Below the pieces are notes generated by a model. That model did not search any database and was not told the DNA's origin. It was given only the letters and a program-made list of their open reading frames with translations. The position numbers and the translations under genes were made by a program. A stretch of 64,000 nt of DNA from Actinoplanes philippinensis (GTDB lineage: Bacteria > Actinomycetota > Actinomycetes > Mycobacteriales > Micromonosporaceae), in contig NZ_FONV01000001.1 of the NCBI RefSeq assembly GCF_900113015.1, positions 248,001 to 312,000 of the forward strand, given 5' to 3'. Below are positions 1-64,000 of the stretch, piece after piece; within the stretch, counting starts at the first letter, position 1, and each line of letters opens with the position of its first letter.

Positions 1-402
1 GGCCGCGTAGTAGCCGGCCTCGGCCCGCTCGTCCTCCAGCGGCCAGGACTGGCCGAGGTCGTCGAGCGGCTGGACCATCGGGGTGACCCGCACGTAGTTG
101 TAGTACTTGCGGATCGCGCCGGTGCCGGACTGCTGGAAGTGGGTGAACCCGGAGGCCTGGTGCCGGTCGAACATCTCCTCCGGCACGCCCTCGGTGTTCT
201 TGGCGTACCGGCCGTAACCGGTCGGGTACGCCCCCGAGTACGCACAGGCGGAGACCATGCCCAGGGGTGAGGTGGCCCCGGGGTGGGTGTTGCCCACCTG
301 CGGTTTCGGCCACCACCAGGTGGCGGCCAGACCGTGTGCCCGGGGCAGGTCGGTGGCCGCTGTGCCGATGAAGGGATCAACGTTGTCGAGGATGGCCGGA
401 CT
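1..402 (-). CDS. GH92-like glycoside hydrolase, N-terminal part, no usable start (partial)
   Basis: The minus strand reads as an uninterrupted coding frame that runs off the left edge. It carries hallmarks of GH92 (alpha-1,2-mannosidase family) N-terminal domains in order: NVDPFIGT, GNTHPGATSPLGM, GAYPTGYGRY, SGFTHFQQSGTG and KYYNYVRVTPM. The frame begins right after the TAG stop of the GGDEF-EAL gene (403-405) and lies in the same frame as that gene. No ATG, GTG or TTG lies between this TAG and the conserved PFIGT motif. The first in-frame GTG is at position 297, inside the domain and without a clear ribosome binding site. The gene is therefore either disrupted at its 5' end, started at an unusual codon, or split by a nonsense mutation. 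The family assignment is by motif recognition; the rest of the protein is outside the window. Confidence 0.6.
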
Positions 403-2694
403 CTAACCGGCCACGGCGGTCCCCATGGTTTCGTGCAGGTGAACTCCCTCGAAGGTGGACCTTTCGTGGGACTGGAGCAGCATGACGTCGAACTCGGCGG
501 CGGGAAGCGGCTTGCTGAAGAAGTAGCCCTGCACGGCCGGGCAGCCGGCGGCCCGCAGCGCCTCCCAGTCGGCGAGTTCCTCGACGCCCTCGGCGATCGT
601 GGACATGCCCAGCGACTGGGCCAGCCACAGCACCGCCTGGATGATCGACGCCTTGCGCTGGTCCTCGGCCAGGCCGGCCACGAACGAGCGGTCCAGCTTG
701 ACGATGTCGGCGGGCAGCGACTTGAGCCAGGTCAGCGAGCTGTAACCGGTGCCGAAGTCGTCCAGCGCGATGCGCACGCCGAGCTGCTTGAGCACGGTGA
801 GCCGCTCGCTGACGTCGACCGTCGAGGAGAGCAGGGCGGTCTCGGTGATCTCCAGGACGATCCGGGACGGGTCGAGGCCGGGCAGCCCGGACAGCAGGCT
901 CGCGACCATCGGCACGAAGTCCGGCTCGGCCAGCTGGCGGGGGCTGACGTTGACCGAGACGTAGCCGAGCCGGTCGTGCCAGTGCAGCAGGTGCTCGACG
1001 GCCGAGCGCAGCACGTGCTCGCCGAGCGGCACGATCAGGCCGGTCTCCTCGGCGGCGCCGATGAAGTGGAACGGGCTGAGGATCTCCCCCTCCGGGGTGC
1101 GCATCCGGACCAGGGCCTCGGCGCCGGCGATCCGGCCGGTGACGGTGGAGACCACCGGCTGGAACCAGAGCGGCAGGGTGAACCGCGGGTCGGCGGCCAG
1201 TGCCCGGCGGACCCGCGCCTCGGCCGCGATCTTCTGTTGTACGGGCACCCGCAGCTCGTCGGTGTACACCTGCAGACGGTTGCCGCCGGCCCGCTTGGCC
1301 GCGTACATCGCGGTGTCGGCGGCCAGCACCACGTCGTCGGCCGAGATCGCGCCGGTGGCCGTGGTGACGCCGATGCTGCAGGCGACGGGCAGCTCGTGGC
1401 CGCCGACGGCGAGCGGCTCGCCCAGCGACGCCAGGATGTTGTCGCCGACCTGCACGCCGGCGCCGGCCGGGCCGGTCAGCGCCACGATGAACTCGTCGCC
1501 GCCGAGCCGGGCGAGCCGGGCGCCGGCCGGGACCACGTGGGTCAGCCGGATCGCGAGGGCGCGCAGCACGTCGTCGCCGGTGGTGTGCCCGGCCCCGTCG
1601 TTGATCGTCTTGAAGCGGTCCACGTCCAGGTAGATGACGCTGACCGGCTCGGTGGCGGCGGCCAGCATCTCGGCCAGGTCGTGCTCGAACGCCTTGCGCG
1701 ACAGCAGGCCGGTCAGCGAGTCGTGGCGCACCTGGTGACGCAGCTCGGCCTCGTGGTCGCGGACCTCGGTGACGTCGTTGCAGTGCACGAAGATCATCTG
1801 CAGGCCGCCGTCGCGGTCGTAGAGACCGGTGGCGTGGGTCTGCACCCAGATCACCGCGCCGTTGTCGGTACGCAGGTACTGCCGGGTCATCGTGACCGGC
1901 TCACGGGTCCGGGTGAGCAGCTGGGCGTACCGCGGCTCGTCCGGCATCATCGGGCGCAGCGGCAGGTCACGGACCGTGAAGTCGGCGGGCACCTCGTCGG
2001 GCAGGCGCAGCCAGGTGCGGTAGGCGGCGTTGGTGCGCAGCAGGCGGCCGTCGGTGGCGAACATGGCCATCGGCACCGGCGTCTCGTCGAAGGCGACGCT
2101 GAGCTGGGCCTGGCTCTCGCTCAGGTGCTCCTCGGCGCGCGCCTCCTCGATCTCGTTGAAACGCCAGGCGACCAGCTGGAACGAGGCGGCCGCGAGCACC
2201 GCCGCGCCGTGCAGCAGCGCCCAGACCAGCGGGTGCTGCTGCGCCGCGTGATGGCCGAAGGTGTGGTCCGCCTCGATCACACCGAAGCCGGCGTGATGCA
2301 GCGTGGTGCCGACCAGGAAACCCCCGAACGGCACCCAGTCCCGGTAGAGGGCGAGCGCCGGGATCAGGATGAAGAACGTGAAGTGCGCCTCGGTCAGGCC
2401 GTCGCAGACGATCACGAAGCCGCCGCAGGCGGACACGTAACCGAGCGCCACGGCGAGGGACCGGACCCGGCGGTTCGTCAGGAGAGTCGCCGCCATCAGG
2501 GCGACCAGCACCAGGCCGTCGGTGCTCAGCAGCTCCTGCACGCCGGCGTTCCGGAGCACGCCGAAGACGGTGAAGAACACCATGCAGAGGCCGAGCAGCA
2601 CCGTCAGCAGCCGGTGCCGGCCGGCCCAGTCCTTGTCGCTGAGCCGGCCACCGGCCGGGAGCCAGTTCCGCAGCCTCGCCATCCACGTCGCCAC
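403..2694 (-). CDS. Membrane-anchored PAS-GGDEF-EAL protein (c-di-GMP turnover)
   Basis: This 763-residue protein starts at GTG. About six hydrophobic segments lie between residues 28 and 175, followed by a PAS domain (about 200-315), a GGDEF domain (about 325-480) with an intact GGDEF motif at 398-402, and an EAL domain (about 495-750) with EAL at 526-528 and the downstream motifs DDFGTGYSS and KLDRSFV. By family knowledge such proteins make and/or hydrolyse cyclic di-GMP. Both catalytic motifs look intact, so either activity is possible. I see no RxxD inhibitory site just before GGDEF. A c-di-GMP effector candidate (PilZ protein at 54105-54794) lies in the same window. The last 25 residues go beyond the EAL fold and end seven codons after an in-frame ATG that could once have served the GH92-like gene. 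Confidence 0.92.
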   Translation of the reverse strand: MATWMARLRNWLPAGGRLSDKDWAGRHRLLTVLLGLCMVFFTVFGVLRNAGVQELLSTDGLVLVALMAATLLTNRRVRSLAVALGYVSACGGFVIVCDGLTEAHFTFFILIPALALYRDWVPFGGFLVGTTLHHAGFGVIEADHTFGHHAAQQHPLVWALLHGAAVLAAASFQLVAWRFNEIEEARAEEHLSESQAQLSVAFDETPVPMAMFATDGRLLRTNAAYRTWLRLPDEVPADFTVRDLPLRPMMPDEPRYAQLLTRTREPVTMTRQYLRTDNGAVIWVQTHATGLYDRDGGLQMIFVHCNDVTEVRDHEAELRHQVRHDSLTGLLSRKAFEHDLAEMLAAATEPVSVIYLDVDRFKTINDGAGHTTGDDVLRALAIRLTHVVPAGARLARLGGDEFIVALTGPAGAGVQVGDNILASLGEPLAVGGHELPVACSIGVTTATGAISADDVVLAADTAMYAAKRAGGNRLQVYTDELRVPVQQKIAAEARVRRALAADPRFTLPLWFQPVVSTVTGRIAGAEALVRMRTPEGEILSPFHFIGAAEETGLIVPLGEHVLRSAVEHLLHWHDRLGYVSVNVSPRQLAEPDFVPMVASLLSGLPGLDPSRIVLEITETALLSSTVDVSERLTVLKQLGVRIALDDFGTGYSSLTWLKSLPADIVKLDRSFVAGLAEDQRKASIIQAVLWLAQSLGMSTIAEGVEELADWEALRAAGCPAVQGYFFSKPLPAAEFDVMLLQSHERSTFEGVHLHETMGTAVAG

Positions 2695-2748
2695 GAACGC
2701 AGCATCGGCCGTCCAGGGCGCCCGGCGCAGGACGAAGCGGGTTGTAGG

Positions 2749-3978
2749 TCAGGTGCGATCGGTCCCGAGCACCGTGGCCAGCGCCGCGACCACCCGGTCG
2801 GCGTCCCGGCCGGTGCTGCCCACGCCGAAGCTGATCCGCAGCAGGCCGGGCACGTCGCCGCACGCGCCGGTCCGGCCGGCCCCCGTCAGGCGGCGGACCA
2901 GCGGGTGCGCGCAGAACTGACCGGCCCGGACGCCGATGCCGTGCTCACGGCCCAGCCGCTGGGCGACCTCGGCCGGGTCGTGGCCGGGCAGCGCCAGCGA
3001 CACGATGCCGACCCGCGGGTGGTCCGGGCCGAAAAGGCTCACCTCGGTCGCCCCCGGCACGCCGGCCAGCCCGGCCCGCAGCCGGGCCAGCAGCTCCTGC
3101 TCCTGCCGGTGCAGGACGGCCCGGTCGGCCGCGGTGAAGGCGTCACAGACCGCGGCCAGGGCCACCGCGCCCAGCAGGTTCGGGGTGCCGCCCTCGTGCC
3201 GGGCGGCGCCGGTGGCCCAGGTCAGCTCCCCGGGACGGTCACCCACCGCGGCGCTCGCGCCACCACCGGCGAGGTACGGCTCGGCCGCGTCCAGCCAGTC
3301 GGAGCGGCCGGCCAGCACCCCGGCGCCGAACGGCGCGTACAGCTTGTGGCCGGAGAGGGCGAGGTAGTCGGCGCCCAGGTCGTCGAGGTCGATCGGGACG
3401 TGCGGCGCCAGCTGGGCGGCGTCGACGACCACCCGGGCGCCGTACGAGTGGGCCACGTCGGCCAGCTCGCGGACCGGCCACACCTCGCCGGTGACGTTGC
3501 TCGCCCCGGTGACGGTGAACACCACCGGACCGGACAGCCCGTCGAGCGCCCCTTTGAGACTGCCGACCGCCTCGTCGGGCGAGGCGGGGGCGGGCAGGCG
3601 CAGCGGGTTCGGCCAGGGCAGCAGGTTGGCGTGGTGCTCGCCGTCGAACTGCACGGTGGTCGTGCCCGCGGGCAGTGCCCGGGCCAGCAGGTTGAGGGCG
3701 TCGGTGGTGTTGCGGGTGAAGACCACGGTGTCCCCGGGACGGGCGCCGACGAACTCGGCGACCACGTCCCGGGCCAGCTCGTAGGCGAGGGTGGACGCCT
3801 GCGAGCGCACTCCGGTGCCGCGGTGCACGCTGCCGTACCGCGGAAGGAGGTGGTGAACCGCGTCAGCGGCCGCCCGCACGCACGGGGCCGAGGCCGCGTA
3901 GTCGAGGTGGACGAAATCGTCGTCGGCGCCGATCACGTCGAGCGGGGAGCCGATGACGTCGAGCGGGGAAGATGGCAT
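2749..3978 (-). CDS. Class V aminotransferase, SufS/cysteine desulfurase-like
   Basis: The 409-residue protein is a fold-type I PLP enzyme. The cofactor lysine is in SGHKLYAPFGAG, the upstream DAAQLAPH holds the aspartate that contacts PLP, and the C-terminal half has RAGQFCAHP, where the cysteine aligns with the catalytic Cys of SufS-type desulfurases. Family knowledge suggests cysteine desulfuration or a related C-S or C-N lyase reaction; the exact substrate is not evident. The start at 3978 is chosen because GGAGG sits seven bases upstream; an open extension to 4101 has no such support and low-complexity composition. The N-terminus contains a tandem duplication (PLDVIGS repeated). No Suf scaffold or SufBCD gene is adjacent, so a role in Fe-S assembly is not supported by context. 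Confidence 0.88.
   Translation of the reverse strand: MPSSPLDVIGSPLDVIGADDDFVHLDYAASAPCVRAAADAVHHLLPRYGSVHRGTGVRSQASTLAYELARDVVAEFVGARPGDTVVFTRNTTDALNLLARALPAGTTTVQFDGEHHANLLPWPNPLRLPAPASPDEAVGSLKGALDGLSGPVVFTVTGASNVTGEVWPVRELADVAHSYGARVVVDAAQLAPHVPIDLDDLGADYLALSGHKLYAPFGAGVLAGRSDWLDAAEPYLAGGGASAAVGDRPGELTWATGAARHEGGTPNLLGAVALAAVCDAFTAADRAVLHRQEQELLARLRAGLAGVPGATEVSLFGPDHPRVGIVSLALPGHDPAEVAQRLGREHGIGVRAGQFCAHPLVRRLTGAGRTGACGDVPGLLRISFGVGSTGRDADRVVAALATVLGTDRT
3925..3966 (-). repeat. 21-bp tandem duplication at the N-terminus of the aminotransferase
   Basis: Two copies of a 21-bp unit encode PLDVIGS and PLDVIGA back to back in codons 5-18. The copies differ at only a few positions, so the duplication looks recent. 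It leaves the reading frame intact and precedes the conserved domain. Confidence 0.8.
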
Positions 3979-4183
3979 GACCGCGCCTCCACGGGTTCGC
4001 CGTTTGCCGCTGTCGGTCGACAACGGCCTGGTCCTCACCCGGGGCACCCCGTCGCGAACGGAAGGGTTGCCGGCCAGCAAGCCGGGGCTGTGCGCTGGCA
4101 CTCATGACCTGCATCCGAAATTAGCAGATGTCACGCCGGCCGTCCATTTCCCATGCAACAAGTAGGGAATAGAGTCGTCATCC

Positions 4184-4969
4184 ATGACGACCTCGTTCCA
4201 GCAGCAGTGGGACCAATGGCACACCGGGCACGAGCAGCGGCGCGCCGATCCGCACGGCTTCCTCGCCATCACCGGCCTGCACTGGCTCACCGAGACGCCG
4301 CAGAGCTTCGCCGACGCCCCCGGCGCCTGGAGCACCGGGCCGGCCGGGGTGACCGTCGTGCTCGGTGACGGCGAGTCGCTCGACGGCGACGCCGGCCCGA
4401 TCACCGGCACCCACACGTTCGCGCCGCTCGAGGAACGCGCCGACGTGACCGTGAGCCACGGCGACGTGCGGATCGAGATCGCCCGGCGCGGCGGCTTCGA
4501 CGTGGTACGGCCGCGCAACCCGGCGAGCCCGGTGCTGGCCGCCTACACCGGCACGCCCGCCTACCCGGCCGACGAGAAGTGGGTGGTGACCGGACGGTAC
4601 GTGCCGTTCGACGAGCCGAGGCCGATCACCGTGGGCTCGGTGGCCGAGGGCATCGAGCACGTCTACGAGTCGCCGGGGCGGGTCGAGTTCGAGGCCGGCG
4701 GCCAGTCGCTGGCCCTGACCGCGTTCAACGGGACCGCGCCGGGGTCGCTGTTCGTGCTGTTCACCGACGCCACCTCGGGGCTGACCACCTACGCCGCCAA
4801 CCGGAGCCTGTTCATCGCGCCGCCGGCCGCGGACGGCACGGTCACGCTCGACTTCAACCGCGCCACGAACCTGCCGTGCGCGTACACCGAGTTCGCGACC
4901 TGCCCGCTGCCGCCGTCCGGCAACCGGCTGGCCGTCGCGGTGGAGGCGGGCGAGCAGATCCCGGCGTAG
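4184..4969 (+). CDS. DUF1684 domain protein
   Basis: This 261-residue soluble protein has the family signature near the N-terminus (GFLAITGLHWL preceded by a W/R-rich helix) and the conserved C-terminal block NLPCAYTEFATCPLPP with NRL following. DUF1684 proteins are widespread in actinobacteria and have no firmly established function that I can state. No signal peptide or membrane helix is visible. The gene stops 9 bases before the M20 hydrolase start, so the two are probably cotranscribed. No clear ribosome binding site precedes the ATG, and a weak TAGGGAAT-like element lies about 20 bases upstream, so a leaderless transcript is possible. Confidence 0.85.
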   Translation: MTTSFQQQWDQWHTGHEQRRADPHGFLAITGLHWLTETPQSFADAPGAWSTGPAGVTVVLGDGESLDGDAGPITGTHTFAPLEERADVTVSHGDVRIEIARRGGFDVVRPRNPASPVLAAYTGTPAYPADEKWVVTGRYVPFDEPRPITVGSVAEGIEHVYESPGRVEFEAGGQSLALTAFNGTAPGSLFVLFTDATSGLTTYAANRSLFIAPPAADGTVTLDFNRATNLPCAYTEFATCPLPPSGNRLAVAVEAGEQIPA

Positions 4970-4978
4970 GGTCCCTCC

Positions 4979-6052
4979 ATGGAGCACCTCGCGGAGCTAA
5001 TCGCGATCCGCTCGACCGCGGATCGGCCGGACGAGCTGCGGCGTGCGCTCGACCTGCTGCTCACCGTCGCCGGCCCCGGCTTCGGGGTCCGCCGTTTCGA
5101 GTCCGGTGGCAGGCCGAGCGCGCTGCTGACCGTTCCGGGCCGGGCCGGCCCGCCGCGGGTGATCCTCAACGCCCACCTGGACGTGGTGCCCGGCGAGCCG
5201 CACCAGTTCGTGCCGCGGCGCGACGGCGACCGCCTCTACGGCCGCGGCGCCCACGACATGAAGGCGGCCGCCCTGGTGATGACCAGGGTGTTCCGCGACC
5301 TGGCCGCCACCCTGCCGTACGGCCTGGCGCTGCAGCTGGTCACCGACGAGGAGGTGGGCGGCTTCGACGGCACCGGGCACCAGGTGGCGCAGGGGGTCCG
5401 GGCCGGTTTCGTGGTCATCGGCGAGCAGAGCGGGCTGCGGGTGGTCACCGAGTCGAAGGGGATCATCCGGGCCCGGCTGGCCGCCTCCGGCCGGACCGCG
5501 CACGCCGCCTACCCGTGGCTCGGGTCCAACGCGCTGGTCGCGGTCACCGACGGGGTGCGCCGGCTCCTGGAGCGGTATCCGGCGCCGGCCGCCGAGGCGT
5601 GGGTGACGACGGTCAACGTGGCCCGGATCGACACGCCGAACCAGGCCGCCAACGTGGTCCCGGCCGAGGCGGAGGCGCTGCTGGACATCCGGTTCCCGCC
5701 GTCCGACCCGGACCTGGCCGGGCGCGGGCCGGAACAGGTGGCCGCCTTCCTCGCCGAGGTCACCGGGCTGACCGCCACGGTCGAGGCGCTGGGCGCCCCG
5801 CACTTCGCCGACCCGGGCAGCGCCGAGGTGCTGCTGCTGCAACGGGCCGCGCGGGAGGCGGGCTACGACGGGTCGCTGCTGCGCAAGCACGGGGCCGCGG
5901 ACGGGCGCTTCTACTCGGCCGAGGGCGTGCCGGCGGTGATCTTCGGGCCGGGCGGCGACGGGCAGCACGGGCCGGAGGAGTATGTCGATCTGCGCACGCT
6001 CGGGCCGTACCGCCGGGCGCTCGAGACGTTCTTGACGGGCCTAGACGGCTAG
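4979..6052 (+). CDS. M20 family metallopeptidase/deacylase (ArgE/DapE-like)
   Basis: The 357-residue protein matches M20 di-zinc hydrolases: HLDVVP (H66, D68), RGAHDMK (bridging D93), VTDEEVGG (catalytic E124 and E125), a dimerisation domain with HAAYPW, and a late HG motif in RKHGAADGRF. The family removes N-acyl groups from amino acids or cleaves small peptides; the substrate here is unknown. It follows the DUF1684 gene after 9 bases. TAGGG lies eight bases before the ATG. The 3' end overlaps the convergent HD gene by 12 bases. Confidence 0.9.
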   Translation: MEHLAELIAIRSTADRPDELRRALDLLLTVAGPGFGVRRFESGGRPSALLTVPGRAGPPRVILNAHLDVVPGEPHQFVPRRDGDRLYGRGAHDMKAAALVMTRVFRDLAATLPYGLALQLVTDEEVGGFDGTGHQVAQGVRAGFVVIGEQSGLRVVTESKGIIRARLAASGRTAHAAYPWLGSNALVAVTDGVRRLLERYPAPAAEAWVTTVNVARIDTPNQAANVVPAEAEALLDIRFPPSDPDLAGRGPEQVAAFLAEVTGLTATVEALGAPHFADPGSAEVLLLQRAAREAGYDGSLLRKHGAADGRFYSAEGVPAVIFGPGGDGQHGPEEYVDLRTLGPYRRALETFLTGLDG

Positions 6053-6595
6053 CAGGTGCTCGACGCGGGCGGCGATGGCCCGCAGGTGGGGGCGGCGGGC
6101 GGCGCCGACCTTCGCGTTCCACGAGCAGGGGCCCTGGCGGTGCAGCATCTCCGTGTAACGGGTCTCGGTGTCGACCCGCGCGCCGGCCGGCCCGACCGTC
6201 TGATCGGCGTAGGTGAGGGCGTCGGCCATCAGGCTGCGCTCGTCGGGGAACGCCGCCAGCTGCTCGCCGAAGCCGCGGGCCGCGCCCACGAAGCGGGCGC
6301 CGGAGTGGTAGGCGACCAGGCCGGCGATCCGGGCCGGCCAGCCCTCGGCGCTCAGGTGCACGGCGCCGTCGAGCGGATGAAAACCGGTCAGCGCGATCGG
6401 CTCGGCATAGCCGATGTCGTGCAGCCAGGCGGCTGCCACCAGGACGTCCGGATCGAGGTCGAGACGGGCGGCGAGCTCCGCCGCGCGCTCCGCCACTCCG
6501 GCCGTGTGCTTCCACCGGTTGCCGCTGTCGCCGATCAGCGACGCGGCGACGGACCGGGCGAGAACGGCGCGGCTGGGAGCGAGAACGGCGGTCAT
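6041..6595 (-). CDS. HD domain phosphohydrolase-like protein
   Basis: The 184-residue protein has the metal ligands of the HD superfamily: the first histidine in KHTAGVAERA and the paired residues in AAAWLHDIGYAEP, followed by a later histidine in LDGAVHL. HD proteins hydrolyse phosphomonoesters, nucleotides or phosphodiesters; this short, single-domain form gives no hint of substrate. The gene converges on the M20 gene with a 12-bp overlap. There is no strong ribosome binding site before the ATG. Confidence 0.85.
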   Translation of the reverse strand: MTAVLAPSRAVLARSVAASLIGDSGNRWKHTAGVAERAAELAARLDLDPDVLVAAAWLHDIGYAEPIALTGFHPLDGAVHLSAEGWPARIAGLVAYHSGARFVGAARGFGEQLAAFPDERSLMADALTYADQTVGPAGARVDTETRYTEMLHRQGPCSWNAKVGAARRPHLRAIAARVEHLLAV

Positions 6596-6660
6596 CGCAG
6601 GATGCTACGTCCGCGCGGGTTAACGGCGGATGGACGGACGATGACCGCTGACCGAAACCG

Positions 6661-6981
6661 TCAACCCACTCGCAACCTCTGCGACGGCACCCCGGCCGCG
6701 GCGAGCTGAGCAGCGAGAGGACCGCTGGGATTGTCGACGAAGACGGCCACCTGATGGTCGTCGCCGAGTCCGCACGCGGCGGCCACCGAGCCGAGATTGA
6801 TCGGGTCGAGCTCGCGGACGTGCGCGAGATCGACGATCAGGCGCAACGGCCGCACCCGCCGGACCGTGTGCACCAGGAGCTGGCGCAGCTCCACCGCCTC
6901 GTCCGGGCCGACCGCGCCGTGCGGCTGGATCACCACACTGCCGTCGGCGCTGGTGCTGACCTCGACAACCGAGCCACGCAT
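6661..6981 (-). CDS. STAS domain protein lacking the phosphorylatable serine
   Basis: The 106-residue protein fits a stand-alone STAS fold of the anti-sigma-factor antagonist type: a beta-strand start (VVIQPHGAVGPDEA), the central strand LRLIVDLAHV and the loop ELDPINLG. In SpoIIAA-type antagonists this loop reads D-S-S-G and its serine is phosphorylated. Here the serines are replaced (D-P-I-N), so regulation by phosphorylation in the usual way is unlikely. No kinase or anti-sigma gene is adjacent. The divergent neighbour is the secreted DUF1906 protein. Confidence 0.78.
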   Translation of the reverse strand: MRGSVVEVSTSADGSVVIQPHGAVGPDEAVELRQLLVHTVRRVRPLRLIVDLAHVRELDPINLGSVAAACGLGDDHQVAVFVDNPSGPLAAQLAAAGVPSQRLRVG

Positions 6982-7041
6982 CGCACTCGCCTCTCGTTAA
7001 CCGTGCGTTCAGGCGTCTGACCACCATAGGCGCGGCCTTGT

Positions 7042-7079
7042 GTTCACCCGGCACAACGAGGCATGGACATCGGGTGAAC
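7042..7079. promoter_or_regulatory. 9-bp inverted repeat in a divergent promoter region
   Basis: GTTCACCCG at 7042-7050 is repeated in inverted orientation as CGGGTGAAC at 7071-7079 with 20 bases between. It lies between the STAS gene (minus) and the DUF1906 gene (plus). It could be an operator or an RNA hairpin. No regulator gene next to it suggests which. Confidence 0.35.
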
Positions 7080-7186
7080 TGTGGGAGCCGCGGCGGGCCG
7101 ATCAAATTCAGCCGAACAGGCAATTTGCCGATCCTGATACGTCTGTTTACCTCTATGGGCCCTCCATATCGATGAAGTGAGACCCC

Positions 7187-8785
7187 ATGTTGCGAAAAGT
7201 CACCGCCGGCATCGTCAGATACCGGAGGCGGCTACTCGCAGCCGTGGTAGTGACACTCTCGGTCGCCCCGCTCGCGTTGATCAACGGCAACGCCACGGCC
7301 GCCGCCGCGCTCGCCCCGCAGCCGGGGAACTTCACCGGGTACGGGTTCGACGCCTGCACCGCCCCGTCCAGCGAGACGATGGCCGCGTGGCTCGCGTCGT
7401 CGCCGTACCGGGCGGCCGGCATCTACTTCGGCGGCAACAACCGGGGCTGCACCCAGGCCAACCTGACGCCGGAGTGGGTCCGCGAACAGGTCACCCGCGG
7501 CTGGCGGCTGATCCCGCTCTACGTCGGCCCGCAGGCCAGTTGCACCACGGTCACCCGGAAGAACCTGATCGACGACACCCAGGCGTGGGCGCAGGGCCGG
7601 GCCACCGCCGAGGACGCGGTCCGCCAGGCCACCGCGCTCGGGCTGTCCCCGGAGAGCGTGCTGATCTACGACATGGAGTCGTACGACAGCAAGAACACCG
7701 TGTGCCGCGACGGCGTCCTCGCGTTCATGAACGGCTGGACCGCCCGGCTGCACGACTTCGGCTACTTCTCCGGCTACTACAGCAGCACCGCGACCGGCAT
7801 CGCCGACCAGGTCGCGGTCTACGACAAGCCGGGGTACGTGCGGCCCGACTACGTCGACTTCGCCCGCTGGGACCAGGTCGTCACGGTCACCGACAAGGTG
7901 ATCCCGGCAGGCCACTGGACCCCGAAGCGGCGGATGAAGCAGTACCGCGGCGGGCACCAGGAGACCTGGGGCGGCGTCACCATCAACATCGACAACGACT
8001 ACCTGGACTTCGCGCGGCTGCCCGCCGCCAAGCTGTCCGACTGGAACCGCAACGGCTGGTCCGACGTGATGGCCCGGACCACGTCGACCGGGAACCTGTT
8101 CGCCTACCCGGGCAACGGCACGTACATCTCCGAGGGCGCCCGCAGCAAGGTCGGCGTCTACCCGTCGGCGAACGCGCTGCTGCGGATGGACCTCAACCGG
8201 GACGGTCTCACCGACCTGATCGTGCGGACCAAGGCCGGCGCGGTCTTCTTCTACCCCGGCGTGAGCAGCGGGAAGTTCGGCGCCCGCAAGCAGCTGTACA
8301 AGAACATGAGCCACCTGCGGGAGCTGACCGCGATCGGCGACTTCAACCGGGACGGCTACCCGGACCTGCTCGCGTCGCAGACCAGCAACGGCAACGTCTA
8401 CCTCTACCCGGGGCAGAAGGGCGCGAAGTTCGGCAAGCGGGTGGCGCTGGCGTACGGCGACTGGAACAACCGCAGCGAGTTCGCCGGCGTCGGCGACTTC
8501 GACCGGGACGGCGTCCCGGACCTGCTGGTCAAGATGACCAGCTCCGGGACGCTGTACCTCTACCCCGGTAAGTCCGGTGGATTCAAGGCGGCCGTGAAGG
8601 TCGGCACCGCGAGCGGCCTGCGCGACCTGCTCGGCGTCGGCGACTTCGACCGGGACGGGTTCACCGACCTGGCCGCGGTCCGGGCGTCGACCGGCGCCCT
8701 GCTGATCTACCGCGGCACCGGCAAGGGCTTCCGCGCCGGGTTGCAGGTCAGCACCGGTTACAAGGGCCGGTCACCCCTCTTCTGA
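7187..8785 (+). CDS. Secreted DUF1906 glycoside-hydrolase-like protein with VCBS/FG-GAP repeats
   Basis: This 532-residue protein opens with a signal peptide (basic RYRRR, hydrophobic core, cleavage near ATAAAA). Residues about 45-285 match DUF1906 (Rv2525c-like), a TIM-barrel domain related to GH25: GYGFDACTAPS, AGIYFGGNN, LIPLYVG and YDMESYD. The rest carries at least five repeats of the form D-x-N/D-R-D-G-x-x-D-L (for example DFNRDGYPDLLA and DFDRDGVPDLLV), typical of VCBS/FG-GAP calcium-binding propellers. A cell-wall or polysaccharide target is an inference from the family. The 3' end overlaps the convergent kinase gene by 15 bases. A GAAGTGAG element precedes the ATG. Confidence 0.88.
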   Translation: MLRKVTAGIVRYRRRLLAAVVVTLSVAPLALINGNATAAAALAPQPGNFTGYGFDACTAPSSETMAAWLASSPYRAAGIYFGGNNRGCTQANLTPEWVREQVTRGWRLIPLYVGPQASCTTVTRKNLIDDTQAWAQGRATAEDAVRQATALGLSPESVLIYDMESYDSKNTVCRDGVLAFMNGWTARLHDFGYFSGYYSSTATGIADQVAVYDKPGYVRPDYVDFARWDQVVTVTDKVIPAGHWTPKRRMKQYRGGHQETWGGVTINIDNDYLDFARLPAAKLSDWNRNGWSDVMARTTSTGNLFAYPGNGTYISEGARSKVGVYPSANALLRMDLNRDGLTDLIVRTKAGAVFFYPGVSSGKFGARKQLYKNMSHLRELTAIGDFNRDGYPDLLASQTSNGNVYLYPGQKGAKFGKRVALAYGDWNNRSEFAGVGDFDRDGVPDLLVKMTSSGTLYLYPGKSGGFKAAVKVGTASGLRDLLGVGDFDRDGFTDLAAVRASTGALLIYRGTGKGFRAGLQVSTGYKGRSPLF

Positions 8786-10408
8786 GAGGTCCCGGCCGGG
8801 CAGCGTGAACAGCACGGTGGTGCCGCCGCCGGGTGTCTCCTCCACCCGGATGTCGCCGCCGTGCCGTTCCACGATCCGCCAGCAGGTGGAGAGCCCGATG
8901 CCGTGCCCGCCGGCGGCGCCGGTGCCGAGCCGGGTGAACATCTCGAAGACCCGGTGCCGCTGCTCCGGCGGGATGCCCAGCCCGTTGTCGGCGACCGCGA
9001 CGGTCCAGCCGGCCGGGCCGTGCTCCGCCGTGACCGTCACCCGGCAGGCCCGCGACGGGTCCCGGTACTTGACGGCGTTGCCGATCAGATTCTGCAGCAG
9101 CTGCCGGATCAGCACCGGGTCGCCGTCCACGGCCGGCAGCGGCCCGCCCGCCTCGATCGTCGCCCCGGCGGCCTCGGCGGCCGGGCGCAGGTCGACGCGG
9201 ACCTGCTCGAACAGATCGGCCAGGCCGGCGGTGACCCGGCGCACCGGCGCGCTGCCGGCCTGGGCGTAGCCGAGCAGCGACCGGATCAGGTCCCGCATCC
9301 GGGTGACCGCCCGCGACGCCGCCTCCACCCACTGCCCGGGACGGCCGTCGACCTCGTCGCCGATCAGCTCCAGGTAGCCGCCGACCGAGGTCAGCGGCGC
9401 GACCAGGTCGTGGCTGACCGCACCGGCGAAGTTGCTCAGGTCGGCGTTGGAGCGGCGCAGGTCGGCGTTGGCGGCGGCCAGCTCACGGCGGGCCTCCTCG
9501 ATCTGCCGCTGCTGGGCGCGGGCGCTCGTCACGTCGTTCATCGCGACGACCGCGCCCTGCGGCACGCCGGCCGGCCCGATCAGCGACCGGCCGCTGACGC
9601 TCACGTGCATCAGCGTGCCGCCGGGCCGCTTGATGATCATCTCGGCGTCCTTGACGCTGCCGTCACGCAGGGCACGGCACAGCGGGACCCGGTCCGGGGC
9701 GAGCGGGGTACGCCCGTCGGTCTCGAACAGCTCGTACCGGCCGGGCAGGGTGTCGAGTCCGTGCCACTCCCGCGCCGCCCGGTTGAAGAGGGTCAGCTCC
9801 CCGTTCTGGTCGGCCGCGACCACCGCCACGTCGATCGTCTCCAGCAGCGTGTCGGTCCACCGCTGCCGCTCCTCGGCCAGGGCCGCCAGCTCGGCGTTGA
9901 TCCGCGCCTGCCGCCGCCGCTCGAACAGCGCGAGGATGATCTGGGCCAGATCCTGGAGCCGCTCGATCTGGCCGTCGTCCAGCTGCCCCGGCTCCAGGTC
10001 GAAGACGCACAGCGACCCGAGCGCGTGCCCCTCCGGCGTGACCAGCGGGAACGAGGCGTAGAACCGGACGTCGGAGAGGACCCCGGTGACCCACGGGTTG
10101 TCCCGGTAGATCGGGTCCAGGCTGGCGTCCGGCAGGTAGGTGAAATGGCCGGACTCGAACCGGACCGCGCACATCGAGTCGACCCGGTCGGAGTCGGCGC
10201 CGTCGAAGCCGACCGTGGTGAGCTGGCACTGCCGGTTCTCGTCGATCAGGTTGAGCGAGGCGTGCGGCACCCCGGCGACGGTGGCGGCGACCCGGACCAC
10301 GGCCTCCAGCTCGTCCCCGGCCGGCGAGTCGAGCAGACGGTACTCGTGCAGCGCGGCGAGCCGCAGACGCTCCCGCTCCCGCTCCGACAGCCGTTCAGCC
10401 AGATCCAC
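8771..10408 (-). CDS. GAF-PAS sensor histidine kinase (copy A)
   Basis: The 545-residue protein has no membrane segment. An N-terminal GAF domain (about 25-175, with MCAVRFESG and YRDNPWV) is followed by a PAS domain (about 185-305), a HisKA region with the H-box FAGAVSHDLVAPLTS, and an HATPase_c domain with NLIGNAVKYRD (N box), VADNGLGIPPE (G1) and GHGIGLSTCWRIVERHGG (G2). It is a cytoplasmic kinase of the phytochrome-like class. No response regulator is adjacent. The next gene upstream is a close paralogue with the same order of domains, 19 bases away, so they form a tandem-duplicated operon. The start is GTG. Confidence 0.92.
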   Translation of the reverse strand: MDLAERLSERERERLRLAALHEYRLLDSPAGDELEAVVRVAATVAGVPHASLNLIDENRQCQLTTVGFDGADSDRVDSMCAVRFESGHFTYLPDASLDPIYRDNPWVTGVLSDVRFYASFPLVTPEGHALGSLCVFDLEPGQLDDGQIERLQDLAQIILALFERRRQARINAELAALAEERQRWTDTLLETIDVAVVAADQNGELTLFNRAAREWHGLDTLPGRYELFETDGRTPLAPDRVPLCRALRDGSVKDAEMIIKRPGGTLMHVSVSGRSLIGPAGVPQGAVVAMNDVTSARAQQRQIEEARRELAAANADLRRSNADLSNFAGAVSHDLVAPLTSVGGYLELIGDEVDGRPGQWVEAASRAVTRMRDLIRSLLGYAQAGSAPVRRVTAGLADLFEQVRVDLRPAAEAAGATIEAGGPLPAVDGDPVLIRQLLQNLIGNAVKYRDPSRACRVTVTAEHGPAGWTVAVADNGLGIPPEQRHRVFEMFTRLGTGAAGGHGIGLSTCWRIVERHGGDIRVEETPGGGTTVLFTLPGRDLSEEG

Positions 10409-10427
10409 CCTTGTCCGATCGGCACCG

Positions 10428-12095
10428 CTACCGGCGATCTGACCCTTTCTCCGGCAGCGTGACCGTGACCGTCGCGCCGCCGCCCGGCGTGTCCCCGATC
10501 GTGATAGTCCCGCCGTGCCGCTCCACGATCCGCAGGCAGCTCGACAGCCCGATGCCGTGCCTTCGCGCGACCTGCCCGTCCACCCGGGCGAACATGTCGA
10601 AGACCTCCTCGCGGCGCGACGGCGGGATGCCCACCCCGTTGTCGGCGATCCGCAGCGACGGCCCGTCGGCGGTGATCTCCACCCGCGACGGCCGGCCCGG
10701 GTCGCGGAACTTCACCGCGTTGCCGATCAGGTTCTGCAGCAGCTGCCGGATCAGCACCGGGTCGCCGACCACCTCCGGCAACGGCCCCGGCACCACGACC
10801 CGCGTGCCGGCCGCCGCGATCTGCGGGCCCAGGTCGTGCAGCACCTCACCGATCACCCCATCGAGGGGTACGGCCCGAGCCCGCACCGGGGCACTGCCGG
10901 CGCGGGCATAGCCGAGCAGCGCGTCGATCAGGTCCCGCATCCGGGCCACCGCCTGCGCCGCCGACGTGACCCACCCGGCCACCCGTGGATGGCCCGCCGT
11001 CTCGTCCGGGTCGGCGAGCAGCTCCAGGTAGCCACCGACCGCGGCCAGCGGCGCGACCAGGTCGTGGCTGACCGCCCCGGCGAAGTTGGTCAGGTCGGCG
11101 TTGGACCGGCGCAGCTCGGTGTTGGCCGCGGCGAGCCGCTCGTGCGCCTCCTCCAGGATCCGCCGCCGGGTGTGCTCCGCGGTCACATCATGCAACGCGA
11201 CGACCGCCCCGTCGACCCGGCCGTCGGCGGCCCGCAGCGGCGCCGCGTTCGCCAGCACCGACCGCGGCTCCCGGCCCGGCACCCGGATCATCAGCTCCCG
11301 CCCCTTGACCGGGACGCCCTCGCGCATCGCCACCACGAGCGGCACTTCCTCGTCCGAGATCGGGGTGCGCCCGTCCGGCTCGAACAGCCAGGAGCGGGCC
11401 GCCGAGCCGTCCGGGCCGGCGCCGAGGACGGCATCGGGGTGCAGGCCCTGCGCGGCCCGGTTGATCAGGGTGACCCGGCCCGCCGGCCCGGTCGCGATCA
11501 CCGCCTCGTCGAGGCTGTCCAGCATCGTGCGGGTCCACTGATCCCGGGCCTGGATGGTCTCCCGCAGCCCCGCCGACACCCGCGCGAGCCGGCGCCGCTC
11601 GAAGAACGCCACCGCGATCCCGGCCAGGTCCTCGAGCCCGCGGATCTGCTCCCGGCTCAACTCCCGGGGCCGCCCGTCGAAGACGCAGAGCGTGCCCATC
11701 ACCAGGCCGCCGGGGCTGATCAACGGCGCCGACGCGTAGAACACGACCCGCCCGAGCCGCCCGGTCACCCACGGGTTGTCCCGGTAGTCCGGCTCCTTCC
11801 GGGCGTCTGGCAGGTGCACGAAGGCGCCCTGGTCCAGGCGGACCGCGCACATCGAGTCGGCCCGCGAACACTGCTGCCCGGCGAACCCGACAGTGGTCAG
11901 CTGGTACTGCCGGGCGTCGTCGAGCAGGTTCAGCGTGGCGGTGGGCACGCCGGCGACGGTCGCGGCCACCCGGACCACGGCCTCCAGCTCGGCGGCGGGC
12001 GGGGTGTCGAGGAGGTGGTACTCGCGCAGGACCGCGACACGCCGCCGCTCCCGTTCGCTCCCCACCTGCCACCTATCGGCAACCGGCCCCGGCAA
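10428..12095 (-). CDS. GAF-PAS sensor histidine kinase (copy B)
   Basis: The 555-residue protein is a paralogue of the following kinase. It has a GAF domain (MCAVRLDQG, YRDNPWVTGRL), a PAS domain, the H-box FAGAVSHDLVAPLAAVGGY, the N box NLIGNAVKFRDPGRP, and the G1/G2 motifs IADNGVGIPPS and RHGIGLSSCLRIVERHGG. The similarity runs over the full length, so the pair arose by gene duplication. As with copy A there is no cognate response regulator nearby, which suggests an orphan or phosphorelay role. The two could also form heterodimers; this is inference. Confidence 0.92.
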   Translation of the reverse strand: MPGPVADRWQVGSERERRRVAVLREYHLLDTPPAAELEAVVRVAATVAGVPTATLNLLDDARQYQLTTVGFAGQQCSRADSMCAVRLDQGAFVHLPDARKEPDYRDNPWVTGRLGRVVFYASAPLISPGGLVMGTLCVFDGRPRELSREQIRGLEDLAGIAVAFFERRRLARVSAGLRETIQARDQWTRTMLDSLDEAVIATGPAGRVTLINRAAQGLHPDAVLGAGPDGSAARSWLFEPDGRTPISDEEVPLVVAMREGVPVKGRELMIRVPGREPRSVLANAAPLRAADGRVDGAVVALHDVTAEHTRRRILEEAHERLAAANTELRRSNADLTNFAGAVSHDLVAPLAAVGGYLELLADPDETAGHPRVAGWVTSAAQAVARMRDLIDALLGYARAGSAPVRARAVPLDGVIGEVLHDLGPQIAAAGTRVVVPGPLPEVVGDPVLIRQLLQNLIGNAVKFRDPGRPSRVEITADGPSLRIADNGVGIPPSRREEVFDMFARVDGQVARRHGIGLSSCLRIVERHGGTITIGDTPGGGATVTVTLPEKGSDRR

Positions 12096-12122
12096 TTGAC
12101 CCGAATCCCACCGCCGGCCGGG

Positions 12123-12401
12123 TCAGAACCAGCGACGCCGGTAGTGGCCGTGGTGGCGGTAGTGCCCGTGATGCCGGTAGTGGCCGTGGTGGCCGTACGC
12201 GCCGGGATGCCCGTAGGCGCCCGGGTGGCCGTACGCGCCGGGGTGGTGGCCGTGGCCGTAGGGACCGGGGTGGCCGTGGCCGTACAGCTTGCGGTTGACC
12301 TCGCGGAGCATGCCGTCGGCGATCGGGTTGTGGCGTTTGTAGGACATCCGCTGAAGCTTCGACGCGACCATCGAGAGCACGAACCGTTTGACGAACCCCA
12401 C
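12123..12401 (-). CDS. Small Gly/His/Tyr-repeat protein
   Basis: This 92-residue protein starts at a GTG with GGAGGA eight bases upstream; a longer open frame to 12473 lacks such a site. The first 40 residues are basic and moderately hydrophobic (VGFVKRFVLSMVASKLQRM). The last 50 are made of short tandem repeats: PGAYGH three times, then HGHYRH three times, ending RRRWF. The repeats are visible at DNA level as near-identical 18-bp units. Histidine-rich tails of this kind can bind metal or polyanions, but I recognise no family. The gene sits upstream of kinase copy B on the same strand, 27 bases away. Confidence 0.65.
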   Translation of the reverse strand: MGFVKRFVLSMVASKLQRMSYKRHNPIADGMLREVNRKLYGHGHPGPYGHGHHPGAYGHPGAYGHPGAYGHHGHYRHHGHYRHHGHYRRRWF

Positions 12402-12529
12402 CGAACGTCTCCTCCACTGACCGGCCCGCGACCCGCGAGCCGTCCGGATTCCAGAGTAGGCCGCCCGTTCCACCGCTGACCTGTGTGAATGCTGTTCGCT
12501 TCCGGGGCGTCCCGGCGGAGTCCGGCGCC

Positions 12530-12868
12530 TCAGCGGCGGTCCAGCTGCTCCTCGAGGTGGAAGACCTGGTCGAGGACGAGCATGCCCTCGTCCGGGCGGG
12601 ACTCGCCGAGGGCCGGGAAGAACTCGGCCATGGCGGCCTGCCAGCGGGCGTTCACCTCGGTACGGGCCATCGCCTCCTGAGCGGCGGCGAAGTCGTCGGT
12701 CTGCAGGGTGCCGACGAGCAGGCCGTCCGGGCGCAGGAAGAGCCGGTAGTCACGCCAGCCGGTCGCGGCCAGCGCCCGCAGCATCTCCGGCCAGACCGCC
12801 TCGTGGGCCTTCCGGTAGGCGTCGAGCTTCGACGGGTCGACCTGCAGCGTGAAGCACACGTACGTCAT
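12530..12868 (-). CDS. L-rhamnose mutarotase-like protein
   Basis: The 112-residue protein matches the RhaU family (dimeric alpha-beta barrel, usual length about 105). The catalytic histidine lies in KAHEAVWPEML, followed by GWRDYRLFLRPDG, and a conserved tail with W and F residues. The enzyme interconverts the alpha and beta anomers of L-rhamnose. The start at 12868 places AGGA eight bases upstream; another ATG three codons earlier has the purine run too close. No other rhamnose gene is in the window, so it acts on substrate made or imported elsewhere. Confidence 0.85.
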   Translation of the reverse strand: MTYVCFTLQVDPSKLDAYRKAHEAVWPEMLRALAATGWRDYRLFLRPDGLLVGTLQTDDFAAAQEAMARTEVNARWQAAMAEFFPALGESRPDEGMLVLDQVFHLEEQLDRR

Positions 12869-13000
12869 GCCGGTCATCCTGCCCCGCCACCGGTAACGTT
12901 TCAATCCTCCCGTGCGGCCCTCCCCTGGCCCACCGCCCCGGTCGCGGCGACTGCGCCATCCCGGCACCTCCCCGGCCACCGTACCCCGTGCTAATTTATG

Positions 13001-13010
13001 TCGCATGCGA
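13001..13010. promoter_or_regulatory. Perfect palindrome over the start codon of the hydrolase-MarR operon
   Basis: TCGCATGCGA is a perfect 10-bp palindrome that contains the ATG of the hydrolase gene. The second gene of the operon encodes a MarR-type regulator, and MarR proteins usually bind short palindromes near their own promoter. Autoregulation is an inference. Confidence 0.35.
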
Positions 13011-13862
13011 AATAGTTCGATCGAGGTGGACGGGCTCGCCGGGACGCTGTTCGAGCCGGCGACCGAGCCCGTCGCGGCGCTGGTGGTGCATCCGGCCACG
13101 GCCACGCCGGCCGGGTTCTACACCGGGTTCGCGTCGTTCCTCGCGGAGCACGGGTTCGCCGTGATCACCTACGACTACCGGGGCACCGGGCGGTCCGGAT
13201 CGCCGCGGGACCACCGCGAGGTGGGCATGCGCGACTGGATCGAGCAGGACGTGCCGGCGATGACCGGGTGGGCGGCGCGGCGGTTCCCCGGTCTGCCACA
13301 GCTCGCGGTGGGGCACAGTGTCGGCGGGCACGCGCTTGCCCTGGGGCGCGGCGGCCCCGGCCTGACCGCGTTCGTTCTCGTCGCCGCCCACGAGGCGTCG
13401 ATCGCCGCCATTCCCGACCGGGCCGAGCGCTTTCGCGTACGCCTCGTGCTGTCCCTGATCGGACCGGCCCTCGCCGGCGTGCTCGGCTACGTCCCGGCCC
13501 GCCGCCTCGGCCTCGGCGAGGACATCCCGGTGGCCGCCGTGCGGCAGTGGGCGGCCTGGGGCGCGCTGCCGCACTACCTGTTCGACGACCCGGTGATGAA
13601 GGGCGCCGAGCGGGCCGCCGCCGTCACCCAGCCGGTGCTGGCGATCGGGATCGCCGACGACCCGTGGGCCACACCCGCGCAGGTCGACGCGCTGGCCGCG
13701 CGACTGCCGAACGCCGCGGTCGAGCGGCGCACGCACACCCCGGCCGAGGCGGGCCTCCCCCGGATCGGCCACCATGGGTTCATGCGACGCACCGCCCGTG
13801 ACACCCTCTGGCCCGAGCTGCTGACCTGGTTGCAGAAGCAGGTCGCCGGCGCGTCCCGATGA
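13005..13862 (+). CDS. Alpha/beta hydrolase
   Basis: The 285-residue protein is an alpha/beta hydrolase of the serine aminopeptidase/lysophospholipase-like type: YDYRGTGRSGS after strand 4, the nucleophile elbow GHSVGGHALAL, a late aspartate in ADDPWATPAQ and a C-terminal histidine in GHHGFM. No signal peptide is seen. The start at 13005 is the ATG within TCGCATGCGA; the frame is open upstream but without an initiation signal. The stop overlaps the MarR gene start by 4 bases (ATGA), so the two are coupled. The substrate is unknown. Confidence 0.88.
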   Translation: MRNSSIEVDGLAGTLFEPATEPVAALVVHPATATPAGFYTGFASFLAEHGFAVITYDYRGTGRSGSPRDHREVGMRDWIEQDVPAMTGWAARRFPGLPQLAVGHSVGGHALALGRGGPGLTAFVLVAAHEASIAAIPDRAERFRVRLVLSLIGPALAGVLGYVPARRLGLGEDIPVAAVRQWAAWGALPHYLFDDPVMKGAERAAAVTQPVLAIGIADDPWATPAQVDALAARLPNAAVERRTHTPAEAGLPRIGHHGFMRRTARDTLWPELLTWLQKQVAGASR

Positions 13863-14272
13863 ATCACCGGCTCGTCCTGGAGATGATGACCGCCGAGCGC
13901 GCGGTCCGGCGGTGGATCGACGCGCGCTCCGGCGACAGCGGCATCGGCGCGGCCGGCGCGGGGGTGCTGTTCCACCTGGCCGGGCACGACAACGCGCTGG
14001 TCGGCGACGTGAGCGCGGCCCTGTGCGCGTCGCCGTCCGGGATCAGCGGGCTGGTCAGCCGCCTGGAGAAGGGCGGCTTCCTGGCCAAGACGCCGGACGC
14101 GGCGGACGCCCGGGCGGTCCGGCTGTCGCTGACCCCGCTCGGCCGGGAGGCGGTCGGCGTCGCCCGGACGGTGGTGACGGAGCTGAACGCGGAGCTCTCC
14201 GACGGTTTCACCGGCGCCGAGCTGGCCGTGGTGGCCCGCTGGCTGGGACATATCACACAGCGTCTGAGCTGA
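13859..14272 (+). CDS. MarR family transcriptional regulator
   Basis: The 137-residue protein has the winged-helix layout of MarR regulators: a recognition helix region SPSGISGLVSRLEKGGFL and the wing TPDAADARAVRLSLTPLG. It is translationally coupled to the upstream hydrolase (4-bp overlap). MarR proteins commonly repress their own operon and release DNA when bound by an aromatic ligand. The palindrome at the hydrolase start codon is a candidate site. Confidence 0.88.
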   Translation: MNHRLVLEMMTAERAVRRWIDARSGDSGIGAAGAGVLFHLAGHDNALVGDVSAALCASPSGISGLVSRLEKGGFLAKTPDAADARAVRLSLTPLGREAVGVARTVVTELNAELSDGFTGAELAVVARWLGHITQRLS

Positions 14273-14340
14273 CGGTACTTCCGCTCGGGGCCGGGGCATA
14301 CCAAGGTGGTTGCCAGGTGCCCTGAAGCGAGGGAGTACTG

Positions 14341-15693
14341 ATGAGCCATCGAGTGGTAGTGGTGGGGGCGGGCTTCGGCGGCCTCTTCGCGATCAAGGCG
14401 CTGCGCCGTGCGGACGTCGAGATAACCCTGATCAACGGTACGGCGTACCACCTCTTCCAGCCGTTGCTCTATCAGGTCGCGACCGGGATCCTGTCCGAGG
14501 GCGAGGTCGCGCCGCCGATCCGTGAGGTGCTGCGCCGCCAGCAGAACGTGGACGTGCGCCTCGGCTGGGTGCAGGACGTCGACGTGGAGCGCAAGGTCGT
14601 GTCGGTGGCCGGGCCGGGCATCGACTACACGGTGCCGTACGACACGCTGATCGTCGCCGCGGGCGCGTCCCAGTCCTATTTCGGCAACGACGAGTTCGCC
14701 GACCACGCGCCCGGCATGAAGAGCATCGACGACGCCCTGGAGCTGCGGGCCCGGATCTTCGGCGCGTTCGAGGTCGCCGACCTGCACACCGACCCGGCGA
14801 CGGTGGAGGCGTGGATGACCTTCGTGGTCGTCGGCGCGGGTCCGACCGGCACCGAGATGGCCGGGCAGATCGCCGAGCTGGCACACCGCAACCTGCGCGG
14901 CCAGTTCCGGCACATCGACTCCCGCAAGGCGCGGATCCTGCTCGTCGACGCGGTCGGGGCGGTGCTCAACACGTTCGGCGACCAGCTCTCCGCCAAGGCC
15001 GAGAAGCAGCTCGACAAGCTCGGTGTCGAGGTGCGGACCAACACGAAGGTGGTGGCGGTCGACGCGAACAGCATCGAGGTCGAGTCGAACGGCGAGCGCG
15101 AGCGCATCCCGGCGATGACGAAGGTGTGGGCGGCCGGGGTGGCGGCCCCGCCGCTGGCCGCGAAACTGGCGGCGGCGACCGGCGCGAAGACCGACCGGGC
15201 CGGCCGGATCCTGGTCGAGCCGGACACCAGCCTGCCCGGCCACCCGGAGATCTTCGCGCTCGGCGACATGATGAGCCTGGCCGGCGAGGACGGCAAGCCG
15301 CTGCCCGGAGTGGCGCAGGTCGCCATCCAGAGCGGCCGGCACGCCGCCGACCAGATCAAGCGCCGCCTGGCCGGCAGGGAGACGGGTCAGCCGTTCCGGT
15401 ATTTCGACAAGGGCAGCCTGGCGACGATCTCCCGCTTCTCGGCCGTGGCGAGCATCTGGAAGCTGCGGCTGTCCGGCTTCCCGGCCTGGGTGGTGTGGGT
15501 GGCGGTCCACCTGTTCTACCTGGTCGGCTTCAAGAACCGGGTGACCGCGGTGCTGCACTGGTTCGTCAGCTTCCTCGGCCGGGGCCGTTCGGAGCGGGTC
15601 GCCACCCAGCAGCAGGCGTTCGCACGTCAGGCGATCCGGGCGTACGGCGATCCGTTCCGGCGGCCCTCGGAGCAGACGGAACAGGTCGGGTAG
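14341..15693 (+). CDS. ndh: Type II NADH dehydrogenase (NDH-2)
   Basis: The 450-residue flavoprotein has an N-terminal FAD-binding GxGxxG (VVVVGAGFGGL), a second dinucleotide motif for NADH (VVVGAGPTGTEMAG), the FAD-contact motif EIFALGDM, and the quinone-site region PGVAQVAIQSGRHAA. The C-terminal stretch WVVWVAVHLFYLVGF and nearby residues form an amphipathic or membrane-associated segment, as in monotopic NDH-2. It passes electrons from NADH to quinone without pumping protons. GGGAG precedes the ATG. It stands alone between the MarR operon and thymidine kinase. Confidence 0.9.
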   Translation: MSHRVVVVGAGFGGLFAIKALRRADVEITLINGTAYHLFQPLLYQVATGILSEGEVAPPIREVLRRQQNVDVRLGWVQDVDVERKVVSVAGPGIDYTVPYDTLIVAAGASQSYFGNDEFADHAPGMKSIDDALELRARIFGAFEVADLHTDPATVEAWMTFVVVGAGPTGTEMAGQIAELAHRNLRGQFRHIDSRKARILLVDAVGAVLNTFGDQLSAKAEKQLDKLGVEVRTNTKVVAVDANSIEVESNGERERIPAMTKVWAAGVAAPPLAAKLAAATGAKTDRAGRILVEPDTSLPGHPEIFALGDMMSLAGEDGKPLPGVAQVAIQSGRHAADQIKRRLAGRETGQPFRYFDKGSLATISRFSAVASIWKLRLSGFPAWVVWVAVHLFYLVGFKNRVTAVLHWFVSFLGRGRSERVATQQQAFARQAIRAYGDPFRRPSEQTEQVG

Positions 15694-15732
15694 CGTGTAG
15701 CGGCCCGCGCAAGTCCTCCAGGAAGGCTCACC

Positions 15733-16383
15733 TTGGTCCCGGTCACCGTCAGCGCCCCCGTCGTGTCCCGCGCCAGGACCCTTGCTCCGGTCTTTCACGA
15801 GCTGACGCTCTTCCACGGCAGCATGGGGGCGGGCAAGTCGACGCTCGCCCTGCAGAACGCGTACAACCGCCGGCAGGCCGGCCGGCCCGGGATCCTGCTG
15901 ACCAGCATGGACCGGGCCGGCGCCGGGGTGATGTCGTCGCGGCTCGGGGTGGCCGCCGACGCGATCGAGGTGACCGACGGCACCGAGCTGACCGCGCTGA
16001 TCGCCGACGAGGTGCCGGCCGGCGGGTTCGTGATCGTCGACGAGGCCCAGTTCCTCCGCCCGGAGCAGGTGGAGCAGCTGGCCTGGGCGGTCGACGAGCT
16101 CTGCGTCGACGTGGACTGCTACGCGATCTCCACCGACTTCATGTCGCATCTGTTCCCGGGCGCGCAGCGGCTGCTGGAGCTGGCCGACAACATCGTGTCG
16201 CTGCAGGTCGAGGTGACCTGCTGGTGCGGGCGCCCGGGCCGGCAGAACGCACGGATCGAGGACGGCCGGGTGGCCCGCTCCGGCGCGCAGGTGGCGGTCG
16301 GCGACACGTCGGACGCGGCCGAGGTCACCTACCGGGTGCTGTGCCGCCGCCACTGGCGCAACGGGGATGCCGGCCCCGCCTGA
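15733..16383 (+). CDS. tdk: Thymidine kinase (type II)
   Basis: The 216-residue protein shows the type II thymidine kinase pattern: P-loop GSMGAGKST (29-37), Walker B-like IVDEAQF (103-107), and a zinc-binding set made of CWC and CRRHW near the C-terminus. It phosphorylates thymidine to dTMP for nucleoside salvage. The start is TTG with AGGAAGG about seven bases upstream. The gene ends 3 bases from the convergent nuclease gene. Confidence 0.92.
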   Translation: MVPVTVSAPVVSRARTLAPVFHELTLFHGSMGAGKSTLALQNAYNRRQAGRPGILLTSMDRAGAGVMSSRLGVAADAIEVTDGTELTALIADEVPAGGFVIVDEAQFLRPEQVEQLAWAVDELCVDVDCYAISTDFMSHLFPGAQRLLELADNIVSLQVEVTCWCGRPGRQNARIEDGRVARSGAQVAVGDTSDAAEVTYRVLCRRHWRNGDAGPA

Positions 16384-16386
16384 TCC

Positions 16387-17334
16387 TCACACCTCGGGGT
16401 AGATCATCCAGGCGCGCAGGTCGCCGTGCACGTCGAAGAGGTAGCCGCCGTCGCCGACCGCGTGGTTGGCCGGGTCGACGTTGGTGAAGATCGGCTTGGT
16501 GAGCCCCCAGTACTTGTGGGTGGCCGTGTTCTTCCCCTTGCCGATGTGGACGTAGACGTCGCCGCCGGCCGGGACCACGGTGCCGGCCGGGAAGGTGTAA
16601 CGGCGCAGCCCGGAGTCGCGCACCCACCAGCCGGCGATCGGCACGGCCGCCGCCGACGGGTTGTGGATCCTGAACCACTCGCCGTTGAGGTTCTTCTCGT
16701 CGAGGCCGTCGGCGTCCGCGTTGACGGTCAGGGTGAGGCCGCTGTTCTGGGCCGGCCCGGGCTTGCAGCTGTCGGTGTCGTAGAGTTCCCGGCCGGCGGC
16801 CGCGGCCTCCCGGGCAGCCCGGTGGTAGGCCTCGTCCATCGCCCATTCGCCGGGCCACGCCTGCCAGAGCGTGTAGCCCTCGCGGACCATCTGCTCGCCG
16901 ACGTCGCGCCACTGCCCGTCGATCTTCACGGCGACCGAGCGCAGCGGGCGGCCCTCGCTGCGGCTCGACGCCTTCAGCGAGGTGAGGCGCACGTAGTTGC
17001 CGCCGGCCGCGAGCAGCTCCTCGAGGCGGGAGTTGGCGGCGATCGCGTGGCAGTCGCCCCTGCGCCGCTCCGGGTAGTGCGAGTAGGTCTTCATCTCCAT
17101 CGCCTGGATGCCGAGGATGCGTACCGACACCAGGTCTTTCGTGCCGTCCCCGGCGAGGTCGACACGGATCGTGTCGCCGTCCGGAGCCCAGTCGACCTTG
17201 CCGGTCCACACCTGGCAGCGGGGGCTGCCGGCTTCCGAACGGCAGGCGGTGGTGGTCGCGGCCCGGGCGGGCGTCGCGAGGCCGGTGGCGGTCAGGGTGG
17301 CGGCGGCGGCGAGGGCGGCGAGACGGCGAAGCAT
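16387..17334 (-). CDS. Secreted thermonuclease-like protein with C-terminal lamin-tail domain
   Basis: The 315-residue protein has a Sec-type signal peptide (cleavage near PARAA). An SNase-like (OB-fold) domain follows, with APDGDTIRVDL and SVRILGIQ holding the calcium and catalytic acidic positions, and a motif ASSRSEGRPLRSV in place of the usual arginine-containing loop. From about residue 200 a lamin-tail (LTD) beta-sandwich is recognisable: NLNGEWFRIHNPS, GWWVRDSG, YTFPAGTVVPAGG, VYVHIGKGKNT. This architecture suggests an extracellular nuclease with a surface- or DNA-binding module. Cleavage of environmental DNA for nutrition is a plausible role but inferred. Confidence 0.85.
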   Translation of the reverse strand: MLRRLAALAAAATLTATGLATPARAATTTACRSEAGSPRCQVWTGKVDWAPDGDTIRVDLAGDGTKDLVSVRILGIQAMEMKTYSHYPERRRGDCHAIAANSRLEELLAAGGNYVRLTSLKASSRSEGRPLRSVAVKIDGQWRDVGEQMVREGYTLWQAWPGEWAMDEAYHRAAREAAAAGRELYDTDSCKPGPAQNSGLTLTVNADADGLDEKNLNGEWFRIHNPSAAAVPIAGWWVRDSGLRRYTFPAGTVVPAGGDVYVHIGKGKNTATHKYWGLTKPIFTNVDPANHAVGDGGYLFDVHGDLRAWMIYPEV

Positions 17335-17376
17335 GCCGCTTCCATCGACCGGGGAAACGCGGGCTTGAGAAGACAG

Positions 17377-17402
17377 GATAGTTAGCTAGGCTAAGCACTA
17401 TC
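17377..17402 (+). promoter_or_regulatory. Iron-box-like (DtxR/IdeR type) element over a promoter
   Basis: TTAGC-TAG-GCTAA at 17382-17394 forms a perfect inverted repeat with a 3-base centre, flanked by a second inverted pair GATAGT (17377-17382) and ACTATC (17397-17402). The core resembles iron boxes bound by DtxR/IdeR regulators (TTAGGTTAGGCTAA pattern), with a shortened spacer. A candidate -35 TTGAGA (17365-17370) and -10 TAGGCT (17387-17392) are 16 bases apart, so the element covers the -10. It lies 20 bases before the start of the ABC exporter pair. Confidence 0.5.
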
Positions 17403-17420
17403 CTTGGTGAGGAGAACCGC

Positions 17421-19277
17421 TTGAGCGCCACCCCGCGCCGGGCCCCGAAGGCCGGCATCCACCCGGACCCCACCGCCCCGCGCCGGACATCCCGGGCCGG
17501 CATCCACCCCGATCCCACCGCCCCGCGCCGGGCGCCCCGGGCCGGCATCCACCCCGATCCCACGAAAAGCTGGTTACGCCGCGCCTGGCCCCTCGTCCGT
17601 GCCCACCGCGCGCTCCTGATCACCTCGCTGACGCTGTCGTTCGTCGGCCTCATCGTGCAGGTGCAGATCCCCGACCTGGTGCGGATCGGCATCGACCGGG
17701 CTCTCGTCGACCGGGCCGACGGCCTGGAGAAGTACGTCTGGCTGATCGCCGGGCTCGCGATCGCCCAGGGCGTCATCAACTTCCTGGCCCGGCTCTACCT
17801 GCTGCGCACGGCGTACGAGATGGAGTACGACCTGCGCAACCTGGTCTTCACCCATCTCATGCGGATGTCGTACGGCTTCTACGACCGGGTCCAGTCCGGC
17901 GAGCTGATCTCCCGCGCGACCAGCGACATCCGGGCCGTCCAGATGTATCTGGCGTTCGGCCCGTCCATCCTGGTCCAGTGCACGATCGCGGGCATCGCGT
18001 TCGCGCTGATGGTGTCGATCAACGCGCCGCTGGCCGTGGTGGCGATGCTGACCATGCCGGTGATCGCGGTCCTCGGCGTCCGGATGCGCAAGGCGATCTT
18101 CCCGGTGTCGTGGCTGATCCAGGCCCGGCTGGCCGGGGTCGCGACAGTGGTCGACGAGAACATCCAGGGCGTCCGGATCGTCAAGGCGTTCGCGGCCGAG
18201 AAACGGCAGATCGACACGCTCGCCCGGGCCGCCGACGGAGTGCGCTGGGCTTACACGACCGACGCCCGGATCCGCAGCCGCTGGATGCCGGTGATGGACA
18301 ACCTGCCCCGGCTCGGGCTGGCGCTGGTGCTGCTGGTCGGTGGGCTGATGGTGCTCGACGGGCACGCGACCGTCGGCACGATCGTCGCGTTCAACTCGTA
18401 CGTGCTGATGCTGCAGCCGCCGTTCCGGATGCTCGGCATGATCATCATGATGGGGCAGCGGGCCGCCGCGTCCGCCCAGCGCATCTACGACATCCTGGAC
18501 ACGCCGACCGAGCTGAACGACCCGGCCGAGCCCGTGGTCCCGCAGCCCCGGGGCGACGTGCTTTTCGCGGGGGTGCGGTTCGCGTACCCCGATGGCACCC
18601 TCGGTCTCGACGGTCTCGACCTGCACGTCCGGCCGGGTGAGACGGTGGCGCTGGTCGGCGCGACCGGCAGCGGCAAGAGCACGGTGGCCCGGCTGGCCGC
18701 GCGCTTCTACGACGCCGACGCCGGGCGGGTGCTGATCGACGGCGCCGACGTGCGCGACTACCCGCTCGCCACGCTGCGGGACCGGGTCGGGATCGTGCCC
18801 GACGAGCCGTTCCTGTTCTCCATCTCGCTGCACGACAACATCGCTTTCGGACACCCCGCGGCGACCCGCGAGCAGGTGATCGCCGCCGCCGTCGCGGCCG
18901 GCGCCGACGGTTTCATCGGAGAGCTTCCGGAGGGGTACGACACGGTCGTCGGCGAACGCGGCTACACCCTCTCCGGCGGCCAGCGGCAGCGCGTCGCTAT
19001 CGCCCGGGCGCTGCTGGTCAACCCGCCGGTGCTGATCCTCGACGACGCCACCAGCGCCGTCGACGTCCGCGTCGAGCACGAGATCCACGAGGCGCTGCGC
19101 GACCTGATGCGCGACCGCACCACCATCGTGGTCGCGCACCGGCTGGCCACGATCGGCCTCGCCGACCGCGTCGTGCTGATCGAGAACGGTCAGGCCGTGG
19201 CGACCGGCACCCACACCGAACTGTTGGCGACCGAGCCCCGCTACGGGCGGGTCCTGGCCACGGAGGTGCACGCGTGA
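17421..19277 (+). CDS. ABC exporter half-transporter A (degenerate ATP site partner)
   Basis: The 618-residue protein has six transmembrane helices (about 60-340) fused to an ATPase domain (about 370-615): Walker A GATGSGKST, signature LSGGQRQRVAIARA, H-loop VVAHRLAT. Two catalytic positions are changed: the Walker B is LILDDATSAVD, with Asp in place of the catalytic Glu, and the Q-loop reads VPDEPFLF, with Asp for Gln. The next gene, overlapping by 4 bases, has the complementary pattern, which is the signature of heterodimeric exporters with one active and one degenerate site. The N-terminus carries a 15-residue tandem repeat. The start is TTG with GAGGAGA upstream. The iron-box-like promoter element hints at iron- or siderophore-linked export or import (IrtAB-like), not proven. 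Confidence 0.9.
   Translation: MSATPRRAPKAGIHPDPTAPRRTSRAGIHPDPTAPRRAPRAGIHPDPTKSWLRRAWPLVRAHRALLITSLTLSFVGLIVQVQIPDLVRIGIDRALVDRADGLEKYVWLIAGLAIAQGVINFLARLYLLRTAYEMEYDLRNLVFTHLMRMSYGFYDRVQSGELISRATSDIRAVQMYLAFGPSILVQCTIAGIAFALMVSINAPLAVVAMLTMPVIAVLGVRMRKAIFPVSWLIQARLAGVATVVDENIQGVRIVKAFAAEKRQIDTLARAADGVRWAYTTDARIRSRWMPVMDNLPRLGLALVLLVGGLMVLDGHATVGTIVAFNSYVLMLQPPFRMLGMIIMMGQRAAASAQRIYDILDTPTELNDPAEPVVPQPRGDVLFAGVRFAYPDGTLGLDGLDLHVRPGETVALVGATGSGKSTVARLAARFYDADAGRVLIDGADVRDYPLATLRDRVGIVPDEPFLFSISLHDNIAFGHPAATREQVIAAAVAAGADGFIGELPEGYDTVVGERGYTLSGGQRQRVAIARALLVNPPVLILDDATSAVDVRVEHEIHEALRDLMRDRTTIVVAHRLATIGLADRVVLIENGQAVATGTHTELLATEPRYGRVLATEVHA
17451..17564 (+). repeat. 45-bp in-frame tandem repeat in the exporter N-terminus
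   Basis: Two full 45-bp units and a partial third encode AGIHPDPTAPRR plus three variable residues, then AGIHPDPT again. The repeat precedes the first membrane helix, so it forms a Pro/Arg-rich cytoplasmic extension not normal for the family. The copies are nearly identical, so the expansion is recent. Confidence 0.85.
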
Positions 19278-21214
19278 GCATGTTCGGAGGCGGGTTCGGT
19301 GGCCCCGGCGGCGGGCCCGGCTCGGGGGCGATCGCCGGGATGGGCGGCACCGGCACCCGGCGCCAGGGCAACACGCCGTTCGCCGGGGTGCCGGCCGAGC
19401 TGGCGGCCGGCGTCACCCTCCTGGAGGCGAGCGAGCCGGACCATCCGGACCCGGCCGCGACCTTCAGCCACACCCCCGACACCGGCCGGCTCACCCTGTG
19501 GTCGCTGCTGTCCGGGCGGCGGGCGCTGCTGGTGACCGCGGCGGTCGCGGTGGGAGTCGAGGCGCTGCTGCTGCAGTCCGGGCCGTACCTCGTGCAGGTC
19601 GGCATCGACCACAGCATCGTCGCCCGCGATGTGCCGGTCCTGGTGATCGCCGCCGTGGCGTTCCTCGCCTCGGTGGCGCTGACCGCGCTGGCCACCGCCG
19701 TGCGCATCCGCACCAGCGGACGGCTCGCCGCCTACAGCACCCGGGACCTGCGGGTACGCGTCTTCACCCAGCTGCAACGGCTCAGCCTCGACCACTACAC
19801 GACGGAGAAGGCCGGCGTCACCATGACCCGGATGACCTCCGACGTGGAGGCGTTGCAGCAGCTGCTGCAGGAAGGGTTCGCGCAGTTCCTCATCCACGGG
19901 CTCACCATGGTCGTGGTCACCGCCGTGCTCGTCCACTACGACGCCGGGCTCGCCGCGATCACGCTGCTCCTGGTGGTGCCGCCGCTGCTGCTGCTCACGC
20001 TCTGGTTCCGCAGGGCCGCCGACGTCGGCTACAACCGGCAGCGCGACACGATCGCGGGACTCTTCTCCCACCTCACCGAGAGCCTCAACGGCGTACGCGT
20101 CATCACCGCCCACAACCAGCAGGACCGCAACGTGATCGCCCACCGGGAGGTGGTCGGCGCCTACCGCGACGCCAACGACCACACCGGCCGGATCAACGCC
20201 GTCTACGGCCCCGGCACATCGGTGATCGGCCTGCTCGGCCTGGCCGCGCTGTTGCTGATCGGCGGCCGCAAGGTCCTCGCCGGCACGCTCACGATCGGCG
20301 AGCTGACCGCCTTCGTGCTCTACCTGAACGCGTTCTTCCAGCCCGTGCAGCAACTCGTGCAGCTCTACACCAACTATCAGCAGGCCCGCGCCGCGCTCGG
20401 CAAGCTCCGCGGCCTGCTGCGCACGGTCCCCGCGGTCCGGGAGAAGCCCGGGGCGTTGCCGCTGCCGCCGGCGTCCGGCGGGATCGAGCTGCGCGAGATC
20501 ACTTTCGGGTACGACCCCGCGCGCCCCGTGCTCCGCGGGGTCAACCTGCGGATCGCGCCCGGCGAGACGATCGCGTGCGTCGGCCCGACCGGCGCCGGCA
20601 AGTCCACGCTGGCCAAACTCGTGTCCCGTCTCTACGACCCGGACGCCGGGACGGTCCTCGTCGACGGCCACGACCTGCGTGACGTCACCCTCGACTCGCT
20701 GCACCGTCAGGTCGGGGTGGTGCCGCAGGAGCCGTTCCTGTTCGCCGGGACGCTGCGGGACAACATCGCCTTCGCCCGCCCCGAGGTCTCCGACGAGGTG
20801 GTGCTCGCCGCCGTCGAGGCGGTCGGCCTGCGCGACCTGGTCGACCGCTCCCCCGACGGCCTGCAGACGGTCCTGCACGAACGCGGCCAGTCCGTCTCCT
20901 CCGGCGAGCGCCAGCTGATCGCCCTGGCCCGCGTCTTCGTCGCCGAACCGCGGGTGGTCGTCCTCGACGAGGCGACGTCGAGCCTGGACCTGCGCTCGGA
21001 GCTGCGGGTGGAGGCCGCGATCCAGCGGCTGCTGGAGGGACGGACCGCGATCCTGGTCGCCCACCGGTTGTCCACGGCCCGCCGGGCCGACCGGGTGATC
21101 GTCGTCGACGACGGCGACATCGTCGAACAGGGCACCCACGAGGCGTTGCTGGCCGCGGGCGGCCGTTACGCCACCATGTACGCCACCTGGGAGTCCCACA
21201 CCGCCACCCCCTGA
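19274..21214 (+). CDS. ABC exporter half-transporter B (catalytic ATP site partner)
   Basis: The 646-residue protein begins with a Gly-rich tract, then a membrane domain (about 80-370) and an ATPase domain (about 400-640): Walker A GPTGAGKST, intact Q-loop VPQEPFLF, Walker B VVLDEATSSLD with the catalytic Glu, H-loop VAHRLST. Its signature motif is VSSGERQ instead of LSGGQ. The Walker B Glu of this subunit would pair with the canonical signature of subunit A, giving one competent site; the other site is degenerate on both sides. The start overlaps the stop of subunit A (GTGA). The pair probably forms an obligate heterodimer; the substrate is unknown. Confidence 0.9.
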   Translation: MSMFGGGFGGPGGGPGSGAIAGMGGTGTRRQGNTPFAGVPAELAAGVTLLEASEPDHPDPAATFSHTPDTGRLTLWSLLSGRRALLVTAAVAVGVEALLLQSGPYLVQVGIDHSIVARDVPVLVIAAVAFLASVALTALATAVRIRTSGRLAAYSTRDLRVRVFTQLQRLSLDHYTTEKAGVTMTRMTSDVEALQQLLQEGFAQFLIHGLTMVVVTAVLVHYDAGLAAITLLLVVPPLLLLTLWFRRAADVGYNRQRDTIAGLFSHLTESLNGVRVITAHNQQDRNVIAHREVVGAYRDANDHTGRINAVYGPGTSVIGLLGLAALLLIGGRKVLAGTLTIGELTAFVLYLNAFFQPVQQLVQLYTNYQQARAALGKLRGLLRTVPAVREKPGALPLPPASGGIELREITFGYDPARPVLRGVNLRIAPGETIACVGPTGAGKSTLAKLVSRLYDPDAGTVLVDGHDLRDVTLDSLHRQVGVVPQEPFLFAGTLRDNIAFARPEVSDEVVLAAVEAVGLRDLVDRSPDGLQTVLHERGQSVSSGERQLIALARVFVAEPRVVVLDEATSSLDLRSELRVEAAIQRLLEGRTAILVAHRLSTARRADRVIVVDDGDIVEQGTHEALLAAGGRYATMYATWESHTATP

Positions 21215-21426
21215 GGTCCGGGTGCCCCACGCCGCCGACCCGTGTTTCGCGCGGCCCCTGACGGGTGAGCCCGGCCGGTTCGCGTCCCCGGGGTCCGGTC
21301 TCCAAGATCGAATACTCGGGGTCGCGAGCCGGAATGACCCGAACGGTATGGCGACACGCCCGCATCGATCATTGCGCATGTGTCGATCGACCGGAGAGGG
21401 TCGGGACATCCCAACGGAGGTGCTTT

Positions 21427-24081
21427 GTGGACCTGTCACGAACGCTGGCCGGCGCCGGCGCCGCGCTGCTCGCCACGGCTCTGCTCGCCAACCCCGTGTC
21501 GGCGGCGCCGGGAGGCATCCCGGCTTCGACGACGCCGGGCAACAACTTGGTCTCCGCGGCGCGGGGTAGCGACCCGCTCTCCGCGGCGCGGGGCAGCGAC
21601 CCGGACTCCGGGGCGCCGGGCGACAACCCATCGACCCGCGACTTCGGCAACGGGCCGGAACGCAACACGATCGCCGCCCTCGGCGGCTCCGCCGTCGACA
21701 GCGCGGCGCTCGGCGCGTCATCGGCGGGCCCGCTGTTCGCGGAGGAACCGGCATCCGCGTGGACGATCACGCGGCGGAAGGGCTACCCGCGGCAGAACGA
21801 CCTGCCGGTCTGGCCGGTGAACCCGGAGGACCGCTCGATCAAGCTGGGGCTCGTCCCGTACCACCTCATCGCTCCGAAATTGAACGCCCTGCAGGAGGCC
21901 TCGGACCGCGTCTCCGCGGAGATCGTCGGGCACTCGGCCGGAGGCCGTGATCTCTATCTGGTGACCGTGACCGCTCCCGAGTCGGCCGCCGAAGCCGCCC
22001 GGCAGGACCGCTGGCGGGAACTGATCGAGGAGGACCCGGCCGCCGCGAAGCGCGATCGGGCCCTGAGGACCGGCTACAAGACACCGGTCTGGATCAACGC
22101 GAACATCCACGGCAACGAGTGGGAGGGCACCGACGGCGCGCTGCGCGTCATCGAGCGCCTGGCCACCGCCACCGACCCGGCGACCCGGGACCTTCTCGAG
22201 CGCACCCGGGTCTATGTGACGGTCACCAACAACCCGGACGGGCGGATCGCCGGCACCCGGGCGAACGGCGCCGGTTTCGACATCAACCGGGACCACGCCA
22301 CCGGCTCGCAGCCGGAGTCCCGGGCGGTACGCGACGTGGTGATCGCGACGCAGCCGTTCGTGATGCTCGACGAGCACGGCTACACGGGCACGACCCTGAT
22401 CGAGCCGGCGACGCCGCCGCACGGGCAGAACTACGAGTACGACCTGTACATCAAGCACGCCCTGCCGAACGCGCTCGGCATGGAGAAGGCCATCCAGCGG
22501 CTCGGACACCCGGAGACGACCCGCGCCGACATCCCGTTCCGGGACTACGCCCCCGGCGACTGGGACGACTGGCCGCCGATCTTCACCCCGATGTACGCCA
22601 TCTACCAGGGCGCGGTCGGCCACACCGTGGAGATCCCGCTGCAGGTCAACAACTCCGCCTACAACGACCTGCCGGTTGAGGAGTTGCAGCGCCGGTCCCG
22701 GATCAACACCGACGTGGCCGCGGCGACGATCGAGGCGGCTCTCACCTACGCCGACACGAACCGGGGCACGCTGCTCGCCGACCAGATCGAACTGTTCCGA
22801 CGCGGCTGGGCCGGTGAGCCGTCCCCGGTGATCCCGGACGGTTTCGTCGACGGGTTCGGCCCGGAGGACCGCTACGCGACGACGTTCCCGCGCGCCTACG
22901 TCATCCCGGCCGGCAGTCCCGCCGCGGCGCGCCTGGTCAACCATCTGATCGCGAACGACGTGCGGGTCACCGCGGCCCGGACCGCCTTCCGGGCCGGCGG
23001 GCGCCACTACGGCAAGGGCACCTACATCGTCGACATGCACCAGCCGAAACGCGGCCTCGCGAACGTCCTGCTCGAAGCCGGCCGGGACATCTCCGGCCTG
23101 GTGCCGCAGATGTATGACATCTCGGGCTGGAGTCATGGCCTGCTCTGGGGCGCCACGGTCGACAGCAGCCTCCGGTCACTGCCGCGCGTCCTGGTTATCA
23201 AGGTGACCGAGGCGGCGGCGACCGGGTCCGTCGACGCGCCGCGTGGGCGGGATCTCAGCCTGTCGCTGCGCGACGGCAACGATGTGCGGGCGGTCAACGA
23301 GCTGCTCACCCGGGGTGTCAAGCTGCGGCGCACGGACGCGGCCACCGTCGTGGTCCCGGCCGAGGCGCGGCCCGAGGCCGTCTCTCTCGCCAGATCCCTG
23401 GGAGTACGGTTCACCGCCGCCCCCGGTCGCACGAGAGGCGACGTGATCGAGCAGCCCGTGATCGCGGCGGCCGTCTCCGCCGACGAGCTGTTCGCCCTGA
23501 AGGAGATGGGCTTCACGGTCCGCCCCGTCTCGACGGCGATCCTCAACGCCGGTTTCGACCTGTCCACGGTTGACTCCCTCATCGTCTCGTCCGGCCTCTC
23601 GTATGCGAATCTGACCGCCACCGCCCGCGCCGCCGTCGACGCATACCTGGCCCGCGGCGGCGGTGTCCTCACCCGCGGGGCCACCGGCGCGAACTTCAAC
23701 GCCGCCGCCGAGGTCCTCCCGGTCACCGCGACAGCCGGCCGCGGAGACGCCAACGGGGTGGTCACGGTGACGAACGAGGGCCGGATCGTGGGGAGCGGCT
23801 CCCCCGTGCACTCGTTCATCTACTCCCCTCTCTGGTTCACCGGTGAGGGCGTGACCGTCGAGCAGCGTTACGGCACATCCCCGCTGGTGGCCGGCCACTG
23901 GCTGCCGACTGACGAGGGCACGGACGGCCCCGCCCAGGCGGCGGGCCGGGCCGCGGTCGTCTCCGGCACCACCTCCGGCGGCGGCCACGCGGTCCTGTTC
24001 GGGACCGAGCCGTTGTTCCGTGCTCACCCGAAGGGCCTGTACGCCGAGTACGCCCGGGCCCTCTTCTGGACCGCCAGCTAG
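21427..24081 (+). CDS. Large secreted M14 family zinc carboxypeptidase
   Basis: The 884-residue protein starts at GTG with CGGAGG six bases upstream; an open extension to 21265 has no initiation signal. A signal peptide (core LAGAGAALLATALLANP, cleavage near VSAAP) is followed by a low-complexity stretch in which SAARGSDP and similar units repeat. The catalytic domain has the M14 zinc ligands in IHGNEWEG (H228, E231) and DEHGYTG (H317), the substrate-binding NNPDGR and FDINRDH, and the general base Glu in GHTVEIPLQ (E402). A further 400 residues include a Rossmann-like domain resembling ThuA/class I amidotransferase-like modules (ARGGGVLTRGATG). It acts outside the cell on peptides or peptidoglycan fragments; the exact specificity is unclear. 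Confidence 0.87.
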   Translation: MDLSRTLAGAGAALLATALLANPVSAAPGGIPASTTPGNNLVSAARGSDPLSAARGSDPDSGAPGDNPSTRDFGNGPERNTIAALGGSAVDSAALGASSAGPLFAEEPASAWTITRRKGYPRQNDLPVWPVNPEDRSIKLGLVPYHLIAPKLNALQEASDRVSAEIVGHSAGGRDLYLVTVTAPESAAEAARQDRWRELIEEDPAAAKRDRALRTGYKTPVWINANIHGNEWEGTDGALRVIERLATATDPATRDLLERTRVYVTVTNNPDGRIAGTRANGAGFDINRDHATGSQPESRAVRDVVIATQPFVMLDEHGYTGTTLIEPATPPHGQNYEYDLYIKHALPNALGMEKAIQRLGHPETTRADIPFRDYAPGDWDDWPPIFTPMYAIYQGAVGHTVEIPLQVNNSAYNDLPVEELQRRSRINTDVAAATIEAALTYADTNRGTLLADQIELFRRGWAGEPSPVIPDGFVDGFGPEDRYATTFPRAYVIPAGSPAAARLVNHLIANDVRVTAARTAFRAGGRHYGKGTYIVDMHQPKRGLANVLLEAGRDISGLVPQMYDISGWSHGLLWGATVDSSLRSLPRVLVIKVTEAAATGSVDAPRGRDLSLSLRDGNDVRAVNELLTRGVKLRRTDAATVVVPAEARPEAVSLARSLGVRFTAAPGRTRGDVIEQPVIAAAVSADELFALKEMGFTVRPVSTAILNAGFDLSTVDSLIVSSGLSYANLTATARAAVDAYLARGGGVLTRGATGANFNAAAEVLPVTATAGRGDANGVVTVTNEGRIVGSGSPVHSFIYSPLWFTGEGVTVEQRYGTSPLVAGHWLPTDEGTDGPAQAAGRAAVVSGTTSGGGHAVLFGTEPLFRAHPKGLYAEYARALFWTAS

Positions 24082-24088
24082 CGCGATC

Positions 24089-24121
24089 CCCGGCCCTGTC
24101 GCCCACCGCGACAGGGCCGGG
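24089..24121. terminator. Hairpin terminator between convergent genes
   Basis: A perfect 14-bp stem (arms 24089-24102 and 24108-24121, starting CCCGGCCCTGTC) with a 5-base loop follows the peptidase stop by 8 bases. There is no T-run on either side, which is common for actinobacterial terminators. It can serve both the peptidase and the convergent dehydrogenase. Confidence 0.75.
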
Positions 24122-24208
24122 AGGCAACCCTCGGCTCGCGGGACAGCGGCCGGTGATGCCGGTTCGTGCAGCCGTCAACCACGACGGCCGATCCGCGCGG
24201 CGGGTGGG

Positions 24209-25273
24209 CTATGGCCGGAGGAGGACCTTGACGGCTCGGCGCTCGTCCATGGCGGCGTAGGCCTCGGCCGCCTCGGACAGCGGCAGCTCGACGTCGAAGA
24301 CGCGACCGGGCTGGATGCGGCCGTCGAGGACCTCGGGGAGGAGTTCCTCGATGTAGCCGCGGACCGGGGCCACACCACCGCGGACACCGACGTTGGTGCT
24401 GAACATCTGCTGGACCGGGAGCTCGGGGCCACCGGCCGGGACGCCGACGAAACCGACCTGGCCGCCGGGGCGGGCCGAGCGCAGCGCCTGATCCATCGAC
24501 TCCTTCGTGCCGACGCACTCCAGGACGACATCGGGGCCGATGCCGCCGAACATCTCCTTCAACCGCGCGATGCCCTCGTCGCCGCGCTCCGGCACGACGT
24601 CGGTGGCGCCGAACTCACGAGCCAGACGCTGCCGGGACTCGTGGCGGGACATGGCCACGATCCGGGTGGCGCCGAGACGTCTCGCCGCGATGATCGCCGA
24701 CAGGCCGACCGCGCCGTCGCCGACGACCGCCACCGTCGAACCCTGCCGGACTCCGCCGGACACCGCGGCGTGGTGCCCGGTGCACATCACATCCGACAGG
24801 GTGAGCAGCCCCGGGACCAGCGCCGGATCGGGCTCACCGCCGGGGACGACGACCAGTGTGCCGTCGGCCAGCGGGACACGCACCCGCTCGCCCTGGCCGG
24901 CATCGGCGTAGCCCTCGTCCTTGACCTCAGAGCCCCACCAGCCGCCGTTGAGGCAGGAGGTGCTGACGCCGTTGCGGCAGTTGGCACACTCACCGCAGCA
25001 CACGTAGAACGGGGCGATCACGAAGTCGCCCACCTTTACCTTGCCGACCGCGTCACCGATCTGCTCGACGACGCCCACGAACTCGTGGCCCATCCGCCGC
25101 TCGCCGCCCCCGCGGACCCCCCGATAACCCCAGAGGTCGGAGCCGCAGACGCAGGAGGCGACGACACGGACGATCGCGTCCCGCCCGGAGGCCGAGGGCC
25201 CCGACGCCAGGACCGGATCGGGCACGTCCTGGACCCGGATGTCGTGGTCGCCGTGCATGAATACCGCGCGCAC
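24209..25273 (-). CDS. Zinc-dependent alcohol dehydrogenase (MDR family)
   Basis: The 354-residue medium-chain dehydrogenase has catalytic zinc ligands in SCVCGSDLWG and MGHEFVG, and a structural zinc site with four cysteines in CCGECANCRNGVSTSC. The cofactor fold has VAVVGDGAVGLS with a following basic residue pair, so NAD versus NADP cannot be called. The GTG at 25273 is chosen because AAGGAG lies nine bases upstream; the frame is open to 25315. It is convergent with the M14 peptidase and divergent from the serine hydrolase. The substrate is unknown. Confidence 0.9.
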   Translation of the reverse strand: MRAVFMHGDHDIRVQDVPDPVLASGPSASGRDAIVRVVASCVCGSDLWGYRGVRGGGERRMGHEFVGVVEQIGDAVGKVKVGDFVIAPFYVCCGECANCRNGVSTSCLNGGWWGSEVKDEGYADAGQGERVRVPLADGTLVVVPGGEPDPALVPGLLTLSDVMCTGHHAAVSGGVRQGSTVAVVGDGAVGLSAIIAARRLGATRIVAMSRHESRQRLAREFGATDVVPERGDEGIARLKEMFGGIGPDVVLECVGTKESMDQALRSARPGGQVGFVGVPAGGPELPVQQMFSTNVGVRGGVAPVRGYIEELLPEVLDGRIQPGRVFDVELPLSEAAEAYAAMDERRAVKVLLRP

Positions 25274-25440
25274 TTCACCATCTCCTTGCTTCGGCGTCGT
25301 TCGCCATGACCCCACCCTAGAAAGGCCGGAGGCCGTCAGGGAGGCCCTGTGAAAACCCCTCTGTTCCTAGTAGTGGCCCATGATCAACAACGTCGATCCA
25401 GGGCCACCTTCCGGCCGGGCGAGCGGGCTAAGGTCCGGAT

Positions 25441-26334
25441 GTGACCGACGAACTGTTCACCGACTTCGTCCGGGCCGACCGGGAGCAGGCACTCGGGGCG
25501 TATGGGATCCACGTCCACCAGGAGGGCCGGCCACCGGTCGAGCACCGGTTCCGCTCCGATGACCGCGTCAACCTCTACTCGGTGGCGAAGACGTTCACCG
25601 CTGTGGCCGTCGGGATCGCCGAGTCCGAGGGGCGCCTCGGCGTCGACGATCGTTTCCTCGACCATTTTCCCGAGCTGCGCGCGATTGCCGCCGACGGTTT
25701 CGAGCACGTCACCGTGCGGCATCTGCTGACGATGACCAGCGGCAGCGGCCACCTGTGGTTCGCCGACCGGCGTGTCGACGCGCTCGATCTGCTGCACGAG
25801 TTCGTCGCGGAGCCACTCGTCGCCGAGCCGGGGACGCGTTTCGCGTACACCGGCACCGGCTTCTATGCTCTCGGCCGTCTGATCGCCCGGGTGACCGGGG
25901 CCGATCTGCGCGCCTACCTGCTGCCTCGCGTCTTCGGGCCGCTCGGCCTGCACAATCCCGCCTGGCACTGCTGCCCACTGGGTTTTCCGTTCGCCGAGAG
26001 CGATCTCTTCCTGAAGACCGGCGAGCTGGCACGCTTCGCACGGCTGCTGCTGCAATCCGGCGTGTGGGAGGGCAAACAGGTGGTTCCGCCGGATTTCGTG
26101 GACCGTATGACCACCGACCGGGTCGACATGAAGGAGGGCGACGCGCACACCGACGGTTACGGCCTGGGCGTGTGGCTGGAGCCAGGCGGCACCTACCGCA
26201 TGCACGGCGCCTACGGCCAGCTGGCGATCATCGACCCGGCCCGCCGAGCCACTGTCACCGTGACCGCCCACACCGATGACGACACGCCGCTGCTGGCGGC
26301 CGTTCACGACCTGGTCCTGCCACGCCTCGGCTGA
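25441..26334 (+). CDS. Serine hydrolase, class C beta-lactamase/penicillin-binding fold
   Basis: The 297-residue protein has the SxxK motif SVAK (S47, K50), a tyrosine motif FAYTGTGFYALG in the position of Y-x-N, and MHGAYGQ in place of the KTG motif. This matches the class C beta-lactamase-like family of esterases and peptidases rather than true beta-lactamases. There is no signal peptide, so it is probably cytoplasmic and most likely an esterase or amidase. The start is GTG. Two hairpins follow the stop. Confidence 0.88.
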   Translation: MTDELFTDFVRADREQALGAYGIHVHQEGRPPVEHRFRSDDRVNLYSVAKTFTAVAVGIAESEGRLGVDDRFLDHFPELRAIAADGFEHVTVRHLLTMTSGSGHLWFADRRVDALDLLHEFVAEPLVAEPGTRFAYTGTGFYALGRLIARVTGADLRAYLLPRVFGPLGLHNPAWHCCPLGFPFAESDLFLKTGELARFARLLLQSGVWEGKQVVPPDFVDRMTTDRVDMKEGDAHTDGYGLGVWLEPGGTYRMHGAYGQLAIIDPARRATVTVTAHTDDDTPLLAAVHDLVLPRLG

Positions 26335-26344
26335 CCCTGGGCGT

Positions 26345-26382
26345 GGCATCAGGCCGATGCCGGACGGGACACCGGGTGTCCC
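26345..26382 (+). terminator. Two adjacent hairpins after the serine hydrolase
   Basis: GGCATC-AGGCC-GATGCC (26345-26361) and GGGACACC-G-GGTGTCCC (26366-26382) are perfect inverted repeats directly after the serine hydrolase stop. No T-run follows. The rest of the gap to 26570 holds no convincing gene; a minus-strand open frame there overlaps the hydrolase and matches nothing I know. Confidence 0.55.
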
Positions 26383-26569
26383 GGGACTTGATGTCGGCAC
26401 GGGTGAACAACGCCTGGCAGAAGCGCACCTGTCCGTTTCGGAGCCGTCCGAGGCGCAACGGCGCCCGCAGCTTCAGGTCATGTCGTCCGAGCAAGCGCAG
26501 GCCGTGACTCAGGTCCACCACCGGGACCCGGCACGGGGTGTCCGAAGGCTCGGGGAGGGCTGACCGCCC

Positions 26570-27199
26570 CTACGCGGGTGGACCGACGTGGTGGTCCAGC
26601 CAGGCGCGCAGGGGGCGGCTGGTCCGGAAGAAGTCGGTGATGCGGTCGCGGGCCTCGGAGGTGTCCATCCAGGGGGCGGGCTCCCACTCGCGCCAGGTGG
26701 TCAAGCCCTTGTGGCGGAGGAGGTCGATGCGGGGATGGTCCTTCGGGAAGCCGCGTGGCGCCGTCTTCAGGGTGCCGTGGCCGTGGACGGTGACGCCGGC
26801 GGCCTCGATGCCCGCGATCACTGTCACCAGAGAGGGGCCGAGATGATCGTCGACGATCGTTCGACGGTAGCGTTCCAGCTGGTCGGAGGACATCTGGTAC
26901 ATGCCGCAGCCGGCCGCGAGACCGTCGGCGCCGAGCTGGATGTAGCCGCCGAACTCCAGCCAGATGCCGAGGTGGTCCTTGTACGGCGTCTTGTCGTGAC
27001 TGAAGCGGACGTCCCGGTAGGGCCGGAAGATCTTGCCGGGGCCGAACTCCGGCTCCAGGTCGGCGAGCAGGGCCAGGGCGGGCGCCTTCACCCGCTCCTC
27101 GTAGACCGGCAGGTGGGCGGTCCAGTACGTCTTCGAGTTGTCGGCGACGAGACCCTCGTAGAACTCGAGGGCCTCGCTCGGCCAGCCGCGGAACGTCAC
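26570..27199 (-). CDS. DUF2461 domain protein
   Basis: The 209-residue protein matches DUF2461 (usual length about 210-225): ALEFYEGLVADNSKTYW at the N-terminus, then RPYRDVRFSHDKTPYK, AAGCGMYQMS, and the C-terminal ITDFFRTSRPLRAWL. The family is common in bacteria with no established activity. The GTG at 27199 puts the conserved start at residue 1; the ribosome binding site is weak. The region upstream holds the 33-bp repeat array. Confidence 0.87.
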   Translation of the reverse strand: MTFRGWPSEALEFYEGLVADNSKTYWTAHLPVYEERVKAPALALLADLEPEFGPGKIFRPYRDVRFSHDKTPYKDHLGIWLEFGGYIQLGADGLAAGCGMYQMSSDQLERYRRTIVDDHLGPSLVTVIAGIEAAGVTVHGHGTLKTAPRGFPKDHPRIDLLRHKGLTTWREWEPAPWMDTSEARDRITDFFRTSRPLRAWLDHHVGPPA

Positions 27200-27430
27200 T
27201 CCGGCAGTCTGCCACCGGCCACCGCCGGGACGCTGCGTGCCTCGCGGACGACGGACGGGCCGGCCACCCGGCCGCGGGCGTCCACGGCACACGCCGCCGC
27301 CCGCGGATTCGAAGCGTTCCGTGAGGTCACTGCCGTTCGCCGCCCGTCGGTTCGTCGGTTCGTCAGGGAGGAGGGGCGAAAACGTCGTGGACGACAGGTA
27401 TCCGAGCCGAATGAATGCAGGCCCGGCCGC

Positions 27431-27662
27431 GAAGGCTCAGACGCTTGGCGCCGCGACACTCGCGGAAGCTCAGACCCTCGGCGCCGCGACACCCGCGGAA
27501 GCTCAGACCCTCGGCGCCGCGACACCCGCGGAAGCTCAGACCCTCGGCGCCGCGACACCCGCGGAAGCTCAGACCCTCGGCGCCGCGACACCCGCGGAAG
27601 CTCAGACCCTCGGCGCCGCGACACCCGCGGAAGCTCAGACCCTCGGCGCCGCGACGCTCGCG
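27431..27662. repeat. 33-bp tandem repeat array (7 units) downstream of the IclR gene
   Basis: Five identical 33-bp units (27465-27629), each containing CTCAGACCCTCGGCGCCGCG, are flanked by a diverged 34-bp first unit (27431-27464) and a diverged last unit (27630-27662). The unit contains the palindrome CGGCGCCG and complementary CGCGG/CCGCG arms. Because 33 is divisible by 3, all six frames stay open; one minus frame would read an 11-residue repeat RVSRRRGSELP in a frame that begins at a TTG overlapping the IclR stop. Codon third positions give no frame a clear advantage, so I do not call a gene. The flanks 27200-27430 and 27663-27791 show nothing else. Confidence 0.9.
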
Positions 27663-27791
27663 GACGACGCGACGGTGCGGAGGAGGGTCGACGGGTTGCC
27701 TGCCGTACGTCGGGATGATCGGGGGCTCTGTGCTCCTCCCCGGAGGGCTCGGAGTCGCCGAACTCCGACGGCGACACCGATGGCGGCCGCT

Positions 27792-28598
27792 TCAACCGGG
27801 CCGGTGGCCGAGCTGCGCGCTGATCCGGGCGGCCGCCGCGAGCAGGCCGGTGACGGTCTCCTCGGTGTCCGGCCTGAACCGCAGCGCCGGGCCGGCCAGG
27901 CCGATCACGGCGACGACCCGGCCGTCATGGTCGAAGATCGGGGCGGCGACCGACGCGGCTCCGGCCTGACGCTCGCCGAGCGACGTCGCGTACCCCCGTT
28001 TGCGAATGGCGGCCAGATCCTTGCGCAGCCTCGCCGGGTCGACAATGGTCTTGTCGGTGACCGCCTCGAGCGGGTGCCGCGCGATGTAGGCGTCCACCTC
28101 GAAGTCGGGCAGGAACGCCAGGAACGCCTTGGACGAAGCGCCGGCGTTGAGCGGGAACGGGATGCCGAGGCTGACCTCGAGACGCAGCTCCTGGTCGGAG
28201 ACGACCTGGTCGACGTAGAGCCGGGTGTCGCCGCGCCGCATCGACAGCGTCGCGGTCTCGTGGGTGCGCTCGGAGAGACGCTTGAGCTCGGGGGCGGCCA
28301 TCGCGCGCACGTCGGTGCGGGCGAGGTAGGCACGGCCCAGCGCGACGGCGGCGTGGCCGAGGGCGTAACGGCGGGTCACCGGATCGACGGTGATCAGTTC
28401 GCGGCTGCGCAACGCGGTGAGGATGCGGTGCACGGCCGCCTTCGTCAGGCCCAGCGCGGTGGCGATCTCGGTCACCCCGAGGTCGGGCTGATCGGTCCGG
28501 CCGAAGTGGAGCAGCACGTCCATGGCACGCTCGACGGCGGCGATGGAGCGTGACTGGCTCTCCTCCTCGGGAGATCCGGGAGACGAAGGCGCTGGCAC
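27792..28598 (-). CDS. IclR family transcriptional regulator
   Basis: The 268-residue protein has an N-terminal winged helix (LGVTEIATALGLTKAAVHRILTAL) and the C-terminal IclR effector domain (SLGERQAGAASVAAPIFDHDGRVVAVIGLAGP). IclR proteins bind small organic acids and act as repressors or activators. It is divergent from the PEP-mutase-like gene at 29113, and the repeat array at 28662-28965 fills the space between. A GAAACG-C-CGTTTC palindrome at 30091-30103 before the next enzyme gene fits the kind of site IclR proteins use. The start is GTG. Confidence 0.9.
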   Translation of the reverse strand: MPAPSSPGSPEEESQSRSIAAVERAMDVLLHFGRTDQPDLGVTEIATALGLTKAAVHRILTALRSRELITVDPVTRRYALGHAAVALGRAYLARTDVRAMAAPELKRLSERTHETATLSMRRGDTRLYVDQVVSDQELRLEVSLGIPFPLNAGASSKAFLAFLPDFEVDAYIARHPLEAVTDKTIVDPARLRKDLAAIRKRGYATSLGERQAGAASVAAPIFDHDGRVVAVIGLAGPALRFRPDTEETVTGLLAAAARISAQLGHRPG

Positions 28599-28661
28599 AG
28601 CGAAACCCCCATGGAACAGGTACCGGACGAACCTCGCCGAACTTTAGCGTGCCATTTCGCA

Positions 28662-28965
28662 CAGCGGAACGCTGTACCACTCCGCGGTCGGAGGGCATCG
28701 CGACGGGTCCGGGCCGGCGAACTCAAGGGCAGCGGAACGCTGCACCACTCCGCGGTCGGAGGGCATCGCGACGGGCCCCTGCCGGCGAAGTCAAGGGCAG
28801 CGGAACGCTGCACCACTCGGCGGTTGGCAAGGCATCCGGGTGTCGCGGGCCGGGTCCGGGCCGGCGAGGAAAAGGGCAGCGGAACGCTGTACCACTCCGC
28901 GATTGGCAAGGCATCGGGGCGTCGCGGGCCGGGTCCGGGCCGGCGAGGAAAAGGGCAGCGGGGTC
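28662..28965. repeat. Structured 68/79-bp tandem repeat array in the IclR divergent region
   Basis: The 13-mer CAGCGGAACGCTG, itself a 5-bp hairpin with a GAA loop, recurs at 28662, 28730, 28798 and 28877, and its first five bases recur at 28956. The spacing is 68, 68, 79 and 79 bases. In three of the four full copies it is followed by CCACTCCGCG, and in the first two CTCCG-CGGT-CGGAG gives a second hairpin. Each unit ends with a GC-rich block containing GGGCCGGCGA or CCTGCCGGCGA. The two long units insert GTCGCGGGCCGG. No frame looks coding. The rest of the gap (28599-28661 and 28966-29112) holds only short promoter-length sequence. Confidence 0.88.
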
Positions 28966-29112
28966 GTCGATCGTGAGGCTGCACCTGTGCACGCCACGAC
29001 CCGTCGCGCGCCCGTCCGGATGCTCCGAAAAGGGCACCGCCGAGACGCTCCGCTTCTTCACCGATGCGCCGCTGATTGGCGTCGAGGACGGTTTCGCGCT
29101 ACACAGCCGGTC

Positions 29113-29985
29113 ATGACTGCTTCCGCATTGCGAGCGATCCTCGCCTCCGACCGGGTCACCCACGCGCCCGGCGTCTACGACCCGGTCACTGCGGCGCTCG
29201 CGGCGGCAGCCGGCCACCGGGCCGTGCACCTGTCCGGGGCGGCCGTGTCGGCGATTATGCTGGGCCGGCCCGACCTCGGGTTCGTGCACGGCACGCAGAT
29301 CGCCGACCGGGCGTCCACCCTGGTCCCCGCGCTCGGCGACATCCCGCTGATCGCCGACGCGGACACCGGCTACGACAGTGCGTCGCAGGCGGTGTGGACG
29401 GCTCTCGCTTATGCGCGGGCCGGCATCTCCGGAGTGCATCTCGCGGATCGGGGCGACCTGCCGCGGCACGGGCCCGTGGCCGGCAGGGAGATCATCCCGA
29501 TCGGTGAGGCCGCCGCGAGGATCAGCGCGCTGGCCGACCAGGTCCCGGACATCGTGGTGATCGCACGGACCGACGCGTTCGCGGTCCGCGGACTCGACGA
29601 GACGATCGTGCGGTGCCGGGCCTACGCCGAGGCCGGGGCGGACGCCGTGTTCCCCGAAGGGGTGGACGATCTCGAGGAACTCAGGCTGGTCCACGAGGCG
29701 CTTCCGGGCGTACCCCTGGTGATCGACCGCAGCGAGGCCGGCGGCAACCGGCCCATTCTCGCCGACGCAGACCTCGCCGCGGCCGGCGTCCGTCTCGTCC
29801 TGCACCCGGTGGCGGCGCTGCTCGCCGCCATGCGCGCGGCGTCGCTCGCTTACCGCGCGATCGCCGACACCGGCTCCGCCGAACCCGTCGACCGGATGCC
29901 GTGGGCCGCGTTCACCGCCCTCGCCGGCCAGGACGAGGCCCTCGACCTCGACGCCCGCTACGTCCCCGGGAGATTGCAGACATGA
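29113..29985 (+). CDS. Isocitrate lyase/PEP mutase superfamily enzyme
   Basis: The 290-residue protein fits the superfamily TIM barrel: LSGAAVSAIMLGRPD, the metal-binding IPLIADADTGYDS, VVIARTDAFAVRGLDE, and GADAVFPEGVDD. True isocitrate and 2-methylisocitrate lyases carry KKCGH/KRCGH in the catalytic loop; here the loop reads LPRHG with no cysteine, so it is more likely a PEP mutase, oxaloacetate decarboxylase or carboxyvinyl-phosphonate mutase type enzyme. The neighbours are an IclR regulator (divergent) and an Asp/Glu-racemase-like gene 199 bases downstream, which suggests dicarboxylic acid catabolism. No strong ribosome binding site is seen. Confidence 0.85.
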   Translation: MTASALRAILASDRVTHAPGVYDPVTAALAAAAGHRAVHLSGAAVSAIMLGRPDLGFVHGTQIADRASTLVPALGDIPLIADADTGYDSASQAVWTALAYARAGISGVHLADRGDLPRHGPVAGREIIPIGEAAARISALADQVPDIVVIARTDAFAVRGLDETIVRCRAYAEAGADAVFPEGVDDLEELRLVHEALPGVPLVIDRSEAGGNRPILADADLAAAGVRLVLHPVAALLAAMRAASLAYRAIADTGSAEPVDRMPWAAFTALAGQDEALDLDARYVPGRLQT

Positions 29986-30090
29986 ACCGCATCCTCCGAA
30001 CGATGGGCCCTGGCGTTCTGCGTTCCCGGACAATATCTTTGCCATCGAGATACCCCCTGTCGTTCAGCGGCACCCGAGTGTAAATTTCGG

Positions 30091-30103
30091 GAAACGCCGT
30101 TTC
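30091..30103. promoter_or_regulatory. GAAACG-C-CGTTTC palindrome, candidate IclR operator
   Basis: This perfect 13-base palindrome lies 81 bases before the racemase-like gene. It resembles sites used by some IclR-family regulators (GAAAC-N3-GTTTC). The half-site GTTTCGC also occurs just before the IclR start and about 20 bases before the PEP-mutase-like start. Assignment to the IclR protein at 27792 is inferred. Confidence 0.4.
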
Positions 30104-30183
30104 GCTGGGGGGAACCCGATGTCCGGTGCTGTAGGCCACCATCTGTCCTGGTACGCGTCGCGCGCACTGATCGGAGCACCCCG

Positions 30184-30927
30184 ATGACCGACGCCCTCGG
30201 CTGGCGACGCAAGTTCGGCGTCCTCGTCCCGTCCACGAACACCATCGTCGAACCCGACTTCTACGCGATGGCCGTACCGGGAGTGACCTCGCACTTCTCC
30301 CGCATCCACATCCGCAACCAGGACCTGTCCGACGACGCGGGCCTCGAGAACCTGCTCGTCCAGATCCGCGCCGAGATCGGCTCCGCCTGCGAGCGGGTGC
30401 TCACCTGCGAACCCGACTACATGGTGATGGGCATGTCGGCGGAGACGTTCGGGGGCGGCGTCGAGGGCAACCGCGCATTCGTGGCGCAGATCCGGCAGCT
30501 CACCGGGCTCGACGTGGCGACCGGCGCGGAGGCCTGCGAACGGGCGCTGAAACTCTACGGGGCCCGCCGGATCGGGGTGATCACGCCGTACCAGCCGGTC
30601 GGCGATGCCAACCTGGTCCGCTTCTTCGGCGAGATCGGCTTCGAGGTGGCCGCCATCGAGGGCCTCAAATGCCCGACCGCGGTGTCCATCGCGCACGTCG
30701 GCGAGGACGAGCTGCGCGCCGCGATCCTCGACGTCAACACCCCCGACGTGGACGCCATCGTGCAGTGCGGCACCAACCTGTCCATGGTCCGCCTCGCCGA
30801 CGAGGCGGAACGCTGGCTCGGCAAGCCGGTCATCGCCATCAACGCGGCGACCTGGTGGATGGCGCTGCGGGACAACGACATCAAGGACAAGGTGTACGGG
30901 GCGGGCGCCCTGCTCCGCGAATACTGA
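30184..30927 (+). CDS. Asp/Glu racemase superfamily enzyme (arylmalonate decarboxylase/maleate isomerase-like)
   Basis: The 247-residue protein matches this two-domain fold: VLVPSTNTIVEPDF at the N-terminus and DAIVQCGTNLSMV in the second half. Maleate isomerases use two cysteines. Here the second is present (QCGTN) but the first position reads MGMSAETF with serine, the one-cysteine arrangement known from arylmalonate decarboxylase. The activity may therefore be decarboxylation or a one-base isomerisation of a dicarboxylate. The upstream gene is a PEP-mutase-like enzyme, and both may be under the nearby IclR regulator. Confidence 0.8.
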   Translation: MTDALGWRRKFGVLVPSTNTIVEPDFYAMAVPGVTSHFSRIHIRNQDLSDDAGLENLLVQIRAEIGSACERVLTCEPDYMVMGMSAETFGGGVEGNRAFVAQIRQLTGLDVATGAEACERALKLYGARRIGVITPYQPVGDANLVRFFGEIGFEVAAIEGLKCPTAVSIAHVGEDELRAAILDVNTPDVDAIVQCGTNLSMVRLADEAERWLGKPVIAINAATWWMALRDNDIKDKVYGAGALLREY

Positions 30928-30993
30928 TTCGCCCCGATTCGGTGCTCCCGATAAAGTCGCGTCGCTTGATCGGGAATCACCACGGGGGAAAGT

Positions 30994-31815
30994 GTGCCGA
31001 CGAGGTCGTTGCGGGCGCGAGGCGCCGTTCTGGTGTCAGCAGCGCTGTTGCTCGCCGGCTGCGAGCGGCCGGAGGCGGGGACACCGTTTCCGGCACCGTC
31101 CGGCGCAGGGGCGGCATCGACCTCGGGGACACCCTCGGGCTCCGTGATGCCGTCGGCATCCGCGGCGCCCGACAACGGTGTCGCGGCGCTCGAACCCCGG
31201 GCGGTCCTGGCGAGAACGATCGCCGCCCTGAAGGGCGAGAGGTCGTACTTCTACGACGGCTGCCACTTCAACCTCGACCCCGATGTGTGCGCCAAGATTG
31301 ACATCGTCGGCAAGGACTTCACCGGCACGATGACGATGGGCGAGGGAAGGGCCGACGTGCGATACGTCGGCGGCCGCAGCTTCCTCCGGGCCGATCTGGC
31401 GTTCTGGAGAGTCCTGTTCACCGACGACACGGCGTTCGACAGGGCGGCGGCGACAACCGCGGCGGCTCTGAACGACACCGGCCGGTGGATCGAGATGCCG
31501 TCCGCGTACCGGATTCTCGGCGCGGACTTCGGCGGGGCGTCGATCTGGACGGAACTGCAAGCGGCCGAGGTGGTCCACCGGATCGGCCCTCTGCAACTGG
31601 AGGGCCAGGGCCCGAGCGTGGTGATCGGCATCGGCTCGGAAGGCCGGGTCTTCGTCGCCATGACCGGGAAGCCCTACCCCATCCGGATCTCCACGGAGAG
31701 GACCACGGCGATGCTGAGCCGATTCGGCGCTGCCGCCGCGGTGAAGGCGCCACCGGCGGCGGACGTCGTCGCGCTGAACGACCTGTTCAAGAAGCGCGAC
31801 ACCATACGAGCCTGA
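30994..31815 (+). CDS. Lipoprotein, paralogue 1 of 3
   Basis: The 273-residue protein has a lipoprotein signal peptide with lipobox LLAGC and a Ser/Pro/Gly-rich linker, so it is anchored on the outer face of the membrane. The mature domain shares order and motifs with the next two proteins: GKDFTGTMTMGEG, YVGGRSFL, RVFVAMTGKPYPIRI. It is the most diverged copy and alone has a cysteine pair (CHFNLDPDVC) that may form a disulfide. The fold may be of the LppX/LprG lipid-carrier type, but I cannot confirm it. The start is GTG. Confidence 0.75.
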   Translation: MPTRSLRARGAVLVSAALLLAGCERPEAGTPFPAPSGAGAASTSGTPSGSVMPSASAAPDNGVAALEPRAVLARTIAALKGERSYFYDGCHFNLDPDVCAKIDIVGKDFTGTMTMGEGRADVRYVGGRSFLRADLAFWRVLFTDDTAFDRAAATTAAALNDTGRWIEMPSAYRILGADFGGASIWTELQAAEVVHRIGPLQLEGQGPSVVIGIGSEGRVFVAMTGKPYPIRISTERTTAMLSRFGAAAAVKAPPAADVVALNDLFKKRDTIRA

Positions 31816-31980
31816 CGACCGCGCGAGCGCGGTGCGTAACACCTTGATGACTTTGTGACATGGCTTGCATTCGCCGCCCAAAGGTAATCGATTCGTTGCC
31901 CGGCGCCGATAAGTTTGCCCAGCTCAATAATGAGAACCGCGCGGCGCGGGGGTCCACGCCGCGGTGATGAGAGAAGATCG

Positions 31981-32733
31981 ATGACGAAGATTGCCTTCCG
32001 GGCCGGCCTCGCTGCCCTGGCCACCGCCAGCATGCTGCTCTCCGGCTGCGGCGGATCCGACAGCGCCGCCGAGTCGAAGGGCGGGACGCCGACGACCGCC
32101 GCCTCGCAGGCGCCGGCCGACAACGGCGTGGCGGCGCTCGCCGCCGAGGAGATCCTGACCAAGGCCAAGGACGCCCTGACCAAGGCCGGCTCGTTCCACA
32201 TGGCCGGCTCGGCGACGACCGACGGCGAGACCATGTCGCTGGACTTCAAGGTCTCCGGCAAGGACTTCGCCGGCAAGATGTCGATGGGCAAGGATGCCGA
32301 GGTCGAGATCCTGTCCGTCGGCGGCAAGCAGTACATGAAGCCGAGCGAGGGCTTCTGGGCGATGATCGCGGGCGCCGAGCAGGCCAAGACGATGGTCAAG
32401 GCGACCGGCGGCAAGTGGGTGCTGGTTCCGGCGAAGGACCAGATCAGCGGCCTGTTCGCCGCCGCCGACGTGAACGAGCTGCTCAAGCCGGGCGGCGCCC
32501 TGTCCAAGGGTGAGGCCACCAAGGTCGGCGAGCAGCCGGTGATCACCCTGAAGGACGCGAGCGACGCCGACGCTCAGGTGTTCGTGGCGACGACCGGCGA
32601 GCCGTACCCGGTTCGCATCGGCAAGTCCGCCACCGGCGAGGGTGTCACGTTCAGCAAGTTCGGCGAGAAGTTCGAGGCCATCGCGGCCCCGGCCGCCGAC
32701 CAGGTCATCGACCAGAACAGCCTGGGCAAGTAG
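31981..32733 (+). CDS. Lipoprotein, paralogue 2 of 3
   Basis: The 250-residue protein has a lipobox (LLSGC) and a linker, then the shared domain: VSGKDFAGKMSMGKD, SVGGKQYMKPSEGFW, GGKWVLVPAKDQ, QVFVATTGEPYPVRIG. The start at 31981 has a purine-rich AGAGAAG upstream; an open extension to 31915 lacks a signal. A 15-bp hairpin terminator follows, so it is transcribed separately from paralogue 3. Its lysine-rich codon use suggests strong expression. Confidence 0.78.
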   Translation: MTKIAFRAGLAALATASMLLSGCGGSDSAAESKGGTPTTAASQAPADNGVAALAAEEILTKAKDALTKAGSFHMAGSATTDGETMSLDFKVSGKDFAGKMSMGKDAEVEILSVGGKQYMKPSEGFWAMIAGAEQAKTMVKATGGKWVLVPAKDQISGLFAAADVNELLKPGGALSKGEATKVGEQPVITLKDASDADAQVFVATTGEPYPVRIGKSATGEGVTFSKFGEKFEAIAAPAADQVIDQNSLGK

Positions 32734-32740
32734 GTCATTC

Positions 32741-32773
32741 GGCGGTCCGGGGGCAGCCTGCCCCCGGACCGCC
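32741..32773 (+). terminator. Strong hairpin terminator
   Basis: A perfect 15-bp stem (GGCGGTCCGGGGGCA and its complement) with a 3-base loop begins 7 bases after the stop of the second lipoprotein. No T-run follows. Confidence 0.8.
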
Positions 32774-32807
32774 GTCGCCTTCACGGTCATCGATAGTCTG
32801 GGCCGCG

Positions 32808-33539
32808 ATGACGACGACGATCCTCCGGGCCGGTCTCACGGCCCTGGCCACCGCGACCGTGTTGCTCTCCGGTTGCACCGGCTCCGGCAACGCCGCGCCG
32901 CCCGCCGCGACCCCTCCGGCTTCACCGTCGCCCACCGGCAACGGTTTCGCCACGATGACCGCCGACGAGATCATGACGAAGGCGCTGGAGGCTTCCGCCG
33001 CGGCTCGCTCGTACCACGTCAAGGGCACCTCCGCGGCGGACGAGGAAATGGGCGCGGTCACCATGGACATCCGGGTCGCGGGCGACGACCTCGCGGGCAG
33101 GATCACCATCGACGGGACCGCCGAGATGGAGTTGCTGGCCGTGGGCGGCAAGCAGTATTTCAAGGGCAACGAGGCCTTCCTGGTCTCCGCCCTGGGCGCC
33201 GAGAAGGCACGGACCATGATGGCGAGGGCCGGCGGCAAGTGGGTGGCGGTCGCCGGGAAGGATGACCTGAGCGGGATGTTCGGCATCGCGGACATCAAGA
33301 AGGAGCTGTCGCCCAAGGGGCTCCCGATCAAGGGAGCGGTCACCCAGGTCGAGGGCACGCCGGCGATCATCCTGTCCGACAATCTCTCCGACCTGCAGAT
33401 CTTCGTGGCGATGACCGGCGAGCCGTACCCGCTCCAGGTCCTCTCGCCCGGCGCCGGCGAACGGTTCACGTACAGCGAGTACGGGGCGACGTTCCCCGAG
33501 ATCACGGCACCGGCCGCAGACCAGGTGGCCAATCCGTAG
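32808..33539 (+). CDS. Lipoprotein, paralogue 3 of 3
   Basis: The 243-residue protein has the lipobox LLSGC and a short Pro/Ala linker. The shared domain is clear: VAGDDLAGRITIDG, AVGGKQYFKGNEAFL, GGKWVAVAGKDDL, QIFVAMTGEPYPLQVL. It is closer to paralogue 2 than to paralogue 1. Three tandem copies on one strand suggest stepwise duplication. The role could be binding or transport of a lipid or cell-envelope compound; this is inference. Confidence 0.77.
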   Translation: MTTTILRAGLTALATATVLLSGCTGSGNAAPPAATPPASPSPTGNGFATMTADEIMTKALEASAAARSYHVKGTSAADEEMGAVTMDIRVAGDDLAGRITIDGTAEMELLAVGGKQYFKGNEAFLVSALGAEKARTMMARAGGKWVAVAGKDDLSGMFGIADIKKELSPKGLPIKGAVTQVEGTPAIILSDNLSDLQIFVAMTGEPYPLQVLSPGAGERFTYSEYGATFPEITAPAADQVANP

Positions 33540-33568
33540 GTGATGGACGACGGTCGACAGCGCGTGGC

Positions 33569-35539
33569 TCAGCCGCTGACGGCGGCGCGGACCGCGTCGT
33601 CCTCCTTGGCCATCGCCTCCTGGCGGGCCGGCTCCTCGCGCAGGACGGCGGCGTTCAGCCACTCGTCGGGGATCGCGAAGGCGTCGACCAGCGTGCCCAG
33701 GTGTGGGCGCAGCTCGCGCAGCAGGTCGTTGACGACCGCGGTGACGGCCTTGGAGCGGGCCGGTGTCAGGCGGCCGTGCTCCAGGAACCACGCCTTGTCC
33801 GCCTCGATCGTGGTCAGGGCGTAGAGGTCGCACACCTTCGACAGCAGTGCCCGGGCGGCCGGGTCGGCGGCGCGCTCGATGCCAGCGACGAAGGCCTCCA
33901 GGGTGATCCGGTCGATGTGGGCGGCGGCGGTGGCCAGCACGTGGTCCTGGACGTCGTTGAAGATGTCGAACGGGCGGTCCTTCTTGGTGGCGGCGCCGCC
34001 CCGGAGCCGGCGGATCACGGACTCCAGCAGGTGCTTCTCCCGGTCCTCGAAGACGGACAGGTGCCAGCCGCGGTCGGTGACGGCGACCTCCTCGTCGCGG
34101 CCGGGGACGGCGGCGACCAGCCGCTGGATCAGCGAGCGGGCAGCCGTACGCTCCAGGACCATCTCTCTGACCTGGTCGGCGACGAACGTCGCGCGGCCCC
34201 ACCCGTCGAGCGACCCGAAGGCGTCGCGATATCCGGTCAGCAGGCCCTTGGCGACCAGCTGCAGCAGCACCGTGTTGTCGCCCTCGAAGGTGGTGAAGAC
34301 GTCGGTGTCGGCCTTGAGCCCGGCGATCCGGTTCTCGGCGAGGTAGCCGGCGCCGCCGCACGCCTCCCGGCACATCTGGATGGTGCGGGTGGCGTTCCAG
34401 GTCTGCATCGCCTTGAGGCCGGCCGCACGGGACTCCAGCTCGCGCTGGCGGTGCTCGTCGGGCTCGGTGAGGGCGAAGACCTCGCTCATCGTGACGGCGA
34501 GTTCCTCCTGGGCGAAGACGTACGCATACGAGCGCGCCACCGCCGGCAGGAGTTTGCGCTGGTGGGCGAGATAGTCGTTGAGCACGATCTCACGCTCGGC
34601 GCCGGGCGCGGTGAACTGGCGGCGGCTCTCCCCGTAGCGCACCGCGATGGTGAGGGCGTTACGGGTGGCCGCGGAGGCGGCGGCGCCGACGGTGACCCGG
34701 CCCCGGACCAGGGTGCCGAGCATGGTGAAGAAGCGGCGGGTGTCGTTCTCGATGGTGCTGGTGTAGACGCCGTCCGGGGCGACCTGCCCGTACCGGTCGA
34801 GGAGCATGTCGCGCGGCACTGTCACGTGGTCGAAGGAGAGCCGCCCGTTGTCGACGCCGAGCAGCCCGGCCTTGGGCCCGGCGTCGCCGATGGTGACCCC
34901 GGGCATCGGGTTGCCGTCCCGGTCGCGGATCGGGACCAGCCAGGCGTGCACGCCGTAGCTCCGGCCGCCGGTGATGAGCTGGGCGAAGACGACCGCCATC
35001 CGCCCGTCGCGGGCCGCGTTGCCGATGTAGTCCTTGCGGGCCGCCTCGTGCGGGGTGTTCAGCACGAAATGCCCGGCCTCCGCGTCGTAGACACAGGTCG
35101 TGCGCAGCTGCTGCACGTCGGACCCGTGACCGGTCTCGGTCATCGCGAAGCAGCCCATCAGGTCCGCCGAGATGATGTCGCGCAGGTAGGCGTCGTGGTG
35201 CCGGGCGGTGCCGAGCGCGACCACCGCCCCGCCGAACAGGCCCCACTGCACCCCGGCCTTGACCATCAGCGACAGGTCGACCTGGGCGAGCATCTCGGCG
35301 GCGACGGTGGAGCCGCCCGGGTCGTCGGAGCCGCCGTAGCCGGCCGGGAACGCCGCGGCCACCCCGACGTCGGTGGGCAGCTCCCGGATCAGCCGGCTGA
35401 CCCGCTCGCGGGCCTCGTCGCCGGTCTCGCCCGGCACGGTGACGAACTCGGCGCCCAGTTCGTCGCGCACGGCCTGCCGGATGTGCGCCCACCGGCCGTC
35501 GAGCACCTCGGCGAGGGAGGCGGAGACACCATCGATCAT
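33569..35539 (-). CDS. Acyl-CoA dehydrogenase/acyl-CoA oxidase-like flavoprotein
   Basis: The 656-residue protein has the long acyl-CoA oxidase layout. The FAD/substrate region reads GCFAMTETGHGSDVQQL, the middle domain AGPKAGLLGVDNGRLSFDHV, and the C-terminal dehydrogenase domain MCREACGGAGYLAENRI and TTFEGDNTVLLQLVAKGLL, where the Glu is the catalytic base. It oxidises acyl-CoA thioesters to enoyl-CoA, with oxygen or an electron-transfer flavoprotein as acceptor. The ATG is preceded by TAATAT about ten bases upstream and no ribosome binding site, which suggests a leaderless message. A TTACCC/GGGTAA palindrome overlaps this promoter. Confidence 0.9.
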   Translation of the reverse strand: MIDGVSASLAEVLDGRWAHIRQAVRDELGAEFVTVPGETGDEARERVSRLIRELPTDVGVAAAFPAGYGGSDDPGGSTVAAEMLAQVDLSLMVKAGVQWGLFGGAVVALGTARHHDAYLRDIISADLMGCFAMTETGHGSDVQQLRTTCVYDAEAGHFVLNTPHEAARKDYIGNAARDGRMAVVFAQLITGGRSYGVHAWLVPIRDRDGNPMPGVTIGDAGPKAGLLGVDNGRLSFDHVTVPRDMLLDRYGQVAPDGVYTSTIENDTRRFFTMLGTLVRGRVTVGAAASAATRNALTIAVRYGESRRQFTAPGAEREIVLNDYLAHQRKLLPAVARSYAYVFAQEELAVTMSEVFALTEPDEHRQRELESRAAGLKAMQTWNATRTIQMCREACGGAGYLAENRIAGLKADTDVFTTFEGDNTVLLQLVAKGLLTGYRDAFGSLDGWGRATFVADQVREMVLERTAARSLIQRLVAAVPGRDEEVAVTDRGWHLSVFEDREKHLLESVIRRLRGGAATKKDRPFDIFNDVQDHVLATAAAHIDRITLEAFVAGIERAADPAARALLSKVCDLYALTTIEADKAWFLEHGRLTPARSKAVTAVVNDLLRELRPHLGTLVDAFAIPDEWLNAAVLREEPARQEAMAKEDDAVRAAVSG

Positions 35540-35548
35540 GGCGCTATA

Positions 35549-35562
35549 TTACCCACGGGTAA
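35549..35562. promoter_or_regulatory. TTACCC-AC-GGGTAA operator over the acyl-CoA oxidase promoter
   Basis: A perfect inverted repeat with a 2-base centre lies 10 bases before the start codon and overlaps the likely -10 (TAATAT on the minus strand). Palindromes of this shape are typical of TetR-family regulators of fatty acid genes, but no TetR gene is in the window. Confidence 0.5.
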
Positions 35563-35587
35563 CCGAGGTTGACCATGCGCCGGTGAC

Positions 35588-36196
35588 TCAGAGGAGCCAG
35601 CCGTGGTCGGAGGCCAGGCGGACGGCCTCGGCCCGGGTGCGCGCGCCGGTCTTGCCGATCACGGCGGACAGATGGTTGCGGACGGTGCCGTCGGAGAGGC
35701 GCAGTTCGCGGGCTATGTCGGCGACCGTGCCACCGTCGCGGGCGGCGCGCAGGACGTCGGTCTCGCGGTCGGTCAGCGGGGAGTCGCCGTGGGCGAGGCT
35801 CTGCGCGGCCAGGGCCGGGTCGACGACGCGAAGCCCCTGGTGGACGCGGCGGACGGCGTCGGCGAGCTGCCGGGCCGGGGTGTCCTTGACGACGAACCCG
35901 CCGGCCCCGGCGGCCATCGCCTGGCGCAGGTAGCCGGCCCGCCCGAAGGTGGTCACCATCAGCACCCGGCACTCCGGCAGCTTCTCGGCGAGCTGCCGCG
36001 CCGCAGCGATGCCGTCCAGTCCGGGCATCTGCACGTCGAGCAGCGCCACGTCGACGGCGTTGTCGCGAGCCGCGTCGACGACCTCGTCACCCCGGCCGAC
36101 CTCGGCGACCACGGTCAGGTCGGCCTCCAGGTCGAGCAGAGCGGCCATGGCGCCCCGGACCAGCGCCTGATCGTCGGCGAGCAGCAGCCTGATCAC
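35588..36196 (-). CDS. NarL/FixJ family response regulator
   Basis: The 202-residue protein has a receiver domain (LLLADDQALVRGAM, phosphoacceptor in VALLDVQMPGLDG, VMVTTFGRAGYL region, KDTPARQL) and a LuxR-type HTH (LTDRETDVLRAARDGGTVADIARELRLSDGTVRNHLS in two parts). GTG at 36196 has GGTGGAGG seven bases upstream. An ATG at 36286 overlaps the kinase stop (ATGA) and also has GGAGG seven bases upstream, but the added 30 residues are Gly/Ser-rich and absent from the family. It is the partner of the kinase at 36283-37398 and probably controls the adjacent ABC-2 genes. Confidence 0.9.
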   Translation of the reverse strand: MIRLLLADDQALVRGAMAALLDLEADLTVVAEVGRGDEVVDAARDNAVDVALLDVQMPGLDGIAAARQLAEKLPECRVLMVTTFGRAGYLRQAMAAGAGGFVVKDTPARQLADAVRRVHQGLRVVDPALAAQSLAHGDSPLTDRETDVLRAARDGGTVADIARELRLSDGTVRNHLSAVIGKTGARTRAEAVRLASDHGWLL

Positions 36197-36240
36197 GTAC
36201 GAACCTCCACCCGAACCTTCAGTCCCGGAAGACGCCGGTC
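36193..36240 (-). repeat. Vestige of a second kinase C-terminus between kinase and regulator
   Basis: In another minus-strand frame this stretch reads DRRLPGLKVRVEVRT and a TGA stop, which resembles the kinase end (PGFLVRVEVPT and TGA). Both copies have GTGGAGGT seven to nine bases before a start-stop overlap followed by ATC. It looks like a duplicated or older kinase tail, with the GTGA overlap to the response regulator preserved. Confidence 0.5.
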
Positions 36241-36282
36241 CCGTCATGCGGCCGGCGCCGCCCGTACCAGGAAACGTACCGA

Positions 36283-37398
36283 TCATGTGGGCACCTCCAC
36301 GCGGACCAGGAAGCCCGGCGCGCCGGGGCGGCTGCCCGCGGTCAGCCGGGCGCCGGCCTCCTCGGCGCGGCGGCGCAGGCCGGCCAGGCCCTGGCCGGTG
36401 GTGACGGTGTCGCCGTGGCCGCAGCCGTCGTCGACGATCTCGACGCTGTCGGGGCGCAGGCGCACTTCGGCGTGCCGGGCGCGGCTGTGCCGGACGATGT
36501 TGGTGACAGCCTCGCGGATCGTCCAGGCGAACAGCTCCCGATTGCGGGTGGGCACCTCGTCGGCGGTGCCCGGCAGATCGGCGCTGACGTTGGCGGCGGC
36601 GAGCGCGGCCCGGGCGGCGGCGATCTCACCGGGCAGCGAGATGCCGCGCATGCCGAGGGCGGTGGCGCGGACGTCGGCGAGCGCGTCGCGGGCCAGGGAT
36701 TCGAGGTCGCGTAGTTCGCCACGGGCCCGGTCGACGTCGACGTCGAGGAGGCGCTGGGCGAGTTCGGCCTTGACGGCGACGACGGTGAGCGAGTGGCCGA
36801 GGATGTCGTGCAGGTCGGCGGCGATCCGGGCGCGTTCGCCGCTGATCGCGAGGTCGGCGATCTCCTGCTGGGCGTGGACGAGACGGACCTGCCGGTCGAA
36901 GGCGACCCGGATTCCGCCGGTGGCGGCACCGGCGAACAGGACGGCGAGGGCGTATCCCTGGCCGCCGGCGGTCCAGCCGGGCACGAAGCGGATGGACAGT
37001 TCGACGACGACGGCGAGCACGACCGCGACCGGCACGCCCTGCCGCAGTGGCAGTCCCATCACCGCGACCGCCGCGACGTAGACACCGCAGACGAGCGTGT
37101 GGTGCCCGGCCGCGGGGACCTGCAGCAGGGCGAGGCCGATCAGGGCGAGCAGGCCGAGCCAGACGTGGACGGTGGCCCGGCGGTCGGGGACGGACGGGTC
37201 GGCCCGCCGGATCGAGACGGTGAGCAGCAGGAACGCGATCGCGAAGAGGACCAGGGCGGCCAGGCCCACGTCACGCCACGGGCCGGGCCGGTGCTGGAGC
37301 AGCGCGTTGAGGCTCTCGCCGAGGTAGAACAGCCAGATCGCCGGGAACACCCAGCCGTGACGGAAGCCACGACGGGGTGTCCCGGGTGCCGATGTCAT
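36283..37398 (-). CDS. Sensor histidine kinase (HisKA_3 type)
   Basis: The 371-residue kinase has about five hydrophobic segments (15-180), a HisKA_3 dimerisation region with the phospho-histidine in ARIAADLHDILGHSLTVV, and an HATPase domain with TNIVRHSRARHAEVRL and GQGLAGLRRRAEEAGARL. This DesK/LiaS-like layout has no large extracellular sensor, so membrane state or the adjacent transporter may be the signal. It follows the ABC-2 permease gene by 21 bases and precedes the response regulator, forming a four-gene minus-strand operon. Confidence 0.92.
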   Translation of the reverse strand: MTSAPGTPRRGFRHGWVFPAIWLFYLGESLNALLQHRPGPWRDVGLAALVLFAIAFLLLTVSIRRADPSVPDRRATVHVWLGLLALIGLALLQVPAAGHHTLVCGVYVAAVAVMGLPLRQGVPVAVVLAVVVELSIRFVPGWTAGGQGYALAVLFAGAATGGIRVAFDRQVRLVHAQQEIADLAISGERARIAADLHDILGHSLTVVAVKAELAQRLLDVDVDRARGELRDLESLARDALADVRATALGMRGISLPGEIAAARAALAAANVSADLPGTADEVPTRNRELFAWTIREAVTNIVRHSRARHAEVRLRPDSVEIVDDGCGHGDTVTTGQGLAGLRRRAEEAGARLTAGSRPGAPGFLVRVEVPT

Positions 37399-37419
37399 GT
37401 GCCGAACCGTACCGGCCGG

Positions 37420-38187
37420 TCAGACCCGTGCGGTGTCGCGGCGGAACCGCCACATCGCGCCGGCCGCGAAGAGCGCCGTCCAGGCGGCGACGTTGAGAAC
37501 GGCCAGCCACACGTCGCCGCTGTGGGTGAGCGGGTAGCGGGCCAGTTCGCCGACGCCGTAGACCGGGGTGAACTTGGCGATCGTGGCGAAGGTGCTGCCG
37601 AGCTGATCGGCGGGGACGAACAGGCCACCGGCGAAGGACAGGACGGCCAGCACCGGGCCGAGGATCTGCATCACGTTCTCGCTGGGCAGCAGGTAGCCCA
37701 TGAACAGCCCGAAGGCGGCGAAGACGAGCGCGCACGCCCAGGAGAGCAGAGCGCAGCCGATCCAGGCGCCGACCGGCATGTCCGCTCCGGCGAACGCGCC
37801 GACCACGTTGACCACGACGACCGAGACCGCGCCGATCACCATCGCGATGATGATCTTGACAGCGACGTACGCCGCGGGCTTGAGCGGGGTGAGCCGCAGT
37901 TGCCGGCTCCATCCGGCGGCCCGCTCGATCGACACCATGGCGCCGCCCGAGGTGGTGGCGAGCATCGCGCCGTACACCGCCATGCTGATCAGGACGTAGG
38001 CGGTGACGTTGCCGTCGCCGGCCCGCTCGTCCTTGTACGCCGAACTGGTGCCGAAGAGCAGGAAGAACGCGGCCGGCATGACGAGCGTGAAGATGACGGT
38101 GCGCTTGTTGCGCATCAGCCGGCGCAGTTCGAGGGCGATCATCCCGGGGCTGAAGCCGCCGAGGCGGGGCAGAGCGGTGGTGGTCAT
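37420..38187 (-). CDS. ABC-2 type transporter permease
   Basis: The 255-residue protein has six predicted membrane helices, including LVMPAAFFLLFGTSSAY, a middle pair and GYLLPSENVMQILGPVLAVLSF, typical of ABC-2 permeases in antibiotic export or resistance. The start overlaps the ATPase gene stop by 4 bases (ATGA). Together they form an exporter; the substrate is not known. Confidence 0.9.
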   Translation of the reverse strand: MTTTALPRLGGFSPGMIALELRRLMRNKRTVIFTLVMPAAFFLLFGTSSAYKDERAGDGNVTAYVLISMAVYGAMLATTSGGAMVSIERAAGWSRQLRLTPLKPAAYVAVKIIIAMVIGAVSVVVVNVVGAFAGADMPVGAWIGCALLSWACALVFAAFGLFMGYLLPSENVMQILGPVLAVLSFAGGLFVPADQLGSTFATIAKFTPVYGVGELARYPLTHSGDVWLAVLNVAAWTALFAAGAMWRFRRDTARV

Positions 38188-39116
38188 GCGGCGTCCTCGG
38201 CGGTCAGGGCGAGGAACGCGTCCTCGAGGTTGCGGGAGGTGATCTCCAGGTCCCGGGCCTCGGTCCGGGTGAGCAGGTGCCGGGCGATCGCGTCGGAGTC
38301 ACGCCCGGACAGCAGGACGGTGTCGCCGCGGACCTCGGCCGACTCGACGCCGGGCACCTGCGACCAGTCGACGAGCGACGCGCCGGCCACGGTGGCACGG
38401 ACGGTCCGGCCGGCGGCGAGCGCCTTCACCTCGGCGGCCGTGCCGTCGGCGACGATCTTGCCGCGGCGTACGAGGACGATCCGGTCCGCGTACGCGTCGG
38501 CCTCCTCCAGGTAGTGGGTGGCGAAGATGACCGTCCGCCCGCCCTCCGCGTCCTGGCGGATCGCGTCCCAGAACTCGCGCCGCCCGCCGACGTCCATCCC
38601 GGTCGTCGGCTCGTCGAGGATGAGCAGGTCGGGGTCGGGCAGCAGGGCCATGGCGAACCGCAGGCGCTGCTGCTGGCCGCCCGAGCACTTGCCGACGAGC
38701 CGTCCGCCGATCTCGGCGATGCCGGCCCGCTCCAGGGCGGCGGCGACGGCGGAGCGTGGTTTGCCGAAGAGCACGGCGGTGAGCCGGACCGTCTCCTCGA
38801 CCGTGTAGTCCTTGAGCAGGCCGCCGGTCTGCATGACCGCGGAGATGCGGCCGAGCGCGACCGCGTCCTGCGGCGGCAGTCCGTAGATCTTCGCGGTCCC
38901 GCTGGTCGGCTTGGACAGCCCGAGCAGCATGTCGACCGTCGTCGTCTTGCCGGCGCCGTTCGGGCCGAGCAGGGCGACCACCTCTCCGGGGCGGATGCGC
39001 AGGTCGATTCCGTCCACGGCGGTGACCGTGCCGAATCTCTTGACCACGCCGTCCAGATCCACGGCCAACTGCCCCGTACCGGTGGCCGCGGTATCGCTTG
39101 AAGCGGTGAGCGTCAT
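38184..39116 (-). CDS. ABC transporter ATP-binding protein (drug/lipid exporter class)
   Basis: The 310-residue ATPase has Walker A LLGPNGAGKTTTVDM, signature CSGGQQQRLRFAMAL, Walker B LLILDEPTTGMDV and H-loop IFATHYLEEADAYADR. Its C-terminal extension (about 230-305) is typical of DrrA-like exporters. AGGA is eight bases before the ATG. A 13-bp palindrome 51 bases upstream may control the whole operon (ATPase, permease, kinase, regulator). Confidence 0.92.
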   Translation of the reverse strand: MTLTASSDTAATGTGQLAVDLDGVVKRFGTVTAVDGIDLRIRPGEVVALLGPNGAGKTTTVDMLLGLSKPTSGTAKIYGLPPQDAVALGRISAVMQTGGLLKDYTVEETVRLTAVLFGKPRSAVAAALERAGIAEIGGRLVGKCSGGQQQRLRFAMALLPDPDLLILDEPTTGMDVGGRREFWDAIRQDAEGGRTVIFATHYLEEADAYADRIVLVRRGKIVADGTAAEVKALAAGRTVRATVAGASLVDWSQVPGVESAEVRGDTVLLSGRDSDAIARHLLTRTEARDLEITSRNLEDAFLALTAEDAA

Positions 39117-39166
39117 GGATGAATCCTCGCCCGCCCCGGGTGTCCCCTCCCCCGCCGTCCGTCACG

Positions 39167-39196
39167 TTCCGCCCATGACAAACGTCATGGGCGGAA
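39167..39196. promoter_or_regulatory. 13-bp inverted repeat before the ABC-2/two-component operon
   Basis: TTCCGCCCATGAC at 39167-39179 and its exact complement at 39184-39196 are separated by AAAC. The core ATGAC-AAAC-GTCAT is a NarL-type regulator-like site. The element lies 11 bases after the end of the upstream small gene and 51 bases before the ATPase start. It could be a terminator, an operator for the operon's own regulator, or both. Confidence 0.55.
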
Positions 39197-39206
39197 GCCG
39201 GATGGG

Positions 39207-39470
39207 TCAGTCGTCGTAGCCCGGCACGGTGAGCGGGTGCCGCTCCTCGTCGCGCGCGGCGATGCCGGCCATCGAGCGCACGTACTGCCGCCGGGTGATC
39301 TCCCCGTCCATGAGCTGGGCGCAGAGCACCCCTTCGAGGCTCTGCGGAGCGAAGAGCGCCTCCGGGATGGTCAGCGGCTCCGCCTCGGCGGAAGCGTCCG
39401 CACGCACCCCGCGCACCGCGAGCACGCAGGCGGCGGCCAGGACCAGGATGAGCAGGGACAGGATCAGCAT
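39207..39470 (-). CDS. Small membrane protein with SHOCT-like tail
   Basis: The 87-residue protein has one N-terminal membrane helix (LILSLLILVLAAACVLAV) and a cytoplasmic tail SLEGVLCAQLMDGEITRRQYVRS split over two turns, which resembles SHOCT-type short oligomerisation motifs. ATG at 39470 has AAGG eight bases upstream. Downstream lies the 13-bp inverted repeat and the ABC operon on the same strand. No specific function is known. Confidence 0.65.
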   Translation of the reverse strand: MLILSLLILVLAAACVLAVRGVRADASAEAEPLTIPEALFAPQSLEGVLCAQLMDGEITRRQYVRSMAGIAARDEERHPLTVPGYDD

Positions 39471-39662
39471 TGCCACCGCCTTGTCGGGTCATCGCGGGAC
39501 GTTCGTGCCCCGCCTGACAGAGAGAACGGATCACAGGGCGTGTCGGTTCGACGATTTCTGTCACTGACCGCAACGAAGTTCCGGGCCTGCGACCGCTATG
39601 ACACGACACGAACGAGGTACACGGTATGCCCGGATTTTACGAATTCTAGCTATCTTGCCTCT

Positions 39663-41399
39663 GTGCCCGGAAAGAGTGTTGTATCCCGTCTGCCGGATTA
39701 TCCCGGTTTCAGCCGGCTCGCCGGCGACGCCGAACCCGTCCCGGACGGCGACGGCTACCGGGTCCGGCTGCGCCCGCTGTCCCGTCGCCGCCCGGTCCGC
39801 TCGCTGCTGATCGCGGTCTTCGCGTTCGCCTTCGAGGCCACCTTCTTCGGATGGCTGCTCGCCGCGGTCCAGCTGCCGGACCGGCGGATGCAGACCGGGC
39901 TGTTCCTGACCACCGGGTTCATGATCGGCGCGATCGCGCTGATCGAACTGTTCCGGCTGGTCAACGTGGTGACCCTGTGCCTGGCCACGCTGCAGGCCCG
40001 GGACCCGGTGCCGGTGCCGCCGGACGAGCGGCTGCGAGTGGCCTTCCTGACCACGATCGTGCCCGGCAAGGAGCCGATCGAGATGGTGGAGAAGACCCTG
40101 CGGGCGGCCATGCGGATCCGGCATCCCGGCCCGTTCGACGTGTGGCTGCTCGACGAGGGCGACGACCCCGAGGTCCGGGCGATGTGCCGGCGGGTGGGCG
40201 CGTACCACTTCAGCCGCAAGGGCGTCCCGGACTGGAACACCGCGGCCGGAGCGTTCAAGGCGAAGACGAAGCACGGCAACTACAACTCCTGGATGGACCG
40301 GCACGGCGACCGGTACGACGTGTTCGTCTCGGTCGACCCGGACCACGTGCCGCTGGAGAACTTCTGCGAGCGGCTCCTCGGCTACTTCCGCGACCCGGAC
40401 GTGGCGTTCGTGATCGGCCCGCAGATCTACGGCAACTACGACAACGTGATCACCCGGTGGGCCGAGTCGCAGCAGTACCTGTTCCACTCGTTGCTGCAGC
40501 GGGCCGGCAACCGGCTGGGCATCCCGATGCTGGTCGGCACCAACAACGCGGTCCGCATCGCCGCGCTCCGGTCGATCGGCGGCCTGCAGGACTCGATCAC
40601 CGAGGACATGGCGACCAGCCTGGCCCAGCACGCGCGCCGCAACCCGGCGACCGGGCGGCGCTGGCGGTCCGTCTACACGCCGGACGTGCTGGCCGTCGGC
40701 GAGGGACCGTCGTCGTGGACCGACTACTTCAGCCAGCAGCACCGCTGGTCACGGGGCACCGACGAGGTGTTCGTGGCCGGGTTCGCCCGGATGGTCCCGC
40801 GGCTCGGCCTGCTCCGTACGCTGCACTACTCGCTGCTCATGGCGTACTACCCGCTGACCGCCGTGGCCTGGCTGCTCGGCGCCGCCACCGCGACCCTGCA
40901 CGTGGTGCTGGGCGTGCAGGGCGTCCAGGTGCCGCAGCAGGTGTGGCTGATGCTCTACGTCGACGCCGCCCTCTTCCAGGTCGGCCTCTATCTGTGGAAC
41001 CGGCGGCACAACGTCAGCCCGCACGAGGAGGCCGGCTCGTCCGGTCTCACCGGCATGCTGCTGTCCACGCTGTGCGCGCCGATCTACGTCACCTCGTTCC
41101 TGCAGGCCGTGCTCCGCCGGCGGGCCGGTTTCGTGGTGACGCCGAAGGGTGACTCGGCCAGCCCGGACCGGCTGCTCACCTTCCGTACCCATCTGCGGTG
41201 GGCGGTTTTCCATGCCGCTCTGCTGGCCGTGGCCGCGGTGACCGGCCACGCGCACGGGTTCATGTGGCTGTGGCCCTCGCTCAACCTGGCCCTCTGCCTG
41301 ACCCCGCCGGCGATCTGGGCGCTGCAGGCGCTCGGCCGCACTCCCCCGGCCGTCACCGACGACGACAAGGAATCGATAATGATGGAAATCGCGGCATGA
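39663..41399 (+). CDS. cslA: Cellulose synthase-like glycosyltransferase (CslA)
   Basis: The 578-residue GT2 enzyme has two N-terminal membrane helices (about 45-100), a catalytic domain with DVWLLDEGDD, VSVDPDHVPL, SITEDMATS and the QxxRW-type motif QQHRWSRG, and three or more C-terminal helices. This is the layout of Streptomyces CslA, which makes a beta-glucan at hyphal tips. The gene overlaps the GlxA gene by 4 bases (ATGA), and a GH6 hydrolase follows in convergent orientation; CslA, GlxA and an endoglucanase form the known locus. The GTG start has no ribosome binding site but a TAGCTA element about ten bases upstream, so the message may be leaderless. Confidence 0.88.
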   Translation: MPGKSVVSRLPDYPGFSRLAGDAEPVPDGDGYRVRLRPLSRRRPVRSLLIAVFAFAFEATFFGWLLAAVQLPDRRMQTGLFLTTGFMIGAIALIELFRLVNVVTLCLATLQARDPVPVPPDERLRVAFLTTIVPGKEPIEMVEKTLRAAMRIRHPGPFDVWLLDEGDDPEVRAMCRRVGAYHFSRKGVPDWNTAAGAFKAKTKHGNYNSWMDRHGDRYDVFVSVDPDHVPLENFCERLLGYFRDPDVAFVIGPQIYGNYDNVITRWAESQQYLFHSLLQRAGNRLGIPMLVGTNNAVRIAALRSIGGLQDSITEDMATSLAQHARRNPATGRRWRSVYTPDVLAVGEGPSSWTDYFSQQHRWSRGTDEVFVAGFARMVPRLGLLRTLHYSLLMAYYPLTAVAWLLGAATATLHVVLGVQGVQVPQQVWLMLYVDAALFQVGLYLWNRRHNVSPHEEAGSSGLTGMLLSTLCAPIYVTSFLQAVLRRRAGFVVTPKGDSASPDRLLTFRTHLRWAVFHAALLAVAAVTGHAHGFMWLWPSLNLALCLTPPAIWALQALGRTPPAVTDDDKESIMMEIAA

Positions 41400-43345
41400 C
41401 TGCGCGACGACGTCCCACCCTGGCACGCCGGCTGTTCACGATGGCGGTGTCGCTGCCCCTGATGGCGGCGGTGGCCGTGGTCAACAAGCCGATCGTGGTG
41501 TTCGCCGCCGAGCGCTTCCACGAGTTCAGCATCAACCGGCCGTCCTACAAGCAGCAGTACGGCCACTGGTCGCTCCTGGACGTGCCGGCGAAGTTCCGGA
41601 TCAACGCCATCCACGCGGCGCTGCTGCGTACCGGAAAGGTCCTGATCGTCGCCGGGTCCGGCAACAACCGGGACAACTTCGAGGCCGGCACGTTCCGCAC
41701 GGTCCTGTGGGACCCGCGCACCGACGCGTTCACGAACATCCCGACGCCCACCGACCTGTTCTGCGGCGGCCACACCTTCCTGCCGAACGGCAATCTGCTG
41801 GTCGCGGGCGGCACCAAGTCGTACGAGGTGCTGGAAGCGGACATCACGCACGCCGCCGGCGTCATGAAGATCAAGAACGAGTCGCCGGACAACGGCTCGC
41901 GCACCTTCCCGAAGGGCACCCGGCTGCTCGGCGGGAACGGCCGCGCCTATCTGACCCGGGCCGACGTGACGGTGCCGGCCGCCGCGAAGATGTCGCACGG
42001 CGGCCAGACGATGGTGCACGCCGGTGAGGTCGAGGTGTGGGTGGACGCGGCCGACGAGGGCGACCTGCCGATCGTCACGCAGCCGGCGCAGTACTCGATC
42101 GCCGGGCTGACCGGCGCCGACAGCCGCAACCTCTACGGCATCTCCGACAAGATCACTCGGGAGAAGCAGGAGTACGGCGGGGACCGGACGTCGTACGAGT
42201 TCGACCCGATCGCCGAGCGCTACGTCCGTACCGGCGACATGACCGAGCACCGCTGGTACCCGACCCTGTCGACGATGCCGAACGGCGACGTGATGGCGGT
42301 GTCCGGGCTGGACGAGTTCGGCCGGATGCTGCCCGGCGTCAACGAGCGCTACAAGGTCGCGCAGCGCAAGTGGGTGGCCGCGCCCGAGCTGCAGCGGGTC
42401 TTCCCCACCTATCCGGCGCTGTTCCTGACCCGCGACGAGCGGCTGTTCTTCTCCGGCTCGAACGCCGGCTACGGCTCGGACACCGAGGGCCGCACCCCCG
42501 GGCTGTGGGACGTGGAGAAGAACAAGTTCGCGGTCGTGCCCGGCCTGGAGGATCCGCAGATGACCGAGACCAGCGCGTCGGTGCTGCTCCCGCCGGCCCA
42601 GGACCAGAAAGTGATGATCATGGGCGGTGGCGAGGTCGGCGACTCGCCGGTCGCCACGGCCCGGACCGCGATCGCCGACCTCGACGAGAAGGAGCCGCGC
42701 TACCGGCCCGGCCCGGACCTGCCCGCCCCCACCCGGTACCTGAGCTCGGTGGTGCTGCCGGACGACTCGGTGTTCACCAGCGGCGGCTCGTCCGGGTACC
42801 GGGGCGGGCCGTACCAGGGGCGCGCCCGCAGCGACCTGCTGACCACGCAGCTCTACGACCCGCGGCGGGAGGTGTTCCACGAGGCGGCGGCGCCCACCGT
42901 GGGCCGCAACTACCACTCCGAGGCGCTGCTGCTGCCGGACGGCCGGGTGGTCACGCTCGGCAGCGACCCGATCTACGACACCACCGGCGTCAACCCGGGC
43001 ACCTTCGAGCAGCGGATCGAGATCTACAGTCCGCCGTACCTGTTCCGGGGCGAACGGCCGGTGGTCGGTGGCGGGCCGCGGACGGTGAAGCGGGGGCGCA
43101 GCGCCGCCTACGCGACCACCGACGCCGACCGGATCACCGGGGCCCGGCTGGTCCGGCCCAGCGCGGTCACCCACGGCACCGATGTCGATCAAAGGTCCAT
43201 CGAGCTGGGGGTACGGCGTACGCCCGGCGGAGTGACGGTGTCCGTGCCGGACGAGCCCGGCCTCGTGCCGTCCGGCTGGTACATGCTGTTCCTGGTCGAC
43301 GGCGACGCCCGGCCCTCGAAGGCCCGCTGGGTCCGGGTCGAATGA
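41396..43345 (+). CDS. glxA: GlxA-like copper radical oxidase (galactose oxidase family)
   Basis: The 649-residue protein has an N-terminal membrane anchor or uncleaved signal (about 12-36) and a kelch-propeller with the radical-copper residues in place: C123 in LFCGGHTF and Y288 in HRWYPTL (the Cys-Tyr cross-link pair), Y506 and H507 in RNYHSEA, and H593 in SAVTHGTD. W287 next to the tyrosine is a feature of GlxA. Streptomyces GlxA oxidises the glycan made by CslA and is needed for its deposition and for normal morphology. Translational coupling to CslA supports the same role here. Confidence 0.9.
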   Translation: MTARRRPTLARRLFTMAVSLPLMAAVAVVNKPIVVFAAERFHEFSINRPSYKQQYGHWSLLDVPAKFRINAIHAALLRTGKVLIVAGSGNNRDNFEAGTFRTVLWDPRTDAFTNIPTPTDLFCGGHTFLPNGNLLVAGGTKSYEVLEADITHAAGVMKIKNESPDNGSRTFPKGTRLLGGNGRAYLTRADVTVPAAAKMSHGGQTMVHAGEVEVWVDAADEGDLPIVTQPAQYSIAGLTGADSRNLYGISDKITREKQEYGGDRTSYEFDPIAERYVRTGDMTEHRWYPTLSTMPNGDVMAVSGLDEFGRMLPGVNERYKVAQRKWVAAPELQRVFPTYPALFLTRDERLFFSGSNAGYGSDTEGRTPGLWDVEKNKFAVVPGLEDPQMTETSASVLLPPAQDQKVMIMGGGEVGDSPVATARTAIADLDEKEPRYRPGPDLPAPTRYLSSVVLPDDSVFTSGGSSGYRGGPYQGRARSDLLTTQLYDPRREVFHEAAAPTVGRNYHSEALLLPDGRVVTLGSDPIYDTTGVNPGTFEQRIEIYSPPYLFRGERPVVGGGPRTVKRGRSAAYATTDADRITGARLVRPSAVTHGTDVDQRSIELGVRRTPGGVTVSVPDEPGLVPSGWYMLFLVDGDARPSKARWVRVE

Positions 43346-43361
43346 CAGCGGGTGGTGGCGG

Positions 43362-44363
43362 CTAGTTGGTGGCGAGCCCGAGGGCGTACTCGGGCCACCA
43401 CTGGCCGGCCGGCGGGGCGTCCGGAAGACACGCCCCGTCGGACTCCCCCGGCCGTTTCACCCACAGGTACGCGTCGACGCGCGGCACCCCGGTGTCCTCG
43501 GTCGGCGCCGGCCCGAGGGCGCGGCCCGGCGGGTTGCACCAGTGCCCCTCGTCGTCGCGCTCGTCGACCGGCGCCGGCCCGTTGCCGTTGCGGCTGGTGT
43601 CGATGACGAACGGCTTCCCGCCGAGCCGGTCGGAGATCGCGGTGCCGTAGGTGATGTTGTCCGCGGTGGTCTCGAAGTTGGACACGTTGAGGCTGAACCC
43701 GTCGGCGTCGTGCACCCCGGCGTCCGCCAGCGCCGACGCCACCCGGTCCACGTCCTTGATCCAGCCCGGGTGGCCCGCGTCGAGATAGACGCGTACCCCC
43801 TCGCCCTGTTTGAACGCCGTGATCGCCTCGCGCAGCAGGGTGAGCCGCTCCTGCGCGGCCGGACCGGTGACGCAGCCGTCCAGCACGTGCGGGACGGCGT
43901 CCGGCTCCAGCACCACGATCGCCGGGCGCCCGCGCACGGCCGCGGCCAGCTCGGCGATCCACGCCCGGTACGCCCCGGCGTCGGGCGCGCCGCCGCCGGA
44001 GTGGCCGCCGCAGTCACGCTGCGGCACCCAGTAGGGCACCAGCACCGCGGTCCGCCCGGCCGCCCCCGCCGCCATGATCAGCCGCCGGACCCGATTCTGG
44101 TAGCCGGGGACGGCGTCGGCGAACCAGACCGCGTTGGGCTCCTCGGCGATCCGCCGCAGCGCCGCCGCGTCCGCGGTGCGGCCCTGCGCCTGCCAGGCCC
44201 GCGCCTGCCGCACGGCCGGCGCGTCCGGCTCCACGTAGAACGTGGACGAGCCGATCGCCGACGGACCGGCCGACGGGGCCGGCGCGGGACGGGACGGGGC
44301 GGAGGTGCAGCCACCGAGGACGACGACCGTCGCCAGGCAGCCGAGTGCGGCAAGCTTTCTCAT
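43362..44363 (-). CDS. GH6 family endoglucanase lipoprotein (CslZ-like)
   Basis: The 333-residue protein has a lipobox (VLGGC), a Pro/Ala linker and a GH6 catalytic domain: VLVPYWVPQRDC, VVLEPDAVPH, YLDAGHPGWI, SLNVSNF, FVIDTSRNGNGP, CNPPGRALG and WVKRPGESDG, all family signatures. It cleaves beta-1,4-glucan. Lying end to end with CslA-GlxA it corresponds to the endoglucanase of the csl locus, which is thought to trim the nascent polymer. Orientation is convergent with 16 bases between stops, whereas in Streptomyces the gene is usually in line; that comparison is from memory. Confidence 0.9.
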   Translation of the reverse strand: MRKLAALGCLATVVVLGGCTSAPSRPAPAPSAGPSAIGSSTFYVEPDAPAVRQARAWQAQGRTADAAALRRIAEEPNAVWFADAVPGYQNRVRRLIMAAGAAGRTAVLVPYWVPQRDCGGHSGGGAPDAGAYRAWIAELAAAVRGRPAIVVLEPDAVPHVLDGCVTGPAAQERLTLLREAITAFKQGEGVRVYLDAGHPGWIKDVDRVASALADAGVHDADGFSLNVSNFETTADNITYGTAISDRLGGKPFVIDTSRNGNGPAPVDERDDEGHWCNPPGRALGPAPTEDTGVPRVDAYLWVKRPGESDGACLPDAPPAGQWWPEYALGLATN

Positions 44364-44475
44364 CCGGACGAACGGTACCGACCGCGCATATCCGATCGCG
44401 GCTCAGCGCACCGGCCGGATCACCGCAATCGCCTCATCGGGTGTCCGGATTCCCCCGTCCGGGACGGACCCGCCG

Positions 44476-45087
44476 CTACGCCGCGTCGTCCGAACGGCGC
44501 ATCACGTCGAGCACGAACCACTCGTCCTCGTGGTGCACGACGTGCTCGAGACCGGCCGTGGCGAGCAGGGCCTGGTGCGCGTTGAAGCCGTCGTAGCTGC
44601 CGCCGGCACGGTCCCGGAAGTGCACCGAGACCAGGTCGCCGCCCGGCTCCAGGCGCCGGGTCAGGCCGTCCAGGGTGGCGGTCAGGTCATCGCCGGACAG
44701 GTAGTAGAGCAGGTCGCCGATGACGACCAGGTCGAAGACGCCGTCCGGCAGGTCGGCCGGCAGCTCGGCCCGCTCGACCCGCACGTTCGGCAGGTCCGCG
44801 GTGTTCTGCCGGGCCAGCTCGACGGCCTCGGGGACGCTGTCGGTGGTGAGCACCTCGTCGCAGCGGGCGGCGAGCATCCGGCTGAGCGTGCCGATCGACG
44901 CGCCCGGCTCGTAGCAGCGGCGGTAGCGCTCCCGCGGCAGGCTGGCCACGGTGACCGCGAACTTGCGCCGGTCGTGCCACTTGGTGGCCACGTCCCACGG
45001 GTCGTCCTTGGCCTCGTAGAGCCCGATGAAGTGGTCCAGGGAGACGGAGGTCTCGGGTGGCGCCGCGTCGCCTGCTGCTCGTGTCAC
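44476..45087 (-). CDS. SAM-dependent methyltransferase, NodS-like
   Basis: The 203-residue protein resembles the NodS family: GLYEAKDDPWDVATKWHDRRKF at the start (split motif), a glycine-poor SAM motif CYEPGASIGTLSRML, an acidic loop LTTDSVPEAVE and VVIGDLLYYL. NodS enzymes N-methylate a sugar precursor, but many actinobacterial homologues have unknown substrates. The GTG start overlaps the stop of the upstream membrane-protein gene by 4 bases. Confidence 0.85.
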   Translation of the reverse strand: MTRAAGDAAPPETSVSLDHFIGLYEAKDDPWDVATKWHDRRKFAVTVASLPRERYRRCYEPGASIGTLSRMLAARCDEVLTTDSVPEAVELARQNTADLPNVRVERAELPADLPDGVFDLVVIGDLLYYLSGDDLTATLDGLTRRLEPGGDLVSVHFRDRAGGSYDGFNAHQALLATAGLEHVVHHEDEWFVLDVMRRSDDAA

Positions 45088-46166
45088 CCGGCGATTGTGC
45101 CCCCGTCCCGGCCCTCGGCCACGGTCAGGGTGCCGACGCCGTTCTCCGCGACCAGGTTGATGCCGCCACCACCGGAGCCCGCGGTGAACCGGCTGCCCCG
45201 GTTGACGCCCTGCCTGCGGTCGCCGTACAGGTCGACGACACCGGCGCCGCGCTCCAGGACGGCCCGGACCGGGGCGCGGCCGCCGGTGCTGACCCGCCAG
45301 TCACGGACGCCGCCGGTCATCGCGATCGGCACGACGGTGTTCTGCCGGGGCAGCGCCAGGTCGATCGCGGCCGCGCCGCCGATCAGGTCGACCCGGCCGA
45401 CCTTCGCGCCGGAGAGATCGATGGCGGCGGTACGCACGCCGCCGAGCATCAGCACCGACCAGGTGACCTCCGGGCTGAGCACCACGTTGACCTCGGCGGT
45501 CCCCGGGTCGGCGCCGTCGGTGACGAAGACCCGCACCCGATCGCCCTGCACCTCGGTCCGGGTGGTGATGCCGCTGCCGACCGGGCTGGACACCCGGAAC
45601 CAGTCGTCGCCGGTGTCGCCGATCCGCACGTCGAGGGCGGTGGTGCCGTCGGCCAGCTCGAAGGTGGCCGCGGCCGGGGCGGGGGCGGCCGGGGCGCTGG
45701 TCCCGATGGAGACCGGCGGGTTGGCCGGGGCCTCGGCGGCCGGCCCGGTCGCGGTCGGGACGGTCAGCACCGGGGCGGCGGTCGGGTCGGTGGGGCGGGT
45801 CGCGTACCAGGCCAGGCCGCCGGCCAGCAGAATCGCGGCGGCCAGGGCGGCGATCGGCTTGCCGGAGGCGGCACGGCGGCGGCTCTCGGCCAGGTGCAGC
45901 TCGATGGTGGGCCGCTCGACGGTGGGACGCTCGGCGGGGCGCGTCGCGGCGCGGGGCGCCCAGGCCGGCTCGGTACGGACCGCCTCGGCGCCCTCCGGCT
46001 CGTAGTGGTCGGCGGGCGGCCCCACCCGGTGCGGCGCGTCGGGCCAGTACTCGGAGATGTCGGGCAGGCTCGGCCCGCTCTCGGAGGGTCCGGTGATGAC
46101 CAGCTCGACGACCGCTGGGTCGTCACCACCCGGGCGGTCGGTGTCAGAGACGGCAGGACTGTCCAC
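45084..46166 (-). CDS. Membrane-anchored protein with beta-helix-like adhesin domain
   Basis: The 360-residue protein has a 105-residue acidic/Pro-rich cytoplasmic part, one membrane helix (PIAALAAAILLAGGLAWYA), a Pro/Ala linker and an extracellular domain of short beta repeats (RTAAIDLSGAKVGRVDLIGG, AAAIDLALPRQN, AGVVDLYGDRRQG) as in DUF2807/DUF4097-type putative adhesins. The GTG at 46166 has GAGGAG about eight bases upstream. It is coupled to the methyltransferase (GTGA overlap). A CebR-like box lies 70 bases upstream. Function unknown. Confidence 0.72.
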   Translation of the reverse strand: MDSPAVSDTDRPGGDDPAVVELVITGPSESGPSLPDISEYWPDAPHRVGPPADHYEPEGAEAVRTEPAWAPRAATRPAERPTVERPTIELHLAESRRRAASGKPIAALAAAILLAGGLAWYATRPTDPTAAPVLTVPTATGPAAEAPANPPVSIGTSAPAAPAPAAATFELADGTTALDVRIGDTGDDWFRVSSPVGSGITTRTEVQGDRVRVFVTDGADPGTAEVNVVLSPEVTWSVLMLGGVRTAAIDLSGAKVGRVDLIGGAAAIDLALPRQNTVVPIAMTGGVRDWRVSTGGRAPVRAVLERGAGVVDLYGDRRQGVNRGSRFTAGSGGGGINLVAENGVGTLTVAEGRDGGTIAG

Positions 46167-46235
46167 GTAGCTCTCCTCGAGGCGCACGGCAGGACTCCAC
46201 GCCGGTGATACGGATGTGCGGCCCGTTCGGTTCGA

Positions 46236-46249
46236 TTGGAGCGCTCCCA
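46236..46249. promoter_or_regulatory. CebR/CelR-type operator box
   Basis: TTGGAGCGCTCCCA differs by one base from TGGGAGCGCTCCCA, the site bound by CebR in Streptomyces and CelR in Thermobifida, LacI-type repressors released by cellobiose. It lies between the divergent genes at 46166 (minus) and 46358 (plus), 108 bases before the AbfB-type protein. No CebR gene is in the window; the LacI gene at 52567 has a different operator. Confidence 0.65.
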
Positions 46250-46357
46250 ACAAATTAGGACATCGTTTCCTCTTGCCCTCAGATGCCCCGAGCGTGTAGA
46301 TCCTTATCGAATCCTTAAGTGATTCTCTGTGAACGATCCCCCACGGAAGCGAAATTG

Positions 46358-47281
46358 ATGCCGGAAGACGACGCCCGTAACGGTCTACGGGTCGGCGGCT
46401 GGATTCCGCCCTATTCACCCGGCGGCGGCGCCGCCGGGCCGATCCGGCCCACCGCCCGCCCCCACACCAGCGCCCCGTACGCCCGCGACCCCTTCCCCCG
46501 CCTGCGTGGCGAGGGCACGTGGCGGCCCCGCCTCGTCCTCGCCGCCGCCCTCTGTCTCGCCTGCGCGGCGACCGCCGCGATAGCCGTGGTCCTGGACGCC
46601 TCCCGGGGCACCGAGCCGGTCGCCGCCGAGTTCACCGTCCCGTCCGCCCCGGATGACGGCCTGCCGGCCTTCCCACCGCCTCCGGCCTCGGCAGAGGTGC
46701 CGGTCAGCGTGCAGCCGTCGATCACGAGCACGACGCCGCCGGACACTGTCGTACCGCCTGATCCGGCACCGCCGGAGACGTCGCCGGTGGCGACGCGAAC
46801 CACCACGAAACCACCCGCCACGACGCAGCCCACGACACGGCCGCCGGCCCCGCCGCCGGTCCGGCTAAGCGTCGGATCGACGGTCGGGCTGGAGGCGGCC
46901 GACCGGCCCGGGCACCGGGTGCGGCACCGTGACTTCCGCGGCCGGCTGGAGGCGGTGAGCGCGTCCGGCAGCGCCGACTCGGCCTTCCGGGTACGCACCG
47001 GACTCGGCGACGGAAGCTGTGTCTCGCTCGAATCCGTAAACTTTCCCGGGTATTATCTGCGCCATCGAAATTTCGAAATACGGCTAGACAGGAACGACGG
47101 CTCCGCGCTATTCCGCCAGGACGCGACTTTCTGTCCCGTGACGATTCGACAGGGCGCCGCACTGGTGCTCCGGTCGACGAACTATCCGCGCCACCACGTG
47201 GTCGCCGACAACGGTCTGCTGAAGATCGTCCAGACCGCCGCGGAACAGGCCACGGCCTTCATCCCGCGGAACGCGCTCTGA
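46358..47281 (+). CDS. Membrane-anchored protein with AbfB carbohydrate-binding domain
   Basis: The 307-residue protein has a proline-rich cytoplasmic start, one membrane helix (LVLAAALCLACAATAAIAVV), a long Pro/Thr linker and a C-terminal AbfB (arabinose-binding, CBM42-like) beta-trefoil with VGLEAADRPGHRVRHRDF, SVNFPGYYLRHRNF and STNYPRHHVVADN, one motif per lobe. There is no catalytic domain, so it is probably a surface lectin for arabinoxylan or arabinogalactan. The ATG has GGAAG nine bases upstream. The CebR-like box suggests control by cellulose breakdown products. Confidence 0.85.
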   Translation: MPEDDARNGLRVGGWIPPYSPGGGAAGPIRPTARPHTSAPYARDPFPRLRGEGTWRPRLVLAAALCLACAATAAIAVVLDASRGTEPVAAEFTVPSAPDDGLPAFPPPPASAEVPVSVQPSITSTTPPDTVVPPDPAPPETSPVATRTTTKPPATTQPTTRPPAPPPVRLSVGSTVGLEAADRPGHRVRHRDFRGRLEAVSASGSADSAFRVRTGLGDGSCVSLESVNFPGYYLRHRNFEIRLDRNDGSALFRQDATFCPVTIRQGAALVLRSTNYPRHHVVADNGLLKIVQTAAEQATAFIPRNAL

Positions 47282-47316
47282 CCGACCCCGGCCGGCCCAT
47301 CCGGCCGGGGCCGGTC
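47280..47316. terminator. Hairpin terminator between convergent genes
   Basis: A 16-bp stem with one mismatch (arms 47280-47295 and 47301-47316, starting GACCGACCCCGG) and a CCCAT loop lies directly after the AbfB gene stop and before the end of the convergent GH42 gene. It can serve both. Confidence 0.75.
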
Positions 47317-47323
47317 AGGCCCC

Positions 47324-49315
47324 TCACTGCTTGCCGATGACTGTCACCCCACGTGGCGGGAGGATCCCGGCGCCCGGCAGGTCGCCGAGATCCACCGGCT
47401 CATCGGTGCGGTTGATCAGGAACCAGTGGTCGCCGCGGACCGCCAGCTCGACCCGGCCGCCCAGCCCGGCGGGCAGCTCGCTGCGCACCCCGGCCGGGCC
47501 GAGCAGGCCGGGCAGCAGCGCGCCGATCCCGTCCGGGCCGAGACGGGTGGAGACGTACGCCGCCGACCCGGGTCCCACCCGCCGCCGGGTCACCGCCGCC
47601 CGTTCCGCGTGGTCCCCGGTCTTGTACCGGGCCAGCACCTCCACCCCGTCCCCGGTCACGTCGATCCGGTCGGTCCAGATCGTGCCGGTCGTGCCGTTGT
47701 CCAGCTCGGCGCTCTCGTGGTCGAGCAGCGGCCCGAACTCCTCGATCCGGATGCCCAGCAGCTCACGCAGCGCTCCGGGGTATCCGCCGAGCCAGACGTG
47801 GTCGTTCTCGTCGACGATCCCGGAGAAGTACGTGGTGACCAGGTGCCCGCCGCCGTTCACCCAGTCCCGCAGCCGGCCGGCCAGCGCGGCCGGGACGACG
47901 TGCAGGATCGGGGCGATCAGCATCCGGTACTCCTCCAGCGGCCCGCCGGCCGGGAGCACGTCCACCCGGATCCCGGCGTCGAGCAGCGCCGTGTACCAGT
48001 CCAGCGCCTCCTGCCGGTAGCGCAGCCGCTCGGTGGGGTGCGAGTCGTGCTCGGCCACCCACCACGACTCCCAGTCGAAGACGATGCCGACGGCCGCCCG
48101 GGCCCGGTGCGAGCCGGCGATCGGGGCCAGCTGCCGCAGCCGTTCGCCCAGCGCGGCCACGTCGCGGAAGACGTCGCTGTCGGTTCCGGCGTGCGGCAGC
48201 ATCGCCGAGTGGTACTTCTCGGCGCCGGCCCGCGACTGGCGCCACTGGAAGTAGCAGACCGCGTCGGCGCCGTGCGCGACGTGGGTGAGCGAGTCCCGTT
48301 CCAGCTCGCCCGGCTTCTTCGCGACGTTGACCGGCTGCCAGTTGACCGCGCTCGTCGAGTGCTCCATCAGGAACCACGGGCGCCCGCCGGCGATGTTGCC
48401 GGTCAGGTTGGCCGAGAAGGAGAGCTCGTCGCGGGCCTGCGGGCCGGGCAGCACGTAGTGGTCGTTGGAGACGAAGTCTAGCTCGGCGGCCCAGTCGGCG
48501 TAGTTCATCCCCTTCGTCTCGCCCATCACCATGAAGTTCGTGGTGACCGGCACGTCCGGGGTGAACCGCCGGAGCAGGTCGCGTTCGGCGATCAGGTGGT
48601 CCTTCAGCGCGTCCGAGGAGAACCGCTTGAAGTCCAGCTGCTGGGTCGGGTTCGGGTACGAGGCGGCCAGCCGTGGCGGCAGCACCTCCTCGAAGTCGTC
48701 GTAGCGCTGCGACCAGAACGCGGTCGCCCACGCCTGGTTGAGCGCTTCGACGGTGCCGTAGCGGGCCCGCAGCCAGTGGCGGAAGGCGGCCGCCGCGTCG
48801 TCGGAGTAGTCGTAGACGTTGTGGCAGCCCAGCTCGTTGCTGACGTGCCAGGCCACCAGCGCCGGGTGGGCGGCGTACCGACCGGCCAGCTCACCGGCCA
48901 GCCGGAGAGCGTATTCCCGGAAGACCGGCGACGTGGGCCGCCAGTGCTGACGGCCGCCCGGCCAGAGCGTCTCGCCGGTCCGCGTCACCGGCAGGATCTC
49001 CGGGTGCTTGCGGGTCAGCCACGGCGGCGGCGAGGCGGTGGCGGTGGCCAGGTCGACGGCGATCCCACCGGCGTGCAGCAGGTCCATCACCTCGTCGAGC
49101 CACGCGAAGTCGTACTCGCCGTCGCGGGGCTCGAGCCGGGCCCAGGAGAAGATCGCGAGGGAGACGATGGTGACGCCGGCCTCGCGCATCGCCCGTACGT
49201 CGTCGTCCCAGACCTCGCGGGGCCACTGGTCGGGGTTGTAGTCCGCGCCGAACTCCAGACGCGCCGACCCGGCGCGGCGAAGCCAGCGCCGGGTCGTCTC
49301 GTTGCTTTGCGTCAT
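47324..49315 (-). CDS. GH42 family beta-galactosidase
   Basis: The 663-residue enzyme has the GH42 layout: TIM barrel with GADYNPDQWPREVW at the start, the acid/base Glu in WHVSNELGCHN (E161), the nucleophile Glu in FLMEHSTSAVNW (E318), then the trimerisation domain and a small C-terminal beta domain. It hydrolyses terminal beta-galactosides, in soil bacteria often galacto-oligosaccharides from plant galactans. No signal peptide, so it acts inside the cell on imported sugar. The ATG overlaps the binding-protein stop by 4 bases and is the last gene of the LacI-controlled operon. Confidence 0.93.
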   Translation of the reverse strand: MTQSNETTRRWLRRAGSARLEFGADYNPDQWPREVWDDDVRAMREAGVTIVSLAIFSWARLEPRDGEYDFAWLDEVMDLLHAGGIAVDLATATASPPPWLTRKHPEILPVTRTGETLWPGGRQHWRPTSPVFREYALRLAGELAGRYAAHPALVAWHVSNELGCHNVYDYSDDAAAAFRHWLRARYGTVEALNQAWATAFWSQRYDDFEEVLPPRLAASYPNPTQQLDFKRFSSDALKDHLIAERDLLRRFTPDVPVTTNFMVMGETKGMNYADWAAELDFVSNDHYVLPGPQARDELSFSANLTGNIAGGRPWFLMEHSTSAVNWQPVNVAKKPGELERDSLTHVAHGADAVCYFQWRQSRAGAEKYHSAMLPHAGTDSDVFRDVAALGERLRQLAPIAGSHRARAAVGIVFDWESWWVAEHDSHPTERLRYRQEALDWYTALLDAGIRVDVLPAGGPLEEYRMLIAPILHVVPAALAGRLRDWVNGGGHLVTTYFSGIVDENDHVWLGGYPGALRELLGIRIEEFGPLLDHESAELDNGTTGTIWTDRIDVTGDGVEVLARYKTGDHAERAAVTRRRVGPGSAAYVSTRLGPDGIGALLPGLLGPAGVRSELPAGLGGRVELAVRGDHWFLINRTDEPVDLGDLPGAGILPPRGVTVIGKQ

Positions 49316-50655
49316 TTAACTGTGAAGCCCTGTTCGGTTCCGTACTTGACCGACGCGTCCTGCCAGGCCTTCAGACCGTCGGTCAGGCTGCCCTGGCCGA
49401 TGTACGCCTTGCCGACGGTGTCGCCGTAGATGCTGTTGGCGTAGACCTGGAAGGGCAGGTACGACCAGCCGGTGACGACCTGCCCGGCGGAGGCGGCGAG
49501 CACCTCGTTGACCTTCTGGCCGCCGAAGTACGGGAACTCCTTGTTCTGGAACTCCGGGGCGGCGAGGTGCTTGGTGGTGGCCGGGAACGCGCCGTCGTCG
49601 ATGCGGGTCTGCGCGCCCTCGTCGACCGCGGCGTACTTCAGGAACGCGTACGCCAGGGTCTTGCTGGCGCCCTTCTCCGGGATGGCGAGCGAGCTGCCGC
49701 CGTTCTCCGCGGTCGCCTTGCCGCCGGCCTCCCACTGCGGCATCGGGGCGACCCGCCACTTGCCGTTCGCGGGCGCCGCGCCCTTCTCCAGGTTGCTCGG
49801 CATCCACGCGCCGGTGACCAGGGTGGCGATGGTGCCGTCGCCGAGGCCCTTGTACCACTCGTCGGTCCAGCCCGGGACCGGCGAGAGAAGCTTCTTGTCG
49901 ATCAGCTTCTGCCACTGCGCCGCGAACTTCTGGGCGCCCGGGTCGGACGCGAAGTTGACCGTGACGTCGGTGCCGTTGACCTGGTACGGCTTGCCGCCGG
50001 CCTGCCAGATGAGGCTGGTGGTGAAGCCGGCGTCACCGGAGTCGCTGGTGATGTACGCCTTCGGGTCGGCGGTGTGCAGCTTCTCGGCGGCGGCCGCGTA
50101 CTCCTCCCAGGTGGTCGGCACCGCGATCTGGTGCTTGTCGAACACCTCCTTGTTGTAGAAGAGCGCCATCGGCCCGGAGTCGATCGGGAAGCCGTAGATC
50201 TTGTCGCCGGCGTGGACCGCGTTCCAGGTGCCCGGGGTGAACGTGCCGTTGAGCGCGGCGGCGCCGTACGTGTTCAGGTCCACGACCGACTTGGCCAGCG
50301 CGAACTGCGGGAGCGCGTAGTACTCGATCTGCGCCACATCGGGAACACCGGTGCCGGCCGTGATCGCGTTCTGCAGGGCCGTGTACTGGTCGTTGCCCGT
50401 ACCCGCGTTGGTGAGGTTGACCTTGACCTTGGGGTATTTGGTCTGGAAGTCGGCGGCGACCTTGGTGATCGTGGTGTCCCACGCCCACACGTTGATGGTG
50501 CCCCCGGCGTCCAGCGCGGCCTTGATGTCGGCCTCGGAGACGCTGGTCGGGGCCGCCGTGCCGTCCGTGCCCTCATCGGAGCTCGAACAGCCGGTGGCCA
50601 GCAGGGTTATCGACATGGCGGCGCCGAGGAGCGCGCGCCGGCGGGTGATCGACAT
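49312..50655 (-). CDS. Sugar ABC transporter substrate-binding lipoprotein
   Basis: The 447-residue protein has a lipoprotein signal with lipobox LLATGC (C23) and the type 1 extracellular solute-binding fold: INVWAWDTTITKVAADF, VPDVAQIEYYALPQFA, YGFPIDSGPMALFYNK and VPTTWEEYAAAAEKL. It captures oligosaccharides for the two permeases upstream. Because it is coupled to GH42, the ligand is probably a galactoside. GGAAGGGA lies eight bases before the ATG. Confidence 0.92.
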   Translation of the reverse strand: MSITRRRALLGAAMSITLLATGCSSSDEGTDGTAAPTSVSEADIKAALDAGGTINVWAWDTTITKVAADFQTKYPKVKVNLTNAGTGNDQYTALQNAITAGTGVPDVAQIEYYALPQFALAKSVVDLNTYGAAALNGTFTPGTWNAVHAGDKIYGFPIDSGPMALFYNKEVFDKHQIAVPTTWEEYAAAAEKLHTADPKAYITSDSGDAGFTTSLIWQAGGKPYQVNGTDVTVNFASDPGAQKFAAQWQKLIDKKLLSPVPGWTDEWYKGLGDGTIATLVTGAWMPSNLEKGAAPANGKWRVAPMPQWEAGGKATAENGGSSLAIPEKGASKTLAYAFLKYAAVDEGAQTRIDDGAFPATTKHLAAPEFQNKEFPYFGGQKVNEVLAASAGQVVTGWSYLPFQVYANSIYGDTVGKAYIGQGSLTDGLKAWQDASVKYGTEQGFTVK

Positions 50656-50672
50656 TGACGCAATCCCTTCCG

Positions 50673-51599
50673 TTATTGCTTGACGCTGCCCGCGGCCAGA
50701 CCTGACTGCCAATAACGCTGGAGCAGCAGGAACGCCACGGTCAGGGGGACGATGGTGAGCAGCGAACCGGTGATCACGAGGTCGTAGACGACGTCGCCGC
50801 CGACCGTGGTGGCCTGCCTGCTCCACTGGTAGAGACCCAGCGTGAGGGGGTAGAGGTCGGCATCCTTCAGCATGATCAGCGGGAGGAAGAAGTTGTTCCA
50901 GGTCGCGACGATGTTGAACAGCAGCACCGTGACCAGGCCGGGAGCGAGCAACGGCAGGGACAGCTTGAAGAAGCTGCGGAACTCGCCGGCGCCGTCCACC
51001 CGGGCGGACTCGAGGATCTCGTTGGGCACGGCCTCGCTGGAGTACGTCCACATCAGGTAGAGGCCGAACGGCGACACCAGCGACGGGATGATGATCGCCC
51101 ACGGGGTGTCGGTCAGCCCCATCTTCGCGAACATCAGGAACGTCGGCACGGCCAGCGCGGTCGGCGGGACCGCGATGCCGCCGAGGATCAGGGCGAACAC
51201 CGCCCGGCGGCCGAGGAAGTCGAACTTCGCCAGCCCGTAGCCGGCCAGGGCCGCCAGCAGGGTCGCTCCCCCGGCGCCGACCAGCACGTAGAGCACGGTG
51301 TTCAGCAGCCAGCGGCCGAAGATGCCGTCCTGGTAGGTGAACGCGCGCCCGATGTTGTCGAACAGCGCGAAGTCGCCGGAGAACCAGAGGCCGAACGTGC
51401 CGAGCAGATCCGACTGCGTCTTGGTCGAGCTGATCAGAAGCCAGATCAACGGCAACAGGGTGTACGCCAGCATCAGGCCGGTGACGATCGTGAGGGTCAC
51501 GCTGCGGCGTGGCCTGCTGACCGACGCCCGTACGGTGACCGGTTTGCGGGAGCGGCCCGGGCTCTGCGCCGCCGCCCGGACGGTGGGCGTGGTGGACAC
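50673..51599 (-). CDS. Sugar ABC transporter permease, MalG type
   Basis: The 308-residue protein has six membrane helices and the EAA loop EILESARVDGAGEFRSFFKL, which contacts the ATPase. Its 45-residue N-terminal extension is basic and typical of actinobacterial homologues. It starts directly next to the stop of the MalF-type gene. No ATPase gene is in the operon, so the importer probably uses a shared MsiK-type ATPase encoded elsewhere. Confidence 0.92.
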   Translation of the reverse strand: MSTTPTVRAAAQSPGRSRKPVTVRASVSRPRRSVTLTIVTGLMLAYTLLPLIWLLISSTKTQSDLLGTFGLWFSGDFALFDNIGRAFTYQDGIFGRWLLNTVLYVLVGAGGATLLAALAGYGLAKFDFLGRRAVFALILGGIAVPPTALAVPTFLMFAKMGLTDTPWAIIIPSLVSPFGLYLMWTYSSEAVPNEILESARVDGAGEFRSFFKLSLPLLAPGLVTVLLFNIVATWNNFFLPLIMLKDADLYPLTLGLYQWSRQATTVGGDVVYDLVITGSLLTIVPLTVAFLLLQRYWQSGLAAGSVKQ

Positions 51600-52466
51600 T
51601 CAGGCCGCCCCCTTCAAGGCACGTCCCTGGAACAGGTACGCCACGACCATGGTCGCCAGACCCATCACCAGGGCGACCGTCGCCGAGTAGTTGACCTGCT
51701 GCCCGGCGAAGGACAGCTGGTACGCGTAGATGTTCGGGGTGAAGTAGGTGGTGATCGAGTTGGGCGCCAGCGTGTCCAGGATCTGCGGCTCGTTGAACAG
51801 CTGGAAACTGCCGATGATCGAGAACACGGTGGCCACCACCAGCGGACCCCGCAGCGCCGGCAGCTTGATGGCCCGGATGATCCGGAACTGCCCGGCCCCG
51901 TCGATGGCGGCCGCCTCGTAGAGCGCGGTGTCCACGACCCGGAGGCCGGAGTACAGGATGAGCATGTTGTAGCCGACGAACTCCCAGGTCACGATGTTGC
52001 CGATGCTGGCCAGGATCAGGTCCGGCGACAGCGGGTCGGGCAGGGTGATCCCGAACAGCTCGTTGATGTTGCCGACCAGCCCGAACCGGGTGCCGTAGAG
52101 GAAGCCCCACATCAGGGCGGCCACCACGGCCGGCACGGCGTACGGCAGGAAGATCGCGACCCGGAAGAACCCGGCCCCGTAGAGCCGGCCGCTGTCGATC
52201 GCCAGCGCCACCAGCAGGGCGAGTCCCAGCATGATGGGCACCTGGACCAGCAGGAACAGCGAGACGCGGGTGAGCGCCTCCCAGAACTGCGGGTCGCCGA
52301 AAACCTTGGTGTAGTTCTCGAAGCCGACGAAGCTGGTGCCGCCGACCAGTCTGGTGCGGAAGACGCTGAGGTAAGCCGCATACGCGATGGGCGCCAGGAA
52401 GACCAGTCCGAAGACCGCGAGGAACGGACCGGTGAATTGCCACCCGATCCATGAACGACGGGTCAC
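51600..52466 (-). CDS. Sugar ABC transporter permease, MalF type
   Basis: The 288-residue protein has six membrane helices and the EAA loop ALYEAAAIDGAGQFRIIRAI. It is the first gene of the operon: MalF type, MalG type, binding protein, GH42. The start lies 18 bases from the proximal LacI operator, so repressor binding would block transcription. Confidence 0.92.
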   Translation of the reverse strand: MTRRSWIGWQFTGPFLAVFGLVFLAPIAYAAYLSVFRTRLVGGTSFVGFENYTKVFGDPQFWEALTRVSLFLLVQVPIMLGLALLVALAIDSGRLYGAGFFRVAIFLPYAVPAVVAALMWGFLYGTRFGLVGNINELFGITLPDPLSPDLILASIGNIVTWEFVGYNMLILYSGLRVVDTALYEAAAIDGAGQFRIIRAIKLPALRGPLVVATVFSIIGSFQLFNEPQILDTLAPNSITTYFTPNIYAYQLSFAGQQVNYSATVALVMGLATMVVAYLFQGRALKGAA

Positions 52467-52484
52467 GCCTGCCCCCTCCCGAGG

Positions 52485-52500
52485 ATGTTTACGTAAACAT
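52485..52500. promoter_or_regulatory. LacI-type operator O1 (perfect 16-bp palindrome)
   Basis: ATGTTTACGTAAACAT is a perfect palindrome with a central CG, as recognised by LacI-family proteins. It lies 18 bases before the MalF-type gene and 23 bases centre to centre from an identical copy, so the two lie on about the same face of the helix. Confidence 0.88.
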
Positions 52501-52507
52501 GAGCGTC

Positions 52508-52523
52508 ATGTTTACGTAAACAT
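52508..52523. promoter_or_regulatory. LacI-type operator O2 (identical copy)
   Basis: This copy is identical to O1 in all 16 bases. A candidate promoter for the lacI gene has -10 TATAGT at 52532-52537, and this operator covers its -35 region. The pair can therefore repress both the transport operon and the regulator itself. Confidence 0.88.
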
Positions 52524-52566
52524 GACTGCCGTATAGTGGCACGGGCCACAAATCACGGTCAAGGAG

Positions 52567-53628
52567 ATGATCACGATCGAACCGCCCCGGCTCCGTGCCG
52601 CCTCGGACGTCCCCGGCGGGCGTCGCAAGCAGCGCGTCTCCATGGCCGACGTGGCCCGCCTCGCCGGAGTCTCCTCGCAGACCGTCTCGCGCGTCGCCAA
52701 CGGCGCGGCCGGCGTCGTCGACACCACCCGTGAGCACGTGCTCGCCGCCATGAGCGAGCTCGGCTACCGGCCCAACAGCGCGGCCCGGTCGCTGCGCTAC
52801 GGGCGCTTCAACACGATCGGCGTCATCCTGTTCGGGCTGTCGTCCATCGGCAACAGCCGCACGGTCGAGGCGATCGCCACCCACGCCGCCGCCGAGGGCT
52901 ACGCGATAACCCTCATCCCGGTCGGCGCGGCCACCCAGGACAACGTCATGGGAGCGTTCACCAGGATGGGTGAGCTCGCCGTCGACGGGGTCGTCCTGAT
53001 CATCGAGGTGCACCTGCTCGACGCGTCGGCCGTCGCCATCCCGCCCGGCGTGCACGTGGTCGTCGTCGACTCCGACGCGGGCGACCGCTACCCGGTCGTC
53101 GACACCGACCAGGCCGACGGGGCGCGGCAGGCCGTCCGGCATCTGCTCGCGCTCGGGCACCGTACCGTCTGGCACGTCGCCGGCCCCGCCGAGTCGTTCG
53201 CCGCCGAGCGGCGCGCCGGCGCCTGGCGCCGGGTCCTCGAGGAGGCCGGGCGGCCCGTCCCGGCCCCCGAGCGCGGGGACTGGTCGGCCGACTCGGGCTA
53301 TCACGCGGGGCTGCGGCTCGCCGCCGACCCGGACTGCACGGCCATCTTCGCCGCCAACGACCAGATGGCGCTCGGCGTGCTGCGGGCCCTGCACGAGCGT
53401 GGCCGGCGGGTGCCGGCCGACGTCAGCGTGGTCGGGTTCGACGACATCGCCGACGCCGGGTCCTATCTGCCCCCGCTTACCACCGTCCACCAGGACTTCG
53501 CCGAGGTCGGGCGGCGCTGCGTGGACGCGCTGCTGCGCCAGATCCACGACGAGCCGACGGGCGCCGGCACCGATCTGGTCGCCACCCGGCTGGTGATTCG
53601 CGGGAGCACGGGGCCGGTCGGGTCGTGA
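52567..53628 (+). CDS. LacI family transcriptional regulator
   Basis: The 353-residue protein has the LacI HTH (SMADVARLAGVSSQTVSRVANG, about residues 25-46) with the hinge helix NSAARSLRYG, and a periplasmic-binding-like effector domain (SVVGFDDIADAGSYLPPLTT). Galactosides from the adjacent GH42 operon are the likely inducers. The start places AAGGAG directly against the ATG, with no spacer, which is odd; a downstream ATG at codon 26 would leave the HTH barely complete. Two identical operators lie upstream. Confidence 0.92.
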   Translation: MITIEPPRLRAASDVPGGRRKQRVSMADVARLAGVSSQTVSRVANGAAGVVDTTREHVLAAMSELGYRPNSAARSLRYGRFNTIGVILFGLSSIGNSRTVEAIATHAAAEGYAITLIPVGAATQDNVMGAFTRMGELAVDGVVLIIEVHLLDASAVAIPPGVHVVVVDSDAGDRYPVVDTDQADGARQAVRHLLALGHRTVWHVAGPAESFAAERRAGAWRRVLEEAGRPVPAPERGDWSADSGYHAGLRLAADPDCTAIFAANDQMALGVLRALHERGRRVPADVSVVGFDDIADAGSYLPPLTTVHQDFAEVGRRCVDALLRQIHDEPTGAGTDLVATRLVIRGSTGPVGS

Positions 53629-53696
53629 TCGGGGCTGCGCCGGTTGACCGGCTGACGGACCCTGGGTGGAGGACTTCGACACGAAGGGTGTTCACC

Positions 53697-54062
53697 ATGC
53701 CGTTCAAGCCCAGCGCCACCGAGATTCTCGAGCACGCGCGGACCGGGACCTCCACCGCGGGACGTGTCTTCGGCGAGCCGATCGAACGGGACGGCGTCAC
53801 CGTCGTCCCGGTCGCGGTGATCCGCGGCGGCGGGGGCGGGGGCGCCGGCAGCGGCTCCCCCGAGGGCGGCGACAAGGTCGACGGGGAGGGCTCGGGCGGC
53901 GGGTTCGGCTTCACCGCACGCCCGGCCGGGGTGTTCGTGATCCGCGACGGGGACGCGCACTGGCGTCCGGCGCTCGACGTCAACCGGATCGTCGCGGGTG
54001 GGCAGCTGCTGGGCCTCGCCGCCATCCTGGTCATCGGCACCGCCCTGCGCCGCCGCCGCTGA
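53697..54062 (+). CDS. GerW family (YtfJ-like) sporulation protein
   Basis: The 121-residue protein shows the GerW pattern: FGEPIERDGVTVVPVAVI, a Gly-rich linker (GGGGGGAGSGSPEGG), GFGFTARPAGVFVI and a C-terminal membrane segment LLGLAAILVIGTALRRRR. In Bacillus YtfJ is a germination-linked sporulation protein; actinobacterial homologues are uncharacterised. AAGGG lies nine bases before the ATG. A hairpin follows the stop. Confidence 0.82.
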   Translation: MPFKPSATEILEHARTGTSTAGRVFGEPIERDGVTVVPVAVIRGGGGGGAGSGSPEGGDKVDGEGSGGGFGFTARPAGVFVIRDGDAHWRPALDVNRIVAGGQLLGLAAILVIGTALRRRR

Positions 54063-54068
54063 ACCCGG

Positions 54069-54091
54069 GCCGGGTCCGGCCCGGACCCGGC
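54069..54091. terminator. Hairpin terminator between convergent genes
   Basis: GCCGGGTCCG-GCC-CGGACCCGGC is a perfect 10-bp stem 6 bases after the GerW gene stop and 13 bases before the end of the convergent PilZ gene. Confidence 0.75.
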
Positions 54092-54104
54092 GGCGTCCGG
54101 CTGT

Positions 54105-54794
54105 TCAGGCGGTTCGTTTGTTGCGGCGGCGCTCGCCGATCTCCCAGGCCAGGATGTACTGGCGGATCGTCCGGGCCAGCTCCTCCTTGGTGTCGAACGT
54201 GAGGATCAGGTGCTGGCCGGGGTCGCCGTGCGGAGCGTCCCGGACGTTGTGGACCACACCGCTGAGCTTCGCCTCGGCGGTGCCCAGCCACACCGTCGCC
54301 TCGACCCGGTCGCCCTGGGTGAGCGAGGTGGCCTCGTCGATCCAGCAGCGCAGGCCGCCCTCGCTGATGTCCAGCAGGACACCCTCGGCCGGCTGGCCGC
54401 TGACCTCGGCGTCCAGGTGCACGACGGCGCCGGCGCCGCCACGGACGAACTCCCGGCGGTTGTCGTGCCGGGCGGCGCCCGACGGGGTGAGGATCCAGCG
54501 CAGCGGGGCGCTGCCGGACACCACGACGAGGCGGCAGGGCAGCACCACGCGGGTCCGTGGCGGCGCCCAGAAGATCTCGAACTCCTGGCCGGGCTCGAAC
54601 ATCGCGAGGCCGGTGGTCTCCAGCGGGGCGGCCACGCTGAACGTGTCGCCGTCGATCGACTCGAGCTTCGACCGGAGGTTCACTCCGTCGCCGAGGACCA
54701 GGAAGACGGGGTCACCGATCGCCGGCAGCTCGACGCCGGCCAGACCTCCGGCCCCTGGAACCGACATCACTCCAGCTGCACCGTTGCTCATCAT
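54105..54794 (-). CDS. PilZ domain c-di-GMP-binding protein (YcgR-like)
   Basis: The 229-residue protein has an N-terminal YcgR-like beta domain (VFLVLGDGVNLRSKLESIDG) and a C-terminal PilZ domain with both binding motifs: RREFVR (RxxxR) and DISEGGLRCWI (D/NxSxxG). YcgR homologues bind c-di-GMP and change motility. Many Micromonosporaceae, such as Actinoplanes, make flagellated spores, so motility control is plausible. The gene is divergent from the sigma factor gene; a 9-bp inverted repeat lies between. Confidence 0.9.
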   Translation of the reverse strand: MMSNGAAGVMSVPGAGGLAGVELPAIGDPVFLVLGDGVNLRSKLESIDGDTFSVAAPLETTGLAMFEPGQEFEIFWAPPRTRVVLPCRLVVVSGSAPLRWILTPSGAARHDNRREFVRGGAGAVVHLDAEVSGQPAEGVLLDISEGGLRCWIDEATSLTQGDRVEATVWLGTAEAKLSGVVHNVRDAPHGDPGQHLILTFDTKEELARTIRQYILAWEIGERRRNKRTA

Positions 54795-54858
54795 TCACCT
54801 CTCCGGGACGCCCGTTCACGGCTGGTCGGGTCGGCCTCTCTCATCGGCAGCCGGCGGC

Positions 54859-54902
54859 CGTACGTGAACATCCCGGAGGTCCGGGGACGGCCGTCACGTA
54901 CG
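54859..54902. promoter_or_regulatory. Inverted repeat CGTACGTGA/TCACGTACG upstream of the sigma factor
   Basis: Two 9-base arms (54859-54867 and 54894-54902) are 26 bases apart in the divergent region between the PilZ gene and the sigma factor operon. The distal arm is 36 bases before the sigma gene start. It may be an operator or part of an autoregulated promoter. Confidence 0.4.
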
Positions 54903-54938
54903 CTCGTTGGAAAATCTCGGGAAGGGACTGCACAGATC

Positions 54939-55481
54939 GTGGCCCGGATGCGTCCATGGGGAGTGACCTTCGAGCAATTCGCGTTGGCCCGCCTGCCAAG
55001 CCTGCTCCGGTACGCGGTCGTCCTCACCGGCGACCGGGATCTGGCCCAGGATGTCGTGCAGGAGGTGCTGGCGCGGGCCCAGGTCCGGTGGAAACGCATC
55101 AGCGACGCGGAGTCGCCCGAGGCGTATGTGCGGCGCATGGTGCTCAACGAGTACCTGTCGTGGCGGCGCAGCTGGGCGGTGCGGCACATCCACGCGGCCG
55201 GGGAACGCTTGATCGAGATCGACGACGCTCGCGGCGGGGTCCGCGACCACGCCGACGGTGTGGTCGAGGCCGACGCGCTCTGGCACCGGCTTGCCGCCCT
55301 CGGGCGCAAGCAGCGGGCGGTGCTGGTGTTGCGCTACTACGAGCAGCTGGACGACGACGCGATCGCCGATCTGCTGGGGTGCGCTCCCGCCACGGTGCGC
55401 AGCCACGCGTCGAGGGCACTGCAGATCCTCCGGCTCGATCAGCAGTCGGAGATTCGAGTCCACGCCGAGGAGAGGTCGTGA
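54939..55481 (+). CDS. SigE-family ECF RNA polymerase sigma factor
   Basis: The 180-residue protein has sigma region 2 (YAVVLTGDRDLAQDVVQEVL) and region 4 (KQRAVLVLRYYEQLDDDAIA, PATVRSHASRALQIL), matching the SigE-family group abundant in Micromonosporaceae. GTG at 54939 is used with GAAGGG about twelve bases upstream; an in-frame ATG follows three codons later. It overlaps the next gene by 4 bases (GTGA). The following membrane protein is in the place usually taken by an anti-sigma factor, so control by that protein is inferred. Confidence 0.88.
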   Translation: MARMRPWGVTFEQFALARLPSLLRYAVVLTGDRDLAQDVVQEVLARAQVRWKRISDAESPEAYVRRMVLNEYLSWRRSWAVRHIHAAGERLIEIDDARGGVRDHADGVVEADALWHRLAALGRKQRAVLVLRYYEQLDDDAIADLLGCAPATVRSHASRALQILRLDQQSEIRVHAEERS

Positions 55482-56317
55482 ACGAGCACGGAGACCGGCT
55501 GCGCGAAGCCTTCACCAAGCACGAGACCGAGACGCCGGACCCCGCAGCGGTCTACGCCCGCGTCGAGGAGCTGGCGAAGAAATACCGGTGGCGCCGGTTC
55601 GGCGTGCAGGCCGCGGGCGGGGTGGCGCTGAGCGCCGGCCTCATCGCGGGCATCACCCAGCTCCCGGCGATCCTGCCCGCCTCCCCGGCCGCGACCAACG
55701 CGCCCGCCTTCGAGGTCGCCGCCCCGATCGCGACGATCGACCCGGCCGCGCCGCTCACCGACGAGGAGACCAAGGCGGGTCTCGCCGCCTACTTCGAGGC
55801 CGGTTTCGGCTACGACAACGCGGTCGAGCTGGCCAAGCTGTGGAACCTGCCGGGTGACCAGATCGCCCAGGTCAAGGCCGTCGCCGGGCGCAAGCTGCTG
55901 GCCAACGAGACACTGCCGGTCACCGCCAAACCCAACACCGACGAGCCCACCACCGGGGAGCCGGAGGACACTGAGCTGTCCCGGCAGACCGAGGAGTTCT
56001 TCCTGCAGGGCTACGACTGGGACGACGCGGTCGTGCTGGCGAAGCTGTGGAAACTCGACGACCCGGGCTCGGCCAAGGCCGAGGCGGGCAAGCGCCTGCT
56101 CGCCGGGGAGACCCTGCCGGGCGGGGTCAAGCCCGACCCGAAGCAGGTCGAGGAGGGTAACAAGGCCCGCCTGGCGAACGTCTTCTGGGACGCCGGCTAC
56201 GACGGCGAGGACGCCGAGAAGCTGGCGAAACTCTGGAAACTCGACGACACGTACGACGCCAAGGTCGAGGCCGGCCGACGGATCCAGGCCGGCGAGACGC
56301 TGCCGATCCAGCCGTGA
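55478..56317 (+). CDS. Single-pass membrane protein with three LAKLW-type repeats
   Basis: The 279-residue protein has a 45-residue cytoplasmic N-terminus (HETETPDPAAVYARVEEL), one membrane helix (FGVQAAGGVALSAGLIAGI) and an external part with three repeats of about 60 residues. Each repeat has G-Y/F-x-x-D/N-A-x-x-LAKLWxL (AVELAKLWNL, AVVLAKLWKL, AEKLAKLWKL), a short acidic stretch, and AG-R/K-x(4)-A-x-ETLP (for example AGKRLLAGETLP). I recognise no family. The layout fits an anti-sigma-like sensor. The gene overlaps both neighbours by 4 bases, so it is translated with the sigma factor and the amidoligase. The repeats are Glu/Lys-rich and could be substrates of the amidoligase. Confidence 0.82.
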   Translation: MNEHGDRLREAFTKHETETPDPAAVYARVEELAKKYRWRRFGVQAAGGVALSAGLIAGITQLPAILPASPAATNAPAFEVAAPIATIDPAAPLTDEETKAGLAAYFEAGFGYDNAVELAKLWNLPGDQIAQVKAVAGRKLLANETLPVTAKPNTDEPTTGEPEDTELSRQTEEFFLQGYDWDDAVVLAKLWKLDDPGSAKAEAGKRLLAGETLPGGVKPDPKQVEEGNKARLANVFWDAGYDGEDAEKLAKLWKLDDTYDAKVEAGRRIQAGETLPIQP

Positions 56318-57378
56318 CCCCGGAGCTGCGCCGGCGGATCGGCTTCGAGATCGAGCTGATGGCCCCGCCCGGGGTCAGCCGACGCACCCTGGCCATGGAT
56401 CTGGCCGGACGCTGCGGGGGCAGCGTCCGGCCGGTGTGGCACCACGACAGCGAGCCGTCGCTGGTTCCCGGGCTGGGACGGTTCCTGCATCTCACGCAAG
56501 GTTTCGAGGTGCGCCGGCCGGGCGGGGAGCTGCTCTGCACGCTCGTCGACGACGTCACCCTGCTGCACGGTCTCGACCCGCGGTCCCCGGCCGTCCCGGG
56601 CTGGCACCGGATCCTCACCGACGACACCCGGCTGCTGCGCCTGCTCGCGCTGCAGTGCGATCCCGGCGCCCACCTGCCCGACGTGCTCGCACCGGCGGCC
56701 CGCCTGTGGGGCACCACGGTCCAGCAGCACGGCCGGATCTTCCGGCTCGACGACCCGGCCGGCGCGACGGTCGCCCTCGCCTCCCCCGCCGGCGGCGAAC
56801 GCGAACGCCCCTGCGAGATCGTCACCCCACCGATCGCCGCGAACCATCACGCCGCGCTCGCCGAACTGCTCGAACCCGCCCGCGACCTCGGCTTCACCGT
56901 CCCTCATGAGGCGGCCGTGCACCTGCACGTCGACGGCGCGCCGTTCCGCGCGGCGGACGCCCTGGCCAACGTGGTGCGGCTGTTCGCCCACTACCGGGAG
57001 GCGCTGCGCGAGGTGCTGGCCACCAACCCGGCCTGCCGCCGGCTCGCGCCGCTCCCGGCGCCGCTGGTCACCGCCGTCGCCGGCAGGCCGACCACCGAGG
57101 AGTTGCGCCGAGCCGCCACCGACGGCGGCCTCACCAAGTTCTTCGACGTCAACCTCACCCAGGTGCTGACCGACACCCCGATCCGCGACACCGTCGAGAT
57201 ACGCATCCTGCCGGGCGCCCTCGACGCCTCCGCGATCATCCACCGGGCCGCCCTGATCGACCTGCTGCTGGCCCGCTGCGCCGATCCGGCGCCGATCCCG
57301 CCTCCGCCGGACCCCGCCGCCGCGGTGGAGACGTTGCTGGACATGGCCGCCGAGACCCATGCGGGGTACGGCCACTAG
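56314..57378 (+). CDS. Amidoligase family enzyme (COOH-NH2 ligase fold)
   Basis: The 354-residue protein has the motif series of the amidoligase family related to glutamine synthetase/gamma-glutamylcysteine ligase: IGFEIELMAPPG (metal-binding Glu pair), ERPCEIVTPPI, AVHLHVDGAPF, LTKFFDVNLTQ and DTVEIRILPGALDA. Enzymes of this fold use ATP to join a carboxylate to an amine. It lacks a signal peptide, so it acts in the cytoplasm. As third gene of a sigma factor operon, coupled by GTGA, it may modify the cytoplasmic tail of its membrane neighbour, a peptide or a wall precursor. The target is unknown. Confidence 0.82.
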   Translation: MTPELRRRIGFEIELMAPPGVSRRTLAMDLAGRCGGSVRPVWHHDSEPSLVPGLGRFLHLTQGFEVRRPGGELLCTLVDDVTLLHGLDPRSPAVPGWHRILTDDTRLLRLLALQCDPGAHLPDVLAPAARLWGTTVQQHGRIFRLDDPAGATVALASPAGGERERPCEIVTPPIAANHHAALAELLEPARDLGFTVPHEAAVHLHVDGAPFRAADALANVVRLFAHYREALREVLATNPACRRLAPLPAPLVTAVAGRPTTEELRRAATDGGLTKFFDVNLTQVLTDTPIRDTVEIRILPGALDASAIIHRAALIDLLLARCADPAPIPPPPDPAAAVETLLDMAAETHAGYGH

Positions 57379-57419
57379 GACAACCGTGAGCCACACCGCG
57401 AGACGGGCGGCCCCTCGCG

Positions 57420-57440
57420 GCCCGGCCGCGCGCGCCGGGC
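57420..57440. terminator. Possible hairpin between convergent genes
   Basis: GCCCGGC and GCCGGGC arms with a 7-base GC-rich loop lie between the amidoligase stop and the end of the convergent oxidoreductase gene. The stem is short and there is no T-run. Confidence 0.4.
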
Positions 57441-57483
57441 TGCTGCCCACCTCCCCGACGGCCGGATCCGTGCACCCCGCGGC

Positions 57484-58281
57484 TCAGGGGGTGGGGCGCC
57501 GGGGGATCAGGGACTCCAGGACGTCCCGGGCGGCGGGGGCCACGCGGGGCCGGATGCCCAGATCGGTGAGGAGTTCGGTGGCGGCGGCCATCTCCTCACG
57601 GCGGCGGACGGCGTGCTTGCGGGAGCCGTCGACCAGGCGGTCCAGGGTGCCGGCGTCGCTGCGGACCAGCTCGTCGCGGACGATGTCGCGCAGCCACTTC
57701 TCCAGCCCCGCCGCCCGGGCCGCTTCCAGTGCCTCGATCACGGCGGCGGCCATGCCCTTGTAGAAGACGCTGCGCAGCAGTTTGCGAGTGGCGGCCGCGC
57801 CGACCGGGCCGTCCAGCACCTCCACCGACGCGCCGTATCCGCCGAGCACGCCGGCCAGCTCGGTGGCGGCCGGGCCACTGGCGGTCATCGGGGTGCGCAG
57901 GCCACGGCCGGGGACCGGGGACATCAGGGCCACGTCGACCACCCGTACCGTCCGGCCGCCGAGTGCGGCGAGTCGTTCCTTGAGGCCGGGCGCCGCGGTG
58001 TTGAGGTCGGCCCAGATCACGCCGGGGGCCAGTACGGGCAGCGAGTCACGCAGCGCGTCCACGGCGTCGGCGGCGCTGTTGACGCTGAGCACGATCGACG
58101 CGCCCGCCACGGCGGTGGCGTCGCTGTCCGCGGCTCGCACCCCGGCCGGCGCCGGCGTCGCCGGGTCGTGGCCCTGCACGGTCGCGCCGGCCGCCACCAG
58201 GTCGGCGGCGATCAGGCTGCCGGCCTCGCCGAGCCCGAGGACGGCGATCACCGGCCCGGCGGGAGTTCCGGAGACCGTCAT
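57484..58281 (-). CDS. NAD(P)-dependent beta-hydroxyacid dehydrogenase-like protein (DUF1932)
   Basis: The 265-residue protein has an N-terminal Rossmann fold (VIAVLGLGEAGSLIA) like 6-phosphogluconate dehydrogenase, VLSVNSAADAVD, and a C-terminal DUF1932 domain (RSVFYKGMAAAVIEALEAA). It probably oxidises a hydroxy acid. It is divergent from the gal-type genes and shares their promoter region, where two GntR boxes lie, so it is probably coregulated and may act on a pathway intermediate. The ATG overlaps the stop of a small upstream reading frame (ATGA). Confidence 0.85.
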   Translation of the reverse strand: MTVSGTPAGPVIAVLGLGEAGSLIAADLVAAGATVQGHDPATPAPAGVRAADSDATAVAGASIVLSVNSAADAVDALRDSLPVLAPGVIWADLNTAAPGLKERLAALGGRTVRVVDVALMSPVPGRGLRTPMTASGPAATELAGVLGGYGASVEVLDGPVGAAATRKLLRSVFYKGMAAAVIEALEAARAAGLEKWLRDIVRDELVRSDAGTLDRLVDGSRKHAVRRREEMAAATELLTDLGIRPRVAPAARDVLESLIPRRPTP

Positions 58282-58430
58282 GACAACGCCTCCACCGGAA
58301 CGCCCGGCGCCTCGGAGACCGGCACGGCAGAGCGTCCCGCGTGCCGGAAGCCCGTCGTGAAAGGGCCTCGACCAGGAGGCTCTGCCGGTAGGAGGCCGTC
58401 AACTCGGGAGGGCCGGGTGAGGGCTTTCAT
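58278..58430 (-). CDS. 50-residue reading frame coupled to the DUF1932 gene
   Basis: A strong ribosome binding site (AGGAGG, seven bases before ATG) opens a 50-codon frame (MKALTRPSRVDGLLPAEPPG at the start) whose TGA overlaps the ATG of the dehydrogenase gene. The signals argue for translation. Against a conserved protein, only about 72% of third codon positions are G or C, below the neighbouring genes. It may be a leader peptide. I recognise no family. Confidence 0.5.
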   Translation of the reverse strand: MKALTRPSRVDGLLPAEPPGRGPFTTGFRHAGRSAVPVSEAPGVPVEALS

Positions 58431-58558
58431 GGTGGAGCCTCCTGACGTGGGGCGGGCCGGCACCCGTGGTGGCGCGTCGCCGGGACAGGCGGCCGGGTGT
58501 CGGGTGGTGCCGTGGCGGCGCCGGGAGCCGGTCGCGAGTGTTCCAAGGCGGCGACACG

Positions 58559-58570
58559 ATTGTCAACAAT
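58559..58570. promoter_or_regulatory. GntR (FadR-type) operator box 1
   Basis: ATTGT-CA-ACAAT is a perfect palindrome of the FadR/FCD class. It lies in the divergent region between the DUF1932 gene and galB, and matches box 3 in front of the GntR gene in 11 of 12 bases. The rest of the 58431-58680 gap shows no gene. Confidence 0.72.
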
Positions 58571-58640
58571 TGTCGCGACGACCGGGGTGGCCTACGCTCG
58601 GCCACGGAACCCGCGCCTCAGGCAATGCTCCTCCGCGCGG

Positions 58641-58652
58641 ATCGTCGACAAT
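58641..58652. promoter_or_regulatory. GntR (FadR-type) operator box 2
   Basis: ATCGTCGACAAT is a near-palindrome (one mismatch from ATTGTCGACAAT), 28 bases before the galB start. It is a variant of boxes 1 and 3 and is well placed to block transcription of the gal-type operon. Confidence 0.65.
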
Positions 58653-58680
58653 TTTGCTGGAAATCGGATGGGAAGACGCG

Positions 58681-59406
58681 ATGACCGATTCGACAGTGGT
58701 GCTCACCGCTCACCCCGGTGACTTCGTCTGGCGTGCCGGCGGCGCGATCGCCCTCGCGGCGTCCCGTGGTCAGCGCGTGGTGATCGGATGCATGAGCTTC
58801 GGCGAGCGCGGCGAGTCGGCCTCGCTCTGGCGCAAGGGGTACACGCTGCAGCAGGTCAAGGACCATCGGCGGGCCGAGGCCGAGCAGGCGGCGAAGGCGC
58901 TGGGCGCGGAGATCCGGTTCTTCGACGCCGACGACTACCCGCTGGTCGAGACGCCGCAGCTGCTGCAGGGCCTGATCGACCTGTACCGGGAGGTGCAACC
59001 GGGTGTGGTGCTGACCCACGCGGCGGCCGACCCGTACAACGGTGATCACGCGTTCGCCCACGCCATCGCTCTGAAAGCCCGCGTCCTGGCGCAGGCGCCC
59101 GGTGTCGAGGGGCCGGGCGAGGTGATCGGGGCGCCGCCGGTGTTCAGTTTCGAGCCGCACCAGCCGGAGCAGTGCGGTTTCGTGCCGAACGTGCTGCTCG
59201 ACATCACCCCGGTGTGGGAGGTCAAGCGGGCGGCGATGCAGATCCTCGCCGCCCAGAAGCACCTGCACACGTACTACACCGAGCTGGGCAGCCGGCGTGG
59301 CCTGCAGGCGTCGCGCAACTCCGGCCCGAACCTGGGGCTGCCGAACGACACCTACGCGGAGGCGTACATGCGGCTCTACCCGCAGGTCACGCGGGAGCTG
59401 TCGTGA
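58681..59406 (+). CDS. galB: 4-oxalomesaconate hydratase (GalB-like, PIG-L family)
   Basis: The 241-residue protein is a PIG-L-fold zinc enzyme with the specific pattern of Pseudomonas GalB: AHPGDFVWRAGGAIALA, CMSFGERGESASLW, the metal ligand region VVLTHAAADPYNGDH, and a C-terminal KHLHTYYTELGSRRG. GalB hydrates 4-oxalomesaconate to 4-carboxy-4-hydroxy-2-oxoadipate. The next two genes encode the aldolase and the tautomerase for the same intermediates, which strengthens the call. GGGAAG precedes the ATG. Confidence 0.85.
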   Translation: MTDSTVVLTAHPGDFVWRAGGAIALAASRGQRVVIGCMSFGERGESASLWRKGYTLQQVKDHRRAEAEQAAKALGAEIRFFDADDYPLVETPQLLQGLIDLYREVQPGVVLTHAAADPYNGDHAFAHAIALKARVLAQAPGVEGPGEVIGAPPVFSFEPHQPEQCGFVPNVLLDITPVWEVKRAAMQILAAQKHLHTYYTELGSRRGLQASRNSGPNLGLPNDTYAEAYMRLYPQVTRELS

Positions 59407-60092
59407 CGGCGCGGCACGTGGTGGTCCGGACCTCGAAGCGGGTGCCGGCCGGTGTGCTGGCCGGGCTGGCCGAGGCCGGGGCGTCGGCCGTGCACGAGGC
59501 GGACGGGCGGCGCGGGGCGGTCTCCCCCGGGCTGCGGCCGATCCAGGCGGGGGCGCGGATCGCCGGGAGCGCGGTGACGGTGTCCTGCCATCCCGGGGAC
59601 AACCTGATGATCCATGCGGCGGTGGAGCAGGTACGGCCCGGTGACGTCGTGGTCGTCACGACCACGTCACGGTCGGCCGACGGGATGCTGGGCGACCTGC
59701 TCGCCACGTCGTTACGGGCACACGGCGCGATCGGGGTGGTCCTCGACGCCGGGGTACGGGACGTGGCCGAGCTGCGGGAGATGGGGTTCCCGGTGTGGTC
59801 CCGGGCGGTCAGCACCCAGGGGACGGTCAAGGCCAGCCCGGGGTCCGTCAACATCCCGATCGTGGTGGGCGGGCAGACGATCCGTCCCGGTGACGCGATC
59901 GTGGCCGACGACGACGGTGTCGTGGTTGTCCCGCACGAGCGCGCCGCGGACGTGCTGGAGGCGGCGCGGGACCGGATCGCGAACGAGGCGTCCAAGCGGG
60001 CCCGGCTGGCCGGCGGGGAGCTGGGGCTCGACATGTACCGGCTGCGGCCGCTGCTGGCCGAGCTGGGCGTCGTCTACGTGGACGAGCCGTGA
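59403..60092 (+). CDS. galC: 4-carboxy-4-hydroxy-2-oxoadipate aldolase (GalC-like, RraA fold)
   Basis: The 229-residue protein is a class II HMG/CHA aldolase of the RraA-like fold: AGSAVTVSCHPGDNLMIHAA, LLATSLRAHGAIGVVLDAG, and the R-D pair in GVRDVAEL that holds pyruvate and Mg. It splits the GalB product into pyruvate and oxaloacetate. Translational overlap with galB and galD (GTGA on both sides) supports the assignment. Confidence 0.85.
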   Translation: MTARHVVVRTSKRVPAGVLAGLAEAGASAVHEADGRRGAVSPGLRPIQAGARIAGSAVTVSCHPGDNLMIHAAVEQVRPGDVVVVTTTSRSADGMLGDLLATSLRAHGAIGVVLDAGVRDVAELREMGFPVWSRAVSTQGTVKASPGSVNIPIVVGGQTIRPGDAIVADDDGVVVVPHERAADVLEAARDRIANEASKRARLAGGELGLDMYRLRPLLAELGVVYVDEP

Positions 60093-61141
60093 GCGTCCCG
60101 GTCGTGATCATGCGGGGCGGGACGTCCAAGGGGGCGTACTTCCTGGCCTCGGACCTGCCGGCCGGCACGGCGGACCGGGACGCGCTGCTGCTGTCGGTGA
60201 TGGGCTCGCCGGATCCGCGGCAGATCGACGGCATCGGGGGCGGGCACCCGCTGACCAGCAAGGTCGCGGTGGTCAGCCGGTCCGGCGATCCGGAGGCGGA
60301 CGTCGACTACCTGTTCCTGCAGGTGCAGGTGGATCAGCCGCGGGTCGGCGCCGAGCAGCCGTGCGGGAACATCCTGGCCGGGGTCGGGCCGTTCGCGATC
60401 GAGCGCGGCCTGGTCCCGGTCGCCGGTGACGTCACCCCGGTCCGGGTCCGCATGGTCAACACCGGAGCGCTGGCCGTCGTCTCGGTGCCCACCCCGGACG
60501 GGCGGGTCACCTACGCCGGGGACACGGCGCTGAGCGGGGTCCCGGGGACGGCGGCGCGGATCGAGGTGGAGTTCCGGGACACGGCCGGGTCGGTCGCGCC
60601 CGGGCTGCTGCCGACCGGGCGGGTCCTCGACGACCTGGACGGGGTGCCGGCCACGCTGATCGACAACGGGATGCCGGTCGTGCTGATGTCCGCGAGGTCG
60701 CTCGGAGTCACGGGGCGCGAGACCCCGGCCGAGCTGGAGGCGGACACCCGTCTGTGCCGCCGGGTGGAGCAGTTGCGGAGGACCGCCGGCACGCTCATGC
60801 AACTGGGCGATGTGAGCGCGACGACCGTACCGAAAATGTGTTTGATCTCGCCGCCGGCGAACGGTGGCTCGCTCGCCACGCGGATGTTCATCCCTCGTCG
60901 CGTGCATGCCTCGATCGGCGTTCTCGCCGCGGTGACCGTCGGCGCCGCGGCCGCCATGCCGGGAAGCGTCGCGTACACCGGCGCCACCGGTACGTTCCGG
61001 CTGGAGCATCCGACCGGTTTCACCGACGTGGTCATCGACCTCGAGGCGGGCCGTTCGGCGATCGTCAGCACCGCCCGCCTGATCATGGAGGGGCGGGTCC
61101 ATCCCCGTCGCAACACGGAAGGAGCCATCGTCCATGGCTGA
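60089..61141 (+). CDS. galD: 4-oxalomesaconate tautomerase (GalD-like, PrpF family)
   Basis: The 350-residue protein belongs to the PrpF/diaminopimelate epimerase-like fold: IMRGGTSKGAYFLASDLP, IDGIGGGHPLTSKVAVV, EQPCGNILAGVGPFAIERG with the cysteine, and KMCLISPP. GalD converts the keto to the enol form of 4-oxalomesaconate, the substrate of GalB. It overlaps galC by 4 bases and the dioxygenase gene by 8 bases, so all four genes are one operon. Confidence 0.85.
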   Translation: MSVPVVIMRGGTSKGAYFLASDLPAGTADRDALLLSVMGSPDPRQIDGIGGGHPLTSKVAVVSRSGDPEADVDYLFLQVQVDQPRVGAEQPCGNILAGVGPFAIERGLVPVAGDVTPVRVRMVNTGALAVVSVPTPDGRVTYAGDTALSGVPGTAARIEVEFRDTAGSVAPGLLPTGRVLDDLDGVPATLIDNGMPVVLMSARSLGVTGRETPAELEADTRLCRRVEQLRRTAGTLMQLGDVSATTVPKMCLISPPANGGSLATRMFIPRRVHASIGVLAAVTVGAAAAMPGSVAYTGATGTFRLEHPTGFTDVVIDLEAGRSAIVSTARLIMEGRVHPRRNTEGAIVHG

Positions 61142-62084
61142 GAAGATCCGCGACATCGCGCACGTCTCCGCGGTGGAGCTGCTGACGCCGGTCCTCGACG
61201 ACACGGTCCGGTTCTTCACCGACCAGATGGCGATGGAGGTCGTCGAGCGCCGCGGCGACAGCGCGTACCTGCACGCCTGGGACGACTACGAGAGCTTCAC
61301 CGTCAAGGTCACCGGCGCGGGCACGTCCGGCATCGGCCGGACCTGGCTGCGGGCCCGCAGCCCGGAGGCCCTGGAGCGGCGGGCCGGCGACATCGAGGCC
61401 GCCGGCCTCGGGCAGGGGTGGAGCAGGGACGAGCCGGGGTACGGTCCGGTCTTCCACTTCACCGACCCGGACGGGCATCCGTTCGGCCTGTACTACGAGA
61501 CGAAGCGGTACGTGGCGTCGGACGCGACCCGGCCGTCACTGAAGAACCAGGCCGCGCGCTTCCCCGGCCGGGGCGCCAACGTGCGGCGGCTCGACCACGT
61601 GAACTACCTGGCCCGGGACGTGCCGCGCAACGAGGAGTTCCTGGCCGGGGCGCTGACCGGGCGGGCCAGCGAGCAGATCGTGCTCGACGACGGGACGAAG
61701 GCCGCGGTCTGGTACACGTTCACCGACAAGTCCTACGACCTCGTCTACACCCGCGACTGGACCGGCTCCGAGGGGCGTCTGCACCACGTGGCGTTCGCCA
61801 CCGACACGCGCGAGGACATCCTGCGGGCCGCCGACGTGTTCCTCGAGGCCGGCGTGCACATCGAGACCGGGCCACACAAACACGCCATTCAACAGACCTT
61901 CTTCCTGTACGTGTGGGAGCCCGGCGGCAACCGCATCGAACTCTGCAACGCCGGCGCCCGCCTGCTGCTCGCCCCGGACCATGAGGTGATCACCTGGACC
62001 GAGGCCGAACGGGCCAAGGGTCAGGCATGGGGGCTGAAGACGATCGAGTCGTTCCACACCCACGGCACCCCGCCGGTCGCCTAA
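61134..62084 (+). CDS. Type I (VOC) extradiol ring-cleavage dioxygenase
   Basis: The 316-residue protein is a two-domain vicinal-oxygen-chelate dioxygenase. Iron ligands are H155 (RRLDHVNYL), H218 (LHHVAFA) and E269 (GNRIELC), with a catalytic His in GPHKHAIQQ and Tyr in FFLYVWEPGG. It resembles catechol 2,3-dioxygenase. Gallate and protocatechuate 4,5-cleavage enzymes that feed GalBCD normally belong to the unrelated LigAB fold, so this protein is an unexpected partner. The substrate is probably a carboxylated catechol or pyrogallol. It ends with a 4-base overlap to the convergent GntR gene. Confidence 0.85.
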   Translation: MAEKIRDIAHVSAVELLTPVLDDTVRFFTDQMAMEVVERRGDSAYLHAWDDYESFTVKVTGAGTSGIGRTWLRARSPEALERRAGDIEAAGLGQGWSRDEPGYGPVFHFTDPDGHPFGLYYETKRYVASDATRPSLKNQAARFPGRGANVRRLDHVNYLARDVPRNEEFLAGALTGRASEQIVLDDGTKAAVWYTFTDKSYDLVYTRDWTGSEGRLHHVAFATDTREDILRAADVFLEAGVHIETGPHKHAIQQTFFLYVWEPGGNRIELCNAGARLLLAPDHEVITWTEAERAKGQAWGLKTIESFHTHGTPPVA

Positions 62085-62779
62085 GGGTGGCCGCCGGTCT
62101 CCTCGAGTGACCTGAGGACCTCGATGACGCTGGCGATGTGCTCGCGCATCGCCGTCTCGGCGCGGGCCGGGTCGCGCTCACGGATCGCCGTGATGATCCG
62201 CTCGTGCTGCGGCAACGACGTCTGCGGGCGGCCCGGCAGCAGGGACAGCATGAACTGGTGCCGGGCCAGCTGGGCGCGCAGCGTGCCGATCAGGCGGTCG
62301 GCCGTGGCGTGGCCGGCGATGGTCCGGATCAGGCCGTGCAGGCGCTGGTTGAGGTCGCTGTAGCGGCGGAACTCGCCGGACTCGACGGCCCGGCGCATCA
62401 GCAGGCCGATCTCGTCGAGCTCGCTGGCCTGGGCGTCGGTCACCCGCTCGGCGGCCTGGGCGGCGACCAGGCCCTCCAGCACCATCCGCACCTGGGTGAT
62501 CTCGATGGTCTCGGCGAGCGAGATCTTGCGGACCTGGGCGCCGCGGTTGCGCTGAATCTCCACCAGGCCCTCGCCGGAGAGATCCTGCAGGGCCAGCCGG
62601 ATGTTGAACCGGCTCACCCCGAACCGCTCGATCAGCTGCGCCTCGACCAGGCGCTCGCCGGGCATGTACTCCCCGGACAGGATGGCCGTGCGCAGCTCGT
62701 CGCGCGCGGCCGCCTTGTCCTTGCCCTCGCCGGTGTCCCGTGCGCGCCGCACGCTGGTGAGGTTCTTCTCCGCAGACAT
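62081..62779 (-). CDS. GntR family regulator (FCD domain)
   Basis: The 232-residue protein has a winged helix (GERLVEAQLIERFGVSRFNI) and an all-helical FCD effector domain with metal-binding histidines (LNQRLHGLI and AMREHIASV). FCD regulators respond to organic acids. Box 3, matching boxes 1 and 2 at the gal-type promoter, lies 122 bases upstream, so it probably represses both itself and the pathway. An aromatic acid or 4-oxalomesaconate is a possible ligand. Confidence 0.9.
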   Translation of the reverse strand: MSAEKNLTSVRRARDTGEGKDKAAARDELRTAILSGEYMPGERLVEAQLIERFGVSRFNIRLALQDLSGEGLVEIQRNRGAQVRKISLAETIEITQVRMVLEGLVAAQAAERVTDAQASELDEIGLLMRRAVESGEFRRYSDLNQRLHGLIRTIAGHATADRLIGTLRAQLARHQFMLSLLPGRPQTSLPQHERIITAIRERDPARAETAMREHIASVIEVLRSLEETGGHP

Positions 62780-62900
62780 GTGATCCCGTCGCCCATTGCC
62801 GTTGGACTGCTGACGTTCAGGCCTTCCGGCCCGTCGGTGCGGAAACGATACCGCGCTTGGGCCATCAAGATCTGCGAGCTTCGCCGCGCTCCGTCACTTC

Positions 62901-62912
62901 TTTGTTGACAAT
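62901..62912. promoter_or_regulatory. GntR (FadR-type) operator box 3
   Basis: TTTGTTGACAAT, read as ATTGTCAACAAA on the other strand, differs from box 1 by one base. It lies upstream of the GntR gene and fits autoregulation. It is also 60 bases beyond the end of the hydrolase gene. Confidence 0.7.
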
Positions 62913-62971
62913 CTTGCGCGAGATCTTGTCTCCACCCGGCCGGCGGCCTCCCGGACGGGGACGGATCGGGG

Positions 62972-63739
62972 TCAGCGTGTGTTGAGGAAGGTGATCAGCT
63001 CGTCGGCGAAAGCCGGCTGCCGTACCGCGCCGAGGTGGTCGCCGTCGATGACGCTCAGGCGAGCGTTGGGGATGGCCTTGGCGAGAAGCTCGGGCCGAGT
63101 GGCCAGGACGTCGTCACGACCGGTGATCAACAGCGTGGGCACGGCGATCGTGTCGAGCGGGAGAGGGCCGGCGTGGATCGCGGCGGCCTGGGCGGCCAAG
63201 GCGGCGCGGTCACCGCCGACCGCGTCCACGAAAGCACGGAAACCGGCCGCTGCCGGATGGGTGATGGTCGACGGATCGTCGGTGCGGAAGGCCTCCCGGA
63301 ACGCCTCGGCCGGGATGATCCGGGTGTCGACGCCGCCCAGCTCGACGACCGCCGAGCCGATGCCGCCGATGACGAGACGACGCAGGCGGGGGTCGCTGGT
63401 GGCGAGGATGAGGGAGACGATCGCGCCCATCGAGTATCCGGCCACGTCGACCCGCTTCACCTTCAGCAGGTCGAGCAGCGTGATGACGTCCTGAGCCATC
63501 CGGGTCTCGCCGTAGAACGCCGGATCGTGCGGCTTGCCCGAGCGGCCGTGCCCCCGGGCGTCGATGGCGATCACGCGCCGGCCCGTCGCGGTCAGCGCCG
63601 CGACGATGCCGGGCAGGACCCAGTTGGTCCGGCCGTCGGCGATGAAACCGTGGTGCAGCAGCACGGGTGGCAGATCGGCGTCACCGTCCCACTGCTCCCA
63701 GTAGATCTCCACACCGTCGGTGGCCTCGAAGGTCGGCAT
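62972..63739 (-). CDS. Alpha/beta hydrolase
   Basis: The 255-residue protein has the canonical alpha/beta hydrolase motifs: LLHHGFIADGRTNW (oxyanion), DARGHGRSGKP, the nucleophile elbow GYSMGAIVSL, the acid in TGRDDVLATRPEL and the His in DGDHLGAVRQP. It resembles small esterases and enol-lactone or C-C hydrolases. The ATG at 63739 has AGAGGA about nine bases upstream; the frame is open to 63892 without a signal. It is divergent from the LysR gene, which probably controls it. A link to the aromatic pathway is possible. Confidence 0.87.
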   Translation of the reverse strand: MPTFEATDGVEIYWEQWDGDADLPPVLLHHGFIADGRTNWVLPGIVAALTATGRRVIAIDARGHGRSGKPHDPAFYGETRMAQDVITLLDLLKVKRVDVAGYSMGAIVSLILATSDPRLRRLVIGGIGSAVVELGGVDTRIIPAEAFREAFRTDDPSTITHPAAAGFRAFVDAVGGDRAALAAQAAAIHAGPLPLDTIAVPTLLITGRDDVLATRPELLAKAIPNARLSVIDGDHLGAVRQPAFADELITFLNTR

Positions 63740-63850
63740 CGGCGGATTCCTCTCCGGTTCGGCTCGGGCGCACGACAGCGTATGTGCGGAACGCGCCCCC
63801 GGTATCGGTGAGATCGCCGGTGTGGTCACCATGTGCGACGTGGGGGGCAC

Positions 63851-63870
63851 TATCGATGTTGATCGCGATA
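63851..63870. promoter_or_regulatory. Candidate LysR-type operator
   Basis: TATCG and CGATA arms separated by 10 bases lie between the divergent hydrolase and LysR genes, 11 bases before the LysR start. This fits the dyad with T-N11-A core used by LysR-type regulators. Confidence 0.45.
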
Positions 63871-63881
63871 CATTGCGGGCT

Positions 63882-64000
63882 GTGACCCCCACACAGTTGC
63901 GTGCCTATTCCGCCGTCGTCCGATGCGGCTCGGTGAAGCAGGCGGCGGCGCAACTCGAGGTCTCCGAGTCGGCGGTGTCCCTGCACATCGGACAACTGCG
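63882..64000 (+). CDS. LysR family regulator, N-terminus (partial)
   Basis: The frame starts at GTG and runs off the right edge after 39 codons. The sequence matches a LysR HTH: TPTQLRAYSAVVRCGSVKQA followed by AAQLEVSESAVSLHIGQL. It is divergent from the alpha/beta hydrolase and has a candidate operator in between. Confidence 0.82.
   Translation, partial: MTPTQLRAYSAVVRCGSVKQAAAQLEVSESAVSLHIGQL

Follow-up and report, generated by a model that had tools for sequence, protein, structure and literature searches.

Sigma factors that work with a membrane partner are a known kind of system, and membrane anti-sigma factors of the RsgI type carry exchangeable outer sensor domains. Amidoligases of the PF12224 family are widespread, and we know of no characterised member and no assigned substrate. 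The SigE factor of S. coelicolor is without an anti-sigma factor and does not target its own promoter, and the accompanying protein CseA is a lipoprotein (PMC6767563). A. missouriensis is without CseBC-SigE (PMC13251363). The signature of carboxylate-amine ligases is GhExE, and PafA joins a carboxylate to protein lysines by an isopeptide bond (PMC2588565).

The window (the whole stretch of DNA analysed, 64,000 nt from the 10.4 Mb genome of Actinoplanes philippinensis, G000) carries three open reading frames on the plus strand at 54963-57378. In order, these encode a SigE-like ECF sigma factor (54963-55481), a repeat-containing membrane protein (REP, 55478-56317) and a PF12224 amidoligase (AMI, 56314-57378), joined by two stop/start overlaps of 4 bp. 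The operon described in the first-pass annotation is real, and since the same order and overlaps are repeated in about 42 loci of the genus, the arrangement is not a chance one. Our preferred reading, to which we give a probability of roughly 45%, is that the Actinoplanes form is an envelope module in which the sigma factor would be released by a surface signal and AMI would act on REP. Sequence comparison supports three elements of this reading well, namely the pairing of REP with AMI, the sigma-partner segment of REP and the autoregulated promoter.

Like the sigE-cseA-cseB-cseC arrangement (ECF39, TIGR02983), the locus combines a SigE-like sigma factor with an exported partner in an envelope setting (PMC6767563), and two-component genes are present in sister layouts of the REP-AMI module. 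It differs in having an amidoligase, a 4 bp overlap between the sigma factor and REP genes, and a promoter that is apparently autoregulated. No two-component or lipoprotein gene adjoins the sigma factor gene here, and the SigE-CseABC arrangement is not what is found. REP resembles the RsgI type in its short cytoplasmic sigma-partner segment, its single membrane pass and an outer domain common to another exported protein (layout B, below), whereas it has no similarity to a known anti-sigma family in Pfam or NCBIfam and its outer repeat is tied to an amidoligase. AMI shares a predicted glutamine-synthetase-like fold and the GhExE signature with PafA and YbdK/GCS2. Unlike PafA it belongs to PF12224 and has an exported repeat protein as partner; no Pup-like partner or proteasome genes recur near the AMI loci, which thus do not represent a pupylation system. 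In Micromonosporaceae, a sigma factor followed by a LytR-CpsA-Psr (LCP) protein is a further relative, with a homologous N-terminal segment and a sigma factor from the sister clade (99/93 in the tree), but there the outer domain is LCP and no amidoligase was seen.

The two downstream genes prove to be the stable part of the module. Searches of 68 genomes of the genus with profile A3 (the cross-family repeat, REP) and profile A1 (the amidoligase, AMI) found each protein in 66, the same two genomes (G031 and G032) being without both. Among 396 genomes of the phylum, REP occurs in G000 and G515 only, and AMI is matched over its full length in the same two; in one further genome the amidoligase profile matched only 52 residues (E 7e-4). 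Gene order was compared at 81 AMI loci, comprising 80 from the amidoligase alignment (one genome per species) and that of G515 from the phylum sample. By profile, the gene immediately 5′ of AMI, on the same strand, encodes REP in 78 of these, and the count rises to 79 when the parsing of L141 is corrected. Adjoining pairs occur in Actinoplanes, Cellulomonas, Promicromonospora, Kineococcus, Curtobacterium, Agreia and others. At L130 the REP gene is elsewhere within the same cluster as AMI, and at L162, from an alphaproteobacterium, the neighbour of AMI is a divergent REP-like protein bearing a signal peptide. The AMI gene of the operon is broken in G033 (a draft genome) and G645; in G645 (L282, L283) it is split over two frames, and an intact AMI gene lies elsewhere, less than 1 kb from a five-repeat REP. 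The first-pass annotation had suggested that the amidoligase and the repeat protein are functionally linked; this is strongly supported by the adjacency (79/81) and co-occurrence (66/68 and 2/396), and the gene linkage in relatives that the annotation had set as a test is kept within the genus.

The accompanying regulators vary. Layout A (sigma-REP-AMI, as in the window) is found in Actinoplanes relatives, Virgisporangium, an Acidothermaceae genome and Kineococcus xinjiangensis, and layout B (secreted REP, AMI, sigma factor, membrane REP) in Cellulomonas, Promicromonospora, Sanguibacter and Kineococcus vitellinus. REP and AMI are accompanied by a histidine kinase and a response regulator in Curtobacterium, Agreia, Frigoribacterium and a Microbacteriaceae genome (layout C), and stand alone at loci such as L071, L137, L135 and L163 (layout D), with the 4 bp overlap of REP and AMI present at L071 and L137 even though the sigma factor is missing from L071. 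The only recurrent neighbours of AMI are REP, sigma factor and two-component genes. The sigma factor is not indispensable as a third member: a two-component system takes its place in Microbacteriaceae, and several loci have REP-AMI alone. Judged by occurrence in the same genomes, adjacency and varying regulators, the conserved core is REP plus AMI, passed on as a pair in many soil actinobacteria, and not the three-gene set. Sigma/anti-sigma versus two-component control around the same pair makes this a clear natural case of regulator swapping. One contig of Cellulomonas phragmiteti bears the module twice, as the neighbouring copies L130 and L158, and a two-component system precedes one copy; L158 does carry such a system. 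The large upstream genes in Cellulomonas were also considered as a two-component system and rejected, as they resemble a 2-oxo-acid dehydrogenase subunit and a protein without assignment.

In Pfam, the sigma factor scores 32.8 bits with Sigma70_r2 (cut-off 24) and 49.3 bits with Sigma70_r4_2 (cut-off 25.7). Its best subfamily match is TIGR02983 (SigE family), at 136.7 bits just below the curated cut-off of 141.55. In the tree, the operon sigma factors from layout A form one group with those from layout B, with only moderate support for one origin (88/35). ECF sigma factors are very numerous in the genome, where 91 regions match TIGR02983 (E <= 0.001), 19 of them above the cut-off.

The upstream regions of 34 sigma factor genes of layout A, from the Actinoplanes group, share the element TGCACA-N16-CGTC about 8 nt before the GTG of a conserved VTFEQFA start (exact TGCACA in 29 of 34 and exact CGTC in 31 of 34, counted by eye). 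In the window this predicted promoter of the sigma operon occupies 54929-54954 on the plus strand (C17:302929-302954), with TGCACA beginning at 54929 and CGTC ending at 54954, so that the gene start given previously (54939) falls within it. Together with the conserved VTFEQFA start, the position of the promoter makes the GTG at 54963 the most likely start. The sigma factor message would be almost leaderless, as the -10 element ends about 8 nt before the GTG both here (54929-54962) and in relatives. About 20 nt 5′ of the -35 element, most relatives have a conserved A-rich plus TTCGG-like stretch, a possible UP element or regulator site.

The same element was found at REP genes with no sigma factor neighbour. 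Among eight such orphan REP genes from other Actinoplanes-group genomes, exact TGCACA-N16-CGTC precedes six and near matches precede the other two, and a spacing of 34-35 nt to the GTG, like that of the sigma operon, is seen in five of the six exact cases. From its density in G000 (83 sites on both strands), a chance match within 220 nt is expected about once in 1000. A search of the 68 genomes by motif only, without protein similarity, led to one more orphan REP gene and one more sigma factor gene, the six further motif sites examined comprising one orphan REP, one sigma factor gene and an unconvincing remainder. Occurrence of the element before both the sigma operon and unlinked REP genes is good evidence that the sigma factor controls its own operon and the orphan REP genes, and the shared promoter makes this regulon directly testable. 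A wide regulon is not proposed, the whole-genome scan of G000 giving 83 sites against 63 in a reversed control, which is barely higher; most of the other sites look like chance. A promoter equivalent was sought before REP in layout B and none was found consistently.

REP consists of a charged N-terminus, one hydrophobic stretch and three outer repeats. The cytoplasmic N-terminal segment (about residues 1-40, 55478-55597, plus strand) is followed by a predicted transmembrane segment (about residues 41-66, 55598-55675), placed at the Kyte-Doolittle maximum after a positively charged stretch. REP matches no family in Pfam or NCBIfam and hence no known anti-sigma domain (ZAS or other). Matches to its N-terminal segment were found by tblastn in other Micromonosporaceae membrane proteins, and in 10 of the 11 loci where the segment was re-detected, the gene immediately before it, in the same orientation, encodes a SigE-like sigma factor. 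The outer domain in those proteins is of the LytR-CpsA-Psr type (L072 by Pfam, most others by eye). Secreted REPs that have no sigma factor partner are also without the segment. Thus the segment tracks sigma factors whatever the outer domain, which supports the earlier suggestion that the membrane protein may be the partner of the sigma factor: its cytoplasmic N-terminus resembles one found in otherwise unrelated proteins downstream of SigE-like sigma factors. Its predicted role is that of an anti-sigma factor, probably holding the SigE-like factor at the membrane.

The three outer repeats (55781-55918, 55982-56119 and 56174-56305, all plus strand) were recovered independently by the repeat profile and carry, by the A2 invariant columns, the invariant residues Lys133 (codon 55874-55876), Lys200 (56075-56077) and Lys262 (56261-56263). 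They had been described as LAKLW repeats, and while their number holds, LAKLW is not the whole unit and is part of a three-helix unit of about 45 residues. The consensus is AF..AGYD..DA..LA.LW.....D..(A/T/V)K..AG..LL.G..LP. Among 285 repeats from 117 proteins, which share descent and so are not independent samples, Trp is present in all 285 and Lys in 282, with Arg in none. The Gly and Pro are practically invariant, and one position is Asp or Glu in 92%. Other basic columns of the repeat, including neighbouring ones, mix Lys and Arg. Conservation of Lys to the exclusion of Arg suggests that the residue serves chemistry at the lysine amino group; a tight Lys-Trp-Gly packing cluster would leave the same trace. 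At L159 (Frigoribacterium sp. MEB024) this lysine is lost in two of three repeats.

AlphaFold2 models REP with three flexibly joined three-helix units, with pLDDT above 90 over most of their length. Sequence and fold searches of the PDB gave no solved relative of the repeat, and a resemblance to UBA domains was discarded as a chance-level Pfam match (E 0.19). Operon REPs of the genus have two or three repeats and end at or near a conserved LP(I/F)xP; across all REPs the number ranges from one to five.

AMI matches PF12224 (Amidoligase_2) with 63.6 bits (cut-off 22) over profile positions 2-237 of 245, and its nearest relatives are in Actinoplanes (A. xinjiangensis, 90%). The amidoligase motifs had been described as intact, and this was confirmed with 23 homologues, down to 52% identity: in the sequence G10-F11-E12-I13-E14, which fits the GhExE signature, G10, F11, E12 and E14 are invariant, and further invariant residues, other charged ones among them, include H43, D45, E47, H203, H205, K275, N280, E295 and R297. 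The AlphaFold2 model (pLDDT 90.9) has glutamine synthetase (E 9.9e-4) and YbdK (E 3.1e-3) as its best Foldseek matches, with modest TM-scores. By signature and modelled fold, AMI is placed in the carboxylate-amine ligase superfamily, with a glutamine-synthetase-like fold and, as its predicted activity, the ATP-dependent formation of amide bonds. It is probably cytoplasmic, as there is no evident signal peptide.

In the preferred reading, the cytoplasmic segment of REP would tether the SigE-like factor at the membrane, and a change at the cell surface, sensed by the outer repeats, would free it. The freed factor would use TGCACA-N16-CGTC promoters to transcribe the operon that encodes it and also, in some species, REP genes located elsewhere, and its activation would thereby yield more REP and more AMI. 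The outer domain of REP is most likely a sensor in such an envelope-stress circuit. AMI would form an amide bond on REP, the best candidate acceptor being the invariant lysine of each repeat, before or during export. We consider the chances even that REP is the substrate. The pairing, the translational coupling and the repeat lysine favour it, and the proposed lysine chemistry has a precedent in PafA, which has the same fold. Against it, AMI is predicted to be cytoplasmic and the repeats are exported, so modification would have to come before export, and the invariance of Lys, Trp and Gly could instead reflect a structural cluster or a site for a ligand. Taken a step further, this would be a new enzyme-substrate system in which a PF12224 ligase amidates one lysine per exported repeat, read out by swappable sigma/anti-sigma or two-component circuits, a proposal we make tentatively. 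An exported repeat protein paired with the enzyme and carrying a near-invariant lysine per repeat is in any case a directly testable substrate candidate for PF12224. No description was found of a PF12224 amidoligase with an exported lysine-repeat protein and exchangeable regulators; the 2009 amidoligase survey of Iyer and others lay outside the search, and priority is uncertain.

The location of AMI would be no difficulty if its substrate were a wall precursor or some other small molecule of the cytoplasm, such as the carboxylate of a stem peptide, and the exported REP bound the product. REP, fused to the sigma factor partner, would then read in the wall what AMI had written, both proteins would be in the expected compartments, and the invariant Trp, Lys and Gly could make a ligand site. 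The hosts of the module differ in wall chemistry, however, and offer no obvious common substrate; none of the constant neighbours is a gene for wall biosynthesis, and where pairing is strictly one to one and translation is coupled, an enzyme with its protein partner is the more typical case. A cell-wall setting is nevertheless hinted at by the sister clade of sigma factors, which is paired with LytR-CpsA-Psr wall-ligase domains, and by the LCP genes that adjoin REP-AMI in two Microbacteriaceae (L155 and L161); the sigma factor family also includes a wall-stress regulator, the S. coelicolor SigE (PMC6767563). This compartment logic and the wall-related sister system make a wall-precursor substrate a serious, if lesser, possibility.

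Two other explanations appear improbable. REP could be a multi-core precursor of an exported RiPP-like product, with AMI as the tailoring ligase and the regulators controlling production. The adjacency of precursor and enzyme, a repeat number varying from one to five and the short secreted REPs of several families would suit this, and multi-core precursors modified by amide-forming ligases have a precedent (PMC5934393). Yet the repeats are predicted to be folded three-helix domains (pLDDT above 90), neither a peptidase nor a dedicated transporter is a constant neighbour, and REP is membrane-anchored in Actinoplanes, so we regard it as unlikely. We give still less weight to control of the sigma factor from elsewhere, as by CseBC for SigE, which would leave REP and AMI as mere targets. 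The SigE prototype is indeed run by a two-component system without an anti-sigma factor (PMC6767563), and such a system flanks REP-AMI in Microbacteriaceae and at L158, but the N-terminal segment goes specifically with adjoining sigma factor genes, also in proteins whose outer domain is not of the REP type, and secreted REPs lacking a sigma factor partner are without it.

Conserved flanking genes were sought around the operon loci, and flanks were common to close relatives only. In the window, a PilZ-domain protein is encoded on the minus strand at 54105-54794, divergently to the sigma operon. The close relative L076 has a homologue in the vicinity of its operon, separated from it by a single gene, whereas the other loci compared have none there. 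Further upstream, a probable glycosidase, sugar ABC transporter genes and a LacI-type regulator (47324-53628) form an ordinary sugar-use cluster. Elsewhere in the Micromonosporaceae, at L072, L073, L267, L268, L270, L275-L277 and L279, a SigE-like sigma factor gene is directly followed by one for a membrane protein that combines the N-terminal segment with a LytR-CpsA-Psr-type outer domain, and these proteins are possible fusions of an anti-sigma factor with a wall ligase.
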